Source of the DNA: Bryobacterales bacterium KBS 96
Lineage (GTDB): Bacteria > Acidobacteriota > Terriglobia > Bryobacterales > Bryobacteraceae
Assembly (NCBI GenBank): GCA_000381625.1
Contig: KB906767.1
Span: forward strand, 376,729-440,728
Length of the DNA: 64,000 nucleotides
Direction of reading: 5' to 3'
Of the stretch, positions 1 to 64,000 are shown one piece after another; within the stretch, counting starts at the first letter, position 1; every line of letters starts with the position of its first letter. A model generated the notes under the pieces. The model worked only from the letters and a program-made list of their open reading frames with translations. It made no database searches and was not told where the DNA came from. The translations under genes and the position numbers were made by a program.

Positions 1-20
1 GATAAAAGGTACAGGAGTTA

Positions 21-52
21 AAAAGGCCCACTCGAAAGCGAGTGGGCCTTTT
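21..52. terminator. Rho-independent terminator, probably bidirectional
   Basis: A perfect 14-bp stem (21-34 pairing with 39-52) closes on a 4-nt loop. It is GC-rich at the loop end, with A residues on the left foot and T residues on the right, followed by a further T run at 55-59. It would end transcription of a gene lying left of the window and isolates aroF from it. The A/T symmetry means it could work on both strands. Confidence 0.9.
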
Positions 53-108
53 GCTTTTTGCAAATCACGCTCGCGGGATTCGCGAAGCAGTTATTCGGTG
101 AGGCTCAC

Positions 109-1146
109 ATGATCATCTCTATGAAACTACATGCCACCAGGGCGGAAATCGACGCGGTTTTCGAGCGCATCCGCGACTTCGGATATAAGGTGCACTCGAT
201 CGAGGGAGAAGAACGCGTCGTCATCGGCGTGGTGGGCGTGGGCGATGTTACGCCCTGCCTCGAATCCCTCGAAGCAATGCCGCAGGTTGAAAAAGCGGTG
301 CGCATCTCCGCCCCGTACAAATTCGTGAGCCGTGAATTCCGGCCCGGCAAGTCCGTGATTCGAGCGAACGGAACCGATATCGGCGGCGACGAACTCGTGA
401 TGATGGCCGGACCGTGTTCGGTGGAAAGCGAAAAGCAGATCCTCGAGACGGCGCACTCGGTCGCGCGATCCGGCGCCAAGTTTCTACGTGGCGGAGCATT
501 TAAGCCGCGTACGTCGCCCTACGATTTTCAGGGCCTCGAGGAAGAGGGCCTGAAGCTTCTGCGAAAGGCGAAGCAGGAAACCGGCCTCGGCATCATCACT
601 GAGGTGATGAGCGACCGCGACGTTCCGCTGGTCGCCGAATACGCCGACATACTGCAAATCGGCGCGCGCAATATGCAGAATTTCGCTTTGCTGAAAACTC
701 TCGGTAAAGCTGGTAAGCCGGTAATGCTGAAGCGCGGCCTTAGTTCCACAATCAAAGAGTTGCTGATGTCCGCCGAATACGTCGTCGCGCACGGTAACCC
801 CCACGTCATCCTGTGCGAACGCGGCATCCGGACGTTCGAGACCGCCACGCGCAACACCTGCGATATCGCGGCGATTGCCGTATTGAACGAGCTTTCTCAT
901 CTGCCCGTGATTCTCGACCCTAGCCATGCGACGGGCAAGCGTAGCCTGGTGCCGCCGCTGTGCCGTGCGGGTGTCGCGATTGGCGCGGACGGATTGATCG
1001 TTGAGTGCCATCCCAGCCCGGAGAAGGCGATGAGCGATGGCGTACAATCGCTCTCCCTGCAGCAATTCGCGAACATGATGAACGAATTGCAGCCCTACAT
1101 TGCGCTCTGGAAGGCGGCCCGTGTCAGCGAAGCGGTCGTGGCGTAG
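109..1146 (+). CDS. aroF: 3-deoxy-7-phosphoheptulonate (DAHP) synthase, class I-beta
   Basis: Condenses phosphoenolpyruvate and erythrose-4-phosphate in the first step of the shikimate pathway, in the cytoplasm. The first ~85 residues form the small ferredoxin-like regulatory domain found in Thermotoga-type enzymes. The catalytic TIM barrel follows, with [31 protein letters not shown] and [15 protein letters not shown], which carry the phosphate, metal and substrate contacts. I chose ATG 109 because GGTGAGG lies just upstream and the protein then has 345 residues, normal for the family. An in-frame TTG at 58 would add an atypical extension. The gene stands alone. The N-terminal domain suggests feedback control by an aromatic amino acid, but the effector cannot be read from the sequence. 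No chorismate mutase domain is fused. Confidence 0.95.
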
Positions 1147-1177
1147 CCGGGCGGGATGCTCCGTTGAAGACACCGTA

Positions 1178-1367
1178 AAAACGTCCGCTCCTTGACAGTC
1201 GCGGTTCGGTGCAGGTGACCGGGCGTTACACGGTCTCCCGAAAACCCGCTTGCTGACAAGACGGCTCCGTGTCGAGGTTACCCGGAAACAGAGCCGCCGC
1301 ACGTGAGTGCGTGGGTCGAAAGGCGTCTTCATCCGGTTCTGCGATCCGCGGGGTCATGGGGACTCCA
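1178..1367. repeat. Dispersed intergenic repeat, copy 1
   Basis: About 190 bp of the space between aroF and padR matches, in inverted orientation and with few changes, the segment at 56751-56940 between mrp and sdhB. Shared blocks include AACGTCCGCTCC, GTCGCGGTTCGGTGCAGGTGA, GGGCGTTACACGGTCTCC, CAGAGCCGCCGCA and GGGTCGAAAGGCG. The homology starts about 30 bp after the aroF stop and ends before the padR promoter. No transposase, terminal inverted repeats or target duplication are visible. It is either a non-autonomous element or a REP/ERIC-like family. Confidence 0.8.
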
Positions 1368-1406
1368 TCTATGTAGCCGCAAGCCTTGTCGAAGTGACGA
1401 TGCCTC

Positions 1407-1435
1407 TTGACATAGGCCGCCATTACAATCACAAT
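1407..1435 (+). promoter_or_regulatory. Candidate sigma-70 promoter of the padR operon
   Basis: TTGACA at 1407-1412 is followed after 17 bp by CACAAT at 1430-1435. The padR start codon lies only 13 bp past the -10 box, so the leader would be very short and a PadR operator would overlap this site. The call rests on consensus match and position only. Confidence 0.35.
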
Positions 1436-1447
1436 GTAGTGGTAATT

Positions 1448-1777
1448 ATGCTTGGCGAGTTCGAATACCTGCTGCTCACTGCCGCCGTGCGGTTAGGCGA
1501 TGACGCGTACGGCGCGGCGATCCGGCAGGAGATGGAAACCACAACCAGCCGCCGATGCTCTATCGGAGCGCTCTATACAACTCTGGACCGTCTGGAAAAG
1601 AAGGGCCTGCTCAAAACCTGGATGGGTGAAGCTACACCGCAACGAGGTGGTCGCGCGAAGCGAATGGTTCGAGTGACTGCGAAAGGCGTTCAGGAGGCGA
1701 CCGCCTTTTATAACACCGTAGTGCGCGCGAGTCGAGGTGTTTCCTGGGAAACGAGCCGAGTCGTGGTCCGGTCATGA
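1448..1777 (+). CDS. PadR-family transcriptional regulator
   Basis: A 109-residue winged-helix repressor of the short PadR type. It begins MLGEFEYLLLTAAV, then shows the family signature IGALYTTLDRLEKKGLL and the wing RAKRMVRVTAKG. I chose ATG 1448 because PadR proteins begin with this Leu-rich helix; longer in-frame starts read into the upstream repeat. The stop overlaps the next start (ATGA), so the membrane protein is translationally coupled. In acidobacteria PadR genes usually precede membrane or transport genes that they are presumed to control, and that arrangement is seen here. The ligand is unknown. Confidence 0.88.
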   Translation: MLGEFEYLLLTAAVRLGDDAYGAAIRQEMETTTSRRCSIGALYTTLDRLEKKGLLKTWMGEATPQRGGRAKRMVRVTAKGVQEATAFYNTVVRASRGVSWETSRVVVRS

Positions 1778-2643
1778 ATCGAATCTGCTGGTCGCTGGTG
1801 GACGTCCTATCCCGCACGCTGGACCCCGACGAACGGGCAGCGGTGCTCGGCGATTTCTCGGAGTCGCGCGAGGCCGCCCCTCAGGCGCTGCGCAATCTGC
1901 TCGGGCTAGTCGTCCGCCGACAGGCGGCGCTGTGGAAAGATTGGCGGCCTTGGCTGGCTCTCGTTGGAGTGGTCGGCATACTCGGCCCGAAGTTGCTTTA
2001 CATATCCGGCACGCTATTGTTCCCGGTCTATATGGATCTCCGAGCATACCGGCAATATGGCGTGCTTTATGGAACCGGCCTGACCGCTTATGAAGAAACC
2101 GTGCTGTTCGTCTGTCAGGGGTTGGCGCTGGTCGTATGGTCCTGGGCGGGCGGCTTTGTGCTCGGGTCTCTTTCGCGGAGGACCATCTGGATCACCGGAT
2201 CGCTGTATTTCCTTTTCGGACTGTTGCCGTTCCTATTATTGTTTCGGTCGCTAATCCTGTTTTCACAGCAATTCGTGGGTTTGCTCTATCGCGGCCAAGG
2301 ATCGATTTTGCTGTTATTGGCCTTGCTGACCGTACTGGCGTCGGCGCTGTTGTTAGTTTCCGCGATCTCGGGCGTGCGCCAGGGAGTCCGTAGACTCGCG
2401 CTCACCCTACCTCAGGCCGGCGCCTTAACGATTGTGACCTTGGCATTGATCGCGGCGGCGACCTGGACTGGCGGTTGGCCGCATGCGGCAGTGATTCGCT
2501 GGAGCGGCGGAGCTTGGGACCCGAGCGCCGGCTGGCAAAACCGCCTGTTTGCGTTCGCGGTTGTCAGTTGGCCGGCCGGATATCTGCTCGCCACCGCGAT
2601 CTTGCGGCGAGACACGGCGACCGCGCCTACGAGGAGCGTTTAA
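1774..2643 (+). CDS. Polytopic membrane protein of unknown function
   Basis: A 289-residue integral membrane protein with about six hydrophobic segments (roughly residues 65-85, 105-135, 140-165, 175-200, 210-230 and 255-275) after a soluble N-terminus of ~60 residues. The N-terminus reads LDPDERAAVLGDFSE, a motif like those preceding permease domains in PadR-linked acidobacterial proteins. It overlaps padR by 4 bp and is followed 2 bp later by a thioredoxin-like gene, so the three form one operon. I see no ATPase or catalytic motif and do not assign a function. An ABC permease-like or sensor role is possible. Confidence 0.75.
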   Translation: MNRICWSLVDVLSRTLDPDERAAVLGDFSESREAAPQALRNLLGLVVRRQAALWKDWRPWLALVGVVGILGPKLLYISGTLLFPVYMDLRAYRQYGVLYGTGLTAYEETVLFVCQGLALVVWSWAGGFVLGSLSRRTIWITGSLYFLFGLLPFLLLFRSLILFSQQFVGLLYRGQGSILLLLALLTVLASALLLVSAISGVRQGVRRLALTLPQAGALTIVTLALIAAATWTGGWPHAAVIRWSGGAWDPSAGWQNRLFAFAVVSWPAGYLLATAILRRDTATAPTRSV

Positions 2644-2645
2644 CG

Positions 2646-3179
2646 ATGAAGATCTTTGTAATTCTGACAATGAGTTTGGCCGCGGCTTTCGTTGCGGGCC
2701 AAGCATCCAACGCTGTCGGTCAATCAGGAGTCCGCGCCGTGCTGCAACCCGCCAAGGCTCGCAGGCCCGCGGCGGATTTCGCGTTGAGCGATGCCTCCGG
2801 CGCGACTGCAAGACTTGCGGATTACCATGGCAAAGTCATTCTGCTGGATTTCTGGGCCACTTGGTGTCACGGATGCAAAGAGGAGATTCCCTGGTTTTCG
2901 GAGTTCCAGCGAACATACGGCGGAAAAGATTTTGCCGTGGTCGGCATTTCGCTGGACGATGGCGGCTGGAATGTTGTAAAGCCGTTTCTCGCCAGCGCCA
3001 ACATTCCTTATCGAATAGTACTCGGCAATGACTCGATTGCCCAGAACTACGGAATCCAGTCGATGCCCGATACATTCCTCATCGACCGGCAGGGCAGAGT
3101 GGCCGCGGCTTATACAACGGGAGTAGTGGACAAAGCCGACGTTGAGGCTAACATCAGGACGGTTCTGTCTCAACCCTAG
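2646..3179 (+). CDS. TlpA/ResA-like thiol-disulfide oxidoreductase, exported
   Basis: The 177-residue protein has an N-terminal signal peptide (about residues 1-22) and a thioredoxin fold with the redox pair in WCHGC (Cys74, Cys77). The cis-proline loop is SMPDTFLID. Family members handle disulfides or haem-protein thiols outside the membrane. The usual dipeptide between the cysteines is GP, VP or EP, so His-Gly is uncommon and may shift the redox potential. I chose ATG 2646, 2 bp after the preceding stop and preceding a clear signal peptide. It is the last gene of the padR operon. Confidence 0.85.
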   Translation: MKIFVILTMSLAAAFVAGQASNAVGQSGVRAVLQPAKARRPAADFALSDASGATARLADYHGKVILLDFWATWCHGCKEEIPWFSEFQRTYGGKDFAVVGISLDDGGWNVVKPFLASANIPYRIVLGNDSIAQNYGIQSMPDTFLIDRQGRVAAAYTTGVVDKADVEANIRTVLSQP

Positions 3180-3238
3180 TCTATTCTCGTGCGCTGAATT
3201 CAAAGCCGGACACGGTCCGGCCCGCGCTTGGAATCTCT

Positions 3239-4684
3239 TCAGGCTCGCAGCGCTTCGACGATTTTGCCCTTTCCGTCTTTTGTCACGTAGAAGGGGCGTT
3301 TCTCCACGTCATAGTATGTGTTTGGTGCGATACCTAGCGCCGCGTAGATTGTGGCGTGCAGATCATCGATAATCACTGGATTTTCGACGATCGTGCATGG
3401 GCGTTCATCCGCCGTTCTTCCGTAGACCTTGCCTTTGGGGCTGCCTCCTCCGAACAGCAGGACGCAACTCGCTTCCGTGAAGTGACGATGCATGCCATAA
3501 TGCTTTGGCTCAGTCATGATGGCTGGCTGCTTCACCTGGTCTTTCACTTGCTGGCCGGGCTTGCCTTCCACCATCATGTCGCGGCCAAACTCGCTGGCAA
3601 TGACGACGAGAGTTCGATCGAGCAGGCCGCGCTCTTCGAGATCGAGAATGAGCTGTGAGATAGGCGCATCCACCTGCTGTTTCATGCCGATGGTGCGGCT
3701 GTGGCCATTCTCATGCGTGTCCCAATAGCGGAATGGAATGTATTCCGTCGTCACTTCGACGAACCGCGTGCCCGATTCCACCAGGCGGCGGGCCAATAAA
3801 CAGCCAAGCCCGAAGCGCCCGGTGTTGTAGATGTCGTAGCTAGGCCGCGGCTCCAAGCTCAGGTCAAACGCTTTCGCGGCGGGCGAGTTCAACAGACGAT
3901 GGGCGTTCTCGAGCGATTTTTGCAGGCTCTCGCGTTGAAAATCGCTACCGTATTTACCAACAGGACTGGCGGCAACTAATTTCTTGTAATAGTCGTAGCG
4001 GCGGGTGAAGCGCGATCTACCCATGTGCTCCGACGGACGCGTACGGGATACCGCATCGTTGGGATCTGAAATCAGAAATGGTGAATACTCGCTACCAAGA
4101 AACCCGGCCGTGTGAAAGGCCTTTACGGAATCGCTCTCGGCTCCGATTTCCAGATTCTGGCCGATATCGACAAAAGCCGGAAGGTCGGGGTTTCGCGAAC
4201 CAAGCGTGCGCGCGATCACCGCGCCCATGTGAGGCGCCGCCACCGACTGCGGCGGTGGATAGCCGGTGTGCCAGTGAAACTGGTGCCTGGAGTGAAGAAT
4301 GAAGCCGAGATCGCCTACGCGGTGCGAACGAATTAACGTGCCGCGATCCATTACTCTCCCAATCCGCTCCAACCCTTGTGAGATCTTGACGCCATCCACT
4401 GCCGTGTCGATGCTCGGAAATGTGCTCAGGACCGAGTTCGATTCCAGCCCCGGAGCATAGGGGGTGTAACGCTTGGGATCGAACGTTTCGGTCTGCGCCA
4501 TGCCGCCCGCCATCCAAAGCAAAATCACGCTATCGGCGCGGGCAGGCAGCTTTGTGTCCGCATATAGTTTAGGTTCGCTCGCGGCGAGCGCCGCCAAGGC
4601 CGCCGCTCCCGTCGCTCTGAGGAAGTGACGCCGGTCCAGTCCTGAGGTGATTTCGTGTGCGATGCGCTTCTCGTCGCGGGTCAT
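3239..4684 (-). CDS. DUF1501 protein with Tat signal
   Basis: A 481-residue exported protein of the DUF1501 (sulfatase/alkaline phosphatase-like fold) family. It begins with a twin-arginine signal around RRHFLRATGAAALAALAAS. Family motifs include VILLWMAGGMAQTETFDPK near the N-terminus, and VVIASEFGRD and MHRHFTEASCVLLFGGG later on. AAGGAG lies 7 nt before ATG 4684, which decides the start. It sits 33 bp downstream of the PSCyt/DUF1549/DUF1553 gene, the standard pairing in planctomycetes and acidobacteria. The biochemical activity of the pair is not established. Confidence 0.9.
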   Translation of the reverse strand: MTRDEKRIAHEITSGLDRRHFLRATGAAALAALAASEPKLYADTKLPARADSVILLWMAGGMAQTETFDPKRYTPYAPGLESNSVLSTFPSIDTAVDGVKISQGLERIGRVMDRGTLIRSHRVGDLGFILHSRHQFHWHTGYPPPQSVAAPHMGAVIARTLGSRNPDLPAFVDIGQNLEIGAESDSVKAFHTAGFLGSEYSPFLISDPNDAVSRTRPSEHMGRSRFTRRYDYYKKLVAASPVGKYGSDFQRESLQKSLENAHRLLNSPAAKAFDLSLEPRPSYDIYNTGRFGLGCLLARRLVESGTRFVEVTTEYIPFRYWDTHENGHSRTIGMKQQVDAPISQLILDLEERGLLDRTLVVIASEFGRDMMVEGKPGQQVKDQVKQPAIMTEPKHYGMHRHFTEASCVLLFGGGSPKGKVYGRTADERPCTIVENPVIIDDLHATIYAALGIAPNTYYDVEKRPFYVTKDGKGKIVEALRA

Positions 4685-4717
4685 GGCTCTGCTCCTTCTG
4701 ATCAATGAGATTTGCAA

Positions 4718-7105
4718 TCAGTAGACATACTGGAAATCGGGGTGAAGCAACATGCTCCATAGAAAATCGTCCATGGCGGCTGGCTCCAGATTCGGTTTTG
4801 AATTCGTATCCGAAGCGAAAAATTGTTTGGCGATTTGCAATTCCTCCGGTGACGGCGCTCGACTCAAGAGGTCGAGATAGAGTCGTTGAATTGCTTCATC
4901 CACATCCCCGACAGGAGACGGCAGCGGAACAGGCGCGTCGCCCTCGACCTTCATCAGCCTCTCCGGATCGGGTTCGGCGCTGAACACAAAGAAACGCACG
5001 GCGCCGGCAATATCGCTTGGATTCGACCGGTCGTCAATGGCCACGCGGCCCCGAATGCGAGTGAATCCCAATCCTTCGATTGGAAAGACCAGTTTGGTGT
5101 TCAAGGGCGTCGTGACGCTGTTGCCCACGGATGCTTTGTCGGACGTGATCATTTGTTGATCGAACTTCGAGACTGTCGCTAAATCGGCGAGCTTTTTGCT
5201 TCCGTTCGGACCCGATAGCTCGACGTCGGACCAGCCCGCTATCGTCCTTGATGGATCGTACGAGCCGGCATCCTGAGTGAGTAGCCATAGGCGCTTGGCG
5301 CCTGAGATGTCGATATCGAAAGAGGCCGTTCCGTGTGTCAGGACACCACTGTCAAACAGGTTAGCGGGCGCGGGGGGTAGTTGACCAAGCAGGCGCAATG
5401 AACCCCTTCGCAAAGTATCTTCGAGCGTGCTTCCATTGACTAATTCCAAGGCCTGAAACGTGGTCGCGTGATTATCCCGGGTTGTGAACACCTGATCGCG
5501 AATCGGCCGGCCCAATGCCAGCGACAAAGGCGATGATTTCAGCTCCCAATCGCGTACTAATCGCGCTTCCTTTCCTTCTTGTTGCGTATGCCATTCGCCG
5601 GTAACTGCAGCGAGCGTATCGGCAAATTGCTCGGCGGAAAGGCGCCGCACGAAAGGTCCTCGGAAAACATAAGTCTTTTCCGCGTGCTCGGTGGTGACGA
5701 TGGCGGGCATTTGATACGCCTTCGAAGTCAGCAATTCTCGAAGCAGATATTGAAGGTCGTTGCCGTGCGCCGAGAAATCGGATGCCAGCCAATCGAGCAG
5801 GTCCGGGTTCCAAGGCCGGGAGTCCATATCGTCAACGGGTTCGACCAATCCTCTACCGAACAGCTTTTGCCAGTAGCGATTGACGATGGTGCGCGGCACG
5901 CGCCCATTTCGAGGATCGGTAAAGAAACGAGCAGCAGCGGCGTGACGTTCGGCGAGGGAGGCGTTCTCCGGTACAGTTCCGAGCTCGGGGTAGAGCAGAT
6001 GCGGAGTTACGAAGGTACCCTGTTTGACATCACAGCGAACCAACTCCAGTTTCGGCTCGGGAGAGAAGAGCGCGGCCATGCCGTAAGATTCACGCAGCTT
6101 GTACCGGTTGACAAAGCTGTCGTGGCAGGAAGCGCATTTCAGATTAATGCCGAGAAATACCTGCCCCGTGTTCTGCGCGGCCTGCATATAAGGTGTTTGG
6201 CTGGCATTCACCGTTCCGCGCCAATTCACGCCAATCAGGAAGCCATCGGGATCATCCTTTCCCGTCGGGTTGAGCAACGCCGAGACCATACGGTCGTAGG
6301 GCATATTCTTTTCCAACGCATCCAGCAGCCACGGAGTGATGGATTTGCGGTCACCCTGATAGTTCACTCCCATGTCGTTGCGGAGCAGATCGTTCCACCA
6401 ACTGATCCAGTGGCCGGCGTACATTTGCCGCTCGCTTAGCAAGAAATCAACCAGGTGTTCGCGCTTCTTCGGATCGCGATCATCGACGAACTGTTGCAGT
6501 TGAGCGGCGGCCGGCGGGATGCCCCAAACGTCGAAATAGACCCGGCGGGCAAACACCGCGTCGGGCACGGGTTGAGGAAACTCGCTATTGTTTTTGGCCA
6601 AATACGCGGCGACAAACCGGTCGATGGGATTCGATTCCTCTCCGGCCGGTACGGCGGGGATACGCGGGGCAATGGGCGCCACCCAAGTGTTTGTGGCGCT
6701 TGCAGCTTGCGTGTCGGGCCAGGGGGCGCCCTCGTCGATCCATGTCTTGAGCAGCGCAATCTGTTCTGACGTCAGCGGCTCGCCGATCGGCGGCATCAGC
6801 GATCCCTTCTGGTGAGTCACCTTCAGAATCATGAGGCTGCCTTTGCTGTCGCCGGGTTTAAAAGCCGGGCCGCTCGTGCCTCCTTTCAACGCCGTTTCCC
6901 GGCTCGCAAATGAGAGCCCGTTAGGAGGCTTATCGCCGTTGTGGCACGGAGCACAGCGGGCCGCGAGAATCGGATGAATTTCTGTGGCGAAGTCCGCTGC
7001 GGTTGCGGCCGGCGCGCCCATCAATAGACTCAGCGCAGTTACTACCAGAGAGGAACGGCATATCCAGCGGGGAGGAAAGCGAATCAATGAGGCGGCTTGA
7101 GACAT
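4718..7105 (-). CDS. Planctomycete-type cytochrome c / DUF1549 / DUF1553 protein
   Basis: The 795-residue secreted protein has a signal peptide (to about residue 35) and a PSCyt1 haem-binding domain with CAPCH. DUF1549 follows, containing a second CASCH motif, and then DUF1553 with FTDPRNGRVPRTIVNRYWQK and the DWLASDF region. The C-terminus ends in the family's typical DFLWSMLLHPDFQY. It is the first gene of a two-gene unit with the DUF1501 gene. I chose ATG 7105; an in-frame TTG at 7153 would put extra polar residues before the signal peptide. Family context suggests attack on sulfated or complex polysaccharides, but the function is unproven. Confidence 0.9.
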   Translation of the reverse strand: MSQAASLIRFPPRWICRSSLVVTALSLLMGAPAATAADFATEIHPILAARCAPCHNGDKPPNGLSFASRETALKGGTSGPAFKPGDSKGSLMILKVTHQKGSLMPPIGEPLTSEQIALLKTWIDEGAPWPDTQAASATNTWVAPIAPRIPAVPAGEESNPIDRFVAAYLAKNNSEFPQPVPDAVFARRVYFDVWGIPPAAAQLQQFVDDRDPKKREHLVDFLLSERQMYAGHWISWWNDLLRNDMGVNYQGDRKSITPWLLDALEKNMPYDRMVSALLNPTGKDDPDGFLIGVNWRGTVNASQTPYMQAAQNTGQVFLGINLKCASCHDSFVNRYKLRESYGMAALFSPEPKLELVRCDVKQGTFVTPHLLYPELGTVPENASLAERHAAAARFFTDPRNGRVPRTIVNRYWQKLFGRGLVEPVDDMDSRPWNPDLLDWLASDFSAHGNDLQYLLRELLTSKAYQMPAIVTTEHAEKTYVFRGPFVRRLSAEQFADTLAAVTGEWHTQQEGKEARLVRDWELKSSPLSLALGRPIRDQVFTTRDNHATTFQALELVNGSTLEDTLRRGSLRLLGQLPPAPANLFDSGVLTHGTASFDIDISGAKRLWLLTQDAGSYDPSRTIAGWSDVELSGPNGSKKLADLATVSKFDQQMITSDKASVGNSVTTPLNTKLVFPIEGLGFTRIRGRVAIDDRSNPSDIAGAVRFFVFSAEPDPERLMKVEGDAPVPLPSPVGDVDEAIQRLYLDLLSRAPSPEELQIAKQFFASDTNSKPNLEPAAMDDFLWSMLLHPDFQYVY

Positions 7106-7244
7106 GGATGAATCTATCCGTTCAGTGTCTATCAATTTGGATAAGATGCACAAGTCTGTATTTGAGCGTGGGCACGGACAGCCAAGCCTGGAAAGCGAGG
7201 GCGACGATGCTTCGTTTGAGCACGGCCATCAGTAAATAATCCGA

Positions 7245-10200
7245 ATGGAGATTGAGTTGAACGAAGATTGTTCTGGCAACAGAAGAGGATTTCTGCGGAC
7301 GGCATTTGGTGCATTTTCAGGCGCAGTGATGACAGCCCAAGCTCAAACTCCGTCTGCCGCCGAAAGCAGTGGCGACGCGCGGAGCGCCGCGCTGGTTGGG
7401 CGGATAACCCTTGACCGCGATGTTTATGGCGTGGGCGGAGTTCTCAATGGAGAGCTTCATTTCCTTCATCCTCCAACGAGTCCGATTGAGGCTGAATGGA
7501 TCGATAGCCTGGGTCGCGTGGTGCAAGCGTTGGCGCTCCCCGCGCCGGCAACTTCGGACAATCCGCTCGCTTTCTCGCTGAACCTTTCCGCGGGTTTGGC
7601 CTACGTCAACTGGATTCGCATTAAAGTAGGCGGCGTGCCACAGCTTGCAAGCAAGAGTTTTCTGCTCTCGCCGCCGCGTGAGCCATGGGACGATTTTCAC
7701 GTTATTAGCTGGGCGCACTATAACGATGGCGTTTACGACAAACTGCGCAACACCGGTATTGATGCGACCATTGCCGGAGCCCGCAGCAGCAATTTCTCAA
7801 ATGTTCTGGACAACAACTTCCGGTTTTACGTGGAGCAAATGGCGTGGGAGGTATTTTCGATCTATATCAAAGACCGCCCTCTCTGGTACAACGTCGTGAA
7901 CAGCTTCAGCACGGACCGTGAAAACCTGAAGCTATGGGTAAGAAAGCCCTGCATCAACGACCCAAAGACCGATGACTATCTGCGCGAGAATCTCACACGC
8001 TATGTGCGTGACCACAAGGCGTTCCGGCCGCTCTATTACAACATCGCCGACGAGCTTGGGCAGGGCTGGCAAATCAAAGCCAACGATTTTTGCCATTCCG
8101 AATACTGCACCGCCAAATTTGCACAGTACCTGAGAACGCTGTACCGAACGCCGAGCCAGCTTAGCGGGGCTTGGCAGACCGGCGACGAATTCCTCCACTG
8201 GGACGACGAGAATCAGCCCGGCATGCACACGGACGGGGATCTGATGATCGCACAGACCACGACCGACGGAGCCTTCGATGCGGTAGCCGTGGCGGGCCTG
8301 GAGGCGATGTACGGAAGCATCGCCCGGCTCAATCGCGAATGGGGCACAAGTCTACCCGAGGTGTCGGAGCCGAAGTCGGCCCGCGAACGATGGGCGCCCG
8401 CGATCGCAGTCATCCGTGAAGCACGTTGCGTTGCCAAGCTGGATGAGAAATCCCTCGAACAAAAGATGGGCACGCTGGAGGGGCTTAACGAACGGGCAGG
8501 CAGAACAGCGGAGAAACCTGCAAATTTCCGGACATGGACGGAGGTTTTGACCTTTGTGAATCGCTTTTACGCCGACCTGCCGAAGATTCGTTCCACGGAC
8601 GGATGGAACGTGACGGCGTGGTGCGACTTCCGCAACTTCATGGATCAGACGTTTGCGGACGCGGTGCTGCGGGCCGCGAAGATATGCAAAGCCGAAGACC
8701 CGGACGCACGCTGTGCTACTGAAGGCGGCCAATCGCCGTTTCCGTTCGGCTGGTACAACTATGAACAGGTGCTCCGGGCCGATGATGTCATCGAGCCGTA
8801 TAACGGTGGCAACAACGTCGAGGTGATTCGGTCTCTGAAGCCCTCGGCCATCATGGTGCACACGGTCGGATACCAGTACACGCCGGGGAAGCAACTCACC
8901 GAGCGGGATCGGCTGATCCAAAACCGGGGGCGTCGCCCGGTGTGGTGGAGCCTGTTTCATGCCCACCGCGGAACGCTGATCTGGGACGCCAATCTGCCCG
9001 ATTACCAGTTCGTCGATCCCAAAACCCGACAGCTTACTCCGGCGGCCGAAACTTACTCGGGCGTCTTCAAGGAGCTACGGAGCGGCATTGGCAAGCTGTT
9101 CGTCAACGCCCAGCGCACTCACGACGGCATCGCTATTCATTACTCGCCGCCTTCGGACCAGATCCACTGGCTGCTTGATAATGCGAAGTACGCACGGCAA
9201 TGGATGCTTCACAATGGATCGGATCGCGGCAGCCATGCCATTGCAGTCCGGAACAGTTGGACGAAGCTGGTTGAAGATCTGGGACTGCAATACGAGTTCA
9301 CTTCTCCCGAAATGATTAAAGCCGGAAAGCTGAATACAGGGGATTATCGGGTCTTCATCATGCCGCAATCGATCGCGGTGGGGGCTGAAGAGATTCAGCA
9401 GATCCGGGATTTTGTGCACGCGGGCGGGCTGCTTATTGCAGACTACAGAACCGCGAGCATGGACGAGCACGGACACGACTATGGGCATGGTCAACTGGAT
9501 GACCTCTTTGGGATCGGTAGGGGCAAAGCGCAGACAAGTGCGCAGAGCATTTCAGGCGTGGCGAATGAAGGATCGAAACACCTCGATGGCACGCAACTGA
9601 AATTACGAGTGGGCGATGAGACGATCGCGACGACGAGCGGAAAAGCGCTTGCCCGGAGCGGAGACGTACCGCTCATCATCGTCAACCATGCAGGCCTCGG
9701 GCGCACTGTTTTTCTGAACCTGGAAGTGAGCGATTACGCGTATGACCGCCTGCAAGCAAATTCTGAATCGAGTCTGCCGGAGTTACTGGAGAGCATTCTT
9801 GGCGAAGCCAAAGTTCATCCCAGAGTGCGTGTGCTGGGCGACAACGGCAAGCGGCTTCCGGGTACTGAAGTGGTCATATTTAGAAACGGGTCCGTTGAGC
9901 ACGTTGCGGTCTTCCGCAATCCGCAATTCGACGACGGTGGATGGGAAGATCATCCGACGATGAAGGCGCCGGGATGGGCAGGCAGCATCGATAATTCTTT
10001 ACTCGAGAAAGATGCCGAGATCACGATCGAGTGGAAAGGCGCGAGATACGTTTATGACGTGCGAGGCCGCCGGGAACTCGGGAGCATTGAGAGCCATAAG
10101 GCTACGTTGAGCCCGTGGGAGCCTTTGGTCCTCACCCTGTCTACACAGCCCATTCCGAAATTAACGATGGAAGTTGCGCCGCAGATGAAAGCCGGCGGGC

Positions 10201-10442
10201 AACTCGAAGTTGTGTTAACGACCGAAGCTCTTCCCGCTCAGAGTTTCAGAGCGGTCCGGCTGGAGGTGGAGACACCCTCTGGTCAAAACTACGAACTCTA
10301 CGAGCGGAACCTGCTGTTGAACGACTCTCCTTACACAGAGCGCATCCCGTTGGCCCACAACGACCCGAAAGGCCGCTGGCGGGTATCGATCCGGGATGTG
10401 ATGACCGGTCAGTTGCAGCAAACTTCGTTCAGTGTAGTGTAA
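7245..10442 (+). CDS. Large GH42-like (beta-galactosidase-like) protein with Tat signal
   Basis: A 1,065-residue protein starting with a Tat-type signal around RRGFLRTAFGAFSGA. A beta-sandwich segment (about 50-150) precedes a TIM-barrel region. That region has YNIADELGQGW and then CHSEYCTAKFAQYLRTLY, resembling the acid/base region and Cys-containing segment of GH42. A segment with YRVFIMPQSIAVGAEEIQQI and HAGGLLIADYRT matches the glutamine-amidotransferase-like trimerisation domain of GH42. Beta-sandwich domains finish the protein. The classic Asn-Glu acid/base pair appears as Asp-Glu (ADE), so activity and substrate are uncertain. It is divergent from the cytochrome/DUF1501 pair, with a 139-bp shared promoter region. 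Confidence 0.72.
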   Translation: MEIELNEDCSGNRRGFLRTAFGAFSGAVMTAQAQTPSAAESSGDARSAALVGRITLDRDVYGVGGVLNGELHFLHPPTSPIEAEWIDSLGRVVQALALPAPATSDNPLAFSLNLSAGLAYVNWIRIKVGGVPQLASKSFLLSPPREPWDDFHVISWAHYNDGVYDKLRNTGIDATIAGARSSNFSNVLDNNFRFYVEQMAWEVFSIYIKDRPLWYNVVNSFSTDRENLKLWVRKPCINDPKTDDYLRENLTRYVRDHKAFRPLYYNIADELGQGWQIKANDFCHSEYCTAKFAQYLRTLYRTPSQLSGAWQTGDEFLHWDDENQPGMHTDGDLMIAQTTTDGAFDAVAVAGLEAMYGSIARLNREWGTSLPEVSEPKSARERWAPAIAVIREARCVAKLDEKSLEQKMGTLEGLNERAGRTAEKPANFRTWTEVLTFVNRFYADLPKIRSTDGWNVTAWCDFRNFMDQTFADAVLRAAKICKAEDPDARCATEGGQSPFPFGWYNYEQVLRADDVIEPYNGGNNVEVIRSLKPSAIMVHTVGYQYTPGKQLTERDRLIQNRGRRPVWWSLFHAHRGTLIWDANLPDYQFVDPKTRQLTPAAETYSGVFKELRSGIGKLFVNAQRTHDGIAIHYSPPSDQIHWLLDNAKYARQWMLHNGSDRGSHAIAVRNSWTKLVEDLGLQYEFTSPEMIKAGKLNTGDYRVFIMPQSIAVGAEEIQQIRDFVHAGGLLIADYRTASMDEHGHDYGHGQLDDLFGIGRGKAQTSAQSISGVANEGSKHLDGTQLKLRVGDETIATTSGKALARSGDVPLIIVNHAGLGRTVFLNLEVSDYAYDRLQANSESSLPELLESILGEAKVHPRVRVLGDNGKRLPGTEVVIFRNGSVEHVAVFRNPQFDDGGWEDHPTMKAPGWAGSIDNSLLEKDAEITIEWKGARYVYDVRGRRELGSIESHKATLSPWEPLVLTLSTQPIPKLTMEVAPQMKAGGQLEVVLTTEALPAQSFRAVRLEVETPSGQNYELYERNLLLNDSPYTERIPLAHNDPKGRWRVSIRDVMTGQLQQTSFSVV

Positions 10443-10516
10443 GCGCGGCAAACCTAAGGGCGTAGCACTGCCGCGTTTTCGTCTGGCCACAGCGCACTTC
10501 GCTGTAAGATTCGTAA

Positions 10517-12253
10517 GTGATTCTCTTCCTGCTTTTGCTCTTCCCGTTGTTCGGGTACGCCGCGGACCGGAGCCCCTCGGTGGAGAGCGGATCTCAGGAA
10601 AGTATTACGGCGCCATCAGGGCCGCTCGTTATCAGCGATCGATGGCCGCAGGCGACAGACCTCGTCTCCTGGACCCGTGATGTGATGCGTCTGGAGCATC
10701 TCGAAAATGCATCGGAAACCGCGCAAGCGAGAGCGTTCTTCGAGTGGCTCCGGCTCTTCTCCCGCATGGCGGTCGGCGGAATGATTCAGCCGTTCGAGGG
10801 CGATTACGGCCACGAGGGCTACGTAACCGACGCGCACAAGACGCTGTTTGTCTACGGCTGGGGATATTGCGATACCACCAGCCGCATCGCCGAAGCTGCA
10901 TGGAAGGAGTACAAGAACGATTCGCGAGCAGCGGAACGTGTTTGCGTGCAGCATGCAGACGGCGGCTACCATACGATGTACCGCCTCTTCCTGAACGGCC
11001 GATATGCGGCATTCGATCCGCGTTATGGCTATTACCTGATCGATCACGATGCTCCCGATGCGAGGGTCCTCGATTGGGCGGAGGTCGGCGTCGATGCGAA
11101 TATTCTCAAAAACCGTGATTTTCGATACCGGAGCCGTCCGTTTTTTTAAATTTTCGGGCTGGAATGGGACCGGGCGCTCCTATTACAGCCCACTTACTTC
11201 AAGAATGAACGTGCGTGGCGCGCCGCGGGCTCGCCGAAAGAGTCTGTCTTTGGCAACAGCAAGTATCGGATGGGAACTCGTTTCCACGACATGTCCTTTC
11301 GGCTGCCCAGGGGCACTACCATCGAGCGTTTCTGGGATAACAGCGCGCGGGAGTTCTACGTGCCGGCGGCGAAAGTGGCGCAACGGGAGTGGCCCTTCCT
11401 GCCGTCGGGGCGTTTTTATCGTGTGACAGAAGCGTCATTGAACGGAAACTGACCTAAATACGACCCGAATTACGAGAGAGCCAAGCCTTATCTTGTCAGC
11501 GTTCCCTCCGGAGAGGGCTATAGCCCGGAAATGGCTGGCAAGCGAACGATTGGCCAGGCTTGGGGCCGAATCCGTTACACGCCGGACTTCCGCACCAACG
11601 CCTTCACCGACGCGCTTGCGCCAGGCTCAACTCTCGTTCGTGCAAATGCCGCGCCGTATCTGCGGCCTCGCGACATTCGTGGAGGAGGCGAGGCGATTTT
11701 CGATTTCTATAGCCCTTACGTTCTGGTCGATGGAACGCTGCGAGCGGAGCTGCTGGGGCAGGGCGCCAAGCTGGAAATTCGGACGCTCGAAGACAAGCTG
11801 ACGAGCCAAGCTGAGCCGGATCTCTGGTCTCAATGGCAGACAATCGCCTCGGCCGCCGGCGGCACAACCGTCCAACTAGGCCGGCCGAGGTATAACGGCA
11901 AAGACGTCAGTATCGACGGGAAATACCGCTTTCAAATCCGCGTTTCGGTCAGCGCCGACGCCCGCAGAACCGCAGCGGCCGGCTTGAAAAATTTGAGCCT
12001 AGAGATGTACTTCGAAAATGGAATCATGTCGATTCCGCAGATTTTCCCTGGAGCGAACACCATTGATTTCAGGTTGAAAGATGCTGATCGTTTGCAAGGG
12101 CCCGTGCGGATCACATATACCTATGAGACCGCCTCGGGAGAGCGATCGCAAACGAATGTGCTCCGCGCTTCGGATTTTCATGGCGACGCCGCTCAATATT
12201 CGTTCGAAGCGCCCACGCTGATTCGCTGCAAATCTCTGGCGATTGCCTACTGA
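10517..12253 (+). pseudogene. Transglutaminase-like protein gene interrupted by two in-frame stops
   Basis: One reading frame of 578 codons runs from GTG 10517 to the stop at 12253, broken only by TAA at 11147-11149 (codon 211) and TGA at 11450-11452 (codon 312). There is no frameshift, and the frame stays protein-like between and after the stops (GLEWDRALLLQPTYFKN, then FHDMSFRLPRG, then PKYDPNYERAKPYLVS). The N-terminal part has a signal peptide and a transglutaminase-like triad: Cys118 in GWGYCDTTS, His152 in GGYHTMYR and Asp167 in AAFDPRYGYY. The first piece alone keeps the catalytic core (210 aa). Alternatives are sequencing error, readthrough, or separate expression of the pieces. The poly-T run at the first stop does not lead into a better frame. 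Confidence 0.75.
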
Positions 12254-12444
12254 ACGCGTGAAATCAGCCGGTTTGCATTGCGCTACAACTTTCGATCCCA
12301 AAGTGATACATTCACATTTTTTCGTAGCCGAGGACGTCTCCAGGGGTTTTCTTGCCCAATGAAACTAAGTATGCTTGAGGGTGCCGTTAAACATCGAAGT
12401 CGCGCAGAATTACTGTGCGCGTATGTCTTATAGAGAGGGCTACC

Positions 12445-13743
12445 ATGAACGAGCAGAAACCAGACCGCCGGGTGTTCCTGAAATCGGCGGGGGCGGCATT
12501 GACGACGTCGCTCTTCACGGGCAATATGAAGGGCGCAAACGACCGGATTACAGCGGGTTTCATTGGCATCGGCGTGATGGGGTCGGCCAATCTGGAAGTG
12601 GCTTTGAAGCACGGAGTGGAGGTGGAGGCTGTTTGCGATGTCTATCAACCGCACCTCGAACAAGCCGCTGCCATGGTGGCCGGCGCCGGCCAAAAAGCAA
12701 AACAGGTTAAAGATTTTCGCGAGGTCCTGGCAGACAAGTCAATCGATCTGGTCTGTATCTCGACACCGGACCATTGGCACCCCTACATCATGGTCGAAGC
12801 CTGCAAGGCGGGCAAGGACGTTTATGTCGAAAAGCCAGTCTGCGTGGCGATTGACGAAGGAATCAAAATGGTCGAGGCCGCACGAAAATACAACCGCGTC
12901 GTGCAAGCAGGCACATGGCAGCGGTCGGGCCAGCACTTCCAAAAAGCGTGTGAGATTGTGCGCAGCGGACAATTGGGAAAAGTGACCTTCGTCCGCACTT
13001 GGATTTATTCAAATGAGCCGCAGGCAGGGATCGGCAATCCACCGGATTCGGCGCCTCCTTCCGGACTCGATTGGAATCTCTGGTTGGGGCCAGCGCCCAA
13101 GCGCCCCTTTAATCCGAACCGTTTTGGCGTTTATCCTCACGCCTATTCTTATTTTCGGTGGTTCTGGGATTATGCTGGAGGGCAGCTTACGGATTCAGGC
13201 GTCCATATGATCGATATCGTCCAAATGGCGTTTGACGAGGCGATGCCGAAGGCTGTCACGGGAACCGGCGGCAAACTCTGGTTTACGGACGACCGGGAGA
13301 CGCCGGACACGATGCAGGTGTCCTATGAGTACCCCGGATTCGTCGGTTCCTGGGAGCACCGCTGCAACAACACGGATAAAAGCGACACCGGGCCTTTTGG
13401 GATTACGTTCTACGGCACTCGAGGAAGCTTATACGTGGATCGCAGTCTCTATCGCGTAACACCCGAGAAGGGATCTGATCTCGAAGCATCCGAAATGAAA
13501 CGCGTCACCGATCCTCATCCGCTGCACTGGACCAATTTCCTCGAGTGCGTCAAATCACGTCAACGCCCGAATAGTGATATCGAAAAATGCTTTCGGTCTT
13601 CCGCTACGTCTCTACTTGGCAACGTCGCGTATCGCAGCCGCTCGCGCGTGGATTGGGATGACGAACGCAAGGTCGTTCTGCAAAGCGAGGCCCAAAAGTA
13701 TCTGACTCGCGAGTACCGCAGCCCTTGGAAACTCGAAGTTTAA
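12445..13743 (+). CDS. Gfo/Idh/MocA oxidoreductase, Tat-exported
   Basis: A 432-residue NAD(P)-dependent sugar or inositol dehydrogenase-like protein. After a Tat signal (RRVFLKSAGAALTTSLF) comes the Rossmann motif GFIGIGVMGSANL. STPDHWHPYIMVEACKAGK and VEKPVCVAIDEG (the catalytic-lysine EKP) follow, then the C-terminal Gfo/Idh domain with GGQLTDSGVHMIDIVQ. GAGAGGG lies 6 nt before ATG 12445, which decides the start over an upstream in-frame ATG at 12421. A sugar isomerase/epimerase gene follows after 37 bp, so the two are probably co-transcribed for oxidation and isomerisation of an uncommon carbohydrate in the periplasm. The substrate cannot be read from the sequence. Confidence 0.9.
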   Translation: MNEQKPDRRVFLKSAGAALTTSLFTGNMKGANDRITAGFIGIGVMGSANLEVALKHGVEVEAVCDVYQPHLEQAAAMVAGAGQKAKQVKDFREVLADKSIDLVCISTPDHWHPYIMVEACKAGKDVYVEKPVCVAIDEGIKMVEAARKYNRVVQAGTWQRSGQHFQKACEIVRSGQLGKVTFVRTWIYSNEPQAGIGNPPDSAPPSGLDWNLWLGPAPKRPFNPNRFGVYPHAYSYFRWFWDYAGGQLTDSGVHMIDIVQMAFDEAMPKAVTGTGGKLWFTDDRETPDTMQVSYEYPGFVGSWEHRCNNTDKSDTGPFGITFYGTRGSLYVDRSLYRVTPEKGSDLEASEMKRVTDPHPLHWTNFLECVKSRQRPNSDIEKCFRSSATSLLGNVAYRSRSRVDWDDERKVVLQSEAQKYLTREYRSPWKLEV

Positions 13744-13780
13744 CGCGAACTCCGAAATAGCGCCTCTACAGTATCAACGC

Positions 13781-14626
13781 ATGATCTCACGACGTATATT
13801 TCTCGCCGGCGCGATTTCCGCCGCGCCTGCGATCGCGAAACAGAAGCTCTCGATACGCATAGGTCTCCAGATTTATAGCCTTCGCCGAGAGGCTCAGAAG
13901 GATCTGCCCGCTACGCTCGCGACGATTCGCAGATTTGGTTTCGACGAGGTTGAGGTGTCCGCCCTGTACGGGCACAGCGCGGCCGAATTCCGCCGGCTGC
14001 TCGACAATAACGGACTGAAGGCAACGTCGATGATGGCGGCCTATGACAGACTTGCGAAGGAGATTCGCTCCGTTGCGGACGACGCCCACACGCTAGGTGC
14101 TGAATACGTGGTGGCATCCACCGTTCCTCACAGCCACAAAAAAATGGCTCTCGACGATATCCAGCACGCTGCCGAAAACCTCAATGGCTTCGGAGAGAAG
14201 CTTGCCGGCTCCCGACTGCATTGCTGCTATCACATACACGGCATCGAATTCGAAGAATCCGCGGATGGCACTCTGTTCGATACTCTTGCGAAGAGCACGA
14301 ACCCAAAATTCGCCAATTTTGAAATGGATATTTTCTGGATAGTATATGCCTATCAGGACCCTGTGAAATTGCTGCACCGTTATCCCGGGCGGTTCCCCCT
14401 GATGCATATCAAAGACATCCGGAAGGGCATTGCTCTGGGCGGTTCCCCGGGAGACGTGTTGGAGGAAGATAGTGTGCCGCTCGGCAAAGGAATCGTGGAT
14501 ATTCCTGCAACATTACGCGCGGCGAAGGAAACCGGCGTCCGCCACTATTATGTCGAGGACGAAGCTGTCGACGCCGACCGGCAGATACCGGAGAGCTTGC
14601 GGTATCTCAATAACCTGCGGGTCTAG
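13781..14626 (+). CDS. Sugar phosphate isomerase/epimerase (xylose isomerase-like TIM barrel), exported
   Basis: A 281-residue AP-endonuclease-2/xylose-isomerase-like barrel with a short Tat-like signal (SRRIFLAGAISAAPAIA). Barrel features include GLQIYSLRREAQKD, FGFDEVEVSALYG, CCYHIHGIEF and FPLMHIKDIRKG, where Glu, His and Asp residues usually bind a divalent metal. It lies 37 bp after the Gfo/Idh/MocA gene. Such pairs are common in acidobacteria and planctomycetes. The exact substrate is unknown. Confidence 0.85.
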   Translation: MISRRIFLAGAISAAPAIAKQKLSIRIGLQIYSLRREAQKDLPATLATIRRFGFDEVEVSALYGHSAAEFRRLLDNNGLKATSMMAAYDRLAKEIRSVADDAHTLGAEYVVASTVPHSHKKMALDDIQHAAENLNGFGEKLAGSRLHCCYHIHGIEFEESADGTLFDTLAKSTNPKFANFEMDIFWIVYAYQDPVKLLHRYPGRFPLMHIKDIRKGIALGGSPGDVLEEDSVPLGKGIVDIPATLRAAKETGVRHYYVEDEAVDADRQIPESLRYLNNLRV

Positions 14627-14838
14627 CCGATTCCAAATTTTTCACACCATCGCTTTACTGGACGTCTTCAACAGTGCAGGATCATAATCGACGGTATCTC
14701 AGACGCACTACACCAGTCCGTTCGAAATTTTTAATAGCCTTCGCAGCAAACGCCGTGACCCTCTCGGCTCATGCAACTATTAACGTCGACATCCTCGTAC
14801 TGCTCCCCAATTTCTTGTAACTTCAGAACAGTGATGTC

Positions 14839-15651
14839 ATGAATCCGAAGCCGCCCTTACCCCGCATATATCTGATCGCGACAATGTTGGGCTCTCTCAT
14901 TGCCAGCGCCGCCCCGGCCCAGAACGGATCGCTTGCGGAGGCATACAAGATCATCTCGTCAAAGCAATTCGTCGACCTTACGCATTCCTTCAGTCCGGCG
15001 ACGCCGGTGTGGAAGGGCTTTGGCCCGGCGACTGTTTCGGGCGCCGCGGACCCTGACAGCGGGCGGCCATACACCATCGCTAAGGATGGTTTTCGCGCCT
15101 CTTTCTACTCGATGGTCGGGCAATACGGCACCCATATCGACCCGCCGGCGCATTTCGACCCAAACGGCATGACTGTCGACGAGATTCCGCTCAAACAGAT
15201 GATCCTGCCGCTCGTGGTTTTCGATATAACGCCGAAACTCAAGGAAGATCCAAATCACGCGCTCACGGTTGCCGACATCAAGGACTGGGAGCGTAGGCAT
15301 GGCCGGGTGCCGGCGGGATGTTTTGCCGCGCTGCGTACCGACATGTATAAGGATTGGAATACGAACCTGGAGCGCTTCAAACGCTATCCGTTCCCGGCCT
15401 GGTCCTTCGATGCGATCAGGTTCCTGTACCAGCAACGGGGCATCGTGGCCAACGGACACGAATCGATGGATACCGACACCAGCAAAAACTTGGCCTCCGA
15501 GAAATGGCTTTTGACTCACGGTCACTGGCAGATCGAAGCGATGGCCCATCTCGATAAGGCGCCGGCAGTGGGAGCGTTAATCGTCGTGACCTGGCCAAAG
15601 CCTCGGCACGGTCTCGGTTTTCCGGCGCGGGCGTTCGCGATTTTGCCCTGA
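14839..15651 (+). CDS. Cyclase-family (kynurenine formamidase-like) metal hydrolase, exported
   Basis: The 270-residue protein carries a signal peptide (to about residue 27) and the PF04199 signature: VDLTHSFSPATPVW, then GTHIDPPAHF with His99, Asp101 and His105 as metal ligands. The family includes formamidases, isatin hydrolase and other amide or lactone hydrolases that use Mn or Zn. The gene stands alone with 210 bp of upstream space. No tryptophan-catabolism genes are nearby, so I do not assign kynurenine formamidase specificity. Confidence 0.88.
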   Translation: MNPKPPLPRIYLIATMLGSLIASAAPAQNGSLAEAYKIISSKQFVDLTHSFSPATPVWKGFGPATVSGAADPDSGRPYTIAKDGFRASFYSMVGQYGTHIDPPAHFDPNGMTVDEIPLKQMILPLVVFDITPKLKEDPNHALTVADIKDWERRHGRVPAGCFAALRTDMYKDWNTNLERFKRYPFPAWSFDAIRFLYQQRGIVANGHESMDTDTSKNLASEKWLLTHGHWQIEAMAHLDKAPAVGALIVVTWPKPRHGLGFPARAFAILP

Positions 15652-15781
15652 TAAACCGATTTGAATGGGAGTTCGGGATGTAGAGAAAACCGGCGCGAAG
15701 ATGTAGGCCGAGTCGTATTGCAATCCAAATTTGCATGTAAACTAATTAGGCGGTTTTCGCGCTCGCCAGGGAGATTTCACC

Positions 15782-16456
15782 ATGAGCAGCATAGGTATCG
15801 TTCACACAGAAACGCCTGCCCTTACCGAGGAGCAGTGCAAGGAACTGAAATTGAGATTGAACGAAAATTGGCACGAGCTGACAATCGGTGGAAAGAGTGG
15901 AGGGCAAAAGCAGATCGGGGATGATGAAATGCGCGCTTACCTCGATTCCATTCGCTTCCGGGACGCCACTCCCGGAGGATCCTTTGAGATCGCGTTTGCG
16001 CCCAAAAAGGATTGGCCCATTTACAAGGTGCCGATCGGCCTGCTGCCAAGAAGCCTATCCCGACTGATCCGAGAGATTCGGGATGAATGGTCGGTCGTGG
16101 ACAAATCGGCTCTTAAGACAAGCCTCACGCCCCCAGAGCATGGCGGCATGAGAGCCTGGCACCAAAACGAGAATGGCATGCTTCCCGTACAGGAGAGCGC
16201 ACCGGGGTGGAACGCGTCGAAAGCATCCAAGTATCAGAGTTACATCGAGGAAAACAAGGGACTGCCATCAAAACAAGTGAAAAAAGGCATCGACCAGAAG
16301 TACACCGGTTATGTCGAATTTACGCTCAGTACGTGGCGAAGCACACAAGGACGCTTGGTTTACGACTATTACAACAACGCTTTCTTCCTAACGCCTGGCC
16401 ACTATGCCGCGGGCGACTTCAGCAGGAATGCGTTTTACTACGTAGTCTGCGATTAG
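15782..16456 (+). CDS. Unrecognised protein, 224 aa
   Basis: I do not recognise the family. The protein is soluble, with no signal peptide or membrane segment. The N-terminal third is charged and helical (LTEEQCKELKLRLNENWHEL) and the middle has an amphipathic region rich in Arg and Lys. The C-terminal 50 residues are aromatic and beta-rich (YTGYVEFTLSTWRS, then LVYDYYNNAFFLTPGHY). GGGAGA lies about 8 nt before ATG 15782. Coding status is supported by the ribosome-binding site and uninterrupted frame. It stands alone between a cyclase and a mutarotase-like gene. Confidence 0.7.
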   Translation: MSSIGIVHTETPALTEEQCKELKLRLNENWHELTIGGKSGGQKQIGDDEMRAYLDSIRFRDATPGGSFEIAFAPKKDWPIYKVPIGLLPRSLSRLIREIRDEWSVVDKSALKTSLTPPEHGGMRAWHQNENGMLPVQESAPGWNASKASKYQSYIEENKGLPSKQVKKGIDQKYTGYVEFTLSTWRSTQGRLVYDYYNNAFFLTPGHYAAGDFSRNAFYYVVCD

Positions 16457-16619
16457 CACTTCATTAACCTCGAATTGAACGACAGGGCCCGCTCACCTTC
16501 GCGGAGCGGATCATGAGCGCGCATGCGCTCACGCGCAATCATGAAACGGCCCATTGGCTTGCACTGAACCCCGATCGTCAGGAGGGGACGTCCTCGTTAG
16601 CAAGTCCACTCACTCTGAT

Positions 16620-17789
16620 ATGCTCAACCGCGTGCGCAAATTTAGGTTTGTCCCGGTACTTGCTTTTGTCGCGGTCGCATGGTCGCAAGGATTGCTCCAA
16701 AATCAAACGTTCGAAGGGTATCCGGCGGTTGTTCTTTCCAACTCCAAGCTTGAATTGACAATCATGACGAAGGGCAGCACGCTTGCAAGCGTGATACTGG
16801 CCGACGACAGCGAAAAGCTCAACCCGCTGTGGAATCCCATGCGTATGGCGCGCGAACTTGGACGTCCGGTAAAGTTCGACGGCGGGGCGGGACTCTTCGT
16901 TTGCGTGGATGGTTTTGGGCCAGTTTCCCCGGCGGAACGCGCTGCCGGGTTGCCGGGCCATGGCGAAGCTCATACGGAAACATTCGCGGTTCATTCCGAA
17001 CGTCAGGGCTCAAGCACGTCAGTGACGTTAGCGGCAAAGCTTCCAATCGTGCAGGAGGCATTTACACGCACATTTCGCGTGATTGACGGCGAAAACGTAG
17101 TTTACGTAGACAGTGAACTGGAGAATCTGATGGGCTTCGATAGACCTGTCAACTGGGCCGAGCACGCGACGATTGGCTCGCCGTTTCTCGAACCCGGCGT
17201 CACGGTGGTGGACGTTTCCGGCTCGCGGTCCCAGACGCGGCCCTATTCGCGGGCCAATTTCGGCGATATAGAACGGCGGCTCACGTCAGGGCAGGATTTT
17301 ACGTGGCCTATGGCTCCGGGCCTGGACGGCAAACTAATCGATCTTCGCCGAACGCCGGAACATCCGCATTTCTTAGATCACGCAGTCACGCTGCTCGATC
17401 CAAACCGTGAATTGGAGTGGGTGACGGCAATCAATCCGAAGAAGCAATTGATGATCGGGTACGTGTTCAAACGAGCCGATTATCCCTGGCTTCAGTATTG
17501 GGGGGATTACCCTCCGACGCAGAAAATGGCGCGCGGAATGGAATTCGCTACGCAGCCCTACGACGTGCCGCGGCGGGAAGCGATCAGCACCGGGAAGATG
17601 TTTGACACACCGACTTATCGTTGGCTTCCGGCGAAATCGAAAATCAGGACACGGTTTTTGCTTTTCTATATCGGTGTCCCTGAAGGCTTCAATAAAGTGG
17701 ACGACGTGACGATGAAGAACGGCCAGATCGTGATTACAGACCGGTCGGCGAAAAAGCAAGTTACGCTGGCGGCCGCGGAAAAGCTGTAA
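16620..17789 (+). CDS. Secreted aldose-1-epimerase-like (galactose mutarotase fold) protein
   Basis: A 389-residue protein with a hydrophobic N-terminus (VLAFVAVAWSQG). Its beta-strand pattern fits the galactose-mutarotase superfamily: FEGYPAVVLSNSKLELTIMTKGSTLASV, LNPLWNPMR, then VNWAEHATIGSPFL with a conserved His, and a long C-terminal beta domain. I chose ATG 16620 because it places the signal peptide at the N-terminus; upstream in-frame codons before it offer no better start. It could be a carbohydrate epimerase or a non-catalytic carbohydrate-binding homologue. It converges with the following isomerase gene, leaving 17 bp between them. Confidence 0.7.
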   Translation: MLNRVRKFRFVPVLAFVAVAWSQGLLQNQTFEGYPAVVLSNSKLELTIMTKGSTLASVILADDSEKLNPLWNPMRMARELGRPVKFDGGAGLFVCVDGFGPVSPAERAAGLPGHGEAHTETFAVHSERQGSSTSVTLAAKLPIVQEAFTRTFRVIDGENVVYVDSELENLMGFDRPVNWAEHATIGSPFLEPGVTVVDVSGSRSQTRPYSRANFGDIERRLTSGQDFTWPMAPGLDGKLIDLRRTPEHPHFLDHAVTLLDPNRELEWVTAINPKKQLMIGYVFKRADYPWLQYWGDYPPTQKMARGMEFATQPYDVPRREAISTGKMFDTPTYRWLPAKSKIRTRFLLFYIGVPEGFNKVDDVTMKNGQIVITDRSAKKQVTLAAAEKL

Positions 17790-17806
17790 CGATTTTGAGT
17801 AAGCCC

Positions 17807-18835
17807 CTATAGCGTGGCTACCAACTTCTTCGTGTAGGCAAGACTCTCTTCCAATGCCTGGCGTTCACGCGCTGCCTCATTGCTGGCCTCCCAAGGTTCT
17901 TCTTTGTAGGGCTTTCCACGCTCGGCGATCTCCAGGTAGCGCACAAATTCCCACGCCGGCGTCTGCCGGTAGGCATCCCAAAATCCTGGATCCCGATATG
18001 GAAAGATCCTCGGGCCAAGTAGAATCGATTCCATCGAAAGAACCCTGCCGGGACAGAGTTCAACATATTTGCGGACATATGAATCGATATCGACGTTACC
18101 GCGGCCCATTTGCACCCATGTAACGGCCGTCCCTTTCGGCACGTTCCAGACCGCGCTGTCTCGAACGTGGCTGGTCAGCACATAGGGATGCAGAACTTCC
18201 AACGTCAAGTGCGGATCTTCTAGCGTCCAAAGCGGATTGCCGGAATCGAGGCAAACACCAACAAATTCCGGCCCGGCTTTCTCGATCAAGGTTTTGAGCT
18301 CACGAGCTTGCATGTCGCCCGCATGATTCTCGATGGCTATTTTGATGCCTTCGCCCGTTGCTTTTGAACGAATATTTCGCAGAACTTGGGCGGTGTCGTC
18401 GATGTGCTTCTCAATTGGCCCTGGCCGGCGGTCATCCGCGCTCCCAAGAACCGCGCGGACGATCGGAGAACCAATTGTCTTTGCGGAATCGATCATCCGC
18501 GTCAACTGCTGCTCAGCGGTCCCTTGCGAGGGATCGAACATCTTCGAACTCGGGCAAATCGATTTCATCCCGATTTCAAGTTGAAGGCCCAGCTCGCCGG
18601 CATGTTCCCGAACCTTCCGAAGATTTTCCGGGTCGAGGCTGCCAAGAAATCTGATTTCTGAAAAGTGCACCACCTGCACGCGGCGAGCCGCGCAGTAATC
18701 CAGATATTGAAATGGCGTCCATTTCTGAGAACGCAGGCTGAAGATATCGATGCCCAACTTCACATTCAAACTAGATTTCGACATAGCTGCAAGGGGAGTC
18801 GCGGCGGTAAGTGCAACGAATTCACGGCGATTCAT
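17807..18835 (-). CDS. Sugar phosphate isomerase/epimerase (TIM barrel), exported
   Basis: A 342-residue xylose-isomerase-like barrel with a Tat-like N-terminus (NRREFVALTAATPLAAM). It shows KLGIDIFSLRSQ, VVHFSEIRFLG, IKIAIENHAGD (metal-binding Glu), VGVCLDSGNPLW and TSHVRDSAVW (metal-binding His). The last ~50 residues form a charged helical tail (EAARERQALEESLAYTKK). It is the third gene of a unit with the Gfo/Idh/MocA gene at 19397 and the cupin at 18933. The unit resembles keto-sugar or inositol modification modules of this phylum; the substrate is not determined. Confidence 0.87.
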   Translation of the reverse strand: MNRREFVALTAATPLAAMSKSSLNVKLGIDIFSLRSQKWTPFQYLDYCAARRVQVVHFSEIRFLGSLDPENLRKVREHAGELGLQLEIGMKSICPSSKMFDPSQGTAEQQLTRMIDSAKTIGSPIVRAVLGSADDRRPGPIEKHIDDTAQVLRNIRSKATGEGIKIAIENHAGDMQARELKTLIEKAGPEFVGVCLDSGNPLWTLEDPHLTLEVLHPYVLTSHVRDSAVWNVPKGTAVTWVQMGRGNVDIDSYVRKYVELCPGRVLSMESILLGPRIFPYRDPGFWDAYRQTPAWEFVRYLEIAERGKPYKEEPWEASNEAARERQALEESLAYTKKLVATL

Positions 18836-18932
18836 AGTGACCAGAATGGTAGCGAGCGAGCAGAGTCATTATCTCGCATGACAACAGTAATGTTCAGTCC
18901 CGGTGTGCGCCCGTAAGGAGAAAAAAGACGAA

Positions 18933-19355
18933 TTAGTCATTCCCGATCGCAAGCACGAAATATTGCGCCGGAGTATCGCCGACGTTCTTCCAGCCGTGTT
19001 GCTCGTTGGAATGGACCCATGCCACGGAGCCGGGACCGAGCCTGGTGGTTTTGCCGGCGATGGTGACATCCAGCGTGCCTTTCTGGAGCATAATCATCTC
19101 TTCATGAACATGGTGATGCTGCGGGTGCGGCATCTGCCCGGCGGCTAGCGTCGTGATATGCAATTCGACGGGACAACCGCTGGTTGTATCGCCTTTTAAA
19201 ACCGGGCGTGTCTCGTTGTGAGTCCGCGGGTTCGTCTTTGCCGCCAGCGCGCCGAACGAGTAGCATTCGGACGGAAGCCCGGCGTTCGCGGCTTCCGCGC
19301 GGGTCGCGAGCAGGACAGGCAGAATCAGGCCCAGATCTCTTCGTGAGTAGTCCAT
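18933..19355 (-). CDS. Exported small cupin protein
   Basis: A 140-residue single-domain cupin after a signal of Tat-like form (SRRDLGLILPVLLATRAEA). The metal-binding motif 1 is HPQHHHVHEEMIMLQKG and motif 2 is PGSVAWVHSNEQHGW. Such cupins bind Fe, Mn or Zn and may act as isomerases, dioxygenases or sensors. It lies 41 bp after the Gfo/Idh/MocA gene and 97 bp before the isomerase, all on the same strand, suggesting a shared sugar substrate. Confidence 0.87.
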   Translation of the reverse strand: MDYSRRDLGLILPVLLATRAEAANAGLPSECYSFGALAAKTNPRTHNETRPVLKGDTTSGCPVELHITTLAAGQMPHPQHHHVHEEMIMLQKGTLDVTIAGKTTRLGPGSVAWVHSNEQHGWKNVGDTPAQYFVLAIGND

Positions 19356-19396
19356 ACTATTCCTTCCGTTTTATCGCAAACCCGCAAGTCCGGAGG

Positions 19397-20587
19397 TTAC
19401 ACCTTGAATTGATATCGTTCCCGTTCGCGAAGTAGTTCTTCCCACGTGATTTCCTGCCCTCGATAAGCGCTGGTTCGCGCCAGAATCGCCGTAAGTGTAC
19501 TTTCGGCCGCTACTTGCGTGTTGTTGATGGGAGTGCCGGCCTTCACGTTCTCCACGAACTTCTTGGCGTTTGCAATGGCGCCGCTGCGAAACGTATCGTC
19601 CTTGTCCGTGCCGTGCCACGCCTTTTCACCGGTGATGCGGACCAACCCGCCATAGTGCGCATCCGCCGTTCCGATGCCGCCGAACGCGCGTGCGCAGATA
19701 TCGTCGTACCCTTTCGTAAACTGCACCGAACTGTGATTCGTCTGGACGTCGTTAGGATAGACGAACGTGACAATGAAGAAGTCGTTGCAATCTCCCACTG
19801 TCCTCACCTTCCGGCCACAAGTGGCTCTGGCCTTAAGCGGATGAGTTTGGAAATACCAGTTGCCGACGTCAATGGCATGAACGTGCTGCTCCACGATGAT
19901 GTCGCCTGAGAGCACTTTATCGCCTAGCCATTCGCGTAAGCGGCGATGGAGCGGGTCGAGTCCCCGGCCACTCTTAATCCCGGGAATACTCGTTTGGTAA
20001 CATGTTTGGCCGACCGGAATCTTCCCGATATCACCGCGATGGACGCGCTCCATTAGGTCCTGAAATACGGGTTGGGCGCGGGTCTGGAAGTCGACCCAGA
20101 AACTGCGTTTCCCCTCCAGCATTTTGCCGGCGTGAATGATATCAAGGCAGCCTGCCGTATCCACGGCCACAGGTTTGGCGAGGTACACATGCCTGCCGGC
20201 CTGTGCGGCGGCAAGCGCCTGCTCCGGGTGAAAATAGGGCGGGCTCGTAACCAGCACCGCGTCGAGCTTCGATTCGGCGAGCTTGCGATAGCCGTCCAGT
20301 CCGCTGTAGCGTCGTGCCGAATCAACGTTCCAGCGCCGCGCAGTTTCTTCGAGAGGCTGTGTTACCGGATCCGCCAGCGACACGACGCGGCTGCCGGTGT
20401 ACTCGACAAAGAAGTTGCCGACGTAATTCCCGCGTCCGCCGCAGCCAACGATTCCGATCTCGACCGCGGAGTTCGCCTGATAGCCGAAAACCGTCTCCGG
20501 CTTCAGCAGCAGCAATCCGGCTCCGGACGATTGCAGGAATTTCCGGCGTTTGACTGTGCTCGATTGTGTGCTTGTGTGTTCGTTCAT
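19397..20587 (-). CDS. Gfo/Idh/MocA oxidoreductase, Tat-exported
   Basis: A 396-residue dehydrogenase-like protein with a Tat signal (VKRRKFLQSSGAGLLLL) and the Rossmann motif EIGIVGCGGRGNYVG. The EKP motif appears as LAKPVAVD, so the usual Glu before Lys-Pro is Ala while the catalytic Lys is kept. The C-terminal domain has VEQHVHAIDVGNWY. I chose ATG 20587 because GGGGAC lies upstream and the Tat signal is then N-terminal. It leads a three-gene unit with a cupin and an isomerase and is divergent from the gene at 20710. Confidence 0.88.
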   Translation of the reverse strand: MNEHTSTQSSTVKRRKFLQSSGAGLLLLKPETVFGYQANSAVEIGIVGCGGRGNYVGNFFVEYTGSRVVSLADPVTQPLEETARRWNVDSARRYSGLDGYRKLAESKLDAVLVTSPPYFHPEQALAAAQAGRHVYLAKPVAVDTAGCLDIIHAGKMLEGKRSFWVDFQTRAQPVFQDLMERVHRGDIGKIPVGQTCYQTSIPGIKSGRGLDPLHRRLREWLGDKVLSGDIIVEQHVHAIDVGNWYFQTHPLKARATCGRKVRTVGDCNDFFIVTFVYPNDVQTNHSSVQFTKGYDDICARAFGGIGTADAHYGGLVRITGEKAWHGTDKDDTFRSGAIANAKKFVENVKAGTPINNTQVAAESTLTAILARTSAYRGQEITWEELLRERERYQFKV

Positions 20588-20709
20588 GATTGTCCCCGGC
20601 GATAAATTTCTGCCTAGCCTATCAGATAATTGGGAGGTCCTGCCGCCTGATGCCGCGCCGAATGGATACACTATTTTTGGATCGATTTCGCCGGAACGGT
20701 CTTGCCTTT

Positions 20710-21759
20710 ATGCTCCAACGTCTATTAGTGTTAGTGACAGTGTTACTGTCCGCTGCCGCCGGAGCAGAGATTTCCGGCGCCCCACAAGCCAATATCTCGA
20801 ACGGCCTTATCCGGGCGACCATCTACTTGCCCGATCCGGTAAACGGCTATTACCGCGGCACAAGATTCGATTGGTCCGGAGTTATAGGCCATCTCGAGTA
20901 CAACGGCCACAATTACTACGGGCCGTGGTTCACGAAGCGCGATCCGAGTGTGAGCGATTTTATCTTCAGCGGCCGGGATATCATCGCCGGGCCGTGCAGT
21001 GCGGCGATGGGCCCCGTTGAAGAATTTCTTACGGACGACAAGGCTCTCGGCTATGACGAAGCGAAACCGGGAGGCACGTTCATCAAAATCGGCGTCGGCG
21101 TTCTAAAAAAGCCGGACAACCGGGCTTACAGCAGCTACAGGCTGTATGACATTGTCGACCGGGGCAAGTGGAGCGTTCATCCGAAAAGTGATTCGGTCGA
21201 ATTTATCCAGACCATCGCGGACGCGCGGTCCGGCTATGCCTATACCTACACCAAGACGATACGTCTGACGCCCGGCAAGCCTGAGATGACGATAGAGCAC
21301 ACGTTGAAAAATACGGGTAAGCAGCCGATTCAAACCAGCGTATACGATCACAATTTCCTGGTTCTCGACAACCAGCCCATCGGACCCGATTTCGTGATTA
21401 CCGTGCCGTTTACGATTAGGACGGATCACCCGCCCAGCCGCGATCTTGCCGAAGTGACCGGGAATCAAATTCATTACGTCCGGCAATTGCGGGATCGGGA
21501 CACGGTTGCGATTCCCATTGAAGGATTCGGCGGCAAGGCTTCGGATTATGCCATCACGATCGAGAACAAGCGCGTAGGCGCCGGGATGAAGATTGCCGGC
21601 GACCGGCCGCTGGAACGGGAAGCGCTCTGGTCGATTCGATCCGTTCTAGCCATGGAGCCGTTTGTGGCGATGTCGATACAACCCGACCATGAGTTCGCGT
21701 GGAAGTACACCTATACGTACTATTCGCTTACGCCCGAAGGCTCCGCGCCGGTGAAATAG
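20710..21759 (+). CDS. Secreted beta-rich protein, mutarotase-like, unassigned
   Basis: A 349-residue protein with a clear signal peptide (MLQRLLVLVTVLLSAAAGAE). The mature part is rich in aromatic beta strands (ISNGLIRATIYLPDP, GYYRGTRFDWSGVIGHLEYNG, TIEHTLKNTG, QTSVYDHNFLVLDNQPIG). This pattern fits the galactose-mutarotase-like fold of sugar-binding or epimerase proteins, but I see no firm catalytic pair. I chose ATG 20710 because it starts the signal peptide directly; earlier in-frame codons would precede it with ~40 polar residues. Placement opposite the Gfo/cupin/isomerase unit suggests a shared regulon. Confidence 0.68.
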   Translation: MLQRLLVLVTVLLSAAAGAEISGAPQANISNGLIRATIYLPDPVNGYYRGTRFDWSGVIGHLEYNGHNYYGPWFTKRDPSVSDFIFSGRDIIAGPCSAAMGPVEEFLTDDKALGYDEAKPGGTFIKIGVGVLKKPDNRAYSSYRLYDIVDRGKWSVHPKSDSVEFIQTIADARSGYAYTYTKTIRLTPGKPEMTIEHTLKNTGKQPIQTSVYDHNFLVLDNQPIGPDFVITVPFTIRTDHPPSRDLAEVTGNQIHYVRQLRDRDTVAIPIEGFGGKASDYAITIENKRVGAGMKIAGDRPLEREALWSIRSVLAMEPFVAMSIQPDHEFAWKYTYTYYSLTPEGSAPVK

Positions 21760-21928
21760 CGCGCGAGGTTTGGGGCGAAGCGGAGAGGATTGGGGTATAC
21801 GCCTTTCAATCGTTACGATCTATGTGATACTTTGATCGCCGGAGGTTCTCGCGAGCGGGGTCTCGCGGGCCGCGTCTCATGGAGATGGTCCGGCCGGACA
21901 ACGCTGCTGGGAAAAAGGGGAATTTGCT

Positions 21929-22954
21929 ATGTTACGTTTGCGGTTTACTTCATTACTGATTGTGTTAACTGGAGTCGCCTTGTCTGCTTCTGGTGCAAAT
22001 TCTCCCAGCCACGTTTCCGCCAATGGACTGCTTCTGGTGGATAACAAAGGTGCGCACAGTCTTGGCATCGTCGACCCCCACGCGGGCGAGCAACTGGCCG
22101 CAGTGCCTGAGGGTGGAATCACCGGACACGAAGTAGCGGCATCTCCCGACGGACGGACGGCTTATGTGCCGATTTACGGTAATTCGGGCGTCGGCAAACC
22201 GGGTACGGATGGGCACAACATGGTGGTGATCGATGTGCACGATCGCAAGGTCGTGGGCAACGTCGATTTCGGCAAAGGTGTGCGGCCGCACTGCCCGATT
22301 TACAACACGAAAGACGGGATGCTGTACGTCACAACCGAGTTGAACGAATCGGTCAGCATCATCGATCCTCATACGTTGAAGATTGTTGGCGAGGTTCCTA
22401 CCGGTCAGAAGGAATCGCACATGCTTGCCATTACTCACGATGGCCTGCGTGCCTATACCGCGAATGTCGGTCCGGGAACGGTTTCGGTGCTCGATCTGAA
22501 GAATCGGAAGACGTTGGCGATCATTCCTATTTCGGGAGAGACACAGCGGATCTCGGTTTCGGCTGACGACAGCATGGTATTTACGTCCGATCAGACGAAG
22601 CCGCGACTTGCCGTGATCGATGGCGCGACGAATAAGGTGAAAACCTGGGTTCCCCTGCCTGGCCTGGGGTACGGCACTGCGGCGACGAATGATGGTCGCT
22701 GGCTTGTCGTGGCCGTGCCCACCGTGAACAAAGTTGCGGTTGTCGACCTTCGCACCATGAAGGTTGCCCATACCATAGACGTTCCGAAAGCTCCCCAGGA
22801 AGTGCTTATCCGGCCTGATGGCAAGGTGGCGTATGTATCCTGCGATTCAACCAACCAGGTTGCCGCGATCAATACGCAAACCTGGAAGCTAGATAAACTG
22901 ATCCCCGTTGGCAAGGGCGCCGACGGTCTGGCTTGGGCCGCTGCTTCTATGTAG
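21929..22954 (+). CDS. Secreted YVTN-type beta-propeller protein
   Basis: A 341-residue seven-bladed propeller of the YncE/40-residue YVTN family with a signal peptide (to about residue 23). Repeats show the pattern SPDGRTAYVP, TKDGMLYVTTELNESVSIID, THDGLRAYTANVGPGTVSVL, SADDSMVFTSD and RPDGKVAYVSCD. AGGGGA precedes ATG 21929. The 150-bp upstream region is free of genes. Related proteins bind surfaces, DNA or small molecules in the periplasm; the partner is unknown. Confidence 0.88.
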   Translation: MLRLRFTSLLIVLTGVALSASGANSPSHVSANGLLLVDNKGAHSLGIVDPHAGEQLAAVPEGGITGHEVAASPDGRTAYVPIYGNSGVGKPGTDGHNMVVIDVHDRKVVGNVDFGKGVRPHCPIYNTKDGMLYVTTELNESVSIIDPHTLKIVGEVPTGQKESHMLAITHDGLRAYTANVGPGTVSVLDLKNRKTLAIIPISGETQRISVSADDSMVFTSDQTKPRLAVIDGATNKVKTWVPLPGLGYGTAATNDGRWLVVAVPTVNKVAVVDLRTMKVAHTIDVPKAPQEVLIRPDGKVAYVSCDSTNQVAAINTQTWKLDKLIPVGKGADGLAWAAASM

Positions 22955-23025
22955 CTCCAGCGTAAGGGCCGCGCCATGAGCAAATGGCGTTTCTCGATTT
23001 AGCGAAGTTCTTCTCCTACAATTTC

Positions 23026-23054
23026 TTGCGGGCCGAACGGCTTGGCAGTATACT
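23026..23054 (+). promoter_or_regulatory. Candidate promoter of the CBS-domain gene
   Basis: TTGCGG at 23026-23031 and TATACT at 23049-23054 are spaced by 17 bp, about 80 bp before the start codon. The -10 box is strong and the -35 box weak. Confidence 0.35.
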
Positions 23055-23134
23055 TTTGCCCAAGCGGGGAACTGCTGACGTCGCCGATAGACACTTAATC
23101 GGCTATTTGGAGTCATTTCCTACGGGGGGACAAG

Positions 23135-23584
23135 ATGAAAATTCACGACTGCGTTTCGAGCGTCATTTGTAGGAAAGGTCCGGACATTTGGTCGATTCCG
23201 TCCGACGCTTCCGTGTACTCTGCCATCGAAACGATGGCAGACCGGCGAATCGGCGCGTTGCTGGTCATCGATGACGGCCGTCTGGTTGGCATCGTTTCGG
23301 AGCGCGATTACGCGCGAAAGGTCGTCCTGAAAGGAAAGTCGTCGAAAGACACGTTCGTTCGAGAAATTATGACGCCTTCGCCCATCAATATCCGCCTGGA
23401 CACCACGGTTGACGAAGCGATGCGGATCATGACCCTAAACCGGATACGGCATTTGCCAGTTGTGGATAGCGGCCGCGTCGTCGGTATTTTATCGATAGGA
23501 GACGTCGTGAATTGGATCATCGCTTCGCAGGACCAGGCGATCGAGCATCTCGAAAGCTATATCGCCGGCGAGTATCCCCGCTGA
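23135..23584 (+). CDS. CBS-domain pair protein
   Basis: A 149-residue cytoplasmic protein made only of two CBS motifs, about residues 8-65 (SVYSAIETMADRRIGALLVI, DGRLVGIVSERDYARK) and 75-130 (TTVDEAMRIMTLNRIRHLPV, SGRVVGILSIGDVVNWII). Such modules bind adenosine nucleotides or NAD and regulate a partner. The run of G residues 6-11 nt before ATG 23135 is a good ribosome-binding site. It ends 28 bp before a convergent gene. The target protein is not apparent nearby. Confidence 0.92.
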   Translation: MKIHDCVSSVICRKGPDIWSIPSDASVYSAIETMADRRIGALLVIDDGRLVGIVSERDYARKVVLKGKSSKDTFVREIMTPSPINIRLDTTVDEAMRIMTLNRIRHLPVVDSGRVVGILSIGDVVNWIIASQDQAIEHLESYIAGEYPR

Positions 23585-23612
23585 TTTGGTTGCTCGCGTT
23601 CCGGCGGCGCAA

Positions 23613-24401
23613 CTATGGTAATTTGGCGTCCGGGCGAAGCAGGCTCCGGATCTCGCGGTAAGGCACAACAAATTCGGGCGTTACGGTTGCGTGGGTATTC
23701 GCCTGATCCTCTTCATAGCGAAACCGCAGCCCGTCGGCTTCAATCGCGAAATTCTTCGGGACCTCGAACTCCTGTCCAGGGGCTTTACTCTGCTCCTCAT
23801 CCTCTTCTTCAGTCGCAGGCGGAGCATGTTTCCGGTAATGCCGCTCTGCAATCTTGGTGAACCGCGCGAAATGTGAGTCGTCGATCAGGTCGGAAAGTTC
23901 GATCATGCTGCCGTCCTGCGGGCGGAAGTTGAAATAGACCGTGTTTTTCGCGGCATGTCCGGCGCCTTGCTCAACGCTTTGGAAGAACTTGAGGCCCAGG
24001 ACGTGCAGCGAATGGTAATGGACGTCGATCTTACGTTCAATCGCCCAGGGTTTGCCGGCGCTGCCGCCCTTTTTCAACCAGGTTTGATAATGGTCGAGAA
24101 TCTGCCCCGCAAACTCCTCCGGACTGTCCGGCGCCTTGCCCTTTTCGAGCGGTGTCAGCAGCATATCTTCAATCTGGTGTTCAATCGCCTGCTTGGCCTT
24201 TTCCGTGGGAGCCGTCTCGATCACCGGGTACGATAGATGAACGGCAGCGCAGCGAGTTACCGGCGTTGCCTGGCATCCAGGCAGAGATTTGTTGAATTCC
24301 TGCATTTTCCATGTCAAGTTCTGCTGGTCGGTCTGTGCCTTCGCAGCCACGGACAGCCACGCTGCAAGTCCCAAAGCAATCAGTGATCGTCTCATCCCCA
24401 T
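23613..24401 (-). CDS. Secreted DUF3298/RsiV-like protein
   Basis: A 262-residue protein with a signal peptide (to about residue 23). Its C-terminal region matches DUF3298 as found in RsiV and related proteins: TVYFNFRPQDGSMIELSDLI, FARFTKIAERHYRK, and FAIEADGLRFRYEED followed by VTPEFVVPYREIRSLLRP. A Glu-rich acidic stretch lies at about residues 200-210. It has no transmembrane anchor beyond the signal and no sigma factor beside it, so an anti-sigma role is not supported. It is divergent from atpZ with 47 bp between starts. Confidence 0.78.
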   Translation of the reverse strand: MGMRRSLIALGLAAWLSVAAKAQTDQQNLTWKMQEFNKSLPGCQATPVTRCAAVHLSYPVIETAPTEKAKQAIEHQIEDMLLTPLEKGKAPDSPEEFAGQILDHYQTWLKKGGSAGKPWAIERKIDVHYHSLHVLGLKFFQSVEQGAGHAAKNTVYFNFRPQDGSMIELSDLIDDSHFARFTKIAERHYRKHAPPATEEEDEEQSKAPGQEFEVPKNFAIEADGLRFRYEEDQANTHATVTPEFVVPYREIRSLLRPDAKLP

Positions 24402-24448
24402 GTAGCTATTGGACGCCGCTAGACCTCTCTCCCGTACACTGTCATTCG

Positions 24449-24715
24449 ATGGCTAAGAAGCCCGACAACACGCTCTACCTGCTCGGGAAGTATATCGGCC
24501 TGACTACTTTATTGCCCGCCGGGGCGCTTGCCGGATACCTGATTGCCCGTTTCCTGGAACGCTACATTCACTGGTCCGGCCTGCTGCCGTTCGCGATCAT
24601 TTTTGGAGTGGCCGGCAGTCTTTACAAAATCATTGAGGAATTGCTGCGCGACACCCGCCGCGCAGAGGAACGCGAGCGTCGGGATGCAAACGGAAAGGCC
24701 GGTCCGCGGCCGTGA
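24449..24715 (+). CDS. atpZ: AtpZ/AtpI-family F0 accessory protein
   Basis: An 88-residue membrane protein with two helices (YIGLTTLLPAGALAGYLIARFL and GLLPFAIIFGVAGSLYKIIEEL) and a charged tail (RDTRRAEERERRDANGK), typical of the AtpZ/AtpI (PF09527) family that assists c-ring assembly or cation supply for ATP synthase. It overlaps atpI by 4 bp and opens the F0 cluster. I chose ATG 24449 because the protein then matches the usual family size. Confidence 0.85.
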   Translation: MAKKPDNTLYLLGKYIGLTTLLPAGALAGYLIARFLERYIHWSGLLPFAIIFGVAGSLYKIIEELLRDTRRAEERERRDANGKAGPRP

Positions 24716-25095
24716 GGGATATCGATTACGGCCGGGCTACGCGCCGCCTCTACTGGCTGACGCTGGTGGTCGCGTCCGTGGCGTCCCTGATTGGCTTTCT
24801 CTATTGGGGCCGGCCAGTGGGCCTTGGCCTCGCCTTGGGAGGCGCCGTCTCACTGGTGAATCTCTGGCTATGGGACTCGCTGGGCAAACTGCTTTCCGGC
24901 AGAGCGGTGAAGGGAAGCGCCGGTCTTGCCGTATTACTGGCAGGCCGCCTTCTCGCTTTGTTCGCCGTTGGCTATGCTATTGTAAAATACTTAGAAGTTG
25001 ACTTGCTGGCGGGCGTGGCGGGACTGCTGGCGAGTGCGTTGGCTGCATTAATTGAGATCGTTCTCGAAGTGGCTGTACCTCGCCGGCTCACCTAG
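24712..25095 (+). CDS. atpI: ATP synthase protein I
   Basis: A 127-residue protein with four membrane segments (LYWLTLVVASVASLIGFLYW, GLGLALGGAVSLVNLWLW, a Leu/Ala-rich third, and LLAGVAGLLASALAALIEIV). It starts with GTG 24712 inside the atpZ stop (GTGA overlap) and precedes atpB by 18 bp. AtpI acts as a chaperone or helper for c-ring assembly. The family is poorly conserved, so the call depends mainly on topology and place. Confidence 0.82.
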   Translation: MRDIDYGRATRRLYWLTLVVASVASLIGFLYWGRPVGLGLALGGAVSLVNLWLWDSLGKLLSGRAVKGSAGLAVLLAGRLLALFAVGYAIVKYLEVDLLAGVAGLLASALAALIEIVLEVAVPRRLT

Positions 25096-25113
25096 TAAAC
25101 ACACACCTTGCTG

Positions 25114-25848
25114 ATGGAACACGAACTCTGGGTCACTGCGCTGTTTAATGATGTTTTTGGCGGCATCGGGAATGGCATTCTCAACGCAATCGGCCGCCCC
25201 GCTGCGGATCATGCTCATCCCTGGTCGAACTGGATGGTAATGCAGTTGATCGTTGTCGCCGGGATTGTCGTGTTATTTGGCTTCCTGAAACGGCGCCTCT
25301 CGGTGCAACAACCGAGCAAGCTGCAACATTGCTTCGAATTGATGTATACGTTTCTGCAAGCGCAGGCTGAGGAAGTCGTCGGCGACACCAGCAAGCGATA
25401 CATGGCGTTCTTCGGCGCCATATTCTTTTTTGTGCTGTTTATGAACCTCGTCGGTTTAATTCCCAGCCTGGAATCGCCAACAATGTTTCCCGTGGTTACC
25501 TGCGGGCTGGCGGTAGTCACGTTTGTTTACTATCACACGATGGGGCTGAAAGCGAATGGCCTTGGCGGATATTTCAAACAGTTCATGGGGCCCGTTTTGA
25601 TTCTGGCGCCCATCATGGTTCCCATTGAGCTGGTGAGCCATTTCGCGCGCCCTCTCTCGCTCACCATTCGTCTTTACGCGAACATGTTCGCGGGCGAGCA
25701 GATTACCGATACTTTTTTGAAACTTACATATTTCATTGTGCCGACCATATTTATGGGGCTGCACGTGTTCGTATCGTTCCTGCAAGCGTACATTTTTGCG
25801 CTGCTGGCAATGGTCTACGTGGGCGGCGCGGTTGCGCACGAGCACTAA
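25114..25848 (+). CDS. atpB: F0F1 ATP synthase subunit a
   Basis: A 244-residue integral membrane proton-channel subunit. Helical segments start near residue 42, and the hallmark LSLTIRLYANMFAGEQI contains the essential Arg186 that faces the c-ring carboxylate. The upstream FMNLVGLIPSLESPT segment is also typical. ATG 25114 is chosen; TTG 25108 is an equally placed alternative with no clear ribosome-binding site for either. It lies between atpI and atpE in one operon. Confidence 0.95.
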   Translation: MEHELWVTALFNDVFGGIGNGILNAIGRPAADHAHPWSNWMVMQLIVVAGIVVLFGFLKRRLSVQQPSKLQHCFELMYTFLQAQAEEVVGDTSKRYMAFFGAIFFFVLFMNLVGLIPSLESPTMFPVVTCGLAVVTFVYYHTMGLKANGLGGYFKQFMGPVLILAPIMVPIELVSHFARPLSLTIRLYANMFAGEQITDTFLKLTYFIVPTIFMGLHVFVSFLQAYIFALLAMVYVGGAVAHEH

Positions 25849-25936
25849 AACAGGTTCGCTTTCAGTGTGAGCCCCGGATCCCCCAGGACACCGTGCGGAA
25901 CCACCTCCTGGAAGCTATTTCGAAGGAGCAATAGTA

Positions 25937-26242
25937 ATGAAGAATAGACTTGCAATGTTAGCAACCGGCATCGTTGCCATGGCCAGCCCGATGTTTGCGC
26001 AGGGCGTCACCCCTGCTGCCGCTGGTACATCCGATTGGCGCCTTCCGATGGCATATCTCGCCATGGGCATCGCTGCGGGCCTGTGCGGATTGGGACAGGG
26101 AAAGGCCGTCGCGTCGTGCGCCGAAGGCATGGCCCGCAATCCGGGAGCAGCTGCGGCCATCCGCTTCGCTTTGATTCTGGGCCTAGTGTTTATTGAGACT
26201 CTGGCTCTCTATACGTCGGTTATCACCTATATCGCGAGATAG
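25937..26242 (+). CDS. atpE: F0F1 ATP synthase subunit c
   Basis: A 101-residue proteolipid with the two c-ring helices. The polar loop is ARNP in place of the common ARQP, and the ion-binding carboxylate is Glu87 in VFIETLALY. An N-terminal stretch of ~35 residues (MKNRLAMLATGIVAMASPMFAQ) looks like a signal peptide and makes the protein longer than the usual ~75-90 residues. AAGGAG 11 nt before ATG 25937 supports this start. A terminator follows, so b, delta and F1 genes must lie elsewhere. Confidence 0.95.
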   Translation: MKNRLAMLATGIVAMASPMFAQGVTPAAAGTSDWRLPMAYLAMGIAAGLCGLGQGKAVASCAEGMARNPGAAAAIRFALILGLVFIETLALYTSVITYIAR

Positions 26243-26266
26243 ACGACAGAAGACATAAGACAGAAG

Positions 26267-26300
26267 GGACCTGCTGGCGTTCACGCTGGCAGGTCCTTTT
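26267..26300 (+). terminator. Rho-independent terminator after atpE
   Basis: A hairpin with GGACCTGC pairing GCAGGTCC, a 2x2 internal mismatch and an inner 3-bp stem is followed by TTTT at 26297-26300 and then CTTTTG. It lies 24 bp after the atpE stop and closes the F0 operon. It also lies just before the end of the convergent GH3 gene. Confidence 0.85.
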
Positions 26301-26321
26301 CTTTTGATCTGCCTCCTGTTT

Positions 26322-28202
26322 TCAATACTTCAATCCATATCCGAATGCGTACAGCGTTTGATAGCCCGTATCGCCCCGATGCAAGCTGGTCGAGCTGGCT
26401 TTCGGCCAGGTAAACGATAGCTTTCCAGTCGGTTTGTAATCGCCGAAGAGAACGTCGGCAACGCCTTCGCCTTCGGTGCCCGGCAGCCAGGCGGCAATGA
26501 TCGCATCGACATCGTTCAACACGTTGTCGAGAAACAACGGCCGTCCGGAAATCAGCACCAGCACGACGGGAATGTTCGCCTGCTTCAGGTTGTGAATGGC
26601 GGCGACGTCTTTCGGCGCCAGATGTAAGTCGTCCCGCCGGTCACCGAACATCTCGGCGTATGGCGTTTCGCCAACCACCACCACTCCCACAGTTGCGCCG
26701 GCAGCGCCCGTGCCGTCCTCCGAGAAAGTTACCTTCGTATTCTTCGAAACGGCTTGTTGAATGCCCTTCAGAATCGTTGTGCCGCCGGTGGTGACATCGC
26801 CGGTGCGGCCTTGCCAGTAGATAGTCCAGCCGCCGCATTGATTGCCGATGTTGTTCGCGCTCTTGCCGGCGACATGAATGCGAGCGGCCGATTTCGCCAG
26901 CGGCAGCACCCGGTTGTTATTTTTCAGCAGCACTAACGATTCACGCACGGCCTGCCGGGCGACTTGCCTGTGTTCGGGCGAGCCAAACGATTTCTGAAGA
27001 CCGGGATTGGGCATCTGCGAGTGGTTTGCGCCCATCATGCCCATTGCGAATTTCACGCGCAGGATACGGCGCACTGCATCGTCGATGCGCGATACCGGCA
27101 CGCTACCGTCGTTGGCAAGCTCTTTGAGATCGTTAAAGAATTCCTGATAGTGCTCCGGCACCATTACCATGTCCATGCCGGCGTTGATCGACGCCCGGAT
27201 CTGCTGTTTATAGTTCTCATTTGGGATTTCATTAATTGCCGCATAGTCCGAAATTACGAATCCCTGAAAACCCATCTGGTCCTTCAAAATATCCGTCAAA
27301 AGATGCTTGTCCGCTGAGCATTTCACGCCATTCCAACTGCTGTACGACGGCATGATGGAGCCGACGCCTTCGGGAATCGTGCTGAGATAACCCTGCAGGT
27401 GAATCCGCCGGAAATCCGCCTCATTCAAGCGCGTATCGCCATGGTCGAGCGGATAGCGCTCCTTACCGCCGGGCTTCATCAGCCCAGTGCCGAACGTCGT
27501 GCCGCCGTCGCCCGCGAAATGCTTGGAGCATGCAAGCACAGCTTCGGGATTGCCAAGGCCATTCCACTGCAAGCCGCGCACGGCGGCCGCGCCGAGTTCC
27601 TTCACTACCGACGGATCTTCACTGTAGCCCTCGTACGTGCGCCCCCAGCGGATGTCCTGCGGAACCGTTACGCATGGCGCAAAAGCCCAATTAATACCCG
27701 TCGCGCGCACTTCGAGCGCAGTAATGCGCGCGGCTTTCTCGACCAGCGCCGCGTCGCGCGTGCAGCCGAGTCCGATGTTTTGCGGAAAGATGACGGCGCC
27801 GATTACATTGTTGTGCCCATGCACCGCATCCACTCCGTAGAGCAGCGGTATCGCCAGACGCGTTTTTAGCGCCCGCGCCTGGTAGCGTTCGTACATCTTC
27901 GTCCACGATTGCAGATCGTTCCCGGTCTTCGGATCGGAATCTCCGCCGTTAAGCAGTGATCCAAGGTGATAGTTGTCGATGTCGTCGATACTTTTTAAAA
28001 ACTGTTGATCGACCTGAGTCATCTGCCCGATCTTGTCGTCGAGCGTCATCTTCGACATGAGTTTGTCGACTTCGGGATCGTAGTCGGCGAACGATTTGGA
28101 AACGGCCGCCGCGTGCATAACACGTTTATGGGCCTTCCACCCGCCGAAAAACAAGAACCCGCCCGACAGGGCCACGGTCAATATCCATCGGAAAGGACGC
28201 AT
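26322..28202 (-). CDS. Glycoside hydrolase family 3 beta-glucosidase
   Basis: A 626-residue enzyme with a membrane-spanning N-terminus ([17 protein letters not shown]) acting as signal or anchor. The GH3 N-terminal barrel has [20 protein letters not shown] (Lys227-His228) and the nucleophile Asp319 in GFVISDY. The C-terminal alpha/beta domain includes [15 protein letters not shown] and LVLISGRPL, and the protein ends with the plant ExoI-like GYGLKY. It should release glucose from beta-glucans or oligosaccharides in the periplasm. I chose ATG 28202, before the hydrophobic helix. It is divergent from the DapA-family gene. Confidence 0.93.
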
Positions 28203-28341
28203 GCTGACTTCCGAGTGTAACTTGTAAAAAGACAAGCCGGGAGACACAATGTGGACCGGCCCGCGTTTCAGTAGAGATTCTGTAGTAGAAACTGGTAACT
28301 GTAAGGCTAACCATCTCCAGGGCATCGATTCTTTCCACACA

Positions 28342-29229
28342 ATGATCAAACTTCAGGGCGTCTTTCCGCCCATCGCTACACCTTTCGATTCAGCAGGGAA
28401 CCTGTACAGGGCAAAGATCCTTCACAATATCGGGCGCTTAAATCAGGTCGGGTTATCCGGCTACGTCGTGGCCGGTTCGACGGGCGAGAGCCCGCTGTTG
28501 AGCTTCATCGAACGGATTCAGCTTTTCGAGCATGTTCGCGAAGCGCGCGCCGACGGTAAGCTCTTGATCGCCGGCACCGCGTGCGAGAGCGTTCACGAAG
28601 CGGTGGACCTGGTGAATCGTGCCGCCGGGATCGGATACGATGCCGCGCTGGTGCTGGGGCCGCGCTACTACCGGAACCTGATGCACCGTCCCGATACCCA
28701 GTCGCTGTTTTATCGCGCTGTTGCAGATCGCTCGAATATTCCCGTCCTCATTTATAATTTCCCGAACGTGACCGGGTACGATTTGCCGGTAGAGACAATC
28801 GCGGCGCTCTCCGAACACCCGAATATCGCTGGCATGAAGGATAGTTCCGGTAATGTGGAAAAGCTCGCGGCAACTGTTAAAGCGGTTAAGCCCGGCTTCC
28901 AGGTGCTATCGGGCTCGGGCACAACGTTCTGGCCGGCGCTGCAGGCGGGAGCGGCTGGCGGTATCCTGGCGTTCGCCAACGCGGCGCCTTATGCATGCAT
29001 CACTATCTGGGAAGCGTTTCGCACCAGAGAATATGCAGCGGCTGAGGATTGGCAGAACCGGATCTTGCTTGCGGCGAAACTCACCACGGCCACTTACGGC
29101 ATCCCAGGTCTGAAGCACGCCATGGATCTTAACGGCTACTACGGCGGACCACCGCGTCTTCCGCTGACGCCCGCCAGCGCCGAAGCAAAAGCTGAGATCG
29201 AGCACGCTCTCGACGGCATTAAGAGCTGA
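28342..29229 (+). CDS. Dihydrodipicolinate synthase-family lyase/aldolase
   Basis: A 295-residue class I aldolase barrel of the DapA/NanA/HOGA superfamily. The Schiff-base Lys166 lies in [10 protein letters not shown], and Tyr138 in [10 protein letters not shown] is the conserved catalytic tyrosine; [12 protein letters not shown] is the pyruvate-carboxylate loop. The family covers lysine synthesis as well as sugar-acid and hydroxyproline catabolism. The isolated position beside a glycosidase and the lack of lysine genes leave the substrate open. I chose ATG 28342, giving the normal family length. Confidence 0.9.
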
Positions 29230-29282
29230 CGAATACATTCGCAGAGCGTATCGATGTTATGGATGCACGGCATAGAATCAAT

Positions 29283-29312
29283 TTGACAGGGCCGCCGGGC
29301 CATCGATACCAT
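29283..29312 (+). promoter_or_regulatory. Candidate promoter of the three-gene beta-sandwich operon
   Basis: TTGACA at 29283-29288 and TACCAT at 29307-29312 are 18 bp apart. They lie 43 bp before the first start codon, which has a strong GAGGAGGG ribosome-binding site at 29336-29343. Confidence 0.45.
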
Positions 29313-29354
29313 CAATAAGCCCGAAGTTTCAGATCCGAGGAGGGTTGGACTGTT

Positions 29355-30185
29355 ATGGGCACGAACGGAAACACGCCACTTTCCGAACAGGCGACCGTGC
29401 ATCTCGCGGGCCCTGAGGATACGCGCCTGCGTTTTTCGGGTCCGCCAAAGAGTCTCACAGGGACTCTCCCGCTCGTCAACACCGGCCCTGAGAAGCAGAA
29501 GATTCGGAGCGTCGCCGTCAACTCTGACAAACTGCTGGGCGCTGCGCGGCTTCCGCTCCGCGAAATTCCTTTCTACGCGCGTCTGTATGGCGGCGAGCAG
29601 GTGAGCGTGCCCGCTACGCTCGTGCTCGACCCGCAGACTCCCCCCGGAAGTTACGATCTCGAATTTACCGTCGGCATGCGCACACTCGCCGCAACCGCGT
29701 ACGTCTCTGAAGTTGTCGATCTGCGGTTGGACCCGGTTCAGATCACAATACTCGTGGGCTCGGCGACTTCCTACACCAGAACGCTGGTTGTGGAAAATGC
29801 CGGTAATGTCGCCTTACCCACGGGCTCTCACTGTGAGGCGCCGATCTTCGACTCCTTCGATCTGGTCAGCACGTTTTTGGTCGGCCTGAATAAAGGAGAC
29901 CGGCAATCCGCCGAGTCGATGGCTAAGGCCTTCCTCAACGAGTGGGCCGATCTGAAGGCCGGCACACTTATCACTAAGCGCAAGGCAATGGTTCTGGCCC
30001 CCGGTCAAAAACTCGCGGTGGACATTGAGTTTCAGCTTCCGGGCGATTTGAAACCGTTGCGCCATTACCGCGCAAATCTGCAGCTTTACAACGCGACTCT
30101 GTCGGTGGATATTTATACAACGGCAAAAACGGGATCGGGCGCCAAGGCGCCAAAAGTGAATAGGGAGGCTTCCGTAAATGAGTAA
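29355..30185 (+). CDS. Unrecognised cytoplasmic protein with two beta-sandwich domains
   Basis: A 276-residue protein without signal peptide or membrane segment. Two Ig-like/COG1470-like sandwiches can be traced. The first is about residues 15-120 (LPLVNTGPEKQKIRSV, QVSVPATLVLDPQTPPGSYD). The second is about residues 125-262 (SYTRTLVVENAGNVALP, LAPGQKLAVDIEFQLP, HYRANLQLYNATLSVDI) and is interrupted by a helical insert at about 172-205. The NAGN and APGQ turn motifs are typical of such folds. It leads an operon: its end overlaps the next gene by 8 bp. No homologue function is known to me. The same sandwich pattern recurs in two neighbours and in the protein coupled to the polyketide synthase. 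Confidence 0.7.
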   Translation: MGTNGNTPLSEQATVHLAGPEDTRLRFSGPPKSLTGTLPLVNTGPEKQKIRSVAVNSDKLLGAARLPLREIPFYARLYGGEQVSVPATLVLDPQTPPGSYDLEFTVGMRTLAATAYVSEVVDLRLDPVQITILVGSATSYTRTLVVENAGNVALPTGSHCEAPIFDSFDLVSTFLVGLNKGDRQSAESMAKAFLNEWADLKAGTLITKRKAMVLAPGQKLAVDIEFQLPGDLKPLRHYRANLQLYNATLSVDIYTTAKTGSGAKAPKVNREASVNE

Positions 30186-30720
30186 AGGTGGCGGCGTTAA
30201 CATCCCCAGCGACTACACGATTAAGCTCGGCAGCGACGGCTCGACCATTCACGTCGATTCGGACCTCGACAATATCCATCTCAAAGAGATCGCTCCGGTC
30301 ACCATCAACTCGAACCTAGCGGTGACGCAGCCGATTGTCACGCAGTCGACGTCAAAGAGCGACTCCACGGCGAGCGTTGACCTTAAAGTGGAGCCGCTCA
30401 AGGTATCGAGCGATTCCACTTCGGAAATAGATGTCAAGCCGCTGGCTATCGATTCGTGCCAGACGCTAAAACTCGCGCCTCTTCCGCCCATCAAGATGGA
30501 GCAGCCGTATTCGCAGCATTTTGGCATCACCTTTATGGGAATGGAACTGTGGGGCTTCAACGTCTCCGGAAAATCCGAAACCTTTCTTCATAGCCCTACG
30601 AAACCTCGGCATTATAGTGTGCAGATACCGGAGCCCTGCGACTCGCGCGGTGAACCGGCGCATAAACCACAACCTGCTCCCGCGCAGCCCCGCAGCGGTT
30701 TGCGCGTGCGCGTGAAATAA
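30178..30720 (+). CDS. Unrecognised low-complexity Ser/Thr/Asp-rich protein
   Basis: A 180-residue protein with no signal peptide. Residues 10-90 repeat short alternating strands rich in Ser, Thr, Asp and Val (VTINSNLAVTQPIVTQS, STASVDLKVEPLKVSSDSTS), like a stacked beta or adhesive segment. A more ordered core follows (CQTLKLAPLPPIKMEQPYS, HFGITFMGMELWGFNVSGKS), then a Pro-rich basic tail. It overlaps the upstream gene by 8 bp (ATGAGTAA) and precedes the Cys/His-rich gene by 45 bp, so the three are co-transcribed. I do not recognise the family. Confidence 0.65.
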   Translation: MSKGGGVNIPSDYTIKLGSDGSTIHVDSDLDNIHLKEIAPVTINSNLAVTQPIVTQSTSKSDSTASVDLKVEPLKVSSDSTSEIDVKPLAIDSCQTLKLAPLPPIKMEQPYSQHFGITFMGMELWGFNVSGKSETFLHSPTKPRHYSVQIPEPCDSRGEPAHKPQPAPAQPRSGLRVRVK

Positions 30721-30765
30721 ACCGGGCGAGGTTTGGCGTGCCTCGCTTCAAAAGGAAAACTACAA

Positions 30766-31479
30766 ATGCAGACGGGACAACATCAACACTCGCACCACGG
30801 CTGTGGGGGCCAGAGCCGCGGACCGGAAGTATTTTACGGCTATTGCCACGAAACCAATCGCATGAGGATGATGGATTACACGGACTACATGAGCAACTTA
30901 CAGACCGGGTACTCCAATCTCTATAGCAACCCGGCTTCGAGCATGCAGCCGATCGTCAACGCTCTCTCCAGCATGATGCGCGGGCCGAGTTCCTCCAGTA
31001 CGCCGCATCATAAACATGGATGCGATTGCGGATGCCACGAGCACGGCTGCGGATGCTCGTGCTGTATTCGCTGCGCTGACGTCGTCGAGTACGCGCGGTG
31101 CGGTGAAGTGCGGCGAATCCCGATCACTTTCGATAACGATACGCGGCGCGAGCGGGCCGTTTCGCTGCAACTCGGGAATTTCGCCACCGAAAGCGGGCTG
31201 GATCCCGGGTGGCAGGCGTCGCTTTCCTCCACTCAGTTCACGCTGTCGCCCTGCGGCGAAACCACCGTTTTGCTGTCGGTGAACGTGGATTGCAGCAAAC
31301 TAGGCGCCCCGTCCAATCAGGGCAACGAGCGTCAGCCCACGACGGTCGATGCTTGCAAAGTGGTGTATGCGACGCTTCGCGCGGAAGGCTGCACCATCCG
31401 TCCGGTGGTAATCGCCGTCGCCGTTTTACCGGAGCATTGCGGAGCGCATCACGCCGGTTGCGGCTGCTGCTGCAACTAA
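30766..31479 (+). CDS. Unrecognised Cys/His-rich beta-sandwich protein
   Basis: A 237-residue protein without signal peptide. Residues 1-80 are rich in His, Gly, Tyr, Met and Ser. Residues 80-110 carry a dense cluster of Cys and His (HHKHGCDCGCHEHGCGCSCC), a likely zinc or iron-sulfur site. Residues 120-225 form a beta-sandwich (RRIPITFDNDTRRERAVSLQ, FTLSPCGETTVLLSVNVD, then an Ala-Val-Ile strand before the end). The C-terminus returns to Cys/His (EHCGAHHAGCGCCCN). AAAAGGAAAA lies upstream of ATG 30766. It is the last gene of the trio, ending 3 bp before the convergent polyketide synthase. Function unknown; metal binding is inferred from composition. Confidence 0.72.
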   Translation: MQTGQHQHSHHGCGGQSRGPEVFYGYCHETNRMRMMDYTDYMSNLQTGYSNLYSNPASSMQPIVNALSSMMRGPSSSSTPHHKHGCDCGCHEHGCGCSCCIRCADVVEYARCGEVRRIPITFDNDTRRERAVSLQLGNFATESGLDPGWQASLSSTQFTLSPCGETTVLLSVNVDCSKLGAPSNQGNERQPTTVDACKVVYATLRAEGCTIRPVVIAVAVLPEHCGAHHAGCGCCCN

Positions 31480-31482
31480 TCG

Positions 31483-34400
31483 CTATTTGACCCGCCGGGC
31501 GCGTACGATCCGGTACTCCCACGCGCCGGAGTGCATCTGCTCGTACACCGCGGAGCCTGGAACGGCAAGGAAGTTGTCGATCATCTCACTGCCGCCGCCG
31601 AATGCCTTCGTGCGATTTGCGGCCACGTCATCGCAAGACTGGAGCACGTTGGCCGTGATGTCCCGTTCACTCTCGCCGCGCAGCCCCAGCGACTCGAGCA
31701 GCATGCGCACCTCTGCCCATCGTTGAACCGGCAACAGATCGGTGTAGAGGAAGCTTCCGCCCTTGGCCAGCACACGGCGCACCTCGCTGAAGAAGGCCCT
31801 TAAATTGGGGTAGGTGTGCGACGATTCCATATTCGTTACCACTTCAAAGCTCTCTCCCTCGAACGGAAGGTGCTCCGCGTCTCCAACCTCGAATCGCGTC
31901 CCATGCCCGTGCGTGTTCCGGCAGAACGCGATGGCCTCAGGCGAAAGATCCACTCCGGTGGACGCCGCGCCGAAGATTTCAGCCAGCAGCGCCACCGTTC
32001 CACCCCGGCCGCACCCAACGTCCAGCACCTTGCGATCGTTCAGTTGCGTGCTGCCGATCAGTTCGAACGCGAGCCTGACCGAATTGCGATTGAACACCTC
32101 GGCCGGAACTTCGAACCGCGACTCGTCGCCTTCACCCAGACTGACGTATCCGTAATTGAGGAAGAAGGACACCGCGCCCATGCCCGACTGTTCGAGGCGC
32201 CGGGTAACGTCGTTATAGAACTCGCGATAGCTCGCCTTCGCCGCGACCTCCGGTGCGTTACCCTGCAATTCGGTCCCGGTGCCGGCGGTGGCAGCGAACA
32301 CGCGGACGGGTTCGCGAGACGCGCTTCCAGCCCGAGCCTGGTCCACCAGTACAGCAAGTTCGCCGATGGTGGGGGCTTGGAAGAGCTTCAGGACAGGCAG
32401 CTCGATCTGAAACCGGTCGCAAATCTCGGACGCAATTTGTGCGGCCAGCAATGAGTGTCCGCCCAGATCGAAGAACCGGTCGTGAATGCCCACAGCTTCC
32501 AGGCCAAGCTGCGATCCCCAAATTTCCGCCAGCAGCCGTTCCGTCGCAGTACGCGGCTCGACAAAAGCGGTAGTCAGATTCGGCCGCGGATGCCGATCCA
32601 TATCCGTTTTCTCCGCCGGCTTGGCCTCAGTATGCTGAACCCAGGCCTTCAGGCGCTCTGCCAGGTTGATCGCTACCAGCGCCCGCGAACCCTCCCAGCT
32701 TCCGATAAGCCGCAACAGGACTTCGTTGCCTTCGCTCGGCTTAATCGCGGAGGGCATGCTGGCGCTCTGCGCTTCAGCGGCGTTGTCCCAGGCATCCCAA
32801 TCGATGCTGAGCCAGTGCGGCCCCCGCTGGAGCGCAAGAGCATCGAGCATGGCGTTAGCGCCCGCATAGGCAGCCAGCCCCAGCCCTCCGAGCACGCTGG
32901 AGATCGAGGAGTGTAGAATCCAGCGGCGCGGCTCGCGGCCGCGAAGCGCATCCATCAGGTATAACAGTCCGCGCAGCTTTGGCGAGAATTGCGCTTCTAC
33001 GATCTTCCAATCCGTTTCCGCCGCCGAACCGAATGCCGCCGCATCGATGCGCGCCGCTCCGTGAACGACGACATCAATTTGGCCGAAGCGCGCAAATCCG
33101 GCATCCACCGCCGACTTGACCTGGGCGGCATCATTCATATCTGCGGGAACCACGATCAATTCATCACGGTCCATTCGCAGTTTCGCGAGGCGCTGCAGAA
33201 GCGCCTTTTGTTGCGGGGAAGTTTGCGGATCTTCACTCTTTGCCGCCCATTCGGCGGCCGCCGGCAGAGCTGTTCGACCAAGAAGAATCAGCTTCGCGCG
33301 CGCCCTCTTAAATAGAGCCTCTGCAAGATTGATTCCCATGTGACCAAGCCCGCCTGTGATCAGCACCACCGGGCTTGCGGGCAGATCGGTCGGCGGCTTC
33401 ACGGTCCTGATCGCCACCGGGTCAAACGTCTCCACGAACCGCTTTCCATTCCGGATTGCGATGGCTGCCCGCGGCGCGCCGGCCGCCAGTTCAGCCAGCA
33501 CCATATCGGCCACCGCGCCGCCGGCGTCTGCATCGATGTGCGCAACGCGCAGCCCCGGATGCTCCTGCGGTAATACGCGCGCAACGCCAGCGCTCAGCGC
33601 CCGCGGAGGATCCATCGCATCCGTATCCAGCACCCGTGTCGTCCCCGCGGCCAAAAGCAGCACCGGCAGTGGACGCACCGTTTGCTGCGCGCTGAGCGCG
33701 TGCGCGAGCCGCATCGGGGCCAGCAGTCCCATGGCGGCGGCCATATCGAGATCCGTACCGGCCGCTTCTCCTGAGGCCAGCGACGTTGCGCTCCAGCAAT
33801 CGATCACGCCGGACAATCGCCTTTCACTGTCGCAAACGGAATCCGCCAGTTCGTGGAAGTCGTGTTCCTGGTCGGGATTCAGAACCCACTCGCGCTCACT
33901 CAAGCGCGCGTACGTGTCGCCGGGCCGCGCCGTGACGACATCGCAACCAAGTTGCCGCAGGCTTTTGACGATAGCCGCGCCCGGGGATGTGTCGCGATCC
34001 AGGACTAGTATCCGGCGGCCCGCGAGAGTTGACGTTTTGCTCGCGCCGAGCGCCTCCTCGCGCCAGACCGCCCGGTAGAACCAATTGAACGGATCGCGCG
34101 CTTCCCCGCTGTTCGCCGAAGCGTTCGTTCCAACCCAGTAGGTGTGCCGCTCGAAAGGATAAGCCGGCAAGCTGACCCGCGAACGCTGTTCCGTGCTGTG
34201 GAAAACCTCCCAATCCACTTCCACGCCATTCGCCCACAACTGGCCGAGCGAGTTCAGCATTTCTTCCGTATCGCTACGCCGTGCGTCAGGGCCCGGCAAC
34301 GACTGCAAGCAGAGCGAAGACTTTCCCTTTGCAATCTCTCGCGAAAACGTCGAAAGCGTGTTTCCCGGACCGGCTTCGAGACAGATCGGATTTTTCAAAC

Positions 34401-36822
34401 CCAGATCGCCGGAACTCATTAGCGTCCGCATTCCATCCGCAAAGCGCACCGTTTGGCGCAACTGCCGGCTCCAATAGTCGGGCTGGGTGACGTCCTCCCC
34501 GGCCCAGTTTCCCGTAAGAGTCGAGACGAACGGCACGACCGGCTTTGACAGCTTAATTCGCGACAATGCCTCTTCGAACTTTTCGAGAACCGGATTCATC
34601 ATGCTCGAATGAAATGCATGCGACGTGTGCAGACGGCGCGCCGGTATGTGTTCCTTTTCAAGGTTCTTTTCGAGGCGTTCCATCGCCGTATCGGGCCCTG
34701 ACAATACGACGAAGCCCGGCGCGTTGACGGCCGCGAGAGAAATCTTTCCGGTCACAAAACGCTCGACGCTTTCCGGGGAACTCATCACGGCAAGCATCGA
34801 GCCTCGCGGCATCTTTGAGATCAACTGGCCTCGCCTCGCGATTACCGTTAGCGCGTCCTCGAGGCTCATTACCCCCGCGAGCGTGGCAGCCACGTATTCG
34901 CCCACACTGTGTCCGATCATGGCCGACGGCTTTACGCCCCACGACGACCATAACTCGGCGAGCGCGTATCCGACTGTAAACAGCGCGGGTTGGGCCCACT
35001 TCGTATCCTTCAGCGCCTCCGCCGCATTCTTACGATTGCGGGTCGCTGGAAACAGCAACTTCTTCAGATCCGCATTAAGCGTGGGTTTCAGGAGCCGCGC
35101 GCAACGATCGATGGCGCGCCGCACGACAGGCTCGCTTTTGTACAGTCCTGCCGCCATCCCCGGATACTGTGAACCCTGTCCCGGAAACAGGAACACCGCT
35201 GGCCGCTCGGCCGCCGCCGCAAACGAAGGAAGCGCGTCCGCGGCATCGAGAGCATCCGCCAGGCGTTCGCGCTCCTCACTGCCTACCGTCATTACGCGCC
35301 GGTATTTGAAAAAACGCCGGCCCAGGTGCAGTGTGAACGCAGCATCGGCGAGATCAATTTCCGGGTGCGTTCTTAAATGCGTCGCGAGCCGCTTCGAAGC
35401 TTCGTTGAGAGCCGCCTCGCTCCGCGCGCTGACCGTGAACACCTGCTGCGTGCGCCTGTTACTTTGCTCCGTCCTTTGCGGCGCTTCCTCGAGAATGACG
35501 TGAGCATTGGTTCCGCCGACGCCGAACGAACTGATGCCGGCGCGCCGCGGTGTTCCGTTGCGATCCCATCGCCGCAAGCGCGTCGTGACGTAAAAAGGAC
35601 TCGACGCCAAGTCAATGGCTGGGTTCGGAGCTGTGTAATGCACCGTCGGCGGGATCGCCTGCTTCTCGAGCGCAAGCACCGTCTTGATGAGCCCGGTGAC
35701 GCCCGCCGCGCACGAAAGATGTCCGAAGTTCGATTTTGCCGATCCAATCCCGCAGAAGCCGCGCCGGGTTGTGGACTCCCGGAAAACTTCCGTCAGCGCT
35801 GACAATTCAATTGGATCGCCGAGAATGGTGCCGGTGCCGTGCGCTTCCACATACCCGATTGACTCAGCATCCACGCCCGCGCTCCGGTGAGCGGCCCGAA
35901 TAGCTCCGGCTTGGCCGCGCGTGCTCGGCGCCGTGTACCCGACTTTGTCGCTGCCGTCGTTATTGATTCCAACCCCAAGAATCACAGCCCGGATGTTATC
36001 GCCAGTCTCAACCGCGTCGGCCAGGCGCTTCAGCACTACCAGCCCCACTCCGCTGCCGACGATTGTGCCTTGCGCCTGCGCATCGAAAGGCCGGCAATGC
36101 CCATCGGGCGACAGGATCGATCCGGCTGTGTAATAGTAGCCGCCCCGCTGCGGCACCTTTACCGTCACGCCGCCCGCCAGGGCCATATCGCAGCGGCCAT
36201 GCTGCAAGCTCTCACACGCCAGCGCCACCGCTACCAACGAGGTGGAGCAAGTGGTCTGCACGGCGACGCTCGGCCCCCGCAGATTCAATCGGTACGATAC
36301 CTGAGTGCAGAGATGGTCTTTGTCGTTCGTCACCATCAACTGCATGCCATCGATGTACTTTAACGATTCGAGATTCTGATAAAGGTGGCCAAGGTAACTA
36401 CTCAGTTCGCACCCTCCGAATACGCCGATTGCGCCCTCATAGCGGCCTGGGTCATAGCCTGCATCCTCCAACGCCTGCCACGCGGTCTCGAGAAATAAGC
36501 GGTGCTGCGGATCTGTGAGCGCCGCATCGCGCGCGGAAAAGCCGAAGAAATGGGCGTCGAACTGGTCGATTCCATCGAGTACAGGCGACGCGTTTACGTA
36601 TCCGGGTAGTTTCGAAATGGCTTCGGGAATTCCGGCTGCACGCATCTCCTCCTGAGTCAGGATCGCGATGGATTCCACGCCATGCGCGACGTTCGTCCAG
36701 AGCTGATCCACATCATTGGCGCCGGGAAATCGCCCCGACATTCCGATAATGGCGATCGGCTCCATGCGCGCCTCCGCGGGCTTGAGCGCCTCCGCCACCC
36801 GAGTGGTCCTGCGCGGTGTCAT
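31483..36822 (-). CDS. Single-module type I polyketide synthase, KS-AT-KR-ACP-methyltransferase
   Basis: A 1,779-residue multienzyme. Ketosynthase (about 20-450) has Cys192 in QTTCSTSL, His328 in EAHGTGT and His368 in KSNFGH. Acyltransferase (about 540-850) has Ser639 in GHSVGE and SHAFH, the malonyl-CoA signature. Ketoreductase (about 930-1345) has TGGLGHMG and the catalytic Tyr near 1319 in AAYAGANA. The carrier domain has the phosphopantetheine Ser near 1457 in DLGGHSLLA. A SAM methyltransferase (about 1535-1779, VLDVGCGRGG) ends the protein. There is no dehydratase, enoylreductase or thioesterase, so release is unexplained. ATG 36822 is chosen; TTG 36828 would overlap the upstream stop. 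It is coupled to the gene at 36825-37802. Confidence 0.93.
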   Translation of the reverse strand: MTPRRTTRVAEALKPAEARMEPIAIIGMSGRFPGANDVDQLWTNVAHGVESIAILTQEEMRAAGIPEAISKLPGYVNASPVLDGIDQFDAHFFGFSARDAALTDPQHRLFLETAWQALEDAGYDPGRYEGAIGVFGGCELSSYLGHLYQNLESLKYIDGMQLMVTNDKDHLCTQVSYRLNLRGPSVAVQTTCSTSLVAVALACESLQHGRCDMALAGGVTVKVPQRGGYYYTAGSILSPDGHCRPFDAQAQGTIVGSGVGLVVLKRLADAVETGDNIRAVILGVGINNDGSDKVGYTAPSTRGQAGAIRAAHRSAGVDAESIGYVEAHGTGTILGDPIELSALTEVFRESTTRRGFCGIGSAKSNFGHLSCAAGVTGLIKTVLALEKQAIPPTVHYTAPNPAIDLASSPFYVTTRLRRWDRNGTPRRAGISSFGVGGTNAHVILEEAPQRTEQSNRRTQQVFTVSARSEAALNEASKRLATHLRTHPEIDLADAAFTLHLGRRFFKYRRVMTVGSEERERLADALDAADALPSFAAAAERPAVFLFPGQGSQYPGMAAGLYKSEPVVRRAIDRCARLLKPTLNADLKKLLFPATRNRKNAAEALKDTKWAQPALFTVGYALAELWSSWGVKPSAMIGHSVGEYVAATLAGVMSLEDALTVIARRGQLISKMPRGSMLAVMSSPESVERFVTGKISLAAVNAPGFVVLSGPDTAMERLEKNLEKEHIPARRLHTSHAFHSSMMNPVLEKFEEALSRIKLSKPVVPFVSTLTGNWAGEDVTQPDYWSRQLRQTVRFADGMRTLMSSGDLGLKNPICLEAGPGNTLSTFSREIAKGKSSLCLQSLPGPDARRSDTEEMLNSLGQLWANGVEVDWEVFHSTEQRSRVSLPAYPFERHTYWVGTNASANSGEARDPFNWFYRAVWREEALGASKTSTLAGRRILVLDRDTSPGAAIVKSLRQLGCDVVTARPGDTYARLSEREWVLNPDQEHDFHELADSVCDSERRLSGVIDCWSATSLASGEAAGTDLDMAAAMGLLAPMRLAHALSAQQTVRPLPVLLLAAGTTRVLDTDAMDPPRALSAGVARVLPQEHPGLRVAHIDADAGGAVADMVLAELAAGAPRAAIAIRNGKRFVETFDPVAIRTVKPPTDLPASPVVLITGGLGHMGINLAEALFKRARAKLILLGRTALPAAAEWAAKSEDPQTSPQQKALLQRLAKLRMDRDELIVVPADMNDAAQVKSAVDAGFARFGQIDVVVHGAARIDAAAFGSAAETDWKIVEAQFSPKLRGLLYLMDALRGREPRRWILHSSISSVLGGLGLAAYAGANAMLDALALQRGPHWLSIDWDAWDNAAEAQSASMPSAIKPSEGNEVLLRLIGSWEGSRALVAINLAERLKAWVQHTEAKPAEKTDMDRHPRPNLTTAFVEPRTATERLLAEIWGSQLGLEAVGIHDRFFDLGGHSLLAAQIASEICDRFQIELPVLKLFQAPTIGELAVLVDQARAGSASREPVRVFAATAGTGTELQGNAPEVAAKASYREFYNDVTRRLEQSGMGAVSFFLNYGYVSLGEGDESRFEVPAEVFNRNSVRLAFELIGSTQLNDRKVLDVGCGRGGTVALLAEIFGAASTGVDLSPEAIAFCRNTHGHGTRFEVGDAEHLPFEGESFEVVTNMESSHTYPNLRAFFSEVRRVLAKGGSFLYTDLLPVQRWAEVRMLLESLGLRGESERDITANVLQSCDDVAANRTKAFGGGSEMIDNFLAVPGSAVYEQMHSGAWEYRIVRARRVK

Positions 36823-36824
36823 GC

Positions 36825-37802
36825 TCAATCTTGACCGCTGGAACGTTTTGACGCGACGGGCGTGGCAAGAATTCTCAGCTCCACTTCAAGCGGCACGTCC
36901 GATCCGCCTGTGAGGTACAGCGCCCCGGTATACAGGGCGTCCGAATCATATTGTTCCGGATCGAGATGTAGCGAGATGGTGAGCGTTCCTTCCTCATCCG
37001 GCCCGAGTTCGAGCGTCTCGGGCACAAACGCGATAGTGGGAACGAGACTTGGCCCCGCGCCATCTTCCCTGCGCACGTCGACGATTCGATGCCCGATCCG
37101 GGTTTGTTGTCCGGTCGTGTTCGTAATAGACAACGATGCGGCGGCGGTTGTGCCCGCTGGTCCTGCGAGCGTGAGCGCGACGGTTGCATCCCTGTCGTCA
37201 GATTCGGCCCTAGCCAGCAGTCCGTGAAAATACGTCTCCTCGTATGCCGAGCGGATATCGTTCAACCCGTTCAGGAGATCGAAGTAGAGCTGCGTCGTCA
37301 ACTGCATGTATCCCGGCAGTTGTTGCGCCATCTGCTCCGCGGTTTGCTGCTGAACTTCGCTTGGCGTCGCCTCCCCAGCGGCAACCCGATCAAGCTGTGC
37401 CCGGTAGCTCTTGACGGCGCGCGCATTTAATCGTCCCGCATACTCGGCAAGCTGCTCGTACCAGCGAGCCGGGTTCGAAGCGTCAAATTGTGGCGGGGCG
37501 CTCTCACGTTCCGTTGCGGCGCCAGCCTCGGACGGCTGCTGCGAAAAGCTGGAGCCGAGTCGCACCAGGCCGCTTAGAAACCGCGACCCGACCTCCGCGA
37601 AGCGATTCGCGAAGTCAGGTCCGTGAGCAACCGCGAAGGCTGGAAAATGATCCTGGAAAATGGTCGGCGGCAACTTGCCTTGGGACACGCGTTCCAGCGC
37701 CAACTGGTAAAGGTTCAGAGTTCGTGCCGAGAGCGCGGCCGATCGCGCCAAATATTGGGAGTACGACGTCGACCAGTCGGTCGAGTTCATTTCCGGTGTC
37801 AT
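36825..37802 (-). CDS. Unrecognised helical-repeat/beta-sandwich protein coupled to the PKS (phasin-like?)
   Basis: A 325-residue cytoplasmic protein. Its helical part holds two related ~60-residue units: about 24-85 (SARTLNLYQLALERVSQGKL) and 126-186 (NARAVKSYRAQLDRVAAGEA). They share [SN]AR, L[ED]RV and a Gly-Glu/Lys turn, then a second amphipathic helix (RFLSGLVRLGSSF; YFDLLNGLNDI). The C-terminal ~105 residues form a beta-sandwich (SLSITNTTGQQTRI, LELGPDEEGTLTISLHLD). A perfect GGAGGTGA site precedes ATG 37802, and its stop nearly touches the PKS start. Amphipathic helices of this kind recall phasins that coat hydrophobic granules; that is only a resemblance. Confidence 0.75.
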   Translation of the reverse strand: MTPEMNSTDWSTSYSQYLARSAALSARTLNLYQLALERVSQGKLPPTIFQDHFPAFAVAHGPDFANRFAEVGSRFLSGLVRLGSSFSQQPSEAGAATERESAPPQFDASNPARWYEQLAEYAGRLNARAVKSYRAQLDRVAAGEATPSEVQQQTAEQMAQQLPGYMQLTTQLYFDLLNGLNDIRSAYEETYFHGLLARAESDDRDATVALTLAGPAGTTAAASLSITNTTGQQTRIGHRIVDVRREDGAGPSLVPTIAFVPETLELGPDEEGTLTISLHLDPEQYDSDALYTGALYLTGGSDVPLEVELRILATPVASKRSSGQD

Positions 37803-37891
37803 AGCTCACCTCCATACTGGCGGCATCGCGCGCAACTCGAAGTTTATGGCGGCTGATGTAACAGCCCAATCACGTCTGCCAATGTTCCCAC

Positions 37892-37920
37892 ATTCTTTAC
37901 CAAAACGAGCATCAAGTCAA
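37892..37920 (-). promoter_or_regulatory. Candidate sigma-70 promoter of the PKS operon
   Basis: Read on the minus strand, TTGACT (37920-37915) and AAGAAT (37897-37892) are 17 bp apart, about 90 bp before the start at 37802. This looks like a housekeeping promoter and not an ECF-type one. The 329-bp divergent region 37803-38131 holds this site and the inverted repeat near 38107. Confidence 0.4.
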
Positions 37921-38106
37921 TTTGAAGGTTGTGGTCCCGCGGAATGGCCTCTGTCCTTACGGGAATATCCAATAGCTCGGTTCCACTCCGAGAAACGCAA
38001 TTACCCATCCTGAGGTAAATAAGGTGCCTTACTGTTCAGAGCGGTTGGTCGCATTATTTTAGAAAAACAAAGTTTTCTCACGTGACCATACCCGGAAATT
38101 TGGCGG

Positions 38107-38129
38107 GTTCGTCTGTTTACAAGACGAAC
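38107..38129. promoter_or_regulatory. Inverted repeat upstream of the sigma operon
   Basis: GTTCGTCT and AGACGAAC form a perfect 8-bp inverted repeat around a 7-nt spacer, ending 2 bp before the ATG of the micro-ORF at 38132. It could be a repressor operator or an RNA hairpin over the translation start. A second, weaker palindrome (AGAAAA/TTTTCT) lies at 38061-38078. Confidence 0.5.
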
Positions 38130-38131
38130 GC

Positions 38132-38251
38132 ATGAACGAAGACGAGCCAATCACGGTCGCCGAACAGAATCAGAAAACCCGTTTGAGCACACGTTTTCTT
38201 CCTGGTTGGCTTGAGCGACGACGCGATCGGACACAATCATGCCGTGTATGA
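38132..38251 (+). CDS. 39-codon micro-ORF coupled to the ECF sigma gene
   Basis: The frame from ATG 38132 to TGA 38249-38251 encodes MNEDEPITVAEQ, a central NQKTRLSTRFLPGWLERRRD and a short tail: acidic at the front and strongly basic behind. Its stop overlaps an in-frame ATG of the sigma factor (ATGA at 38248-38251), the same coupling used between sigma and anti-sigma. No clear ribosome-binding site precedes it and an inverted repeat abuts its start. It may be a leader peptide, a small regulator or a chance frame. Confidence 0.4.
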   Translation: MNEDEPITVAEQNQKTRLSTRFLPGWLERRRDRTQSCRV

Positions 38252-38787
38252 ACGCCAGCGTCGGAGAAGACGCCCCGCCCGGCGATACCGCTCCGGACCG
38301 CGTTGTGCTCGACCAATATCATCGTGAGCAGGCGCCGCTACGGCGCTATCTCGCGTTCCTCGGCATCAACATCGATACCGCCGAAGAGATCGTGCAGGAG
38401 GCATTTCTGCGGCTCCATAGCCATCTGAGAGGCGGCGGAGACCGGACGAACCTGCGTGCCTGGCTGTACCGGGTAGCCCACAATCTGGCGCGTAACGAAC
38501 AGAGTTCCGCCCATAATCGCCTATGTGGACCCATGGACGATGAAGCGCTGTTGCGCGGCGCCTCTATCCGGAACGGCTATACGCCCGAATCGCTTTTTTT
38601 AAACCGCGAGCGCGATAAAAAATTGAAAGCTGCCATTGGCGCCTTGAGCGCCTCGCAACGCGAGTGCCTGGTCCTGCGTGCGCAAGGAATGAAATATCGC
38701 GAGATAGCCGCCATTCTCGATTTATCCATTTCAGCGGTAGGCGAGAATGTGCAGCGTGGTCTCGAGAAACTGAAGGGATTGCTATGA
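38248..38787 (+). CDS. ECF-type RNA polymerase sigma factor
   Basis: A sigma-70 family factor of ~179 residues. Region 2 is about residues 20-90 (RYLAFLGINIDTAEEIVQEA, LRAWLYRVAHNLARNE) and region 4 about 125-178 (LSASQRECLVLRAQGMKYRE, AAILDLSISAVGENVQRG). The start may be ATG 38239 or 38248; the latter overlaps the micro-ORF stop. The stop overlaps the zinc-finger anti-sigma start by 4 bp, so the pair is stoichiometrically coupled. Its targets are not determined; it faces away from the PKS operon. Confidence 0.92.
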   Translation: MNASVGEDAPPGDTAPDRVVLDQYHREQAPLRRYLAFLGINIDTAEEIVQEAFLRLHSHLRGGGDRTNLRAWLYRVAHNLARNEQSSAHNRLCGPMDDEALLRGASIRNGYTPESLFLNRERDKKLKAAIGALSASQRECLVLRAQGMKYREIAAILDLSISAVGENVQRGLEKLKGLL

Positions 38788-39521
38788 GACAAGAGCCGCA
38801 TCTCAACGACGGCTTGCTGGTGAAGGCGCTCGACGGAGAGTTGACCGGCGCCGAAAAGATCGATGTCGAAATACATCTGGCCGATTGCCAGGAGTGCCTC
38901 GACAGGCTGGACCATTGGGCGGATTTTTCGATCGAGATCGCGCGCGTTGTGGACGCCGTGCCGACGGCGGCCGCCCGTCACTCGCATGAACGATTACTCA
39001 CCGCCATGTCGGATGCGCGCGAACCTGACCGGGCGTCGGAAAAGCAAACGCCGCGGTGGAGAACGCCGGCCTGGGTGGCCGCATTGGCCGCCTGCCTGGC
39101 GATCGTGACGTTATTCTCGATTCGCATTGCGCGGCATTCGCCAAAACAGAACGGGGCTTCTTTCGCGATCCGGACCGATAGCCGCCAGCGTTCGTCGCCC
39201 GCCGCTATCGCTCACGTCCGGCCGGATCAGCCGGTGAAGCGTCGTACGGTTCTTGCCCGGAATAACGCGCCGGCGAAATCTAATTCGGCGGCAGGACCGG
39301 CGGTCGATGGGTTCTGGCCCTTGCCGTATTCGAACCCCGCCCTCCCGGTAGATTCCGCCGACGTACTGCGCGTTCGCGTTCGTCTCTCCGCGCTCACCGA
39401 AGCCGGCGTGGTGACCGCCGCTCCAGCCGCCGACGACCCCTGGGTGCAGGCGGATGTTCTGCTCGGAGCCGATGGAGAACCTCGCGGTATTCGGCTGTTA
39501 CAAGCATCTGCAACAGAATAA
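38784..39521 (+). CDS. Zinc-finger anti-sigma factor, membrane anchored
   Basis: A 245-residue protein with the anti-sigma zinc motif His31-x3-Cys35-x2-Cys38 (HLADCQECLDRL), one transmembrane helix (about 95-113, AWVAALAACLAIVTLF) and an extracytoplasmic, Ala/Pro-rich domain. The last part has a TonB-C-like pattern (WVQADVLLGADGEPRGIRLL). It should hold the coupled sigma factor inactive until an envelope signal arrives. It overlaps sigma by 4 bp. Confidence 0.87.
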   Translation: MRQEPHLNDGLLVKALDGELTGAEKIDVEIHLADCQECLDRLDHWADFSIEIARVVDAVPTAAARHSHERLLTAMSDAREPDRASEKQTPRWRTPAWVAALAACLAIVTLFSIRIARHSPKQNGASFAIRTDSRQRSSPAAIAHVRPDQPVKRRTVLARNNAPAKSNSAAGPAVDGFWPLPYSNPALPVDSADVLRVRVRLSALTEAGVVTAAPAADDPWVQADVLLGADGEPRGIRLLQASATE

Positions 39522-39551
39522 ATTTACCCTTAACGTTACGGAGATGAACCA

Positions 39552-40481
39552 ATGATGAAAAGTTTATTTATATCAGCCGGGGCGATTCTGCCGGCCATCG
39601 CTATTTTTGCTCAAACGCCGCCACCGCCTCCACCGGAACCGCCGCCTCCGCCTGAGAATGTCATGTTTTTTCAGCCTCTCGAAAAAGCGGAGGTGTTTCA
39701 TCATGGTGGCAAGCCGGTCCTCAATGCGCCTTACCAGGGCACGATGGTGAACGAAACCGTCCAGCATCTTGCGGACGGCAACACGATCCAGAACAGCCAT
39801 ACGAGCAAAGTGGCTCGCGATAGCCAGGGCCGCACGTGGAGGGAAGAGACTCTGAACCGGGTCGGCCCCTGGGCCGCTACTTCCGGGCCAATGACGGTCG
39901 TGTTCATCACCGATCCTGTCGCCGGTTACTCCTATGTGCTTCATCCCGATAAGAAAACTGTCAGCCGGCGGCCTATGCCGAAGGTCCTCGCGAAAGCCGG
40001 CAGGCTGGCTCCTCCGGCCAACGCAACGACGGAAATTATAGCCACTCCCGCCATTCCAGACGAAGCTATCTCTGTTGAGTCCGGTGACGCTGTTGAGGCC
40101 GGAACCGTAGCGGCGGGCGTGCCAGGGGGGCCGATGAGCGTCGAAATCAGGAGACACGGTGAACCGGACGACGCGAAGCCGGAATCTCTCGGGACACAGG
40201 AAGTGAATGGTGTGCTTGCCCAGGGAAAGAGAACGACTCGCGTCATCCCCGCGGGAAAAATGGGCAACCAGCTTCCGATCACGATCGTGACCGAAACGTG
40301 GTACTCGCCGGATTTACACATGATTGTCATGAGCAAGCGCACCGATCCACGGTTTGGCGACACTACATTTCAAGTCGAAAACATCCAGCGTGGCGAGCCC
40401 GCGGCAGATCTGTTCCAGCCGCCGGCCGATTACACGCTAACGGACGAGCCCCGAATGCGGACGTTCAGGTTTAAGAATTAG
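39552..40481 (+). CDS. Secreted proline-rich protein of an acidobacterial ECF-linked family
   Basis: A 309-residue exported protein with a signal peptide (to about residue 20) followed directly by a Pro-rich stretch (TPPPPPPEPPPPPENV). The mature domain has NETVQHLADGNTIQNSHTSK, ARDSQGRTWREET, ITDPVAGYSYVLHP and, near the end, TETWYSPDLHMIVMSKRTDP and FQPPADYTL. I know this pattern from uncharacterised acidobacterial proteins that tend to follow sigma/anti-sigma pairs. It lies 30 bp after the anti-sigma gene, with GGAG 11 nt upstream, and is probably the operon's output or sensor. No enzyme motif is visible. Confidence 0.78.
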   Translation: MMKSLFISAGAILPAIAIFAQTPPPPPPEPPPPPENVMFFQPLEKAEVFHHGGKPVLNAPYQGTMVNETVQHLADGNTIQNSHTSKVARDSQGRTWREETLNRVGPWAATSGPMTVVFITDPVAGYSYVLHPDKKTVSRRPMPKVLAKAGRLAPPANATTEIIATPAIPDEAISVESGDAVEAGTVAAGVPGGPMSVEIRRHGEPDDAKPESLGTQEVNGVLAQGKRTTRVIPAGKMGNQLPITIVTETWYSPDLHMIVMSKRTDPRFGDTTFQVENIQRGEPAADLFQPPADYTLTDEPRMRTFRFKN

Positions 40482-40637
40482 GCGGCGCATTCTCTTCGTC
40501 GGTTTGTCACTCGCAAGAATGCGAGATTCCGTAAGGAAGCGAAATCGCCGGGTCGGCCGCGGCATCCCATAGCAGGGAAGAGAGGAACGGCGCTCTCCTC
40601 CCTTCGCAACCGCGACATATTATGCCGGCGCAAAGGA

Positions 40638-40850
40638 ATGATGACCACGATGGAAGACACTTTTCAAAGAGACACAGCTATTGGAGATGTAGAACAGAAA
40701 GTCAGGCTTGCTGTTGGCTCCGCGGCAGCGGCGGCTGCAATCTTCGCCCCACTCAGTTATAAGTGGAAAGGCGTTCTGACAGCGGTAGCTGCCGACGCCA
40801 TTCTCACGGGCATTTATGGAATCTCTCCGATCAAGCGCCTCTGCGCTTGA
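40638..40850 (+). CDS. Small DUF2892-type inner membrane protein
   Basis: A 70-residue protein with two hydrophobic segments (AVGSAAAAAAIFAPL and VLTAVAADAILTGIYGI) and the C-terminal PIKRLCA, fitting the DUF2892 (YgaP C-terminal-like) family: a short Tat-independent membrane hairpin with a conserved Cys near the end. AAAGG lies just upstream of ATG 40638. A strong terminator follows 18 bp after the stop, so the gene is monocistronic. Function unknown. Confidence 0.8.
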   Translation: MMTTMEDTFQRDTAIGDVEQKVRLAVGSAAAAAAIFAPLSYKWKGVLTAVAADAILTGIYGISPIKRLCA

Positions 40851-40868
40851 CCATCCGGGTTGAAGAGG

Positions 40869-40888
40869 CGGCCTTCGGGCCGTTTTTT
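40869..40888 (+). terminator. Rho-independent terminator after the DUF2892 gene
   Basis: CGGCC, loop TTCG, GGCCG, then TTTTTT at 40883-40888. The stem is short but has a UUCG tetraloop and a full U tract. Confidence 0.88.
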
Positions 40889-41066
40889 CAACTCGACATT
40901 CCTCTCGGCGGAACACGCCGATTCATTTCTTTCGTTCAGCCGCTCCGGAGGAGCTTTAAATGAGGCGTTCGGATTCAAGGCTAACGCGTGTGCTGCCGGT
41001 TTCGCATAGTTCCGACTCCCGAAACTCACAATGTAGTAACATCCTGATTTGTTTCCGGGAGAAGCT

Positions 41067-43475
41067 TTGTTGCGCACGTCCATTCGCACCGCTCTGATCG
41101 CATCCTTCCTATTTGCCGGCCTGTTGGGGCGCGCGTCCGGCGCCGAACCGTACGACTTGGTGCATGATCGATGGCCGGCGCAGTGGATTGCCGCGCCCGG
41201 CGTCTTCGGCGAGAGCTATGGCGTCTATCATTTCCGGCGTGCGATCGAACTCACCTCCAAACCAGATCATTTCGTCATTCACGTCAGCGGCGATAACCGT
41301 TACCAACTCTACGTGAATGGCGCCCTGGTTTCGTGGGGACCGGCGCGCAGCGACCTGACGCATTGGTACTACGAAACAGTTGACATCGCGCCACAACTGA
41401 CTACCGGCAAGAATGTCCTTGCCGCGGTTGTCTGGAACGACGGTCCGTATAAGGCCGTCGCGCAAAACACGAACGAGACCGGGTTTTTGCTACAGGCAGA
41501 TCGTCCGGAGAATGCCGCCGTGAACACAAACAAGTCGTGGAAATGCGTTCAGGACAAGGCATACGCGCCGCAATTGATTCCAAAGGGTCAGATAATCGGA
41601 TATTACGCGCTCGGCGCCAACGAACGATTTGACGCCTATCGCTATCCGTGGGGTTGGCGCGACGTGAGCTATAACGACGCTTCCTGGCTGAATGCGATCG
41701 AGATCGGCCCAGGGGCGCCGCGTGACAGTCGGGATTCTCCGAATCGCTGGATGCTAGTGGAACGCCCAATCCCCCTCGAGGAATTGAAACCCGAGCGGAT
41801 CGCCAGTGTTCGCCGGGCCGAAGGCATCAAACCGCCGGATGGCTTTCCGAAAAAACAGGCTCCGGTCACGGTTCCAGCTCACAGCACGGCCTCTCTCCTA
41901 CTCGATCAAAGCTATCTGACCACCGGCTACCCGGAGTTGACGATGAGCGGCGGCAAGGATTCGATACTCACCATTCGCTACGCCGAAACGCTGTACACAG
42001 GAACGAACCCGATCGATAAAGGCAACCGGAGCGGTATCGAGGGAAAGACATTCTACGGCTACTTCGATACCTACATTTCCGATGGAGGCAGCCGCCGCGT
42101 GTACCGGCCGCTGTACTGGCGAACCTGGCGATACATCAAACTCGATATCACAACCGAAGACCAGCCGTTGACGATTGATGATTTTCACGGAGAATTTTCG
42201 GCGTATCCGTTTGTACGTAAAGCGTCGCTTACTGTCGAAGATCCCAAGATAAACACCGAAATTCAGAAGATACTCGACACCGGATGGCGTACGGCCCGCC
42301 TGTGCGCGCACGAAACGTACATGGACTGCCCTTATTATGAGCAGCTTCAGTATGCGGGCGATGCCCGCATTCAGATGATGATTTCGCTGTACATGACAGG
42401 TGACTCTCGCCTGATGCGGAACGGAATCGCGCTGCTAAATTCTTCGCGTACGGCGGAGGGAGCGACGTATAGCCGCGCTCCTTCTCATTTGCAGCAATAC
42501 ATTCCACCGTTTTCTCTGTGGTGGATCGGAATGGTGCACGATTACTGGATGTATGTGAACGATCCCGGTTTCGTGAAGGAAATGCTGCCCGGGGTGGAAG
42601 CGGTGCTCTCTTTCTATGAGCGCTATCAAAAACCGGATGGATCGCTTCGCCGGATGCCATGGTGGAACTTTGTCGATTGGGTGAAGCAATGGCCGGAGGG
42701 CGTGCCGCCCGCCGCAGCCGACGGATCGTCGTCGGCTGCACTCGACCTGCAACTTGTGCTGGCGTACCAGTGGGCGGCGGACCTCGAAAAGTCGCTGGCT
42801 AGTCGGGCACGTGCGAGCGAATATCGGGCGGCGGCCGAGAAGTTGAAAGCCACCGTCCTGGTTTCCGATTGGGACGCGGCGCGCGGCATCTTCGCCGATC
42901 AACCGTCTCACAGGACCTACTCGCAGCAGGCGAATACGCTTGCCGTGCTCGCACGGATTGTACCTCCCGAGCAGGCGCGTGGAATTGTACAGAAGGTCGT
43001 AAACGACAACTCATTGGCGCAGGCCTCCATCTATTTCCGCGCGTACATGAATGCGACGCTCCGGGAAGTGGGCCTCGGTGGTGAGTATCTTGCGATGTTG
43101 GGTCCGTGGCGAGACATGATGGGAGACGGGCTCACCACGTGGGCGGAATGGAACGGCTCCGATGCAAGATCGGATTGCCACGCATGGGGCGCCAGTCCGA
43201 ATATCGAGCTCTTCCGGACGCTCGCCGGCATTGAATCGGCGGCCCCCGGTTTCTCGAAGGTACGAATTGCGCCGAATCCTGGAACTCTTCGGCATGTCAT
43301 TGCCTCGATGCCGCACCCAGCCGGCGAGATTCGCGTCGATTTGCGGCAGCCGGTTGTCGATATTGATCTGCCTGTGGGCATCGAAGGTCAATTTGTTTGG
43401 GACGGCATCAGTCATCCCTTGCACCCTGGACGTAATCGTCTGAAATTGGCGATCGCCGGCCAGGGAGTTCATTGA
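41067..43475 (+). CDS. Alpha-L-rhamnosidase (GH78-like)
   Basis: An ~802-residue secreted enzyme. After the signal peptide come a beta-sandwich binding domain (DNRYQLYVNGALVSWGPAR), a second beta domain, and the (alpha/alpha)6 barrel. The barrel has TYMDCPYYEQLQYAGDARIQ, the region with the catalytic acid, and LTTWAEWNGSDARSDCHAWG, the GH78 signature, followed by a C-terminal beta domain. The start is uncertain: GGGAGAAG precedes TTG 41067 and 41070, and TTG 41049 is also in frame. A rhamnose isomerase gene follows after 12 bp, which supports rhamnosidase activity. Confidence 0.87.
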   Translation: MLRTSIRTALIASFLFAGLLGRASGAEPYDLVHDRWPAQWIAAPGVFGESYGVYHFRRAIELTSKPDHFVIHVSGDNRYQLYVNGALVSWGPARSDLTHWYYETVDIAPQLTTGKNVLAAVVWNDGPYKAVAQNTNETGFLLQADRPENAAVNTNKSWKCVQDKAYAPQLIPKGQIIGYYALGANERFDAYRYPWGWRDVSYNDASWLNAIEIGPGAPRDSRDSPNRWMLVERPIPLEELKPERIASVRRAEGIKPPDGFPKKQAPVTVPAHSTASLLLDQSYLTTGYPELTMSGGKDSILTIRYAETLYTGTNPIDKGNRSGIEGKTFYGYFDTYISDGGSRRVYRPLYWRTWRYIKLDITTEDQPLTIDDFHGEFSAYPFVRKASLTVEDPKINTEIQKILDTGWRTARLCAHETYMDCPYYEQLQYAGDARIQMMISLYMTGDSRLMRNGIALLNSSRTAEGATYSRAPSHLQQYIPPFSLWWIGMVHDYWMYVNDPGFVKEMLPGVEAVLSFYERYQKPDGSLRRMPWWNFVDWVKQWPEGVPPAAADGSSSAALDLQLVLAYQWAADLEKSLASRARASEYRAAAEKLKATVLVSDWDAARGIFADQPSHRTYSQQANTLAVLARIVPPEQARGIVQKVVNDNSLAQASIYFRAYMNATLREVGLGGEYLAMLGPWRDMMGDGLTTWAEWNGSDARSDCHAWGASPNIELFRTLAGIESAAPGFSKVRIAPNPGTLRHVIASMPHPAGEIRVDLRQPVVDIDLPVGIEGQFVWDGISHPLHPGRNRLKLAIAGQGVH

Positions 43476-43487
43476 GAGGGCTACGAA

Positions 43488-44681
43488 ATGATGGCAGAGA
43501 ATACTGAGAAGGCCGTTTGGGAGGCCCTCGATCGATTTCAGATCGAGATTCCTTCCTGGGGGTTTGCGAATACAGGCACACGGTTCGGCAAGTTTCTCCA
43601 GGCGGGCGCCGCCACTTCAATAGAAGAAAAATTTGCCGACGCGGCTCAACTCCAGCAATTCACGGGAGCGTGTCCGTCGCTCGCGCTGCATGTCTTGTGG
43701 GATTTCCGCGATGGCCTGCGCAGCGCCGGTGAAATTGAGAAACTATCGAGCAAGTACGCCATTCGCGCCGGCGCAATCAATCCAAACCTCTTTCAGGATC
43801 AGGAGTACAAGCACGGATCGCTAGGCAACCCGGATCCCGCCGTGCGGAAGCAAGCTCTACGCCATCTCGTTGACAGCGTGGAAATCGCGCGCCGCCTCAA
43901 CTCCCGCGATATTTCGCTTTGGTTCGCGGACGGATCGAACTATCCTGGTAGCGCGAACATCAGGCATCGAAAAGACTGGTTCGCCGAAGGCTTGCGTGCG
44001 ACTCACGCCGAGTTGTCGCCGGCACAGCGATTGCTTGTGGAATACAAGCCGTTCGAGCCGGCTTTTTATCACACGGACATTGCCGATTGGGGCATGGCGT
44101 TTCTCTTCGCCAGGTCGGCCGGACCGCAAGGCAAGGTCCTGGTCGATACCGGACACCATTATCAAGGGCAGAACATCGAGCAGATTGTCGCGTGGCTACT
44201 GAGCGAAAACATGCTCGGGGGGTTCCATTTCAACGATCGCCGCTATGCGGATGACGATCTCACCATTGGCTCCATCGATCCGTACCAGGTGTTTCGGATT
44301 TTTCATGAGATCCGCTCCTATGAATGGGAGACCGGACAACCGGCCGATATCGCTTATATGATCGACCAGAGCCACAACCTGAAGCTCAAAATCGAGGCGA
44401 CGATCCAAACCGTGGAAACCGCCCGGGAGTTGTACGTCAAGGCGGCGCTGGTCGATCATGCCGAACTTTCGAAGGAGCAGGCGTCCGGGGACATCATTGC
44501 AGCGGAGGAACGTTTGAAAGCGGCGTTTCACACCGATGTGCGTCCCGCGATCCGTGCTTGGCGGCGCTCCAAGGGCTTACCTGAATCTCCGCTTACAGCC
44601 TATCGGGGAAGCGGTTATCAAACGAAAATAGAAAGTGAACGAGGCGCGAAGAATCTTTCCTCGGTCTCAAGTTATGCGTAG
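43488..44681 (+). CDS. rhaI: L-rhamnose isomerase (RhaI-type TIM barrel)
   Basis: A 397-residue barrel matching the Pseudomonas-type L-rhamnose/sugar isomerase. It has IEIPSWGFANTGTRFGKF, DISLWFADGSNYPGS, LLVEYKPFEPAFYHTD, VLVDTGHHYQGQNIEQIVAW and GGFHFNDRRYADDDL; these Glu, Asp and His residues bind the two metals. It should convert L-rhamnose to L-rhamnulose in the cytoplasm. It lies 12 bp after the rhamnosidase with a GAGAGGG site, so the two form an operon. No rhamnulose kinase or aldolase adjoins it, though a class II aldolase lies at 51332. Confidence 0.9.
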   Translation: MMAENTEKAVWEALDRFQIEIPSWGFANTGTRFGKFLQAGAATSIEEKFADAAQLQQFTGACPSLALHVLWDFRDGLRSAGEIEKLSSKYAIRAGAINPNLFQDQEYKHGSLGNPDPAVRKQALRHLVDSVEIARRLNSRDISLWFADGSNYPGSANIRHRKDWFAEGLRATHAELSPAQRLLVEYKPFEPAFYHTDIADWGMAFLFARSAGPQGKVLVDTGHHYQGQNIEQIVAWLLSENMLGGFHFNDRRYADDDLTIGSIDPYQVFRIFHEIRSYEWETGQPADIAYMIDQSHNLKLKIEATIQTVETARELYVKAALVDHAELSKEQASGDIIAAEERLKAAFHTDVRPAIRAWRRSKGLPESPLTAYRGSGYQTKIESERGAKNLSSVSSYA

Positions 44682-44944
44682 CCCCTGAGTTATTTAGAGT
44701 GACTGCCGTTGAATGAACGATGGCCCTCACAAATGCGTTTGGTTCGACACCGTACATCTCTGCGGCGAGATCGCCATTAGTTTAGACGTCCGTTCCGCAA
44801 TCCTTTCGAAGCAAGTGTTGCCGATAGCCGGTAGACACTGTCCGACGCCGCCGAAGGCCTGGGGATATTTTTCGGACGGCCCGGGCGGAACGCGCTGCGA
44901 GACGTTGTGCATCACAATGGATTTTGAGATGCCGAGGAGCACGC

Positions 44945-45733
44945 TTAAAGTGTCTTGATGAGGCCGCCGTCAATGACGTAGTTCGAGCCCGTGACGTTTG
45001 CGGTGCGCTTAGAGGCAAGCATCACCACCAGCGTCGCGACTTCTTCAGGCGTTGTCATACGGCCGGTAGCGAGGCCGCCGATGTTGGCGAGAATGTTCTT
45101 CCTGGCCGTCTCTGGATCGACGCCTGTAGCCTTCGCGACCGTCTGCGCGACGCCGTTCTCACCGAGCCAGAGATCTGTGCTTACCGGGCCCGGCGACACG
45201 TCATTGATGCGGATGCCGTGCGGGCCGAGTTCCTGCGAAAGCGCCTTCGTGAGATTGACAAGCGCGGCCTTGGCGGCGCCGTAGTCGACAGTTCCAGTAT
45301 CGGGCTGGAAGAACGCGTTCACAGAAGCGACGTTCACGATTGTTCCGCCGCCATGCTCGATCATGAAGGTCACGGCCGCGCGCGTCGCCCGCAGCGCGGC
45401 AAAGAAATTTATGCGCATCGCCCATTCGAACTCCTCATCGCTCGTGCCGAGGAATCCTTTCAGGCGGAGTCGGACGCCGCCGACGTTGTTCACAAGCACG
45501 TCAATGCGACCGTGATCGTCGAGCGCGCGCTTGACAAGCTGGCCCGGCCCATCTCGTGATCCAAGATCAACCGCTACAGGCGTGACGCGCTCGATACCAT
45601 GGAGGTTGTCGATCGTGCGCGCGCCCGCGACCACGATCGCACCCTCGGCGACGAGCGCCCGTGTGACGGCAAGGCCGATCCCTTTGCTCGCGCCAGTAAC
45701 GACACAGATTTTGCCTTCCAGTTCGAGGTCCAT
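44945..45733 (-). CDS. Short-chain dehydrogenase/reductase
   Basis: A 262-residue classical SDR: TGASKGIG coenzyme motif, NNVGG, Ser137 in IVNVASVN and Tyr151/Lys155 in YGAAKAA, then INDVSPGPVSTDL and the usual C-terminal VTGSNYVIDGG. AAGGAGCAGG about 7 nt before ATG 45733 decides the start over longer in-frame options. It stands alone on the minus strand. The substrate is unknown; a sugar or 3-oxoacyl derivative would fit the family. Confidence 0.92.
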   Translation of the reverse strand: MDLELEGKICVVTGASKGIGLAVTRALVAEGAIVVAGARTIDNLHGIERVTPVAVDLGSRDGPGQLVKRALDDHGRIDVLVNNVGGVRLRLKGFLGTSDEEFEWAMRINFFAALRATRAAVTFMIEHGGGTIVNVASVNAFFQPDTGTVDYGAAKAALVNLTKALSQELGPHGIRINDVSPGPVSTDLWLGENGVAQTVAKATGVDPETARKNILANIGGLATGRMTTPEEVATLVVMLASKRTANVTGSNYVIDGGLIKTL

Positions 45734-46206
45734 TCGCCAACCTGCTCCTTTCCCGGCTATCATCGCACCCGTCGCGCCTGGTTGCTCGCTGGTTCCCATC
45801 GAACCTTTCCGAACATGGTGAAAGGCCACCATGACAACCTGCGCTTCGGCCATGGGCTGATGTTAACGAATTGACCGAAACGTCGTCGAGATAAGTTGCG
45901 CCCTCAGCATTCTCGACATTCCGGACCTTGATGTCGAGCGAAGGCCTGAATATGTGCCGCTTCCGTGGACGCATCGGTCTCGCGACGTCTAGAGCGCAGT
46001 GGCTCAGCTCCCGTATCGTCGGCCATCTGGAACCAACAGAATTCTATGCAGACGTCTGTCCGAAGACTTACGCCGCATAAAAATACTGTGCCTTCGAGTC
46101 TGTCCCGGAACAACGAGTTACCACTTCGGTAACATTTTCTAGTGAGACAATACGGCCGGGAGTTTTAATTATCGCCGATCAAGCTAGCAAAAATTCCTGG
46201 ATTTGC
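45734..46206. other. Intergenic region, 473 bp
   Basis: This lies between divergent genes and should hold both promoters. I see no convincing gene. A small inverted repeat (GTTACC/GGTAAC, 46117-46133) about 75 bp before the VOC-SpoIIE start could be an operator. Confidence 0.5.
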
Positions 46207-47472
46207 ATGAACTCCTCCCATATAATCTCGCCGATGGGCGCCGACGAGCTACCCTTCGGCATCGAACGATCTCTGCTGCGGCTCGACCGCGACGACCCCT
46301 ATCTCTGCCTTCACTTCGCAATCATATTCGTTCGCGATCAAGAAAGAAGTCTTCGTTTCTACGTCGACAATTTGGGCTTCCGTATCGTTGTCGATCACAA
46401 ATTCGATGACGGCCGCCGCTGGATCGAAGTAGCTCCTCCAGATGGCAATGCCCATATTGCTCTGGCGCCGGTGGAACCGGAGGCCGATGTTCAGTCACTC
46501 ATCAGCCAGGAAACGCGCATCTGGTTCATAACCGAAGACGTGAACCGCAAGTATGAGGAGTGGATGGCGCGCGGCGTTCGCTTCCGTTTCCCACCGCAAG
46601 TCCCTGCCTGGGGCGGCATTCACACGCGCTTTGAAGACCCGGATGGGAACTCTTTCGGCCTTGCAGGATTCGACGAACTCACACGCGGCGTGGAGGCCAA
46701 ACGGCGGGCGCTGGCTCAGAAATATGAGGCCGAGCGCCGCGCCGCTCAAGAAATTGAGATCGCCAGGCAAGTGCAGGCTCGCCTCTTCCCCCAAATGCAT
46801 CCGCAGGTGAAGACACTTGAATATGCCGGTCTGTGCCGCCAGGCTCGCCAAGTCGGCGGAGACTACTTTGACTTTCTCGATCTCGGGCAGCAACGCCTCG
46901 GACTCGTGGTCGGAGATGTCTCGGGGAAAGGGATCGCCGCTGCCCTGCTCATGGCCAATTTGCAGGCCAACTTGCGCAGCCAATGCGCCCTCGTCCTGGC
47001 GCAACCGGAACTCTTTCTGTGTTCTGTCAACCAGCTGTTCTACGGGAATACCGTCGAAAGCGCTTACGCCTCGCTGTTTTTCGCTGACTACGACGCAGAA
47101 GCATGCCGCCTTCATTACGCTAACTGCGGCCATCTCTCGGGCCTTGTTCTGCGCTCTGACGACACCGTGTGCCGGCTCGACTCCACAGCAACTCTGGTAG
47201 GTCTTTTCCAGGATTGGCAGTGCAAGTTCGCCAATATCACACTCGCGCCTGGAGACTTGCTCACCCTTTACACGGATGGCGTTACCGAAGCCGTAGATGA
47301 CCGTGGTGAAGAGTTTGGTGAGGGAAACCTGATTCAAAGGCTTCGCCATTATCGCGACCAGCCCTGCCAAGCTGCCGTAGAAGCTATCACGAACGAAGTA
47401 TGCGCCCTGAGCCCGGGCAACCAGCAGGATGACATCACACTGATACTCGCCAGATGCCGATCCGATCCTTAG
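46207..47472 (+). CDS. Glyoxalase-fold (VOC) / SpoIIE-type PP2C phosphatase fusion
   Basis: A 421-residue cytoplasmic protein. Residues ~35-155 form a VOC domain (LHFAIIFVRDQERSLRFYVD, WIEVAPPDGNAHIALAP, HTRFEDPDGNSFGLAGFDEL). Residues ~160-190 are a charged coiled coil (KYEAERRAAQEIEIARQVQ), followed by the usual ARLFPQ linker. Residues ~200-418 are a SpoIIE/RsbU phosphatase with GGDYFDF, VVGDVSGKG, LYTDGVTEA and DDITLILA metal Asp residues. RsbU-type phosphatases activate anti-anti-sigma proteins. The VOC domain sits where GAF or PAS sensors usually are, so it is probably the ligand sensor. No partner kinase or anti-anti-sigma gene is adjacent. Confidence 0.92.
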   Translation: MNSSHIISPMGADELPFGIERSLLRLDRDDPYLCLHFAIIFVRDQERSLRFYVDNLGFRIVVDHKFDDGRRWIEVAPPDGNAHIALAPVEPEADVQSLISQETRIWFITEDVNRKYEEWMARGVRFRFPPQVPAWGGIHTRFEDPDGNSFGLAGFDELTRGVEAKRRALAQKYEAERRAAQEIEIARQVQARLFPQMHPQVKTLEYAGLCRQARQVGGDYFDFLDLGQQRLGLVVGDVSGKGIAAALLMANLQANLRSQCALVLAQPELFLCSVNQLFYGNTVESAYASLFFADYDAEACRLHYANCGHLSGLVLRSDDTVCRLDSTATLVGLFQDWQCKFANITLAPGDLLTLYTDGVTEAVDDRGEEFGEGNLIQRLRHYRDQPCQAAVEAITNEVCALSPGNQQDDITLILARCRSDP

Positions 47473-47814
47473 GGCGAGAGCAATCGTGCGAATCCGGTCG
47501 CGCATATCCGAAAAGATAAAGCACGCCGAATTATCAGGTCAGGTCGGATTGGATCGGGATTAGAGCATGTTATGTCCGGTTTGCGCGTGACTCGGCCAAA
47601 GACGGTTACAAGGTCCCAGAACGCCATCTCCGGACTAGCAGCCAAATCATTTCGCGTAGGGGCGGCAAACTGTCAAGGTGAATCTTGTTTAGAGCAACCA
47701 GATTCCGGGCCGAGTCCTGAAAGGCCTGCTATGGCCTACCGGGCCGCGTCGCATGGGAGTTATGTCGGCGCCTCACAACTTGCGTTTGCGAGAAGTTGAG
47801 GCTTTAGGAACGCA
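47473..47814. other. Intergenic region, 342 bp
   Basis: No convincing gene, repeat or terminator is visible between the SpoIIE fusion and the small convergent membrane protein. Short frames here lack ribosome-binding sites and family motifs. Confidence 0.4.
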
Positions 47815-47964
47815 TCAGATGTTGAGTCTCAGGAGCCTTGCATTCATCCTAGCGTCAGCGATACGGCGCGTGCGCGCCCTGTCCTGCGCTGCCCTCCAGT
47901 GCTTTCCGGACATTATCGGGAGGAAAATCGCTACAAAGATCGCTACAAGAATGGCTGCCGCCAT
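47815..47964 (-). CDS. Small single-pass membrane protein, 49 aa
   Basis: The frame from ATG 47964 encodes MAAAILVAIFVAIFLPIMSG, one transmembrane helix, followed by a strongly basic tail (KHWRAAQDRARTRRIADAR). TAGGAG about 8 nt upstream supports translation. I do not recognise a family. Without the ribosome-binding site and helix it would be dismissed as a chance frame. Confidence 0.45.
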   Translation of the reverse strand: MAAAILVAIFVAIFLPIMSGKHWRAAQDRARTRRIADARMNARLLRLNI

Positions 47965-48198
47965 GGTGCAGTCTCCTACGGACAGTTTACATCTCAAGGC
48001 CCGTCCCGCCCGGGAGAGAATGAGCGTATCCGATTTTATTAAAAGCGGGCAACCGGCTCCGTCATTTACACTTGTGATGAAAGGTTGCGCAAAGGCCATC
48101 GCGCGCAGGTAGTACTATTCGCGTAATGCCGTCGGGTGGAGCGCAACGGACCAGCGAGTTGCCGTTGCCGGGAATCTCTGTTCCACGATTTACCGAAA

Positions 48199-49116
48199 CT
48201 ATTGTTCACCTTCCGCCAACGATTCGATTCGGTTCTCGACAATCCTCTGAGTGTCGAAATTCTCTAATTTAAGAAACGCCGCCGCGGCCTGTTCGATGGC
48301 GCTGCGGGGCATCAGTCCGATCAGTTCGCTTCCCGCGATTTCGACCCCGCGCGTAGCGGCGCGCCGGGCGATCTCGTTGTAGACGGCGTAAAGGCCAGTC
48401 TGCTCGAAATCTGTCAGGTTCATGGAGACTTGAACGAGGTTACGCGACATAAGAGGCAGGCCCAGCGCCTTCACAGCGGGGAGTCCACCACTGCTCGTAC
48501 GAATGGCTCGGGCGATATCCTTGGCGACCTGAAGATCGGACGTCCGAAGATTGATGTTGAAGGCGATCAGGAATCGGCGAGCGCCTACGATCACGGCACC
48601 CGCGGTTGAGTGCAATCCCGGGCCACCGATATCGGGCTGCCTCGATTCATCAATCAACGCGGCTTCGCGGATCTCCTCGAATTCTCCGCGACGCACATTT
48701 TCAAGGCGCTGCCGCATCGGCTGCCAGGCCGCTGCTTCATAGAAGTAGACGGGAATGGAGAGTTCTCGCCAAATCTTCTCGCCGGCGCGATGCGCTAGAG
48801 CGACGCAGTCTTCGAGCGTGGCTCCACGCACCGGAACGAACGGAAGCACGTCGAGAGCGCCCAAACGCGGGTGAACTCCTTTATGAATGCGCAAGTCAAT
48901 CAGCTTCGCGGCTGCCGCCGTTCCCCGCACGGCCCCTTCCAGCACGGATTCCGGCGATCCGGCAAACGTAATGACGCTCCGATTATGATCCGGGTCGCTG
49001 CTCCGATGAAGTATAACCGCGCCATCGGCGGACGCGATCGCTGTTTCGATAGCATCGATTTTCGAGGCATCACGGCCTTCCGAAAAATTAGGAACGCACT
49101 CGATTATGGGCTGCAT
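48199..49116 (-). CDS. ftcD: Glutamate formimidoyltransferase
   Basis: A 305-residue enzyme with IIECVPNFSEGRD at the N-terminus, SDPDHNRSVITFAG with the active-site His, and IHKGVHPRLGALDVLPFVPV. It transfers the formimino group from N-formiminoglutamate to tetrahydrofolate, the last step of one histidine-degradation route. Length fits the single-domain form without the cyclodeaminase domain. It overlaps the upstream imidazolonepropionase-like gene by 29 bp, so the two are co-translated. No hutH or hutU is in the window. Confidence 0.93.
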   Translation of the reverse strand: MQPIIECVPNFSEGRDASKIDAIETAIASADGAVILHRSSDPDHNRSVITFAGSPESVLEGAVRGTAAAAKLIDLRIHKGVHPRLGALDVLPFVPVRGATLEDCVALAHRAGEKIWRELSIPVYFYEAAAWQPMRQRLENVRRGEFEEIREAALIDESRQPDIGGPGLHSTAGAVIVGARRFLIAFNINLRTSDLQVAKDIARAIRTSSGGLPAVKALGLPLMSRNLVQVSMNLTDFEQTGLYAVYNEIARRAATRGVEIAGSELIGLMPRSAIEQAAAAFLKLENFDTQRIVENRIESLAEGEQ

Positions 49117-50329
49117 GGCTGTCGGAAATACGCTCTGCTGGCGCGGTGATCTTGCATCCAGTTCGATTAAACACTATGCCGCCTTCCCGAATCACCATGA
49201 CGACATGATTCATGCCGAATCGGCGCGGCAACTCACGATAATCCGGAAGATTCATCAAGACTACGTCGGCATCCTTGCCGTGTTCAAGCGACCCACATCG
49301 CGCGCCTATTCCGCTCGCATGCGCGGCATTGATAGTTGCCGCGGAGATGGCTTCCTCGGCGCTCAAGCCGAGGCACAACACGGCAAGCGAAATCGACATC
49401 TGCAGATTGAATAGAGGAGATTCGATCGGATCGTAGCCGGTGCCGAGGACAACTGCTCCCCCGCTATTCAAGTACGCGCGTAGGGCGAGGCGATTGCAAT
49501 TCCGTCCGAGGACCTCTTTCCCGGGAGAAAGGGATAGCAGAACCGGCCATTGACTCAGCAACTTCGCGATACGCGGCTCCAAATCGGTCAGATAACCGAC
49601 GCTACGCAGTTCTGTTTGAGAAACAATATCCAGCAATTCGGAATTGGCTGCACCGCGCCAGGCCAGCTTACAAGGCACTCCCGCTCGTAATGCCAATTCA
49701 AATAGCTTTTGGGCCACGGCTGTCTGACCCGGCCTCACTTCCACCTCGAAGAAGTGAATCAGCCTGCGCTTCACGGCCTCCGCGATAACGGGCGCGCGCG
49801 ATGCGGCGAACTCCATGGGGTCGGCATCGGCGCCCGGGCGCACAAGCCATGTACGGGCCGGATGTCCGAAGCCGGTGCTCAGCTTGATTGTGCGGCGAAG
49901 CTCCTGTAAATCGCCTTTCGGAGTAGTTCCGCCAGCTTTGATTTCGGCGTGAATGGTCCCGTGCTGGAGAGCGCTTCGGAGAATGAGTGATGCCTCGTGA
50001 AGAATCTTCGAGACACTTGCGTGTTTCAACGCCGCCGGCAAACCTCCGGTCATCAAACGTAAACTGGAATCGACCATGCCCGGCATGACAAGCCGTCCAT
50101 GAGCCCGGATTTCTATCGCCGATTTCGCCTCTCGCAGATTTTCGATTCTTCGCGAAGGTCCGACTGCCAGAATCTTACTCCCCTGAATGAGCACCGCGCC
50201 ATCCGCAATAACTCCCAAATCCTGCAGCATCGCCCCGCGCCGGATTCCAGCAGGCCCTCGCAAAGTCAACAACTGGCGAGCGCCGCGGATCAGGATGGCT
50301 TGTTCCAACGGCCTCCGGCGACGGGGCAT
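49088..50329 (-). CDS. Imidazolonepropionase-like amidohydrolase homologue lacking metal ligands
   Basis: A 413-residue amidohydrolase-fold protein aligned with HutI by VIADGAVLIQGSKILAVG, the position-84 loop, EIKAGG, SVGYL, GTGYDPIESP and ISAATINAAHASGIG. The metal and substrate residues of active HutI are changed. The D-x-H-T-H of the N-terminal loop reads VDSSLRL (about residues 87-92), the later KLHAD region reads KLAWRG, and the DFNPG loop reads GYDPI. An active Zn/Fe site seems impossible. It lies between a rhomboid gene (37 bp) and ftcD (29-bp overlap). A pseudoenzyme role, such as complex formation with FtcD, or a decaying gene would both fit. Confidence 0.78.
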   Translation of the reverse strand: MPRRRRPLEQAILIRGARQLLTLRGPAGIRRGAMLQDLGVIADGAVLIQGSKILAVGPSRRIENLREAKSAIEIRAHGRLVMPGMVDSSLRLMTGGLPAALKHASVSKILHEASLILRSALQHGTIHAEIKAGGTTPKGDLQELRRTIKLSTGFGHPARTWLVRPGADADPMEFAASRAPVIAEAVKRRLIHFFEVEVRPGQTAVAQKLFELALRAGVPCKLAWRGAANSELLDIVSQTELRSVGYLTDLEPRIAKLLSQWPVLLSLSPGKEVLGRNCNRLALRAYLNSGGAVVLGTGYDPIESPLFNLQMSISLAVLCLGLSAEEAISAATINAAHASGIGARCGSLEHGKDADVVLMNLPDYRELPRRFGMNHVVMVIREGGIVFNRTGCKITAPAERISDSHAAHNRVRS

Positions 50330-50366
50330 TCAAGGCTTGCGGCGAAGCTATGCGACGCCGCTTCGG

Positions 50367-51218
50367 TCATCTTCTTAAAGTTTCCGTGAGCACCTGAAAG
50401 GAACGCAGATCGAGATAGAAGCAATAAACGGTGAGGACAATGAGCGCTCCGGCGAAAATCGTCCAGAAACGCTCCTTTGATGAGCCAGGCAGGCCTGGAA
50501 ACCCAGTAATATAGCCGATTACAAAACCGCCAACAAGGCCCCCAATATGGGCTGCTATATCGATGTTGAGGCCGGGAAAAAAGCTGAAGATCAGGCCATA
50601 AATAGCCCATTTCATGTAGTAGCTGCGGATCGCTTGCGCGAGTGGATTGGTCCGGTGAAGCCCGATTGCGAGCATCGCCCCGATCAGGCCGAAACAGGCC
50701 GCCGAGGCGCCGATTGAAAGGCTCATCGGAGACCACCAGAGGCTCAGCAGGAAGCCCGTGAATGTGGAGCCAATATACATCACGATAAGGCGCGGCGTCC
50801 CATAAAATTGCTCGACCTCCGCAACCAGCTCGAACATTACCCACATATTGATGGCGATATGAAGCAGGCCCCCATGAAGAAAGCCCGCTGTAATCAGCCG
50901 CCACCACTGGTCATACTGAAAAATAAAGGGCGCGTATTTTCCGCCGAAGAGGACGAGAACCGCGCTGCTGAACCCGCCCCAAACATGGCCGAGGGCCGAT
51001 GCTGTGGAACTCTGGCTGAAACGCACGCTCACGATGACCATCGCGAAATAAAGAGCGAAGTTAATGACGAGAATGAGAATACTCGTCGTATAGGCGCGCG
51101 GAATGAAATTCAGGTTCTGGGAAGAGCGGATGTCCACGGCTCGCGGCCCCACGTGGGCTTCGCAATACGGGCAGACCCTATCGCTCGATGAGATGAAAGC
51201 CCGGCAGTTCGGGCACAT
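50367..51218 (-). CDS. Rhomboid-family intramembrane serine protease with zinc ribbon
   Basis: A 283-residue membrane protease. The N-terminus carries a zinc ribbon (MCPNC...RVCPYCEAH). Six hydrophobic helices follow, with WWRLITAGFLHGGLLHIAIN (His120, Asn124), the nucleophile Ser172 in IGASAACFG and the general base His224 in AAHIGGLVGG. The usual GASGA reads GASAA; the Ser is kept. ATG 51218 is chosen; GTG 51233 is a possible alternative. It heads the unit with the HutI-like gene and ftcD and is divergent from the aldolase. Substrates are unknown. Confidence 0.9.
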   Translation of the reverse strand: MCPNCRAFISSSDRVCPYCEAHVGPRAVDIRSSQNLNFIPRAYTTSILILVINFALYFAMVIVSVRFSQSSTASALGHVWGGFSSAVLVLFGGKYAPFIFQYDQWWRLITAGFLHGGLLHIAINMWVMFELVAEVEQFYGTPRLIVMYIGSTFTGFLLSLWWSPMSLSIGASAACFGLIGAMLAIGLHRTNPLAQAIRSYYMKWAIYGLIFSFFPGLNIDIAAHIGGLVGGFVIGYITGFPGLPGSSKERFWTIFAGALIVLTVYCFYLDLRSFQVLTETLRR

Positions 51219-51331
51219 GCGCCGCTTGTCCACAGTCTTTTGATTGTAGCGGCCATGCCAAATTCGCCGGATGGAATTACTGCCACTGCCGCAAACCGGA
51301 TGAAACCCCCTGCTAAAATCGAAACGTTCAG

Positions 51332-52039
51332 ATGGCAAAATCCGAGCAGGAATATCGGGACGAAATCGTCCGGATTTGCCACCTAGTTTACGAGAAGGGC
51401 TGGGTGGCGGCCAACGATGGAAATGTCAGTGTCCGGCTAGGGGAAGACCGCGTTCTGTGTACGCCAACCGCAATTAGCAAAGCCATGGTGGAAGCGGACG
51501 ACTTGATCGTTTGCGATATGGCCGGCAACAAAGTGGAAGGCCGGCGCGAACGGACGAGCGAAATCGCCTTGCATACCACCATCTATGCGATGCGGCCGGA
51601 CGTGATCGGTGTCGTGCACGCGCATCCGCCCGTGGCGACAGGGTTCGCGACTGCCGGCCGGGCGCTTAACAAAGCGCTACTGCCGGAAGCAATCATCCAG
51701 CTAGGCGCAGTTCCGCTTGCGGCCTATGGCCTGCCGGGAACTCCCGCGCTGACCGAAGGAATGCTGCCGCTGATCCCCGAATACGACGCCCTTTTGATGG
51801 AGAACCACGGCTGTGTCTCCTATGGCCGCGACGTATGGCAGGCGTTTTTCCGTATGGAAATGGTGGAACATCTCGCTCGCATCACTTTCGTGGCGGAAAT
51901 GCTCGGTGGCGCGCGCCCTCTGCCACGCGAAGAAGTTGACAAGCTATTCACGGCGAGGAAACGCTACAACGTCAGTTCGAGGACCCGCATGGCGCCCGGC
52001 ATGCCTCTCGTCGCCGAAGACCTATTCCCGCGTGAGTAG
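51332..52039 (+). CDS. Class II aldolase/adducin-family protein
   Basis: A 235-residue zinc aldolase-fold protein related to fuculose- and ribulose-phosphate aldolases. ANDGNVSVRL binds phosphate, TSEIALHTTIYAMRPD and VVHAHPPVA carry zinc His residues, and LLMENHGCV has another. The catalytic Glu in TSEI is present. It could cleave deoxy-sugar 1-phosphates, and a link to the rhamnose genes 7 kb away is possible but unproven. It stands alone after the divergent rhomboid gene. Confidence 0.9.
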   Translation: MAKSEQEYRDEIVRICHLVYEKGWVAANDGNVSVRLGEDRVLCTPTAISKAMVEADDLIVCDMAGNKVEGRRERTSEIALHTTIYAMRPDVIGVVHAHPPVATGFATAGRALNKALLPEAIIQLGAVPLAAYGLPGTPALTEGMLPLIPEYDALLMENHGCVSYGRDVWQAFFRMEMVEHLARITFVAEMLGGARPLPREEVDKLFTARKRYNVSSRTRMAPGMPLVAEDLFPRE

Positions 52040-52127
52040 CACGTTCGCCCCGTGGCTTCAGCGCTCCTTTGTAATTTGCTATAGCTTTGCCTTTTCCCTG
52101 TTATAATCGCCTATACTTTCAAGCCAC

Positions 52128-52733
52128 ATGCTTCTTCCGTTCCTGTCGGCTCTGCTTGCTCCGCAGGATGACTCGGAGCTGATTCGGCGGTTGAAGAGGC
52201 GTGACGCCCAGGCCATGGGCGACTTGTACGACCGGTTCGGCAAGCTCGTCTACGCCATAATCATACGAATCGTGAGGGATTCCTCGCTTGCCGACGATCT
52301 ACTGCTGGAGACGTTCGTCAAAGTCTGGAACCGAGTCGTGGAGTTCGACAACGAGCGCGGAGCGCTTGGACCGTGGGTGGCGACAATCGCCCGTAATCAC
52401 GCGACTGATTATCTTCGTTCGACGGAAGGCCGGCTGTTGCAAGCCCACTACAATGTCGCGCGTTTGGAACGCCCCGAATTGTTTTTAGATTTCGGAGCCG
52501 ATGCCGGCCATCCCGATCGGGTCCAACTCGTCCGCCAGGCATTCGAGAAACTGAGCGGCGATCAACGGCGCGCGCTCGATCTGGCCTATTTCGAAGGCCT
52601 GTCTGAAAGTGAAATTGCGGCGCGTCTGCAACATCCGCTCGGCACAGTGAAGATGTGGGTCCGCTCGGCTCTTCAGATCCTGCGGCAAAACATGAACCAA
52701 ACCGATTTTTGGGGCGATTTCCACCTACCGTAA
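52128..52733 (+). CDS. ECF-type RNA polymerase sigma factor (SigK-like)
   Basis: A 201-residue sigma-70 factor: region 2 at about 25-95 (AMGDLYDRFGKLVYAIIIRI, ADDLLLETFVKVW, LGPWVATIARNHATDYLR) and region 4 at about 140-192 (LSGDQRRALDLAYFEGLSE, LGTVKMWVRSALQILR). No anti-sigma gene follows; corA converges 11 bp after the stop. The N-terminal hydrophobic stretch (MLLPFLSALLA) is unusual for a sigma factor. Confidence 0.9.
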   Translation: MLLPFLSALLAPQDDSELIRRLKRRDAQAMGDLYDRFGKLVYAIIIRIVRDSSLADDLLLETFVKVWNRVVEFDNERGALGPWVATIARNHATDYLRSTEGRLLQAHYNVARLERPELFLDFGADAGHPDRVQLVRQAFEKLSGDQRRALDLAYFEGLSESEIAARLQHPLGTVKMWVRSALQILRQNMNQTDFWGDFHLP

Positions 52734-52744
52734 AGCTTTTACTG

Positions 52745-53611
52745 TTAGAACCAGCCGAATTTCTTCAGAAAGGCCAGCAACGCCACCGTTGTGGCTATCA
52801 TCAGGCAGCCCACGATCCACATGGCGTGCGGCGAGTTCAGGTAGGGTATTCCCTTCACATTCATGCCGTAAATTCCCGAGATCACGATGGAGGGTAGCGC
52901 GATGGTGCTGAGTACGGTCAGCACCTTCATCACCTCGTTCGTGCGATTCGCGAGACTCGACAGATAGACGTCCAGCGTTCCGCTCAATAGATCGCGCTGC
53001 GTCTCAACCAGATCCAGACTACTGATGATGTGATCGTAAACATCTCGAAAAAACGGAGCAAGATCCTGGCCGATGAGAGTGCCGCTCTGGCGCTGGATCT
53101 GAACGCCGACCTCTCGCGTATTCACGAGCACCCGGCGAAGGCCGATGAGAGAACGTTTTAGCCCGAGGATCTCTTGAACAGCCTCCGGCGATGGCCGCGC
53201 CAGCACGATCTCTTCCGTATCGTCGATGCGCTCGTTAATATCGTCGATCACCGGCAAATAGGAATCGACGATGGCATCGATCAGCCGATAAAAGATTTGA
53301 TCGGGGCGTTTGGGATCGGCTAATTGCCTTGCCGATTTGACGGCGCCGGCTATGGCCCGGCATTCCGCTTCCTCGACCGTAATGCAAAAATCGGCTCCCA
53401 CAAAGATGTCCAGTTCCGAGAAATCCAACTCGGAATCCGGCTTCTTATCTACCGCCTTGAGAACGACAAACACATACTCCGGCGTCTCGTCGGCCTTGAC
53501 ACGTTGCCGGCCGGTTCTGCAGTCCTCAATATGCAGTGGATGCAAACGATACCTCTCCGCAAGCTCGTCTAATTGGTGATCTTTAGGATCTGTGATGTGA
53601 TACCACTGCAT
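52745..53611 (-). CDS. corA: CorA-family magnesium/cobalt transporter
   Basis: A 288-residue protein with a long soluble N-terminal domain, a coiled stalk helix (NTREVGVQIQRQSGTL...DVYLSSLANRTNEVMKVLTV) and two C-terminal membrane helices. The selectivity motif is YGMNVKGIP between them, and the tail is LKKFGWF. It forms a pentameric Mg2+ channel in the inner membrane. It converges with the sigma factor gene and is followed upstream by queA on the same strand, 24 bp away. Confidence 0.94.
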   Translation of the reverse strand: MQWYHITDPKDHQLDELAERYRLHPLHIEDCRTGRQRVKADETPEYVFVVLKAVDKKPDSELDFSELDIFVGADFCITVEEAECRAIAGAVKSARQLADPKRPDQIFYRLIDAIVDSYLPVIDDINERIDDTEEIVLARPSPEAVQEILGLKRSLIGLRRVLVNTREVGVQIQRQSGTLIGQDLAPFFRDVYDHIISSLDLVETQRDLLSGTLDVYLSSLANRTNEVMKVLTVLSTIALPSIVISGIYGMNVKGIPYLNSPHAMWIVGCLMIATTVALLAFLKKFGWF

Positions 53612-53635
53612 TGTCGTACTCCTTGCAACGCCGCG

Positions 53636-54658
53636 TTACTCGATAAGCATGCAGTCGCCATAAGAAAAGAATCGATAGCGCTCGGCCACCGCGTGACGAT
53701 ATGCCGCAAGAACCAAATCTCGTCCGGCAAATGCGCTTACCAGAATCAACAGACTCGACTGCGGAAGATGAAAATTTGTCAGCAGCGCATCGGTGGCAAG
53801 GAATCGAAATCCCGGCGAGATGAACAGATTTGTTTCACCTTGCATCCGTTGCAGGCCGCCGCGCAATGCCGCAGTTTCAACGGTGCGAACGCTTGTTGTG
53901 CCGATACAGATCAACCGTTTGGCAGCGCACATCTTCGCGGCGTCTTGCTCTCCGATATCAAAGTATTCTTCATGCAATTGAATTTTCGCGAGGTTCTGCT
54001 CACGCAGGGGCGCGAATGTGCCGAGCCCGACGTGCAGCGTTACCCTCGCGATGCCCGCTCCTGCTTCGCGGCAGGCATCCAGCATCTGTTCGGTAAAGTG
54101 CAAGCCGGCCGTCGGGGCTGCTACTGAGCCGCGCTTTTCCGCGAATACCGTCTGATATCGTTCACGGTCCGCGGCGTCCGGCATCCGGTGAATGTAGGGC
54201 GGCAGCGGCGTTTGTCCCAGGCGGTCAAATATCCCGGCCAACGGCGCCGCGGCGTGAAATTGCAAAATCCGTTCGCCGAATTCACCTTCTTCAATCACTA
54301 CCGCGTGGAGCGATTCATCGAATAGAAGCGTGTCGCCGTGCCGCACGCGTTTTGCTGGCCGGACCAGCGCGCGCCAAATCGATTCGTCGTCGTGTCTGGC
54401 TCGCACAAGAAACACTTCTATTTCGGCTCCATCCGCGTGATTGCGCCGGGCACGCAGCCGGGCAGGGAAGACGCGAGTGTTGTTGAGAACGAGGCAGTCG
54501 CCGGGATGCAAATAGCGGTGAAAGTTCGCAAACAGGTCGTCGTGAAAGGTTTGTCGTTGCCGCGATAGCACTAACATTCGCGAGGCGCCGCGCTGAAGAG
54601 GCGGCTCTTGCGCGATCAGCTCTTCGGGAAGGTCGTAATCAAAGTCGGAAACCAGCAA
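53636..54658 (-). CDS. queA: S-adenosylmethionine:tRNA ribosyltransferase-isomerase
   Basis: A 340-residue enzyme that adds the epoxycyclopentane group to preQ1 in tRNA wobble position 34. It shows [17 protein letters not shown], the [15 protein letters not shown]-type segment (here [15 protein letters not shown]), [11 protein letters not shown] and [10 protein letters not shown]. No ATG is available near the family start. I place the start at TTG 54658, giving [13 protein letters not shown] after initiation, the exact family N-terminus. It is divergent from tsaD and may be co-transcribed with corA. Confidence 0.93.
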
Positions 54659-54734
54659 CGCTGTCAGTCTAGCTAAGTCGCCTGCCGCGCTATGCGCTTC
54701 GCTGTATTTTGTGGATGCGGGCGACAATGAATAC

Positions 54735-55811
54735 ATGCGGATTCTGGGCATTGAAAGCTCCTGTGATGAAACTGCCGCCGCAGTGGTGGACGACGGGCAG
54801 CGCCTGCTTTCGTCCGTGGTTGCTTCGCAACTGGACACGCACTCGAAGTACGGCGGAGTTGTTCCCGAACTCGCTTCACGAGAGCATCTGCGGGCGATTG
54901 TTCCGGTTGTGCGCCAGGCGCTACAGGACGCAGCCACGACGTTTGAGGATCTCGATGCTGTCGCCGTTACCAGCGGGCCGGGCCTCGTCGGTTCTCTGCT
55001 CGTCGGCGTCACGTACGCGAAGGCGCTCTGTTTCGCGGGAAGCCTGCCGTTGATCGCGGTAAATCACGTCGAAGGGCATATTCACGCCGTGATTCTGGAG
55101 GAGCGCCAGCAAAGCCGCGACGTCGCTTTTCCCGCTTTGGCTCTTGTGGTCAGCGGCGGGCACACACATTTATTTGAAGTCCCGGCGATCGGGAGCTATC
55201 GTTTGCTCGGCAAGACGCGGGACGACGCCGCCGGCGAGGCCTATGACAAAGTGGCGAAGCTGTTAGGCTTCGGTTATCCTGGCGGTCCGGTGCTCGACCG
55301 CCTTGCGCCATCCGGCGATCCTCGTGCCGTGAAATTCACTTTGGCGCGCATGAAAGGCAACGAACTCGATTTCAGTTTCAGCGGGCTGAAAACTGCTGTT
55401 TTGCGCTGGGTGGAGGGCCACAATCTGGCCGATGAGATCGCGCAACGTCGCGAATTGCAGAGGGCGCATCCAGCGCCTTCCATCGAACAGTGGCTTATCG
55501 CAACGCCACAAGCCACTCGAGATTTGATTGCCAGCTTTCAGCGCACGGTCATTGAAGAACTCCTGCGGCGCGCGCTTGCGTCAGCCGATGAAATCGGCGC
55601 CGAATCCATCATCGTTTCGGGTGGAGTCGCCTGTAACGCCGGTTTACGTGCAGCGACAAATCGCTATCCGGGATACCGCTTCCTTTTCCCATCTTTCAGC
55701 CTATCGACCGATAATGCCGCCATGATCGCTGCCGCCGCGTTTCCGAAATTGGAGCGAGGCGAATTCGCAGGGTTTGACCTGCGCGCACAGGCTAATCTCG
55801 TTCTGGCGTGA
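54735..55811 (+). CDS. tsaD: tRNA N6-adenosine threonylcarbamoyltransferase
   Basis: The 358-residue catalytic subunit of t6A37 synthesis. The N-terminal [19 protein letters not shown] is diagnostic. HVEGHIHA gives the iron/zinc His ligands. [37 protein letters not shown] and [11 protein letters not shown] complete the ASKHA fold. ATG 54735 is chosen over ATG 54711 because the family starts with M-x-ILGIE. No tsaB or tsaE is in the window. Confidence 0.96.
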
Positions 55812-55842
55812 TTTCGCCGTTTCAGATCACAAACGGCGCCGG

Positions 55843-56676
55843 CTACTCCGAGATCTCGATTGTCGGCGTAGCTTTTTGTTTCGAGTCAGACGCCCGCTCA
55901 ATCACCGCTTGCGCCAGTTTCTCAAAGGCGGTCTTTTGTGTGTGCGGTTCGTCCAGCGACGCGATCGGCTTGCCGGTATCGCCGCCAAGACGGGTCATGG
56001 GATCCAGGGGAATCTCTGCGAGCAACGGCACATTCATCTCTTTCGCCGTCCGCGCGCCCCCACCATGGCTGAACACGTCGATCCGCTTGCCACAATGCGG
56101 GCAATCGAGGAAACTCATGTTCTCCACGATTCCCAGGACTTCCTCGCGCACTTGCTCGAACATATGAACTGCTTTGCGCGCGTCTTCCAAAGAAACATCG
56201 GAGGGCGTCGTCACGATTACTGCTCCGGTTAGCGGCGTGGTTTGAATCAGCGTCAGCTGCACATCACCTGTCCCTGGGGGCAAATCGATAACAAGATAAT
56301 CGAGATTACCCCAATCGACGCTACGCAGGAATTGCTGCATTACGCTGTTGAGCATGGGACCGCGCCATACCAGCGGCTTGTCGCCCGGGTTCAGGAATCC
56401 CATGGACATTAGCTTTATCCCATAAGCCGACAACGGCTGGATGCGCTGGCCGATGGCGTGCGGTGTGGCGCGAACCCCCATCATTAACGGAACGTTCGGG
56501 CCATAGACATCCGCGTCGAGCAGTCCCACATCGTAGCCAAGCTTCGCAAGCGTAATAGCAAGGTTAACGGCAACGGTGGTTTTGCCCACGCCGCCTTTGC
56601 CGGAGCCAACCGCGATGATGTTCTCTACGCCGGGAATGGGGAGCTTCGGCTGCGCTCCTGGAGCTTGTGGACCCAT
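55843..56676 (-). CDS. mrp: Mrp/ApbC-type Fe-S cluster carrier ATPase
   Basis: A 277-residue P-loop ATPase with deviant Walker A (IIAVGSGKGGVGKTT), AVNLAITLAKLGYDVGLLDADVYGPN, DYLVIDLPPGTGD and the cluster-binding C-x2-C in FLDCPHCGKR. The family usually has an N-terminal DUF59/MIP18 domain of ~90 residues. It is absent here: the protein starts just before the P-loop. It acts in assembly and delivery of iron-sulfur clusters. SdhB, an Fe-S client, is encoded just upstream on the same strand, beyond the repeat. Confidence 0.93.
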   Translation of the reverse strand: MGPQAPGAQPKLPIPGVENIIAVGSGKGGVGKTTVAVNLAITLAKLGYDVGLLDADVYGPNVPLMMGVRATPHAIGQRIQPLSAYGIKLMSMGFLNPGDKPLVWRGPMLNSVMQQFLRSVDWGNLDYLVIDLPPGTGDVQLTLIQTTPLTGAVIVTTPSDVSLEDARKAVHMFEQVREEVLGIVENMSFLDCPHCGKRIDVFSHGGGARTAKEMNVPLLAEIPLDPMTRLGGDTGKPIASLDEPHTQKTAFEKLAQAVIERASDSKQKATPTIEISE

Positions 56677-56750
56677 AACTCGATGCTAGCAAGCGGTAAA
56701 ATTTCTATCGTTGAAGACATCCGGCGCCGGCACGGAACCGCGATTGTGAG

Positions 56751-56940
56751 GGAGTACGCATGGCCCGGCGGCCCGCAGAATCGGATGAAGGCGCCTTTCG
56801 ACCCGCGCACTTGCGGCGGCTCTGTTCCGGTTGCCTCCACTCAGAGCCGCCTCGCGTTAGCGAACGGGTTTTCCGGAGACCGTGTAACGCCCAGTCACCT
56901 GCACCGAACCGCGACCGTCAGGGAGCGGACGTTTTCAACG
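56751..56940. repeat. Dispersed intergenic repeat, copy 2 (inverted relative to copy 1)
   Basis: The reverse complement matches 1178-1367 over nearly its full length. A shorter partial echo of the same end (CTCCCTCACAATCGCGGTTCC, read on the minus strand at about 56733-56755) lies beside it, suggesting the unit itself is modular. It fills most of the 295-bp space between sdhB and mrp and could interrupt transcription between them. Confidence 0.8.
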
Positions 56941-56971
56941 GCGCGCGTCTTTCGAGCGAAAGCTTTTGCCG

Positions 56972-57733
56972 TTATGCTTCGCCTGCTTCGGGTTCGCGCA
57001 TAGACCCGGCGATGTAATCGTGGTTCATTCTGCCGATGACTTCGATGGGAATCAGCTTCGGACATACAGCCACGCATTCCCCGATATTCGTGCATTGGCC
57101 GAACTGTTCGAGGTTCATCTGGGTCACCATGCGAACCGCCCGAAGGTCCCGTTCCGGCTGCCCCTGTGGCAGCAGACCGAGATGCGTAATCTTCGCTCCG
57201 GTAAATAAAGATGCGGACGCATTGGGGCATGCCGCGACACATGCGCCGCAGCCAATGCACTGCGCTGCATCCATGGCGGCATCGGCGCGTTCTTTCGAAA
57301 CCGGGATTGCATTCCCATCGGGAGCGCTACCTGTCGAAATCGAAATATAGCCGCCGGCCGCGATGATTCGGTCGAAAGCATTGCGATCGACCGCTAGATC
57401 CTTCACTAACGGAAATGCTCGGGCACGCCAAGGCTCCAAAATCAACTCTTCCCCATCTTTGAAGTGACGCATGGTGAGTTGGCAGACCGTGGTTCCGGAC
57501 AATGGGCCGTGCGCTACGCCATTGATCATGAACCCGCAGGAGCCACAAATACCTTCGCGGCAATCGTGTTCAAAAGCAACCGGCTCCTTGCCCCTCCGGG
57601 CCAGGTCCTCATTCAGAACATCGAGGCATTCCAGCATCGACATGTCGGGGTTCACGTCATTGACTTCATAACGCGCAAACTTCCCCTTCGTATTCCGGTT
57701 CTTCTGCCGCCAGATCCTGAGAATCAAACGCAT
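56972..57733 (-). CDS. sdhB: Succinate dehydrogenase iron-sulfur subunit
   Basis: A 253-residue subunit with the plant-type [2Fe-2S] motif [10 protein letters not shown] and the two ferredoxin motifs [12 protein letters not shown] and [12 protein letters not shown] for the [4Fe-4S] and [3Fe-4S] centres. It passes electrons from SdhA flavin to menaquinone. It begins 2 bp after the sdhA stop. The motif arrangement is that of B-type (Bacteroidetes/Chlamydia-like) enzymes. Confidence 0.95.
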
Positions 57734-57735
57734 CG

Positions 57736-59649
57736 CTATTTGTAGCTCCTCTGGCTTGGGTGTACGTATTCGAAGGCGAGAGGCTCCTTCTGCAGCTCAG
57801 GCGGATTGCCGGGGCCGCGGTATTCCCAAGCAGCCACGTACGAAAAATGTTCATCGTCACGCAACGCTTCGCCCTCCGGAGTTTGATGCTCCTCCCGGAA
57901 ATGACCTCCACAGGATTCGTTACGATGCAGTCCGTCGATGCACATCAGTTCGGCTAGCTCGAAGAAATCCGCTACACGCCCGGCCCTTTCGAGGCTCTGG
58001 TTCAGGTCCGCGTCGCTGCCGGGCACATTCACGTCCTGCCAGAACTCTTCGCGCAGTTCCCTAATGCGTTCAATGGCGTGCTTCAGGCCGGCCGCCGTTC
58101 GCGCCATGCCGCAGTATTCCCAGACGACCTTGCCGAGTTCGCGGTGGAACGAATCGACAGTTCGCTTGCCGTTGATCGAGAGTAGCTTCTGGATGTTATT
58201 CTCGACGCCCGCGACGGCGCCGCGAATCTCCGAGCTCGATTCTTCGACGGAGTTTAGTTTATTGTCGGCGAGATAGTTCCCGATGGTATACGGAAGAATG
58301 AAGTAGCCATCCGATAGTCCCTGCATCAAGGCGCTTGCCCCCAACCTGTTTGCGCCGTGGTCGGAGAAATTCGCTTCTCCACCGACGAACAAACCCGGGA
58401 TCGTGCTCATCAGTTGATAATCCACCCAAAGGCCGCCCATCGTATAGTGAATCGCGGGGTAGATGCGCATCGGAACCTTATACGGATTTTCGTCCGTGAT
58501 GCGCTCGTACATGTCGAATAGATTGCCGTAGCGCTCCCGAATCACCTTCTCGCCCAGCCGCCGTATCGCATCGGCAAAATCGAGGTAAACGCCCAATCCG
58601 CCCGGGCCCACCCCCCGCCCTTCGTCGCAAACGTTCTTGGCGTTTCGCGATGCGACGTCTCGTGGCACAAGGTTGCCAAAGCTGGGATAGCGGCGCTCCA
58701 GATAATAGTCGCGATCCTCCGCGGGTATTTGATTCGGCGGCCGCTTGTCGCCCTTGGTCTTCGGAACCCAGATGCGTCCGTCGTTTCGCAGAGATTCGCT
58801 CATCAACGTGAGCTTCGATTGATAATCGCCTGAAACCGGAATACAGGTAGGATGAATCTGCGTGAAACAGGGATTCGCGAACAAAGCCCCGCGTTTGTAC
58901 GCCCGCCAGATGGCTGTTGCGTTCGAACCCTTAGCGTTTGTCGAAAGATAATAGACATTGCCGTAGCCGCCCGTCGCCAGGACAACCGCATCGCCCAGGT
59001 ATGTCGTAATCTGGCCGGTCACGAGGTTCCGCGCCACGATGCCTCGCGCCCGTCCGTCGATCACAATCAGATCGAGCATCTCCGTACGCGGGAACATTGC
59101 CACGCGCCCCGCGTCGATCTGCCGTTCGAGCGCCTGGTAAGCCCCCAGGAGAAGCTGCTGACCTGTCTGGCCGCGTGCATAAAAAGTACGCGAGACCTGC
59201 GCTCCTCCAAACGAGCGATTCGCCAGCGTGCCTCCGTATTCACGGGCGAACGGAACGCCTTGCGCAACGCATTGATCGATGATGGAAACGCTGATCTGTG
59301 CGAGACGGTAGACATTGGCTTCGCGGGAGCGAAAGTCTCCGCCCTTTACCGTGTCGTAGAACAGCCGGTAAACGCTATCGCCATCGTTTGGGTAGTTCTT
59401 GGCAGCGTTGATTCCGCCCTGCGCCGCGATGGAGTGGGCGCGCCGCGGCGAATCCTGAAAGCAGAAGCATTGCACGCCGTAGCCCAGTTCGCCCAAACTT
59501 GCGGCGGCCGACGCTCCGGCCAAACCCGAGCCGACAACAATGATGTTGTGCTTGCGTTTATTAGCGGGATTCACCAGCTTCATTTCGAAGCGTGCTTTGT
59601 CCCATGCCTGTTCAATGGGCCCGGAGGGTGTACGCGAATGGAGTTCCAT
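57736..59649 (-). CDS. sdhA: Succinate dehydrogenase flavoprotein subunit
   Basis: A 637-residue flavoprotein with [20 protein letters not shown], the FAD-linking His in [30 protein letters not shown]-type substrate segments and [10 protein letters not shown] (catalytic Arg/His region), then [18 protein letters not shown] 59649 gives the family N-terminus and lies 2 bp after the sdhC stop. Longer in-frame starts would read through sdhC. It oxidises succinate to fumarate in the citric acid cycle and respiratory chain. Confidence 0.95.
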
Positions 59650-59651
59650 GG

Positions 59652-60335
59652 CTATTTCACGATCCCCGTCAGAACTCCTATCGGCACCGAGATAAAGCCC
59701 AGAAAAATCACGACGGCAAAAAATGTCGCCGCTCGTCTCAGCGCGGGAGTATAGCGAGGATGGGTCAGACCCAACGAATTGAACATGCTCCAGAGGCCAT
59801 GCCGCAGATGGAACGCTAAAAGCACCATCGCAAAGATATACCAAGCGGAAACAAATGGGTTGCTGAAGCTGGCGATCACGTTGTGGTAAACGTCGCCTTC
59901 GATGAAATTCGGATTGAGATTTCCGCTAGTCAGGTCGAGCAGGTGATAGACGATGAAGGCAAAGATAATGGGGCCGCTCCAATACATCGTTCGCGACGCA
60001 TAGGTGGAGCCAATCGGCTTTCGTTTGGCGTACCCGATCGGCCGGGCCGTACGCTTTCTGAGGGCAAGCTGAACCGCCGCCACAATATGGAGCACCACCA
60101 TGATCAGCAGGATGATCCGTACGGCCCATAAGCCTTCGGGCAGAGTTCTGAGCAACTGGGCGTATCGATTAAACTGCGCCGGGCCTTCAAACACCTGAAG
60201 ATTTCCGAGCATGTGCCCCAAAACGAAAAGGAAAAGAATAAAACCGCTGACTGCCATCACGGCTTTTTTGCCGTTGGTGGAGTCCCATAGGCGCACGGCC
60301 TTGTTTTCGCGCAGGCCGATCGCAATTGAACTCAT
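59652..60335 (-). CDS. sdhC: Succinate dehydrogenase cytochrome b subunit (B-type)
   Basis: A 227-residue membrane anchor with five helices. Likely haem-ligand His residues lie in [29 protein letters not shown] and [12 protein letters not shown]. The motifs [20 protein letters not shown] and [11 protein letters not shown] are typical of the two-haem B-type family. The order sdhC-sdhA-sdhB with 2-bp gaps is a tight operon. Confidence 0.94.
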
Positions 60336-60819
60336 TGAAGGTTCCCCAAGTTTACAGATGAATCAAGCTTTCGCGAAGTAGCAATCCTTTGCATCCGCGT
60401 GCACAAGACGTTTCGTCGTCGCGCAATGGGCAGGCGATTTGTGCTTGTGGGCTTACTATGACGATCTTAGCGCAATGGAACGCTCAGACTCGAAAATAGG
60501 TCGCCTGTCTCACCGTCCCGGCGGCGTTCTACAAAGGGCTGAAGCACGTCGACACAATGGAAAAGACTTCCCTCATCTTCAGCGCTTCCAGCCACGATCG
60601 ATGCCTTTATGGCGTATCGATATCCAATTCAATTTCAGGCTTGCGGTAGTAGAACGGTATGGAGAACCGACGCCGTACAAGGGACCTGGAACTTCGATCG
60701 CGAATCCTGCGGACCCGCGTTGGCGTTTTGAACTGCCGCCTAACGTCATGGAAATCCGACTCTGCGCCGGGAAGTGTCACCGACCGTCGCCCAGGTAAAC
60801 ATCCGGGGAAGCCCGCCCC
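60336..60819. other. Intergenic region, 484 bp, with a possible gene relic
   Basis: This holds the sdh promoter and the downstream end of lepB. Plus-strand fragments such as VPAAFYKGLKHVDTMEKTSL (about 60500-60560) and PADPRWRFELPPNVMEIRL (about 60705-60765) look protein-like. They are short and in broken frames, as in a decayed gene. I cannot name the family. Confidence 0.35.
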
Positions 60820-61401
60820 TCAGTTCACCGATCCCAGGTGCGCTAAAGGCCAGAAGACGAATACCGCTTTGCCGTATATGTAGCTTCGCGGGACGAAGCC
60901 CCACATCCGGCTGTCGTAGGAGGCGCTACGATCGTCGCCAAGCACGAAATAATCGCGCGGTGGAACTACCCGCGGCGCCATTGAGAAATGATCCTGGTAT
61001 TCCGGCGGCACATACTTCTCGGTGAGCGCCTTACCATTCAGGATGACCGTGCCGTTTTTCATTGATACGACATCACCTGGCAATCCAATCACGCGTTTAA
61101 TATACGATTTGGTCGTATCCTGCGGAAACCAGAAAACCACCGTGTCGCCCCGTTTGATTCCGCCTCCGAACTTATAGCTAAATTGGTTGATAAACAGCCG
61201 TTCCTGATCGTACAGGTTCGGCATCATGCTCGTCCCCTCGACCTTTACGGGCCTGTAAAGGAACAGGATAATCAGCATCGCGATCAACACGGACAACATC
61301 AGATCGCGAAACCACACAATTGTAGTAATCAGGGCCGAACTGGCCCGCGGAGGTGGTGCGGCGTCAACCGGGAGATCCTGATCTCCGTTCGGTTCGCTCA
61401 T
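60820..61401 (-). CDS. lepB: Signal peptidase I
   Basis: A 193-residue inner-membrane protease with one N-terminal membrane helix (about 32-50) and the Ser/Lys dyad: Ser58 in EGTSMMPNL and Lys102 in SYIKRVIGLPGD. FVLGDDRSASYDSRMWG is the conserved box E. It removes Sec and Tat signal peptides, of which this window encodes many. It is a single gene, with the relic-containing gap on one side and 156 bp on the other. Confidence 0.95.
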   Translation of the reverse strand: MSEPNGDQDLPVDAAPPPRASSALITTIVWFRDLMLSVLIAMLIILFLYRPVKVEGTSMMPNLYDQERLFINQFSYKFGGGIKRGDTVVFWFPQDTTKSYIKRVIGLPGDVVSMKNGTVILNGKALTEKYVPPEYQDHFSMAPRVVPPRDYFVLGDDRSASYDSRMWGFVPRSYIYGKAVFVFWPLAHLGSVN

Positions 61402-61557
61402 GCGTCAGCGTCCATGGTGAAAACTGAAAGCTTGAATATTAGCTTACAAGATTAGAAAGGCCGGGAGCGTATCGCGTGGAGCGCCTTCTCATGCCTCTCT
61501 ATTTCCACAGACGGGTGATTTCGAAATTCGTTTCCCGGCAGCGAAACGCGAGTCCTT

Positions 61558-61962
61558 TTAGGAAAGCCGCAATTCGCGTTCAGCGCGCAGCCAGTCTTCT
61601 ACAGAACAGCCACCCTGATATCCGCGGCTTGCCCAGTAAGAGTAGGCCAGCTTGGCAATATCCTCATGCGTCACAATGCGGGGCGTGCTCTGCCGGTGAG
61701 CGATAGAAGGCGGCGCCGCCGCGGATTGACGTGCAACAACCGGTTCAACTGCCGGAGCGGTCTGGGGAATGGTTTGGTCCGCTTTTTTCGTTGCCTTACG
61801 ATGGTTTGTAATTGCTGCGGCAGATTCGGTAGCCTTTTCCGCCGTACGTTTCTGCCGAGGCTTTGCGTTCTCTTCTACTCGCGCCGCCCCTTCCGAAGGT
61901 GCGGCAGCACTCTCTTCCGCGCTCTTCCGCGTCCGTCTCGTCTTGTTGTTGCTGAACTGCAT
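61558..61962 (-). CDS. DUF2934-domain protein with basic Ala/Lys-rich linker
   Basis: A ~134-residue protein. The first ~90 residues are a disordered Lys/Ala/Thr-rich tail (KTRRTRKSAEESAAAPSEG, KPRQKRTAEKATESAAAITN), like histone-H1 tails. The C-terminal ~40 residues match DUF2934 (EDIAKLAYSYWASRGYQGG, SVEDWLRAERELR). I chose ATG 61962 for its AGGGTG site; ATG 62022 is possible. A nucleoid or regulatory role is suggested only by composition. Confidence 0.78.
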   Translation of the reverse strand: MQFSNNKTRRTRKSAEESAAAPSEGAARVEENAKPRQKRTAEKATESAAAITNHRKATKKADQTIPQTAPAVEPVVARQSAAAPPSIAHRQSTPRIVTHEDIAKLAYSYWASRGYQGGCSVEDWLRAERELRLS

Positions 61963-62215
61963 ACACCCTATTCTATAGGTGTCAACGACGTTCTTGAAGT
62001 AAATTGTTTTTGTCTGGCTCATAGAAATCGCTGCTCTTTCGAGAATTCCAAGACCGATGGCGGTTGCGGCGTACACCTGTGTGTGGTAAGGCCAGGCATG
62101 CCTCGCTCGACTGCTTCAGCCTCGCAATTGGCCCGCGCCGATGCATGAGTTTTCAGTAACCACTGGCAATGCGTATACGCCTAACTTCACTAGTACGTTA
62201 GTACACTGAAGGCAA

Positions 62216-62521
62216 GTGCACGACCGCATCTCCGCGAATCGACGGCTCCGACGGTTCCTAACAGCGTATGTGTGTCTTTTCTTTACGCTATTCGTTGTGC
62301 TGGTTGGGCCGCTCCATACGCATCACAGTTCGTCGAATTCCGATACGGCGTGCTTGCTGTGCCACGCGGCAGACCGCGCCATAGTTGTTCCGGTGACCGC
62401 GGAGACTGGCAAACCGCTCAACAATCCACCCGTCATCTTCCTCGCGCCGCGCCAGCATGCAGTGGCGATGGCGGGCAATGTCATTCGAAAAACTCCCCGA
62501 GCGCCTCCGGCATTTGCTTGA
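62216..62521 (+). CDS. Small membrane protein with CxxCH motif (DUF2946-like)
   Basis: A 101-residue protein starting at GTG 62216, with GAAGGCA upstream. It has one N-terminal hydrophobic helix (LTAYVCLFFTLFVVLVGPLH), then a His/Ser-rich turn and CLLCHAADRA. It resembles DUF2946-type proteins found near metal or TonB transport genes; the CxxCH could bind a metal, or haem if exported. It precedes the TonB-dependent receptor by 104 bp on the same strand. Confidence 0.6.
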   Translation: MHDRISANRRLRRFLTAYVCLFFTLFVVLVGPLHTHHSSSNSDTACLLCHAADRAIVVPVTAETGKPLNNPPVIFLAPRQHAVAMAGNVIRKTPRAPPAFA

Positions 62522-62625
62522 TCCGCTTGTGTCTGGGGACGATTGCCTGAACGAGTGATTGGCATTTCTTCTCGTAATTCACACCAAACGTCCCCTTCGA
62601 TAAACCGAACGAGGAGTTGATGTTG

Positions 62626-64000
62626 ATGAAAGCTTTTGCAGCATGCGCCACGCTGTTGGTTGGTCTGATCTGTTGTCCTTCCACGCTCCGGAGCGCGGAA
62701 GGACCGAATGGCCAGGCCATGGGAACAGCGGGCGTTATAGACGGGACCGTGCTCGATCCATCGGGCGCGAGCGTTGCCGGCGCCCAGGTAGTCCTGAAGA
62801 ATCCGATTACCAGCTACCAGCAAGAAACGACAACCGATGCGAACGGCGTATTCCATTTCGTGAATATTCCACCGCATCAGTATCAGCTTCAGATCACCGC
62901 GCAGAATTTTCAGGCTTTTGCAACAAAGGTTTCCATCCACGGCGCCGTGCCGGTGAAAGTGCAAGTGCGATTGGACCTCGCGAGTTCCAGCCAGGAAGTT
63001 ACGGTGGAGGCGTCGGGCGCCGACCTGCTCGAAACGGTGCCGACTCAACATACGGATGCGGATCAGAACCTGATCCAAAAGCTGCCGCTCACATCCGCCT
63101 CGCAAGGGTTAAGTGATGCGATCACGCTGACGACGCCAGGCGTTGTCGCCGATTCGAACGGCTCATTTCACCCGCTCGGCGATCACGCGCAAACAAGTTA
63201 CGTTATCGATGGTATGCCCATCAACGACCAGCAGAGCAAATCGTTTTCAACTCAACTCCCGGCGAATGCGTTTCAATCCTTGGAACTGGTTACGGGCGCG
63301 CCAAGCGCCGAATACGGCGATAAGACCAGCTTGGTTGTGAATGCCGTGACCCGAAGCGGATTGGGGCATAAGCCCACCGGAAGTCTGGACACCTACTATG
63401 GCTCTTTCGGCACATATGGGGAAGAAGCGACATTTGGCTTCGGCTCCGCGAAATTCGGCAATTTCGTGGTTGCAAACTCCAGTCGCACGGCGCGGTTCCT
63501 CGATACGCCCGAGTTCACGCCGTTTCACGACAAAGGAACCAATGCGACGATCTTCGATCGCATCGACTATCAGCCTACCGGGCGCGACTCTACGCACCTG
63601 GATATCTTCGGCGCTCGAAACTGGTTTCAGATTCCGAACACTTACGATCAATTGAACCAGGATCAACGGCAGCGCGCGACCACTTTCAGCGTGGCTCCGG
63701 GTTATCAGCACACCTTCAGTACTTCCAGCTTGCTTACGATCAATCCATTCTTTCGCCAGGATCGGATCGACTACTGGCCGAGTCGCGACGAGTTCGACGA
63801 CACGCCCGCGACCGTGGGCCAGAACCGGCATCTCACCAATTTCGGCGTCAGCGCAAGCCTTGCCTGGGTGAGGGGCATCCATAACGTTAAACTCGGAACC
63901 CAGATCACGCAAACGCAGCTCAAGGAAAACTTCAACTTTGGGCTGACCGATCCGTTGTTCAACGCTGTCTGCGTCGACGTTCAGGGAAATCCGCTGGCCC
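62626..64000 (+). CDS. TonB-dependent receptor with carboxypeptidase-regulatory domain (partial)
   Basis: An open frame runs from ATG 62626 to the window edge (458 codons seen). It has a signal peptide (MKAFAACATLLVGLICC) and a CarboxypepD_reg-like domain at about 40-115 (GTVLDPSGASVAGAQVVLKN, TTDANGVFHFVNIPPHQYQL). The plug domain at about 120-235 (YVIDGMPINDQQSKSF, VTGAPSAEYGDKTS) is followed by the start of the outer-membrane barrel. GAGGAG 9 nt upstream picks ATG 62626 over the in-frame ATG 62620. This long receptor class is hugely expanded in Solibacter-type acidobacteria and imports oligosaccharides or other large nutrients. Confidence 0.92.
   Translation, partial: MKAFAACATLLVGLICCPSTLRSAEGPNGQAMGTAGVIDGTVLDPSGASVAGAQVVLKNPITSYQQETTTDANGVFHFVNIPPHQYQLQITAQNFQAFATKVSIHGAVPVKVQVRLDLASSSQEVTVEASGADLLETVPTQHTDADQNLIQKLPLTSASQGLSDAITLTTPGVVADSNGSFHPLGDHAQTSYVIDGMPINDQQSKSFSTQLPANAFQSLELVTGAPSAEYGDKTSLVVNAVTRSGLGHKPTGSLDTYYGSFGTYGEEATFGFGSAKFGNFVVANSSRTARFLDTPEFTPFHDKGTNATIFDRIDYQPTGRDSTHLDIFGARNWFQIPNTYDQLNQDQRQRATTFSVAPGYQHTFSTSSLLTINPFFRQDRIDYWPSRDEFDDTPATVGQNRHLTNFGVSASLAWVRGIHNVKLGTQITQTQLKENFNFGLTDPLFNAVCVDVQGNPLA

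Follow-up and report, generated by a model that had tools for sequence, protein, structure and literature searches.

Polyketide synthases (PKSs) are normally viewed as freestanding assembly lines. Methyltransferase (MT) domains acting on carrier-bound polyketide intermediates are described in one source (PMC10127204), in which the O-MT domains of StiD and StiE O-methylate beta-hydroxy groups and that of LynB2 O-methylates beta-oxo groups. The order given there for LynB2 is MT-ACP, whereas the PKS considered here, encoded within a 64,000-nucleotide stretch of the soil-type Bryobacterales bacterium KBS 96 (hereafter the window), has the order ACP-MT. This apparently intact, lone cis-AT module with its terminal MT is kept together with a 325-aa protein and a trio of convergent genes in two acidobacterial genera. 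A literature search for KS-AT-KR-ACP-MT and its variants found no paper, which does not show that such a block is absent from print. Searches combining phasin or lipid droplet with polyketide synthase listed no title on such a locus, and phasin, polyketide synthase and Acidobacteria together returned a conference-abstract collection only.

The PKS module and its coupled 325-aa partner

The PKS is encoded by a 1781-aa ORF on the reverse strand (31483-36828) and is preceded by a 325-aa ORF on the same strand (36825-37802), both of which reproduce the coordinates reported earlier. Pfam matches and motifs identify it as a type I PKS of the order KS-AT-KR-ACP-MT, all on the reverse strand: KS (35479-36765, aa 22-450; Pfam matches at aa 22-272 and 281-398; Cys in TTCSTSL), AT (34324-35196, aa 545-835; Pfam match at aa 545-806; GHSVGEY and HAFH), the KR catalytic domain (32785-33366, aa 1155-1348 by Pfam, preceded by a PF21394 region at aa 939-1102), ACP (32353-32535, aa 1432-1492 by Pfam; Ser in DLGGHSLL) and a C-terminal SAM methyltransferase (31507-32235, aa 1532-1774, with PF08241 at aa 1602-1694). 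Also present are two His motifs in the KS in addition to its Cys, an S-Y-N stretch in the KR and a SAM motif in the MT. By the usual rule, the two AT motifs are of the malonyl type. Among the 25 Pfam families listed, neither DH, ER nor TE was found in the PKS. Both the domain order and these absences had been proposed in the first-pass annotation, and both are seen by Pfam with the motifs intact. With KS, AT and ACP in one chain and their catalytic motifs present, the protein qualifies as a type I cis-AT PKS. It is, however, no multi-module assembly line, as it consists of a single module without a TE and is the sole PF16197 match in its genome; in all, G115 has seven such matches, and G273 and G473 have two each. 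The host genome has two PPTases, a number shared by all four acidobacterial genomes that carry the PKS, and one was found in each of two helper carriers without PF16197.

The reading frames of the PKS and the 325-aa protein do nearly touch, as previously noted, since they overlap (TTGA) if a TTG start is used and lie 2 nt apart if translation begins at the in-frame ATG two codons on. Elsewhere, the spacing is a 4-nt overlap (L013), a 12-nt gap (L009) or a 9-nt gap (L010). The earlier reading of the partner as helical repeats plus a beta-sandwich agrees with its predicted model (mean pLDDT 75.7), which consists of two helical hairpins (aa 7-85 and 111-201) and a beta-sandwich (about aa 208-316). 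Structure matches span aa 207-317 and place the C-terminus among PapD/ASH/MSP-like folds (Z 10.7, rmsd 1.9, 91 aligned with 7som_D, with many matches tied within 1); it is thus a PapD-like beta-sandwich by fold, a match that shows no function. A PDB sequence search gave one match, JUBO4 (E 0.0023), over ~50 residues of the sandwich. The four helices have amphipathicity z values of 1.3, 3.6, 2.5 and 1.8, and such amphipathicity is as compatible with coiled coils as with binding to a surface. By reading, the protein has no obvious signal peptide; the cytoplasmic location of the helper proteins as a group was likewise judged by eye.

Conservation of a five-gene block

On its own strand, the 325-aa protein is the partner of the PKS, as first proposed. 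The proposal that it is the only one was rejected, because three convergent genes share the conserved block. This trio spans 29355-31479 on the forward strand and encodes a 276-aa protein (29355-30185) whose low-confidence model (pLDDT 50) is rich in strands, a 180-aa protein (30178-30720) with the conserved stretch PYSQHFGITFMGMELWGF, and a Cys/His-rich 248-aa protein (30733-31479), which has 237 aa if started from the ATG at 30766 and in that form contains 20 Cys and 13 His. The stop codon of the 248-aa gene lies 3 bp from that of the PKS. All five block genes have dN/dS values of 0.07-0.13 against a same-genus genome, indicating purifying selection; the PKS value was computed on its last 750 codons. 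An Rfam scan of the window gave 0 matches.

The same five genes occur in the same order in the window, in G115, in G273 and, over two contigs, in G001. Since just two genera, which belong to two acidobacterial orders, account for these four complete loci, the independent evidence for the block amounts to two lineages. A Verrucomicrobiota metagenome-assembled genome (MAG) has the 325-aa/PKS pair (L013), and the trio was not found in this 3.7 Mb MAG, which may be incomplete or wrongly binned. The pairing itself withstood the genome check suggested for it: the PKS directly follows the 325-aa gene in all five carriers found, with the MT end readable in four of them. In a KS phylogeny, which had also been suggested, the block KSs form one group at 100/100 support in a tree of 18 rows. 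Of 19 KS stretches, only L062 was omitted, as its KS length and identity are those of L013 and it was taken as the same locus. The other block PKSs are 83-98% identical to the window KS, and the remaining KSs compared reach at most 61%. MTs of this kind were found at E 1e-30 only in three block carriers among 297 genomes of the phylum. Weak matches in G037 (E 8.4e-5, within an ATPase-like ORF by reading), in G111, G223 and G395 (E 0.003-0.01), and in G367, G423 and G141 (E 6e-4 to 0.007) were set aside as chance.

The first-pass annotation had regarded a TE or standard modular PKS neighboring this layout in close relatives, or a 325-aa protein that mostly occurs without a PKS, as evidence against its reading. 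No TE or second PKS was found among the flanking ORFs scanned (a part of the total) at the window, G001, G115 and G273 loci, and no 325-aa gene without a PKS was seen, although a modular PKS relative does exist elsewhere in one carrier MAG. Beyond the trio, an alpha/beta-hydrolase of the BD-FAE type occurs in G001 only.

It is conceivable that the PKS/325-aa pair and the trio belong to separate units, which became neighbors by accident. Their convergent orientation would be consistent with this, as would the MAG with the pair alone and the presence of 276-aa (44% identity) and 180-aa (35% identity) homologues in two genomes, G303 and G391, in which no PF16197 type I PKS was found. However, a chance arrangement is difficult to reconcile with five genes whose arrangement is retained across two bacterial orders while their flanks differ, and we regard it as decidedly unlikely. 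The five-gene block probably moves between genomes.

Relatives and probable chemistry of the methyltransferase

The best curated matches of the MT are NF045823 (Rv2952-type, phthiotriol dimycocerosate O-methyltransferase; 142 bits, residues 35-278 of the 285-aa query) and NF045825 (Mtf2-type; 127 bits (126.8), residues 41-241), both of which fall far below their cut-offs of 300 and 400 bits. The BioC model TIGR02072 is likewise below its cut-off and scores far lower (48.9 of 184.95 bits), such that the profile scores lean toward O-MTs. Rv2952 and Mtf2 are stand-alone proteins, whereas the window MT is fused behind an ACP. The closest MT found outside of the block is 45% identical and belongs to a PKS of the same KS-AT-KR-ACP-MT order, G473:C312, which sits between two C-A-PCP NRPS genes in the very Verrucomicrobiota MAG that carries the 325-aa/PKS pair. 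A homologue from the cyanobacterium Brasilonema, also 45% identical, is discrete, bears a TubC docking domain and lies between a KS-AT-KR-ACP PKS and an NRPS. The architecture is therefore not unique by itself, since G473:C312 shares it and Brasilonema has the same steps with a docked stand-alone MT. Plasmids yielded four matches of the MT; the one from Rhizobium is 34% identical and lies in an unannotated stretch.

These relatives bear directly upon the two options first suggested for the terminal MT, namely methyl-ester release and methylation of a bound chain. In the former, the MT would methylate the released acid or a thioester-derived carboxylate to yield a beta-hydroxy methyl ester. Its position as the last domain, the lack of a TE in the protein and the absence of a following module in the block would all suit such a role. 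On the other hand, the MTs of G473:C312 and Brasilonema lie mid-line, ahead of NRPS modules, and release at that point would terminate the chain; they are expected to act on the carrier-bound chain, which argues against methyl-ester release, as does the weak similarity to BioC. Consequently, methyl-ester release was rejected as the leading idea and we consider it very improbable, whereas its alternative, methylation of the chain while bound, finds support. The window PKS probably methylates its own unfinished chain.

As for the atom that is methylated, O-methylation of the hydroxyl made by the KR is favored over methylation of carbon, judging from the MT sequence. A C-methylating role would be in keeping with homologues of 36-38% identity in the MT-TE proteins of clusters that look yersiniabactin-like, whose MT we take to be a C-methyltransferase. 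Yet both the closer relatives and the profile matches point to O-MTs, and C-methyltransferases of PKSs usually precede the KR; in a Serratia PKS, for example, a PF08242 domain lies after the KS and before the KR. Methylation of carbon is thus rather unlikely, though it retains more weight than ester release. With O-methylation preferred, the following scheme can be proposed. An acyl starter would be loaded on the KS, and the chain would be extended with malonyl units, after which KR reduction would give a beta-hydroxyacyl-ACP. The C-terminal MT would then methylate the ACP-bound chain, most likely at the new hydroxyl, to create a beta-methoxyacyl chain, which would leave by transfer to another acceptor or through a trans-acting hydrolase, and not as a methyl ester.

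Helper proteins and comparison with known systems

The 276-, 180- and 248-aa proteins matched no Pfam or NCBIfam family and no significant PHROG. The best PHROG matches of the 180-aa family (3.9e-5 to a function-unknown family for the G303 copy and 0.015 for the window copy) may come from repeats. Plasmid tblastn searches with the 276-, 180- and 325-aa proteins gave no match, and the 276-aa profile gave 108 pattern matches and 0 relatives in viral contigs. In G303 and G391, the 276/180 homologues adjoin unrelated proteins of a similar helix-plus-sandwich plan. Profile comparisons found no convincing homology of the 325-aa family to the 236-aa protein of these genomes (E 0.061, probability 0.9%) or of the 248-aa protein to their 251-aa protein (E 0.018, probability 2.6%), and the notion of a shared module consequently rests on the 276/180 pair and the common layout. 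Since these homologues reside beside similar-plan proteins in two genomes without a detected PF16197 PKS, the 276/180 genes give the impression of a structural module in their own right, which might be a scaffold or a coat for granules.

Alternatively, the helpers could act on the PKS as chaperones or stabilizers. The 325-aa C-terminal domain does resemble PapD-type chaperone domains (Z about 10), and its frame is tightly coupled to that of the PKS. However, this fold is common to many non-chaperones (ASH, MSP and HYDIN domains), and 276/180 homologues exist where no PF16197 PKS was found; a chaperone set is therefore unlikely. A structural module remains our preferred reading, in which the four helpers, none of them an enzyme and all probably cytoplasmic, would form a scaffold or coat of amphipathic helices and Ig-like domains that either organizes the PKS or packages its product. 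Taken as a whole, the view of a mobile five-gene block with an in-cis MT acting on the ACP-bound chain and with structural helpers is tentative and falls somewhat short of probable. A bolder and rather doubtful extension would be a new protein-coated cytoplasmic body, whose helper shell or granule coat is fitted with different enzymes: here a single methylating PKS, whose product would be synthesized on the body or kept inside it, and something else in the PKS-free acidobacteria.

A lone PKS kept with four structural-looking proteins would offer a direct test of how bacteria physically organize the making of polyketides or lipids. No entry for the helper families exists in the searched copies of Pfam and NCBIfam. 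With a version present in two genomes without a detected type I PKS, the helpers can be examined separately from the enzyme. Among known proteins, phasins and other granule-coat proteins would be analogous in having amphipathic helices and a gene that adjoins a synthase of the lipid or polyketide type. No Pfam phasin family was matched by the 325-, 276-, 180- or 248-aa proteins at E 0.1, nor any phasin model by the four G303 helper proteins at E 1, and no Pfam scaffold family matched the helpers; phasin was thus rejected as a label and is kept as an analogy. PapD-like, ASH and MSP domains share the fold of the 325-aa C-terminus, which differs in being joined to helical hairpins and in lacking a Pfam match.

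The PKS itself has KS-AT sequences 49-53% identical to the 12 plasmid PKSs listed, five of which had their annotation read; no NRPS gene was seen in the Chroococcidiopsis stretch, and the Nostoc stretch carries no annotation at all. G473:C312 corresponds to the window PKS in domain order, Brasilonema pBOCT1 covers these steps with a docked MT encoded as its own protein, and Leptolyngbya pLBX has KS-AT-KR-ACP without the MT. In all three of these systems the PKS is flanked by NRPS genes, whereas that of the window is paired with helpers instead.

Composition and setting of the block

ORF reading of the window bore out the coordinates that the first-pass annotation had given to the 1781-aa polyketide synthase (PKS; 31483-36828, minus strand) and the 325-aa protein (36825-37802, minus strand). 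The PKS frame opens within the stop codon of the 325-aa gene (TTGA) or, alternatively, at the next in-frame ATG, 2 nt past that stop. As first described, the Pfam order is KS-AT-KR-ACP-methyltransferase (MT), with no DH, ER, or TE in the protein. A motif check placed the KS Cys within TTCSTSL (192-198), together with two His motifs, and found the AT motifs GHSVGEY (639-645) and HAFH (737-740), which by the usual motif rule make it an AT of the malonyl type. The KR has its Rossmann motif and S-Y-N stretch, the ACP carries DLGGHSLL, and the MT carries the SAM motif VLDVGCGRGG. GC content is 0.634 at 32001-34000, in the KR-ACP-MT part, compared with 0.545-0.607 in the other 2-kb steps.

The synthase had originally been paired with the 325-aa protein alone, a view now outvoted by a conserved convergent trio of plus-strand genes for a 276-aa protein (29355-30185), a 180-aa protein (30178-30720), and a 248-aa protein (30733-31479, or 237 aa when read from the ATG at 30766), which ends 3 bp from the PKS stop and extends the pair to a five-gene block. 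Trio order and orientation to the PKS are kept in the same-genus genome G001 and in two further acidobacterial carriers, G115 and G273, whose trio proteins are 56-66% identical to those of the window. Since G001 belongs to the window's genus, and G115 and G273 to a single genus of another order in the same class, the block is known from two lineages. All five genes are under purifying selection between the window and G001, with dN/dS values of 0.10 (325-aa), 0.085 (276-aa), 0.13 (180-aa), 0.11 (248-aa), and 0.07 (last 750 codons of the PKS).

Beyond the 325-aa gene, the window (38239-39521, plus strand) and G001 (locus L011) encode an ECF-type sigma factor and then, overlapping it, a zf-HC2 anti-sigma-like protein, both genes pointing away from the PKS operon; G115 and G273 have a DUF2264 gene. 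Beyond the trio lie a DHDPS-family gene in the window, a sulfatase in G115 and G273, and a DinB-like gene plus a BD-FAE-type alpha/beta-hydrolase (L031 4975-6159, plus strand) in G001. No such hydrolase was seen adjoining these genes in the window, in G115, or in G273; that of G001 may release the chain in trans or have nothing to do with the block. Neither a TE nor a second PKS, either of which would have counted against the proposed layout, was found among the flanking ORFs scanned at these four loci.

Distribution of the carriers

Within a set of 81 genomes comprising the 6.69-Mb host genome and its relatives, two encode the 325-aa protein, beside one chance match; a sample of 396 genomes from the phylum yielded three, with three further weak matches taken as chance. 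A genome-contig scan using two short peptide patterns, which reach no further than fairly close relatives, matched 19 stretches, three of them true relatives (G001, G273, and a Verrucomicrobiota MAG, G473). The distinct carriers are thus the window genome, G001, G115, G273, and G473, and in all five the PKS gene directly follows the 325-aa gene. The MT end is readable in four of the five, as the G473 contig stops inside the AT; the G001 PKS is split across two contigs, which were left unjoined. A search of G473 (3.7 Mb) did not turn up the trio.

MTs of the block type (E 1e-30 or better) occur in 3/297 phylum genomes, all three block carriers, and the 276-aa profile matches 2/62 genomes of the G115 genus. 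The window KS shares 83-98% identity with those of the other four carriers and 61% with the next closest in the set. The five block KSs form one group on a long branch with 100/100 support. Because this spread is patchy, it looks like the product of horizontal transfer.

The helper proteins

The 325-aa protein matched no Pfam, NCBIfam, or PHROG family at E 0.1, and no signal peptide was obvious on reading the sequence by eye. Its AlphaFold model (four sequences; mean pLDDT 75.7, pTM 0.49) predicts helices at 7-40, 48-85, 111-141, and 147-201, with amphipathicity above shuffles to varying degrees (z 1.3, 3.6, 2.5, and 1.8), and strands from 209 to 314. In fold comparison the predicted sandwich matches PapD-like domains and those of the ASH and MSP types (many tied rows, the highest Z being 10.7). 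The 237-aa form of the last trio protein (30766-31479) contains 20 Cys along with 13 His, and its G115 and G273 orthologues have 19 Cys each; the clustering of these residues hints at a role in metal binding or cross-linking.

The 180-aa and 276-aa profiles also match G303 and G391, two of the 19 genomes of their genus, in which no PKS with the type I marker PF16197 was found. At these loci (L020 3549-13058 and L021 3658-13160), genes resembling the 180-aa (35% identity) and 276-aa (44%) ones precede those for a Cys-rich 251-aa protein and a 236-aa protein, neither with detectable homology to the 248-aa and 325-aa proteins. Both N-termini look helical and amphipathic (z 4.6 and 6.8 on an ideal helix), and their C-termini gave only sub-threshold Pfam matches to ASH (E 0.25), Fn3-like (0.028), and PapD_N (0.035). 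Neighbouring genes encode DUF362, ABC1-kinase (ABC1/UbiB-like), and epimerase/3beta-HSD-like proteins, and one has a below-cut-off Polyketide_cyc2 match. The helper proteins of the two genomes are 90-99% identical, and we count them as a single observation of context. Each genome has one PPTase match, whereas the four acidobacteria that carry the PKS have two apiece. Given 276-/180-like genes in genomes where no PF16197 PKS was found, with one PPTase rather than two, the helper core seems to be something other than a simple accessory of the PKS.

Methylation and the proposed mode of action

The best curated profiles for the MT (METHYLTRANSFERASE) are Rv2952-type and Mtf2-type O-methyltransferases, both well under cut-off, with BioC much weaker. 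Domain content and these profile matches suggest the KR-made hydroxyl as its target. Against this, more distant MT homologues (36-38% identity), either MT-TE proteins or proteins annotated as TE, belong to clusters of yersiniabactin-like appearance, where the corresponding MT is C-methylating. O-MT domains described elsewhere methylate ACP-bound beta-hydroxy or beta-oxo groups (PMC10127204).

The PKS would most likely work as a single extension module loaded in trans, adding malonyl units in one or several rounds, with KR reduction followed by methylation while the chain is on the ACP. The likeliest role of the helpers would be that of a scaffold or coat, a structure in which the PKS or its product is held; this is the weakest step of the scheme.

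Regarding the timing of methylation, two related systems are informative. The Verrucomicrobiota MAG encodes a second PKS of the same KS-AT-KR-ACP-MT order (L047 3869-9283, minus strand, on contig C312 of 11,978 bases), located between two C-A-PCP NRPS genes and with a 45% identical MT. On Brasilonema pBOCT1, the MT (also 45% identical) stands alone as a protein that bears a TubC docking domain and is encoded between a KS-AT-KR-ACP PKS and an NRPS. Assuming colinearity of the two assembly lines, their methylated chains pass to an NRPS, and the MT would therefore act on a carrier-bound chain rather than at release; of the two options originally offered, this favors bound-chain methylation over methyl-ester release. 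The PKS is a variant of a familiar kind of enzyme; the helper module is unclassified and forms the more interesting half of the block.
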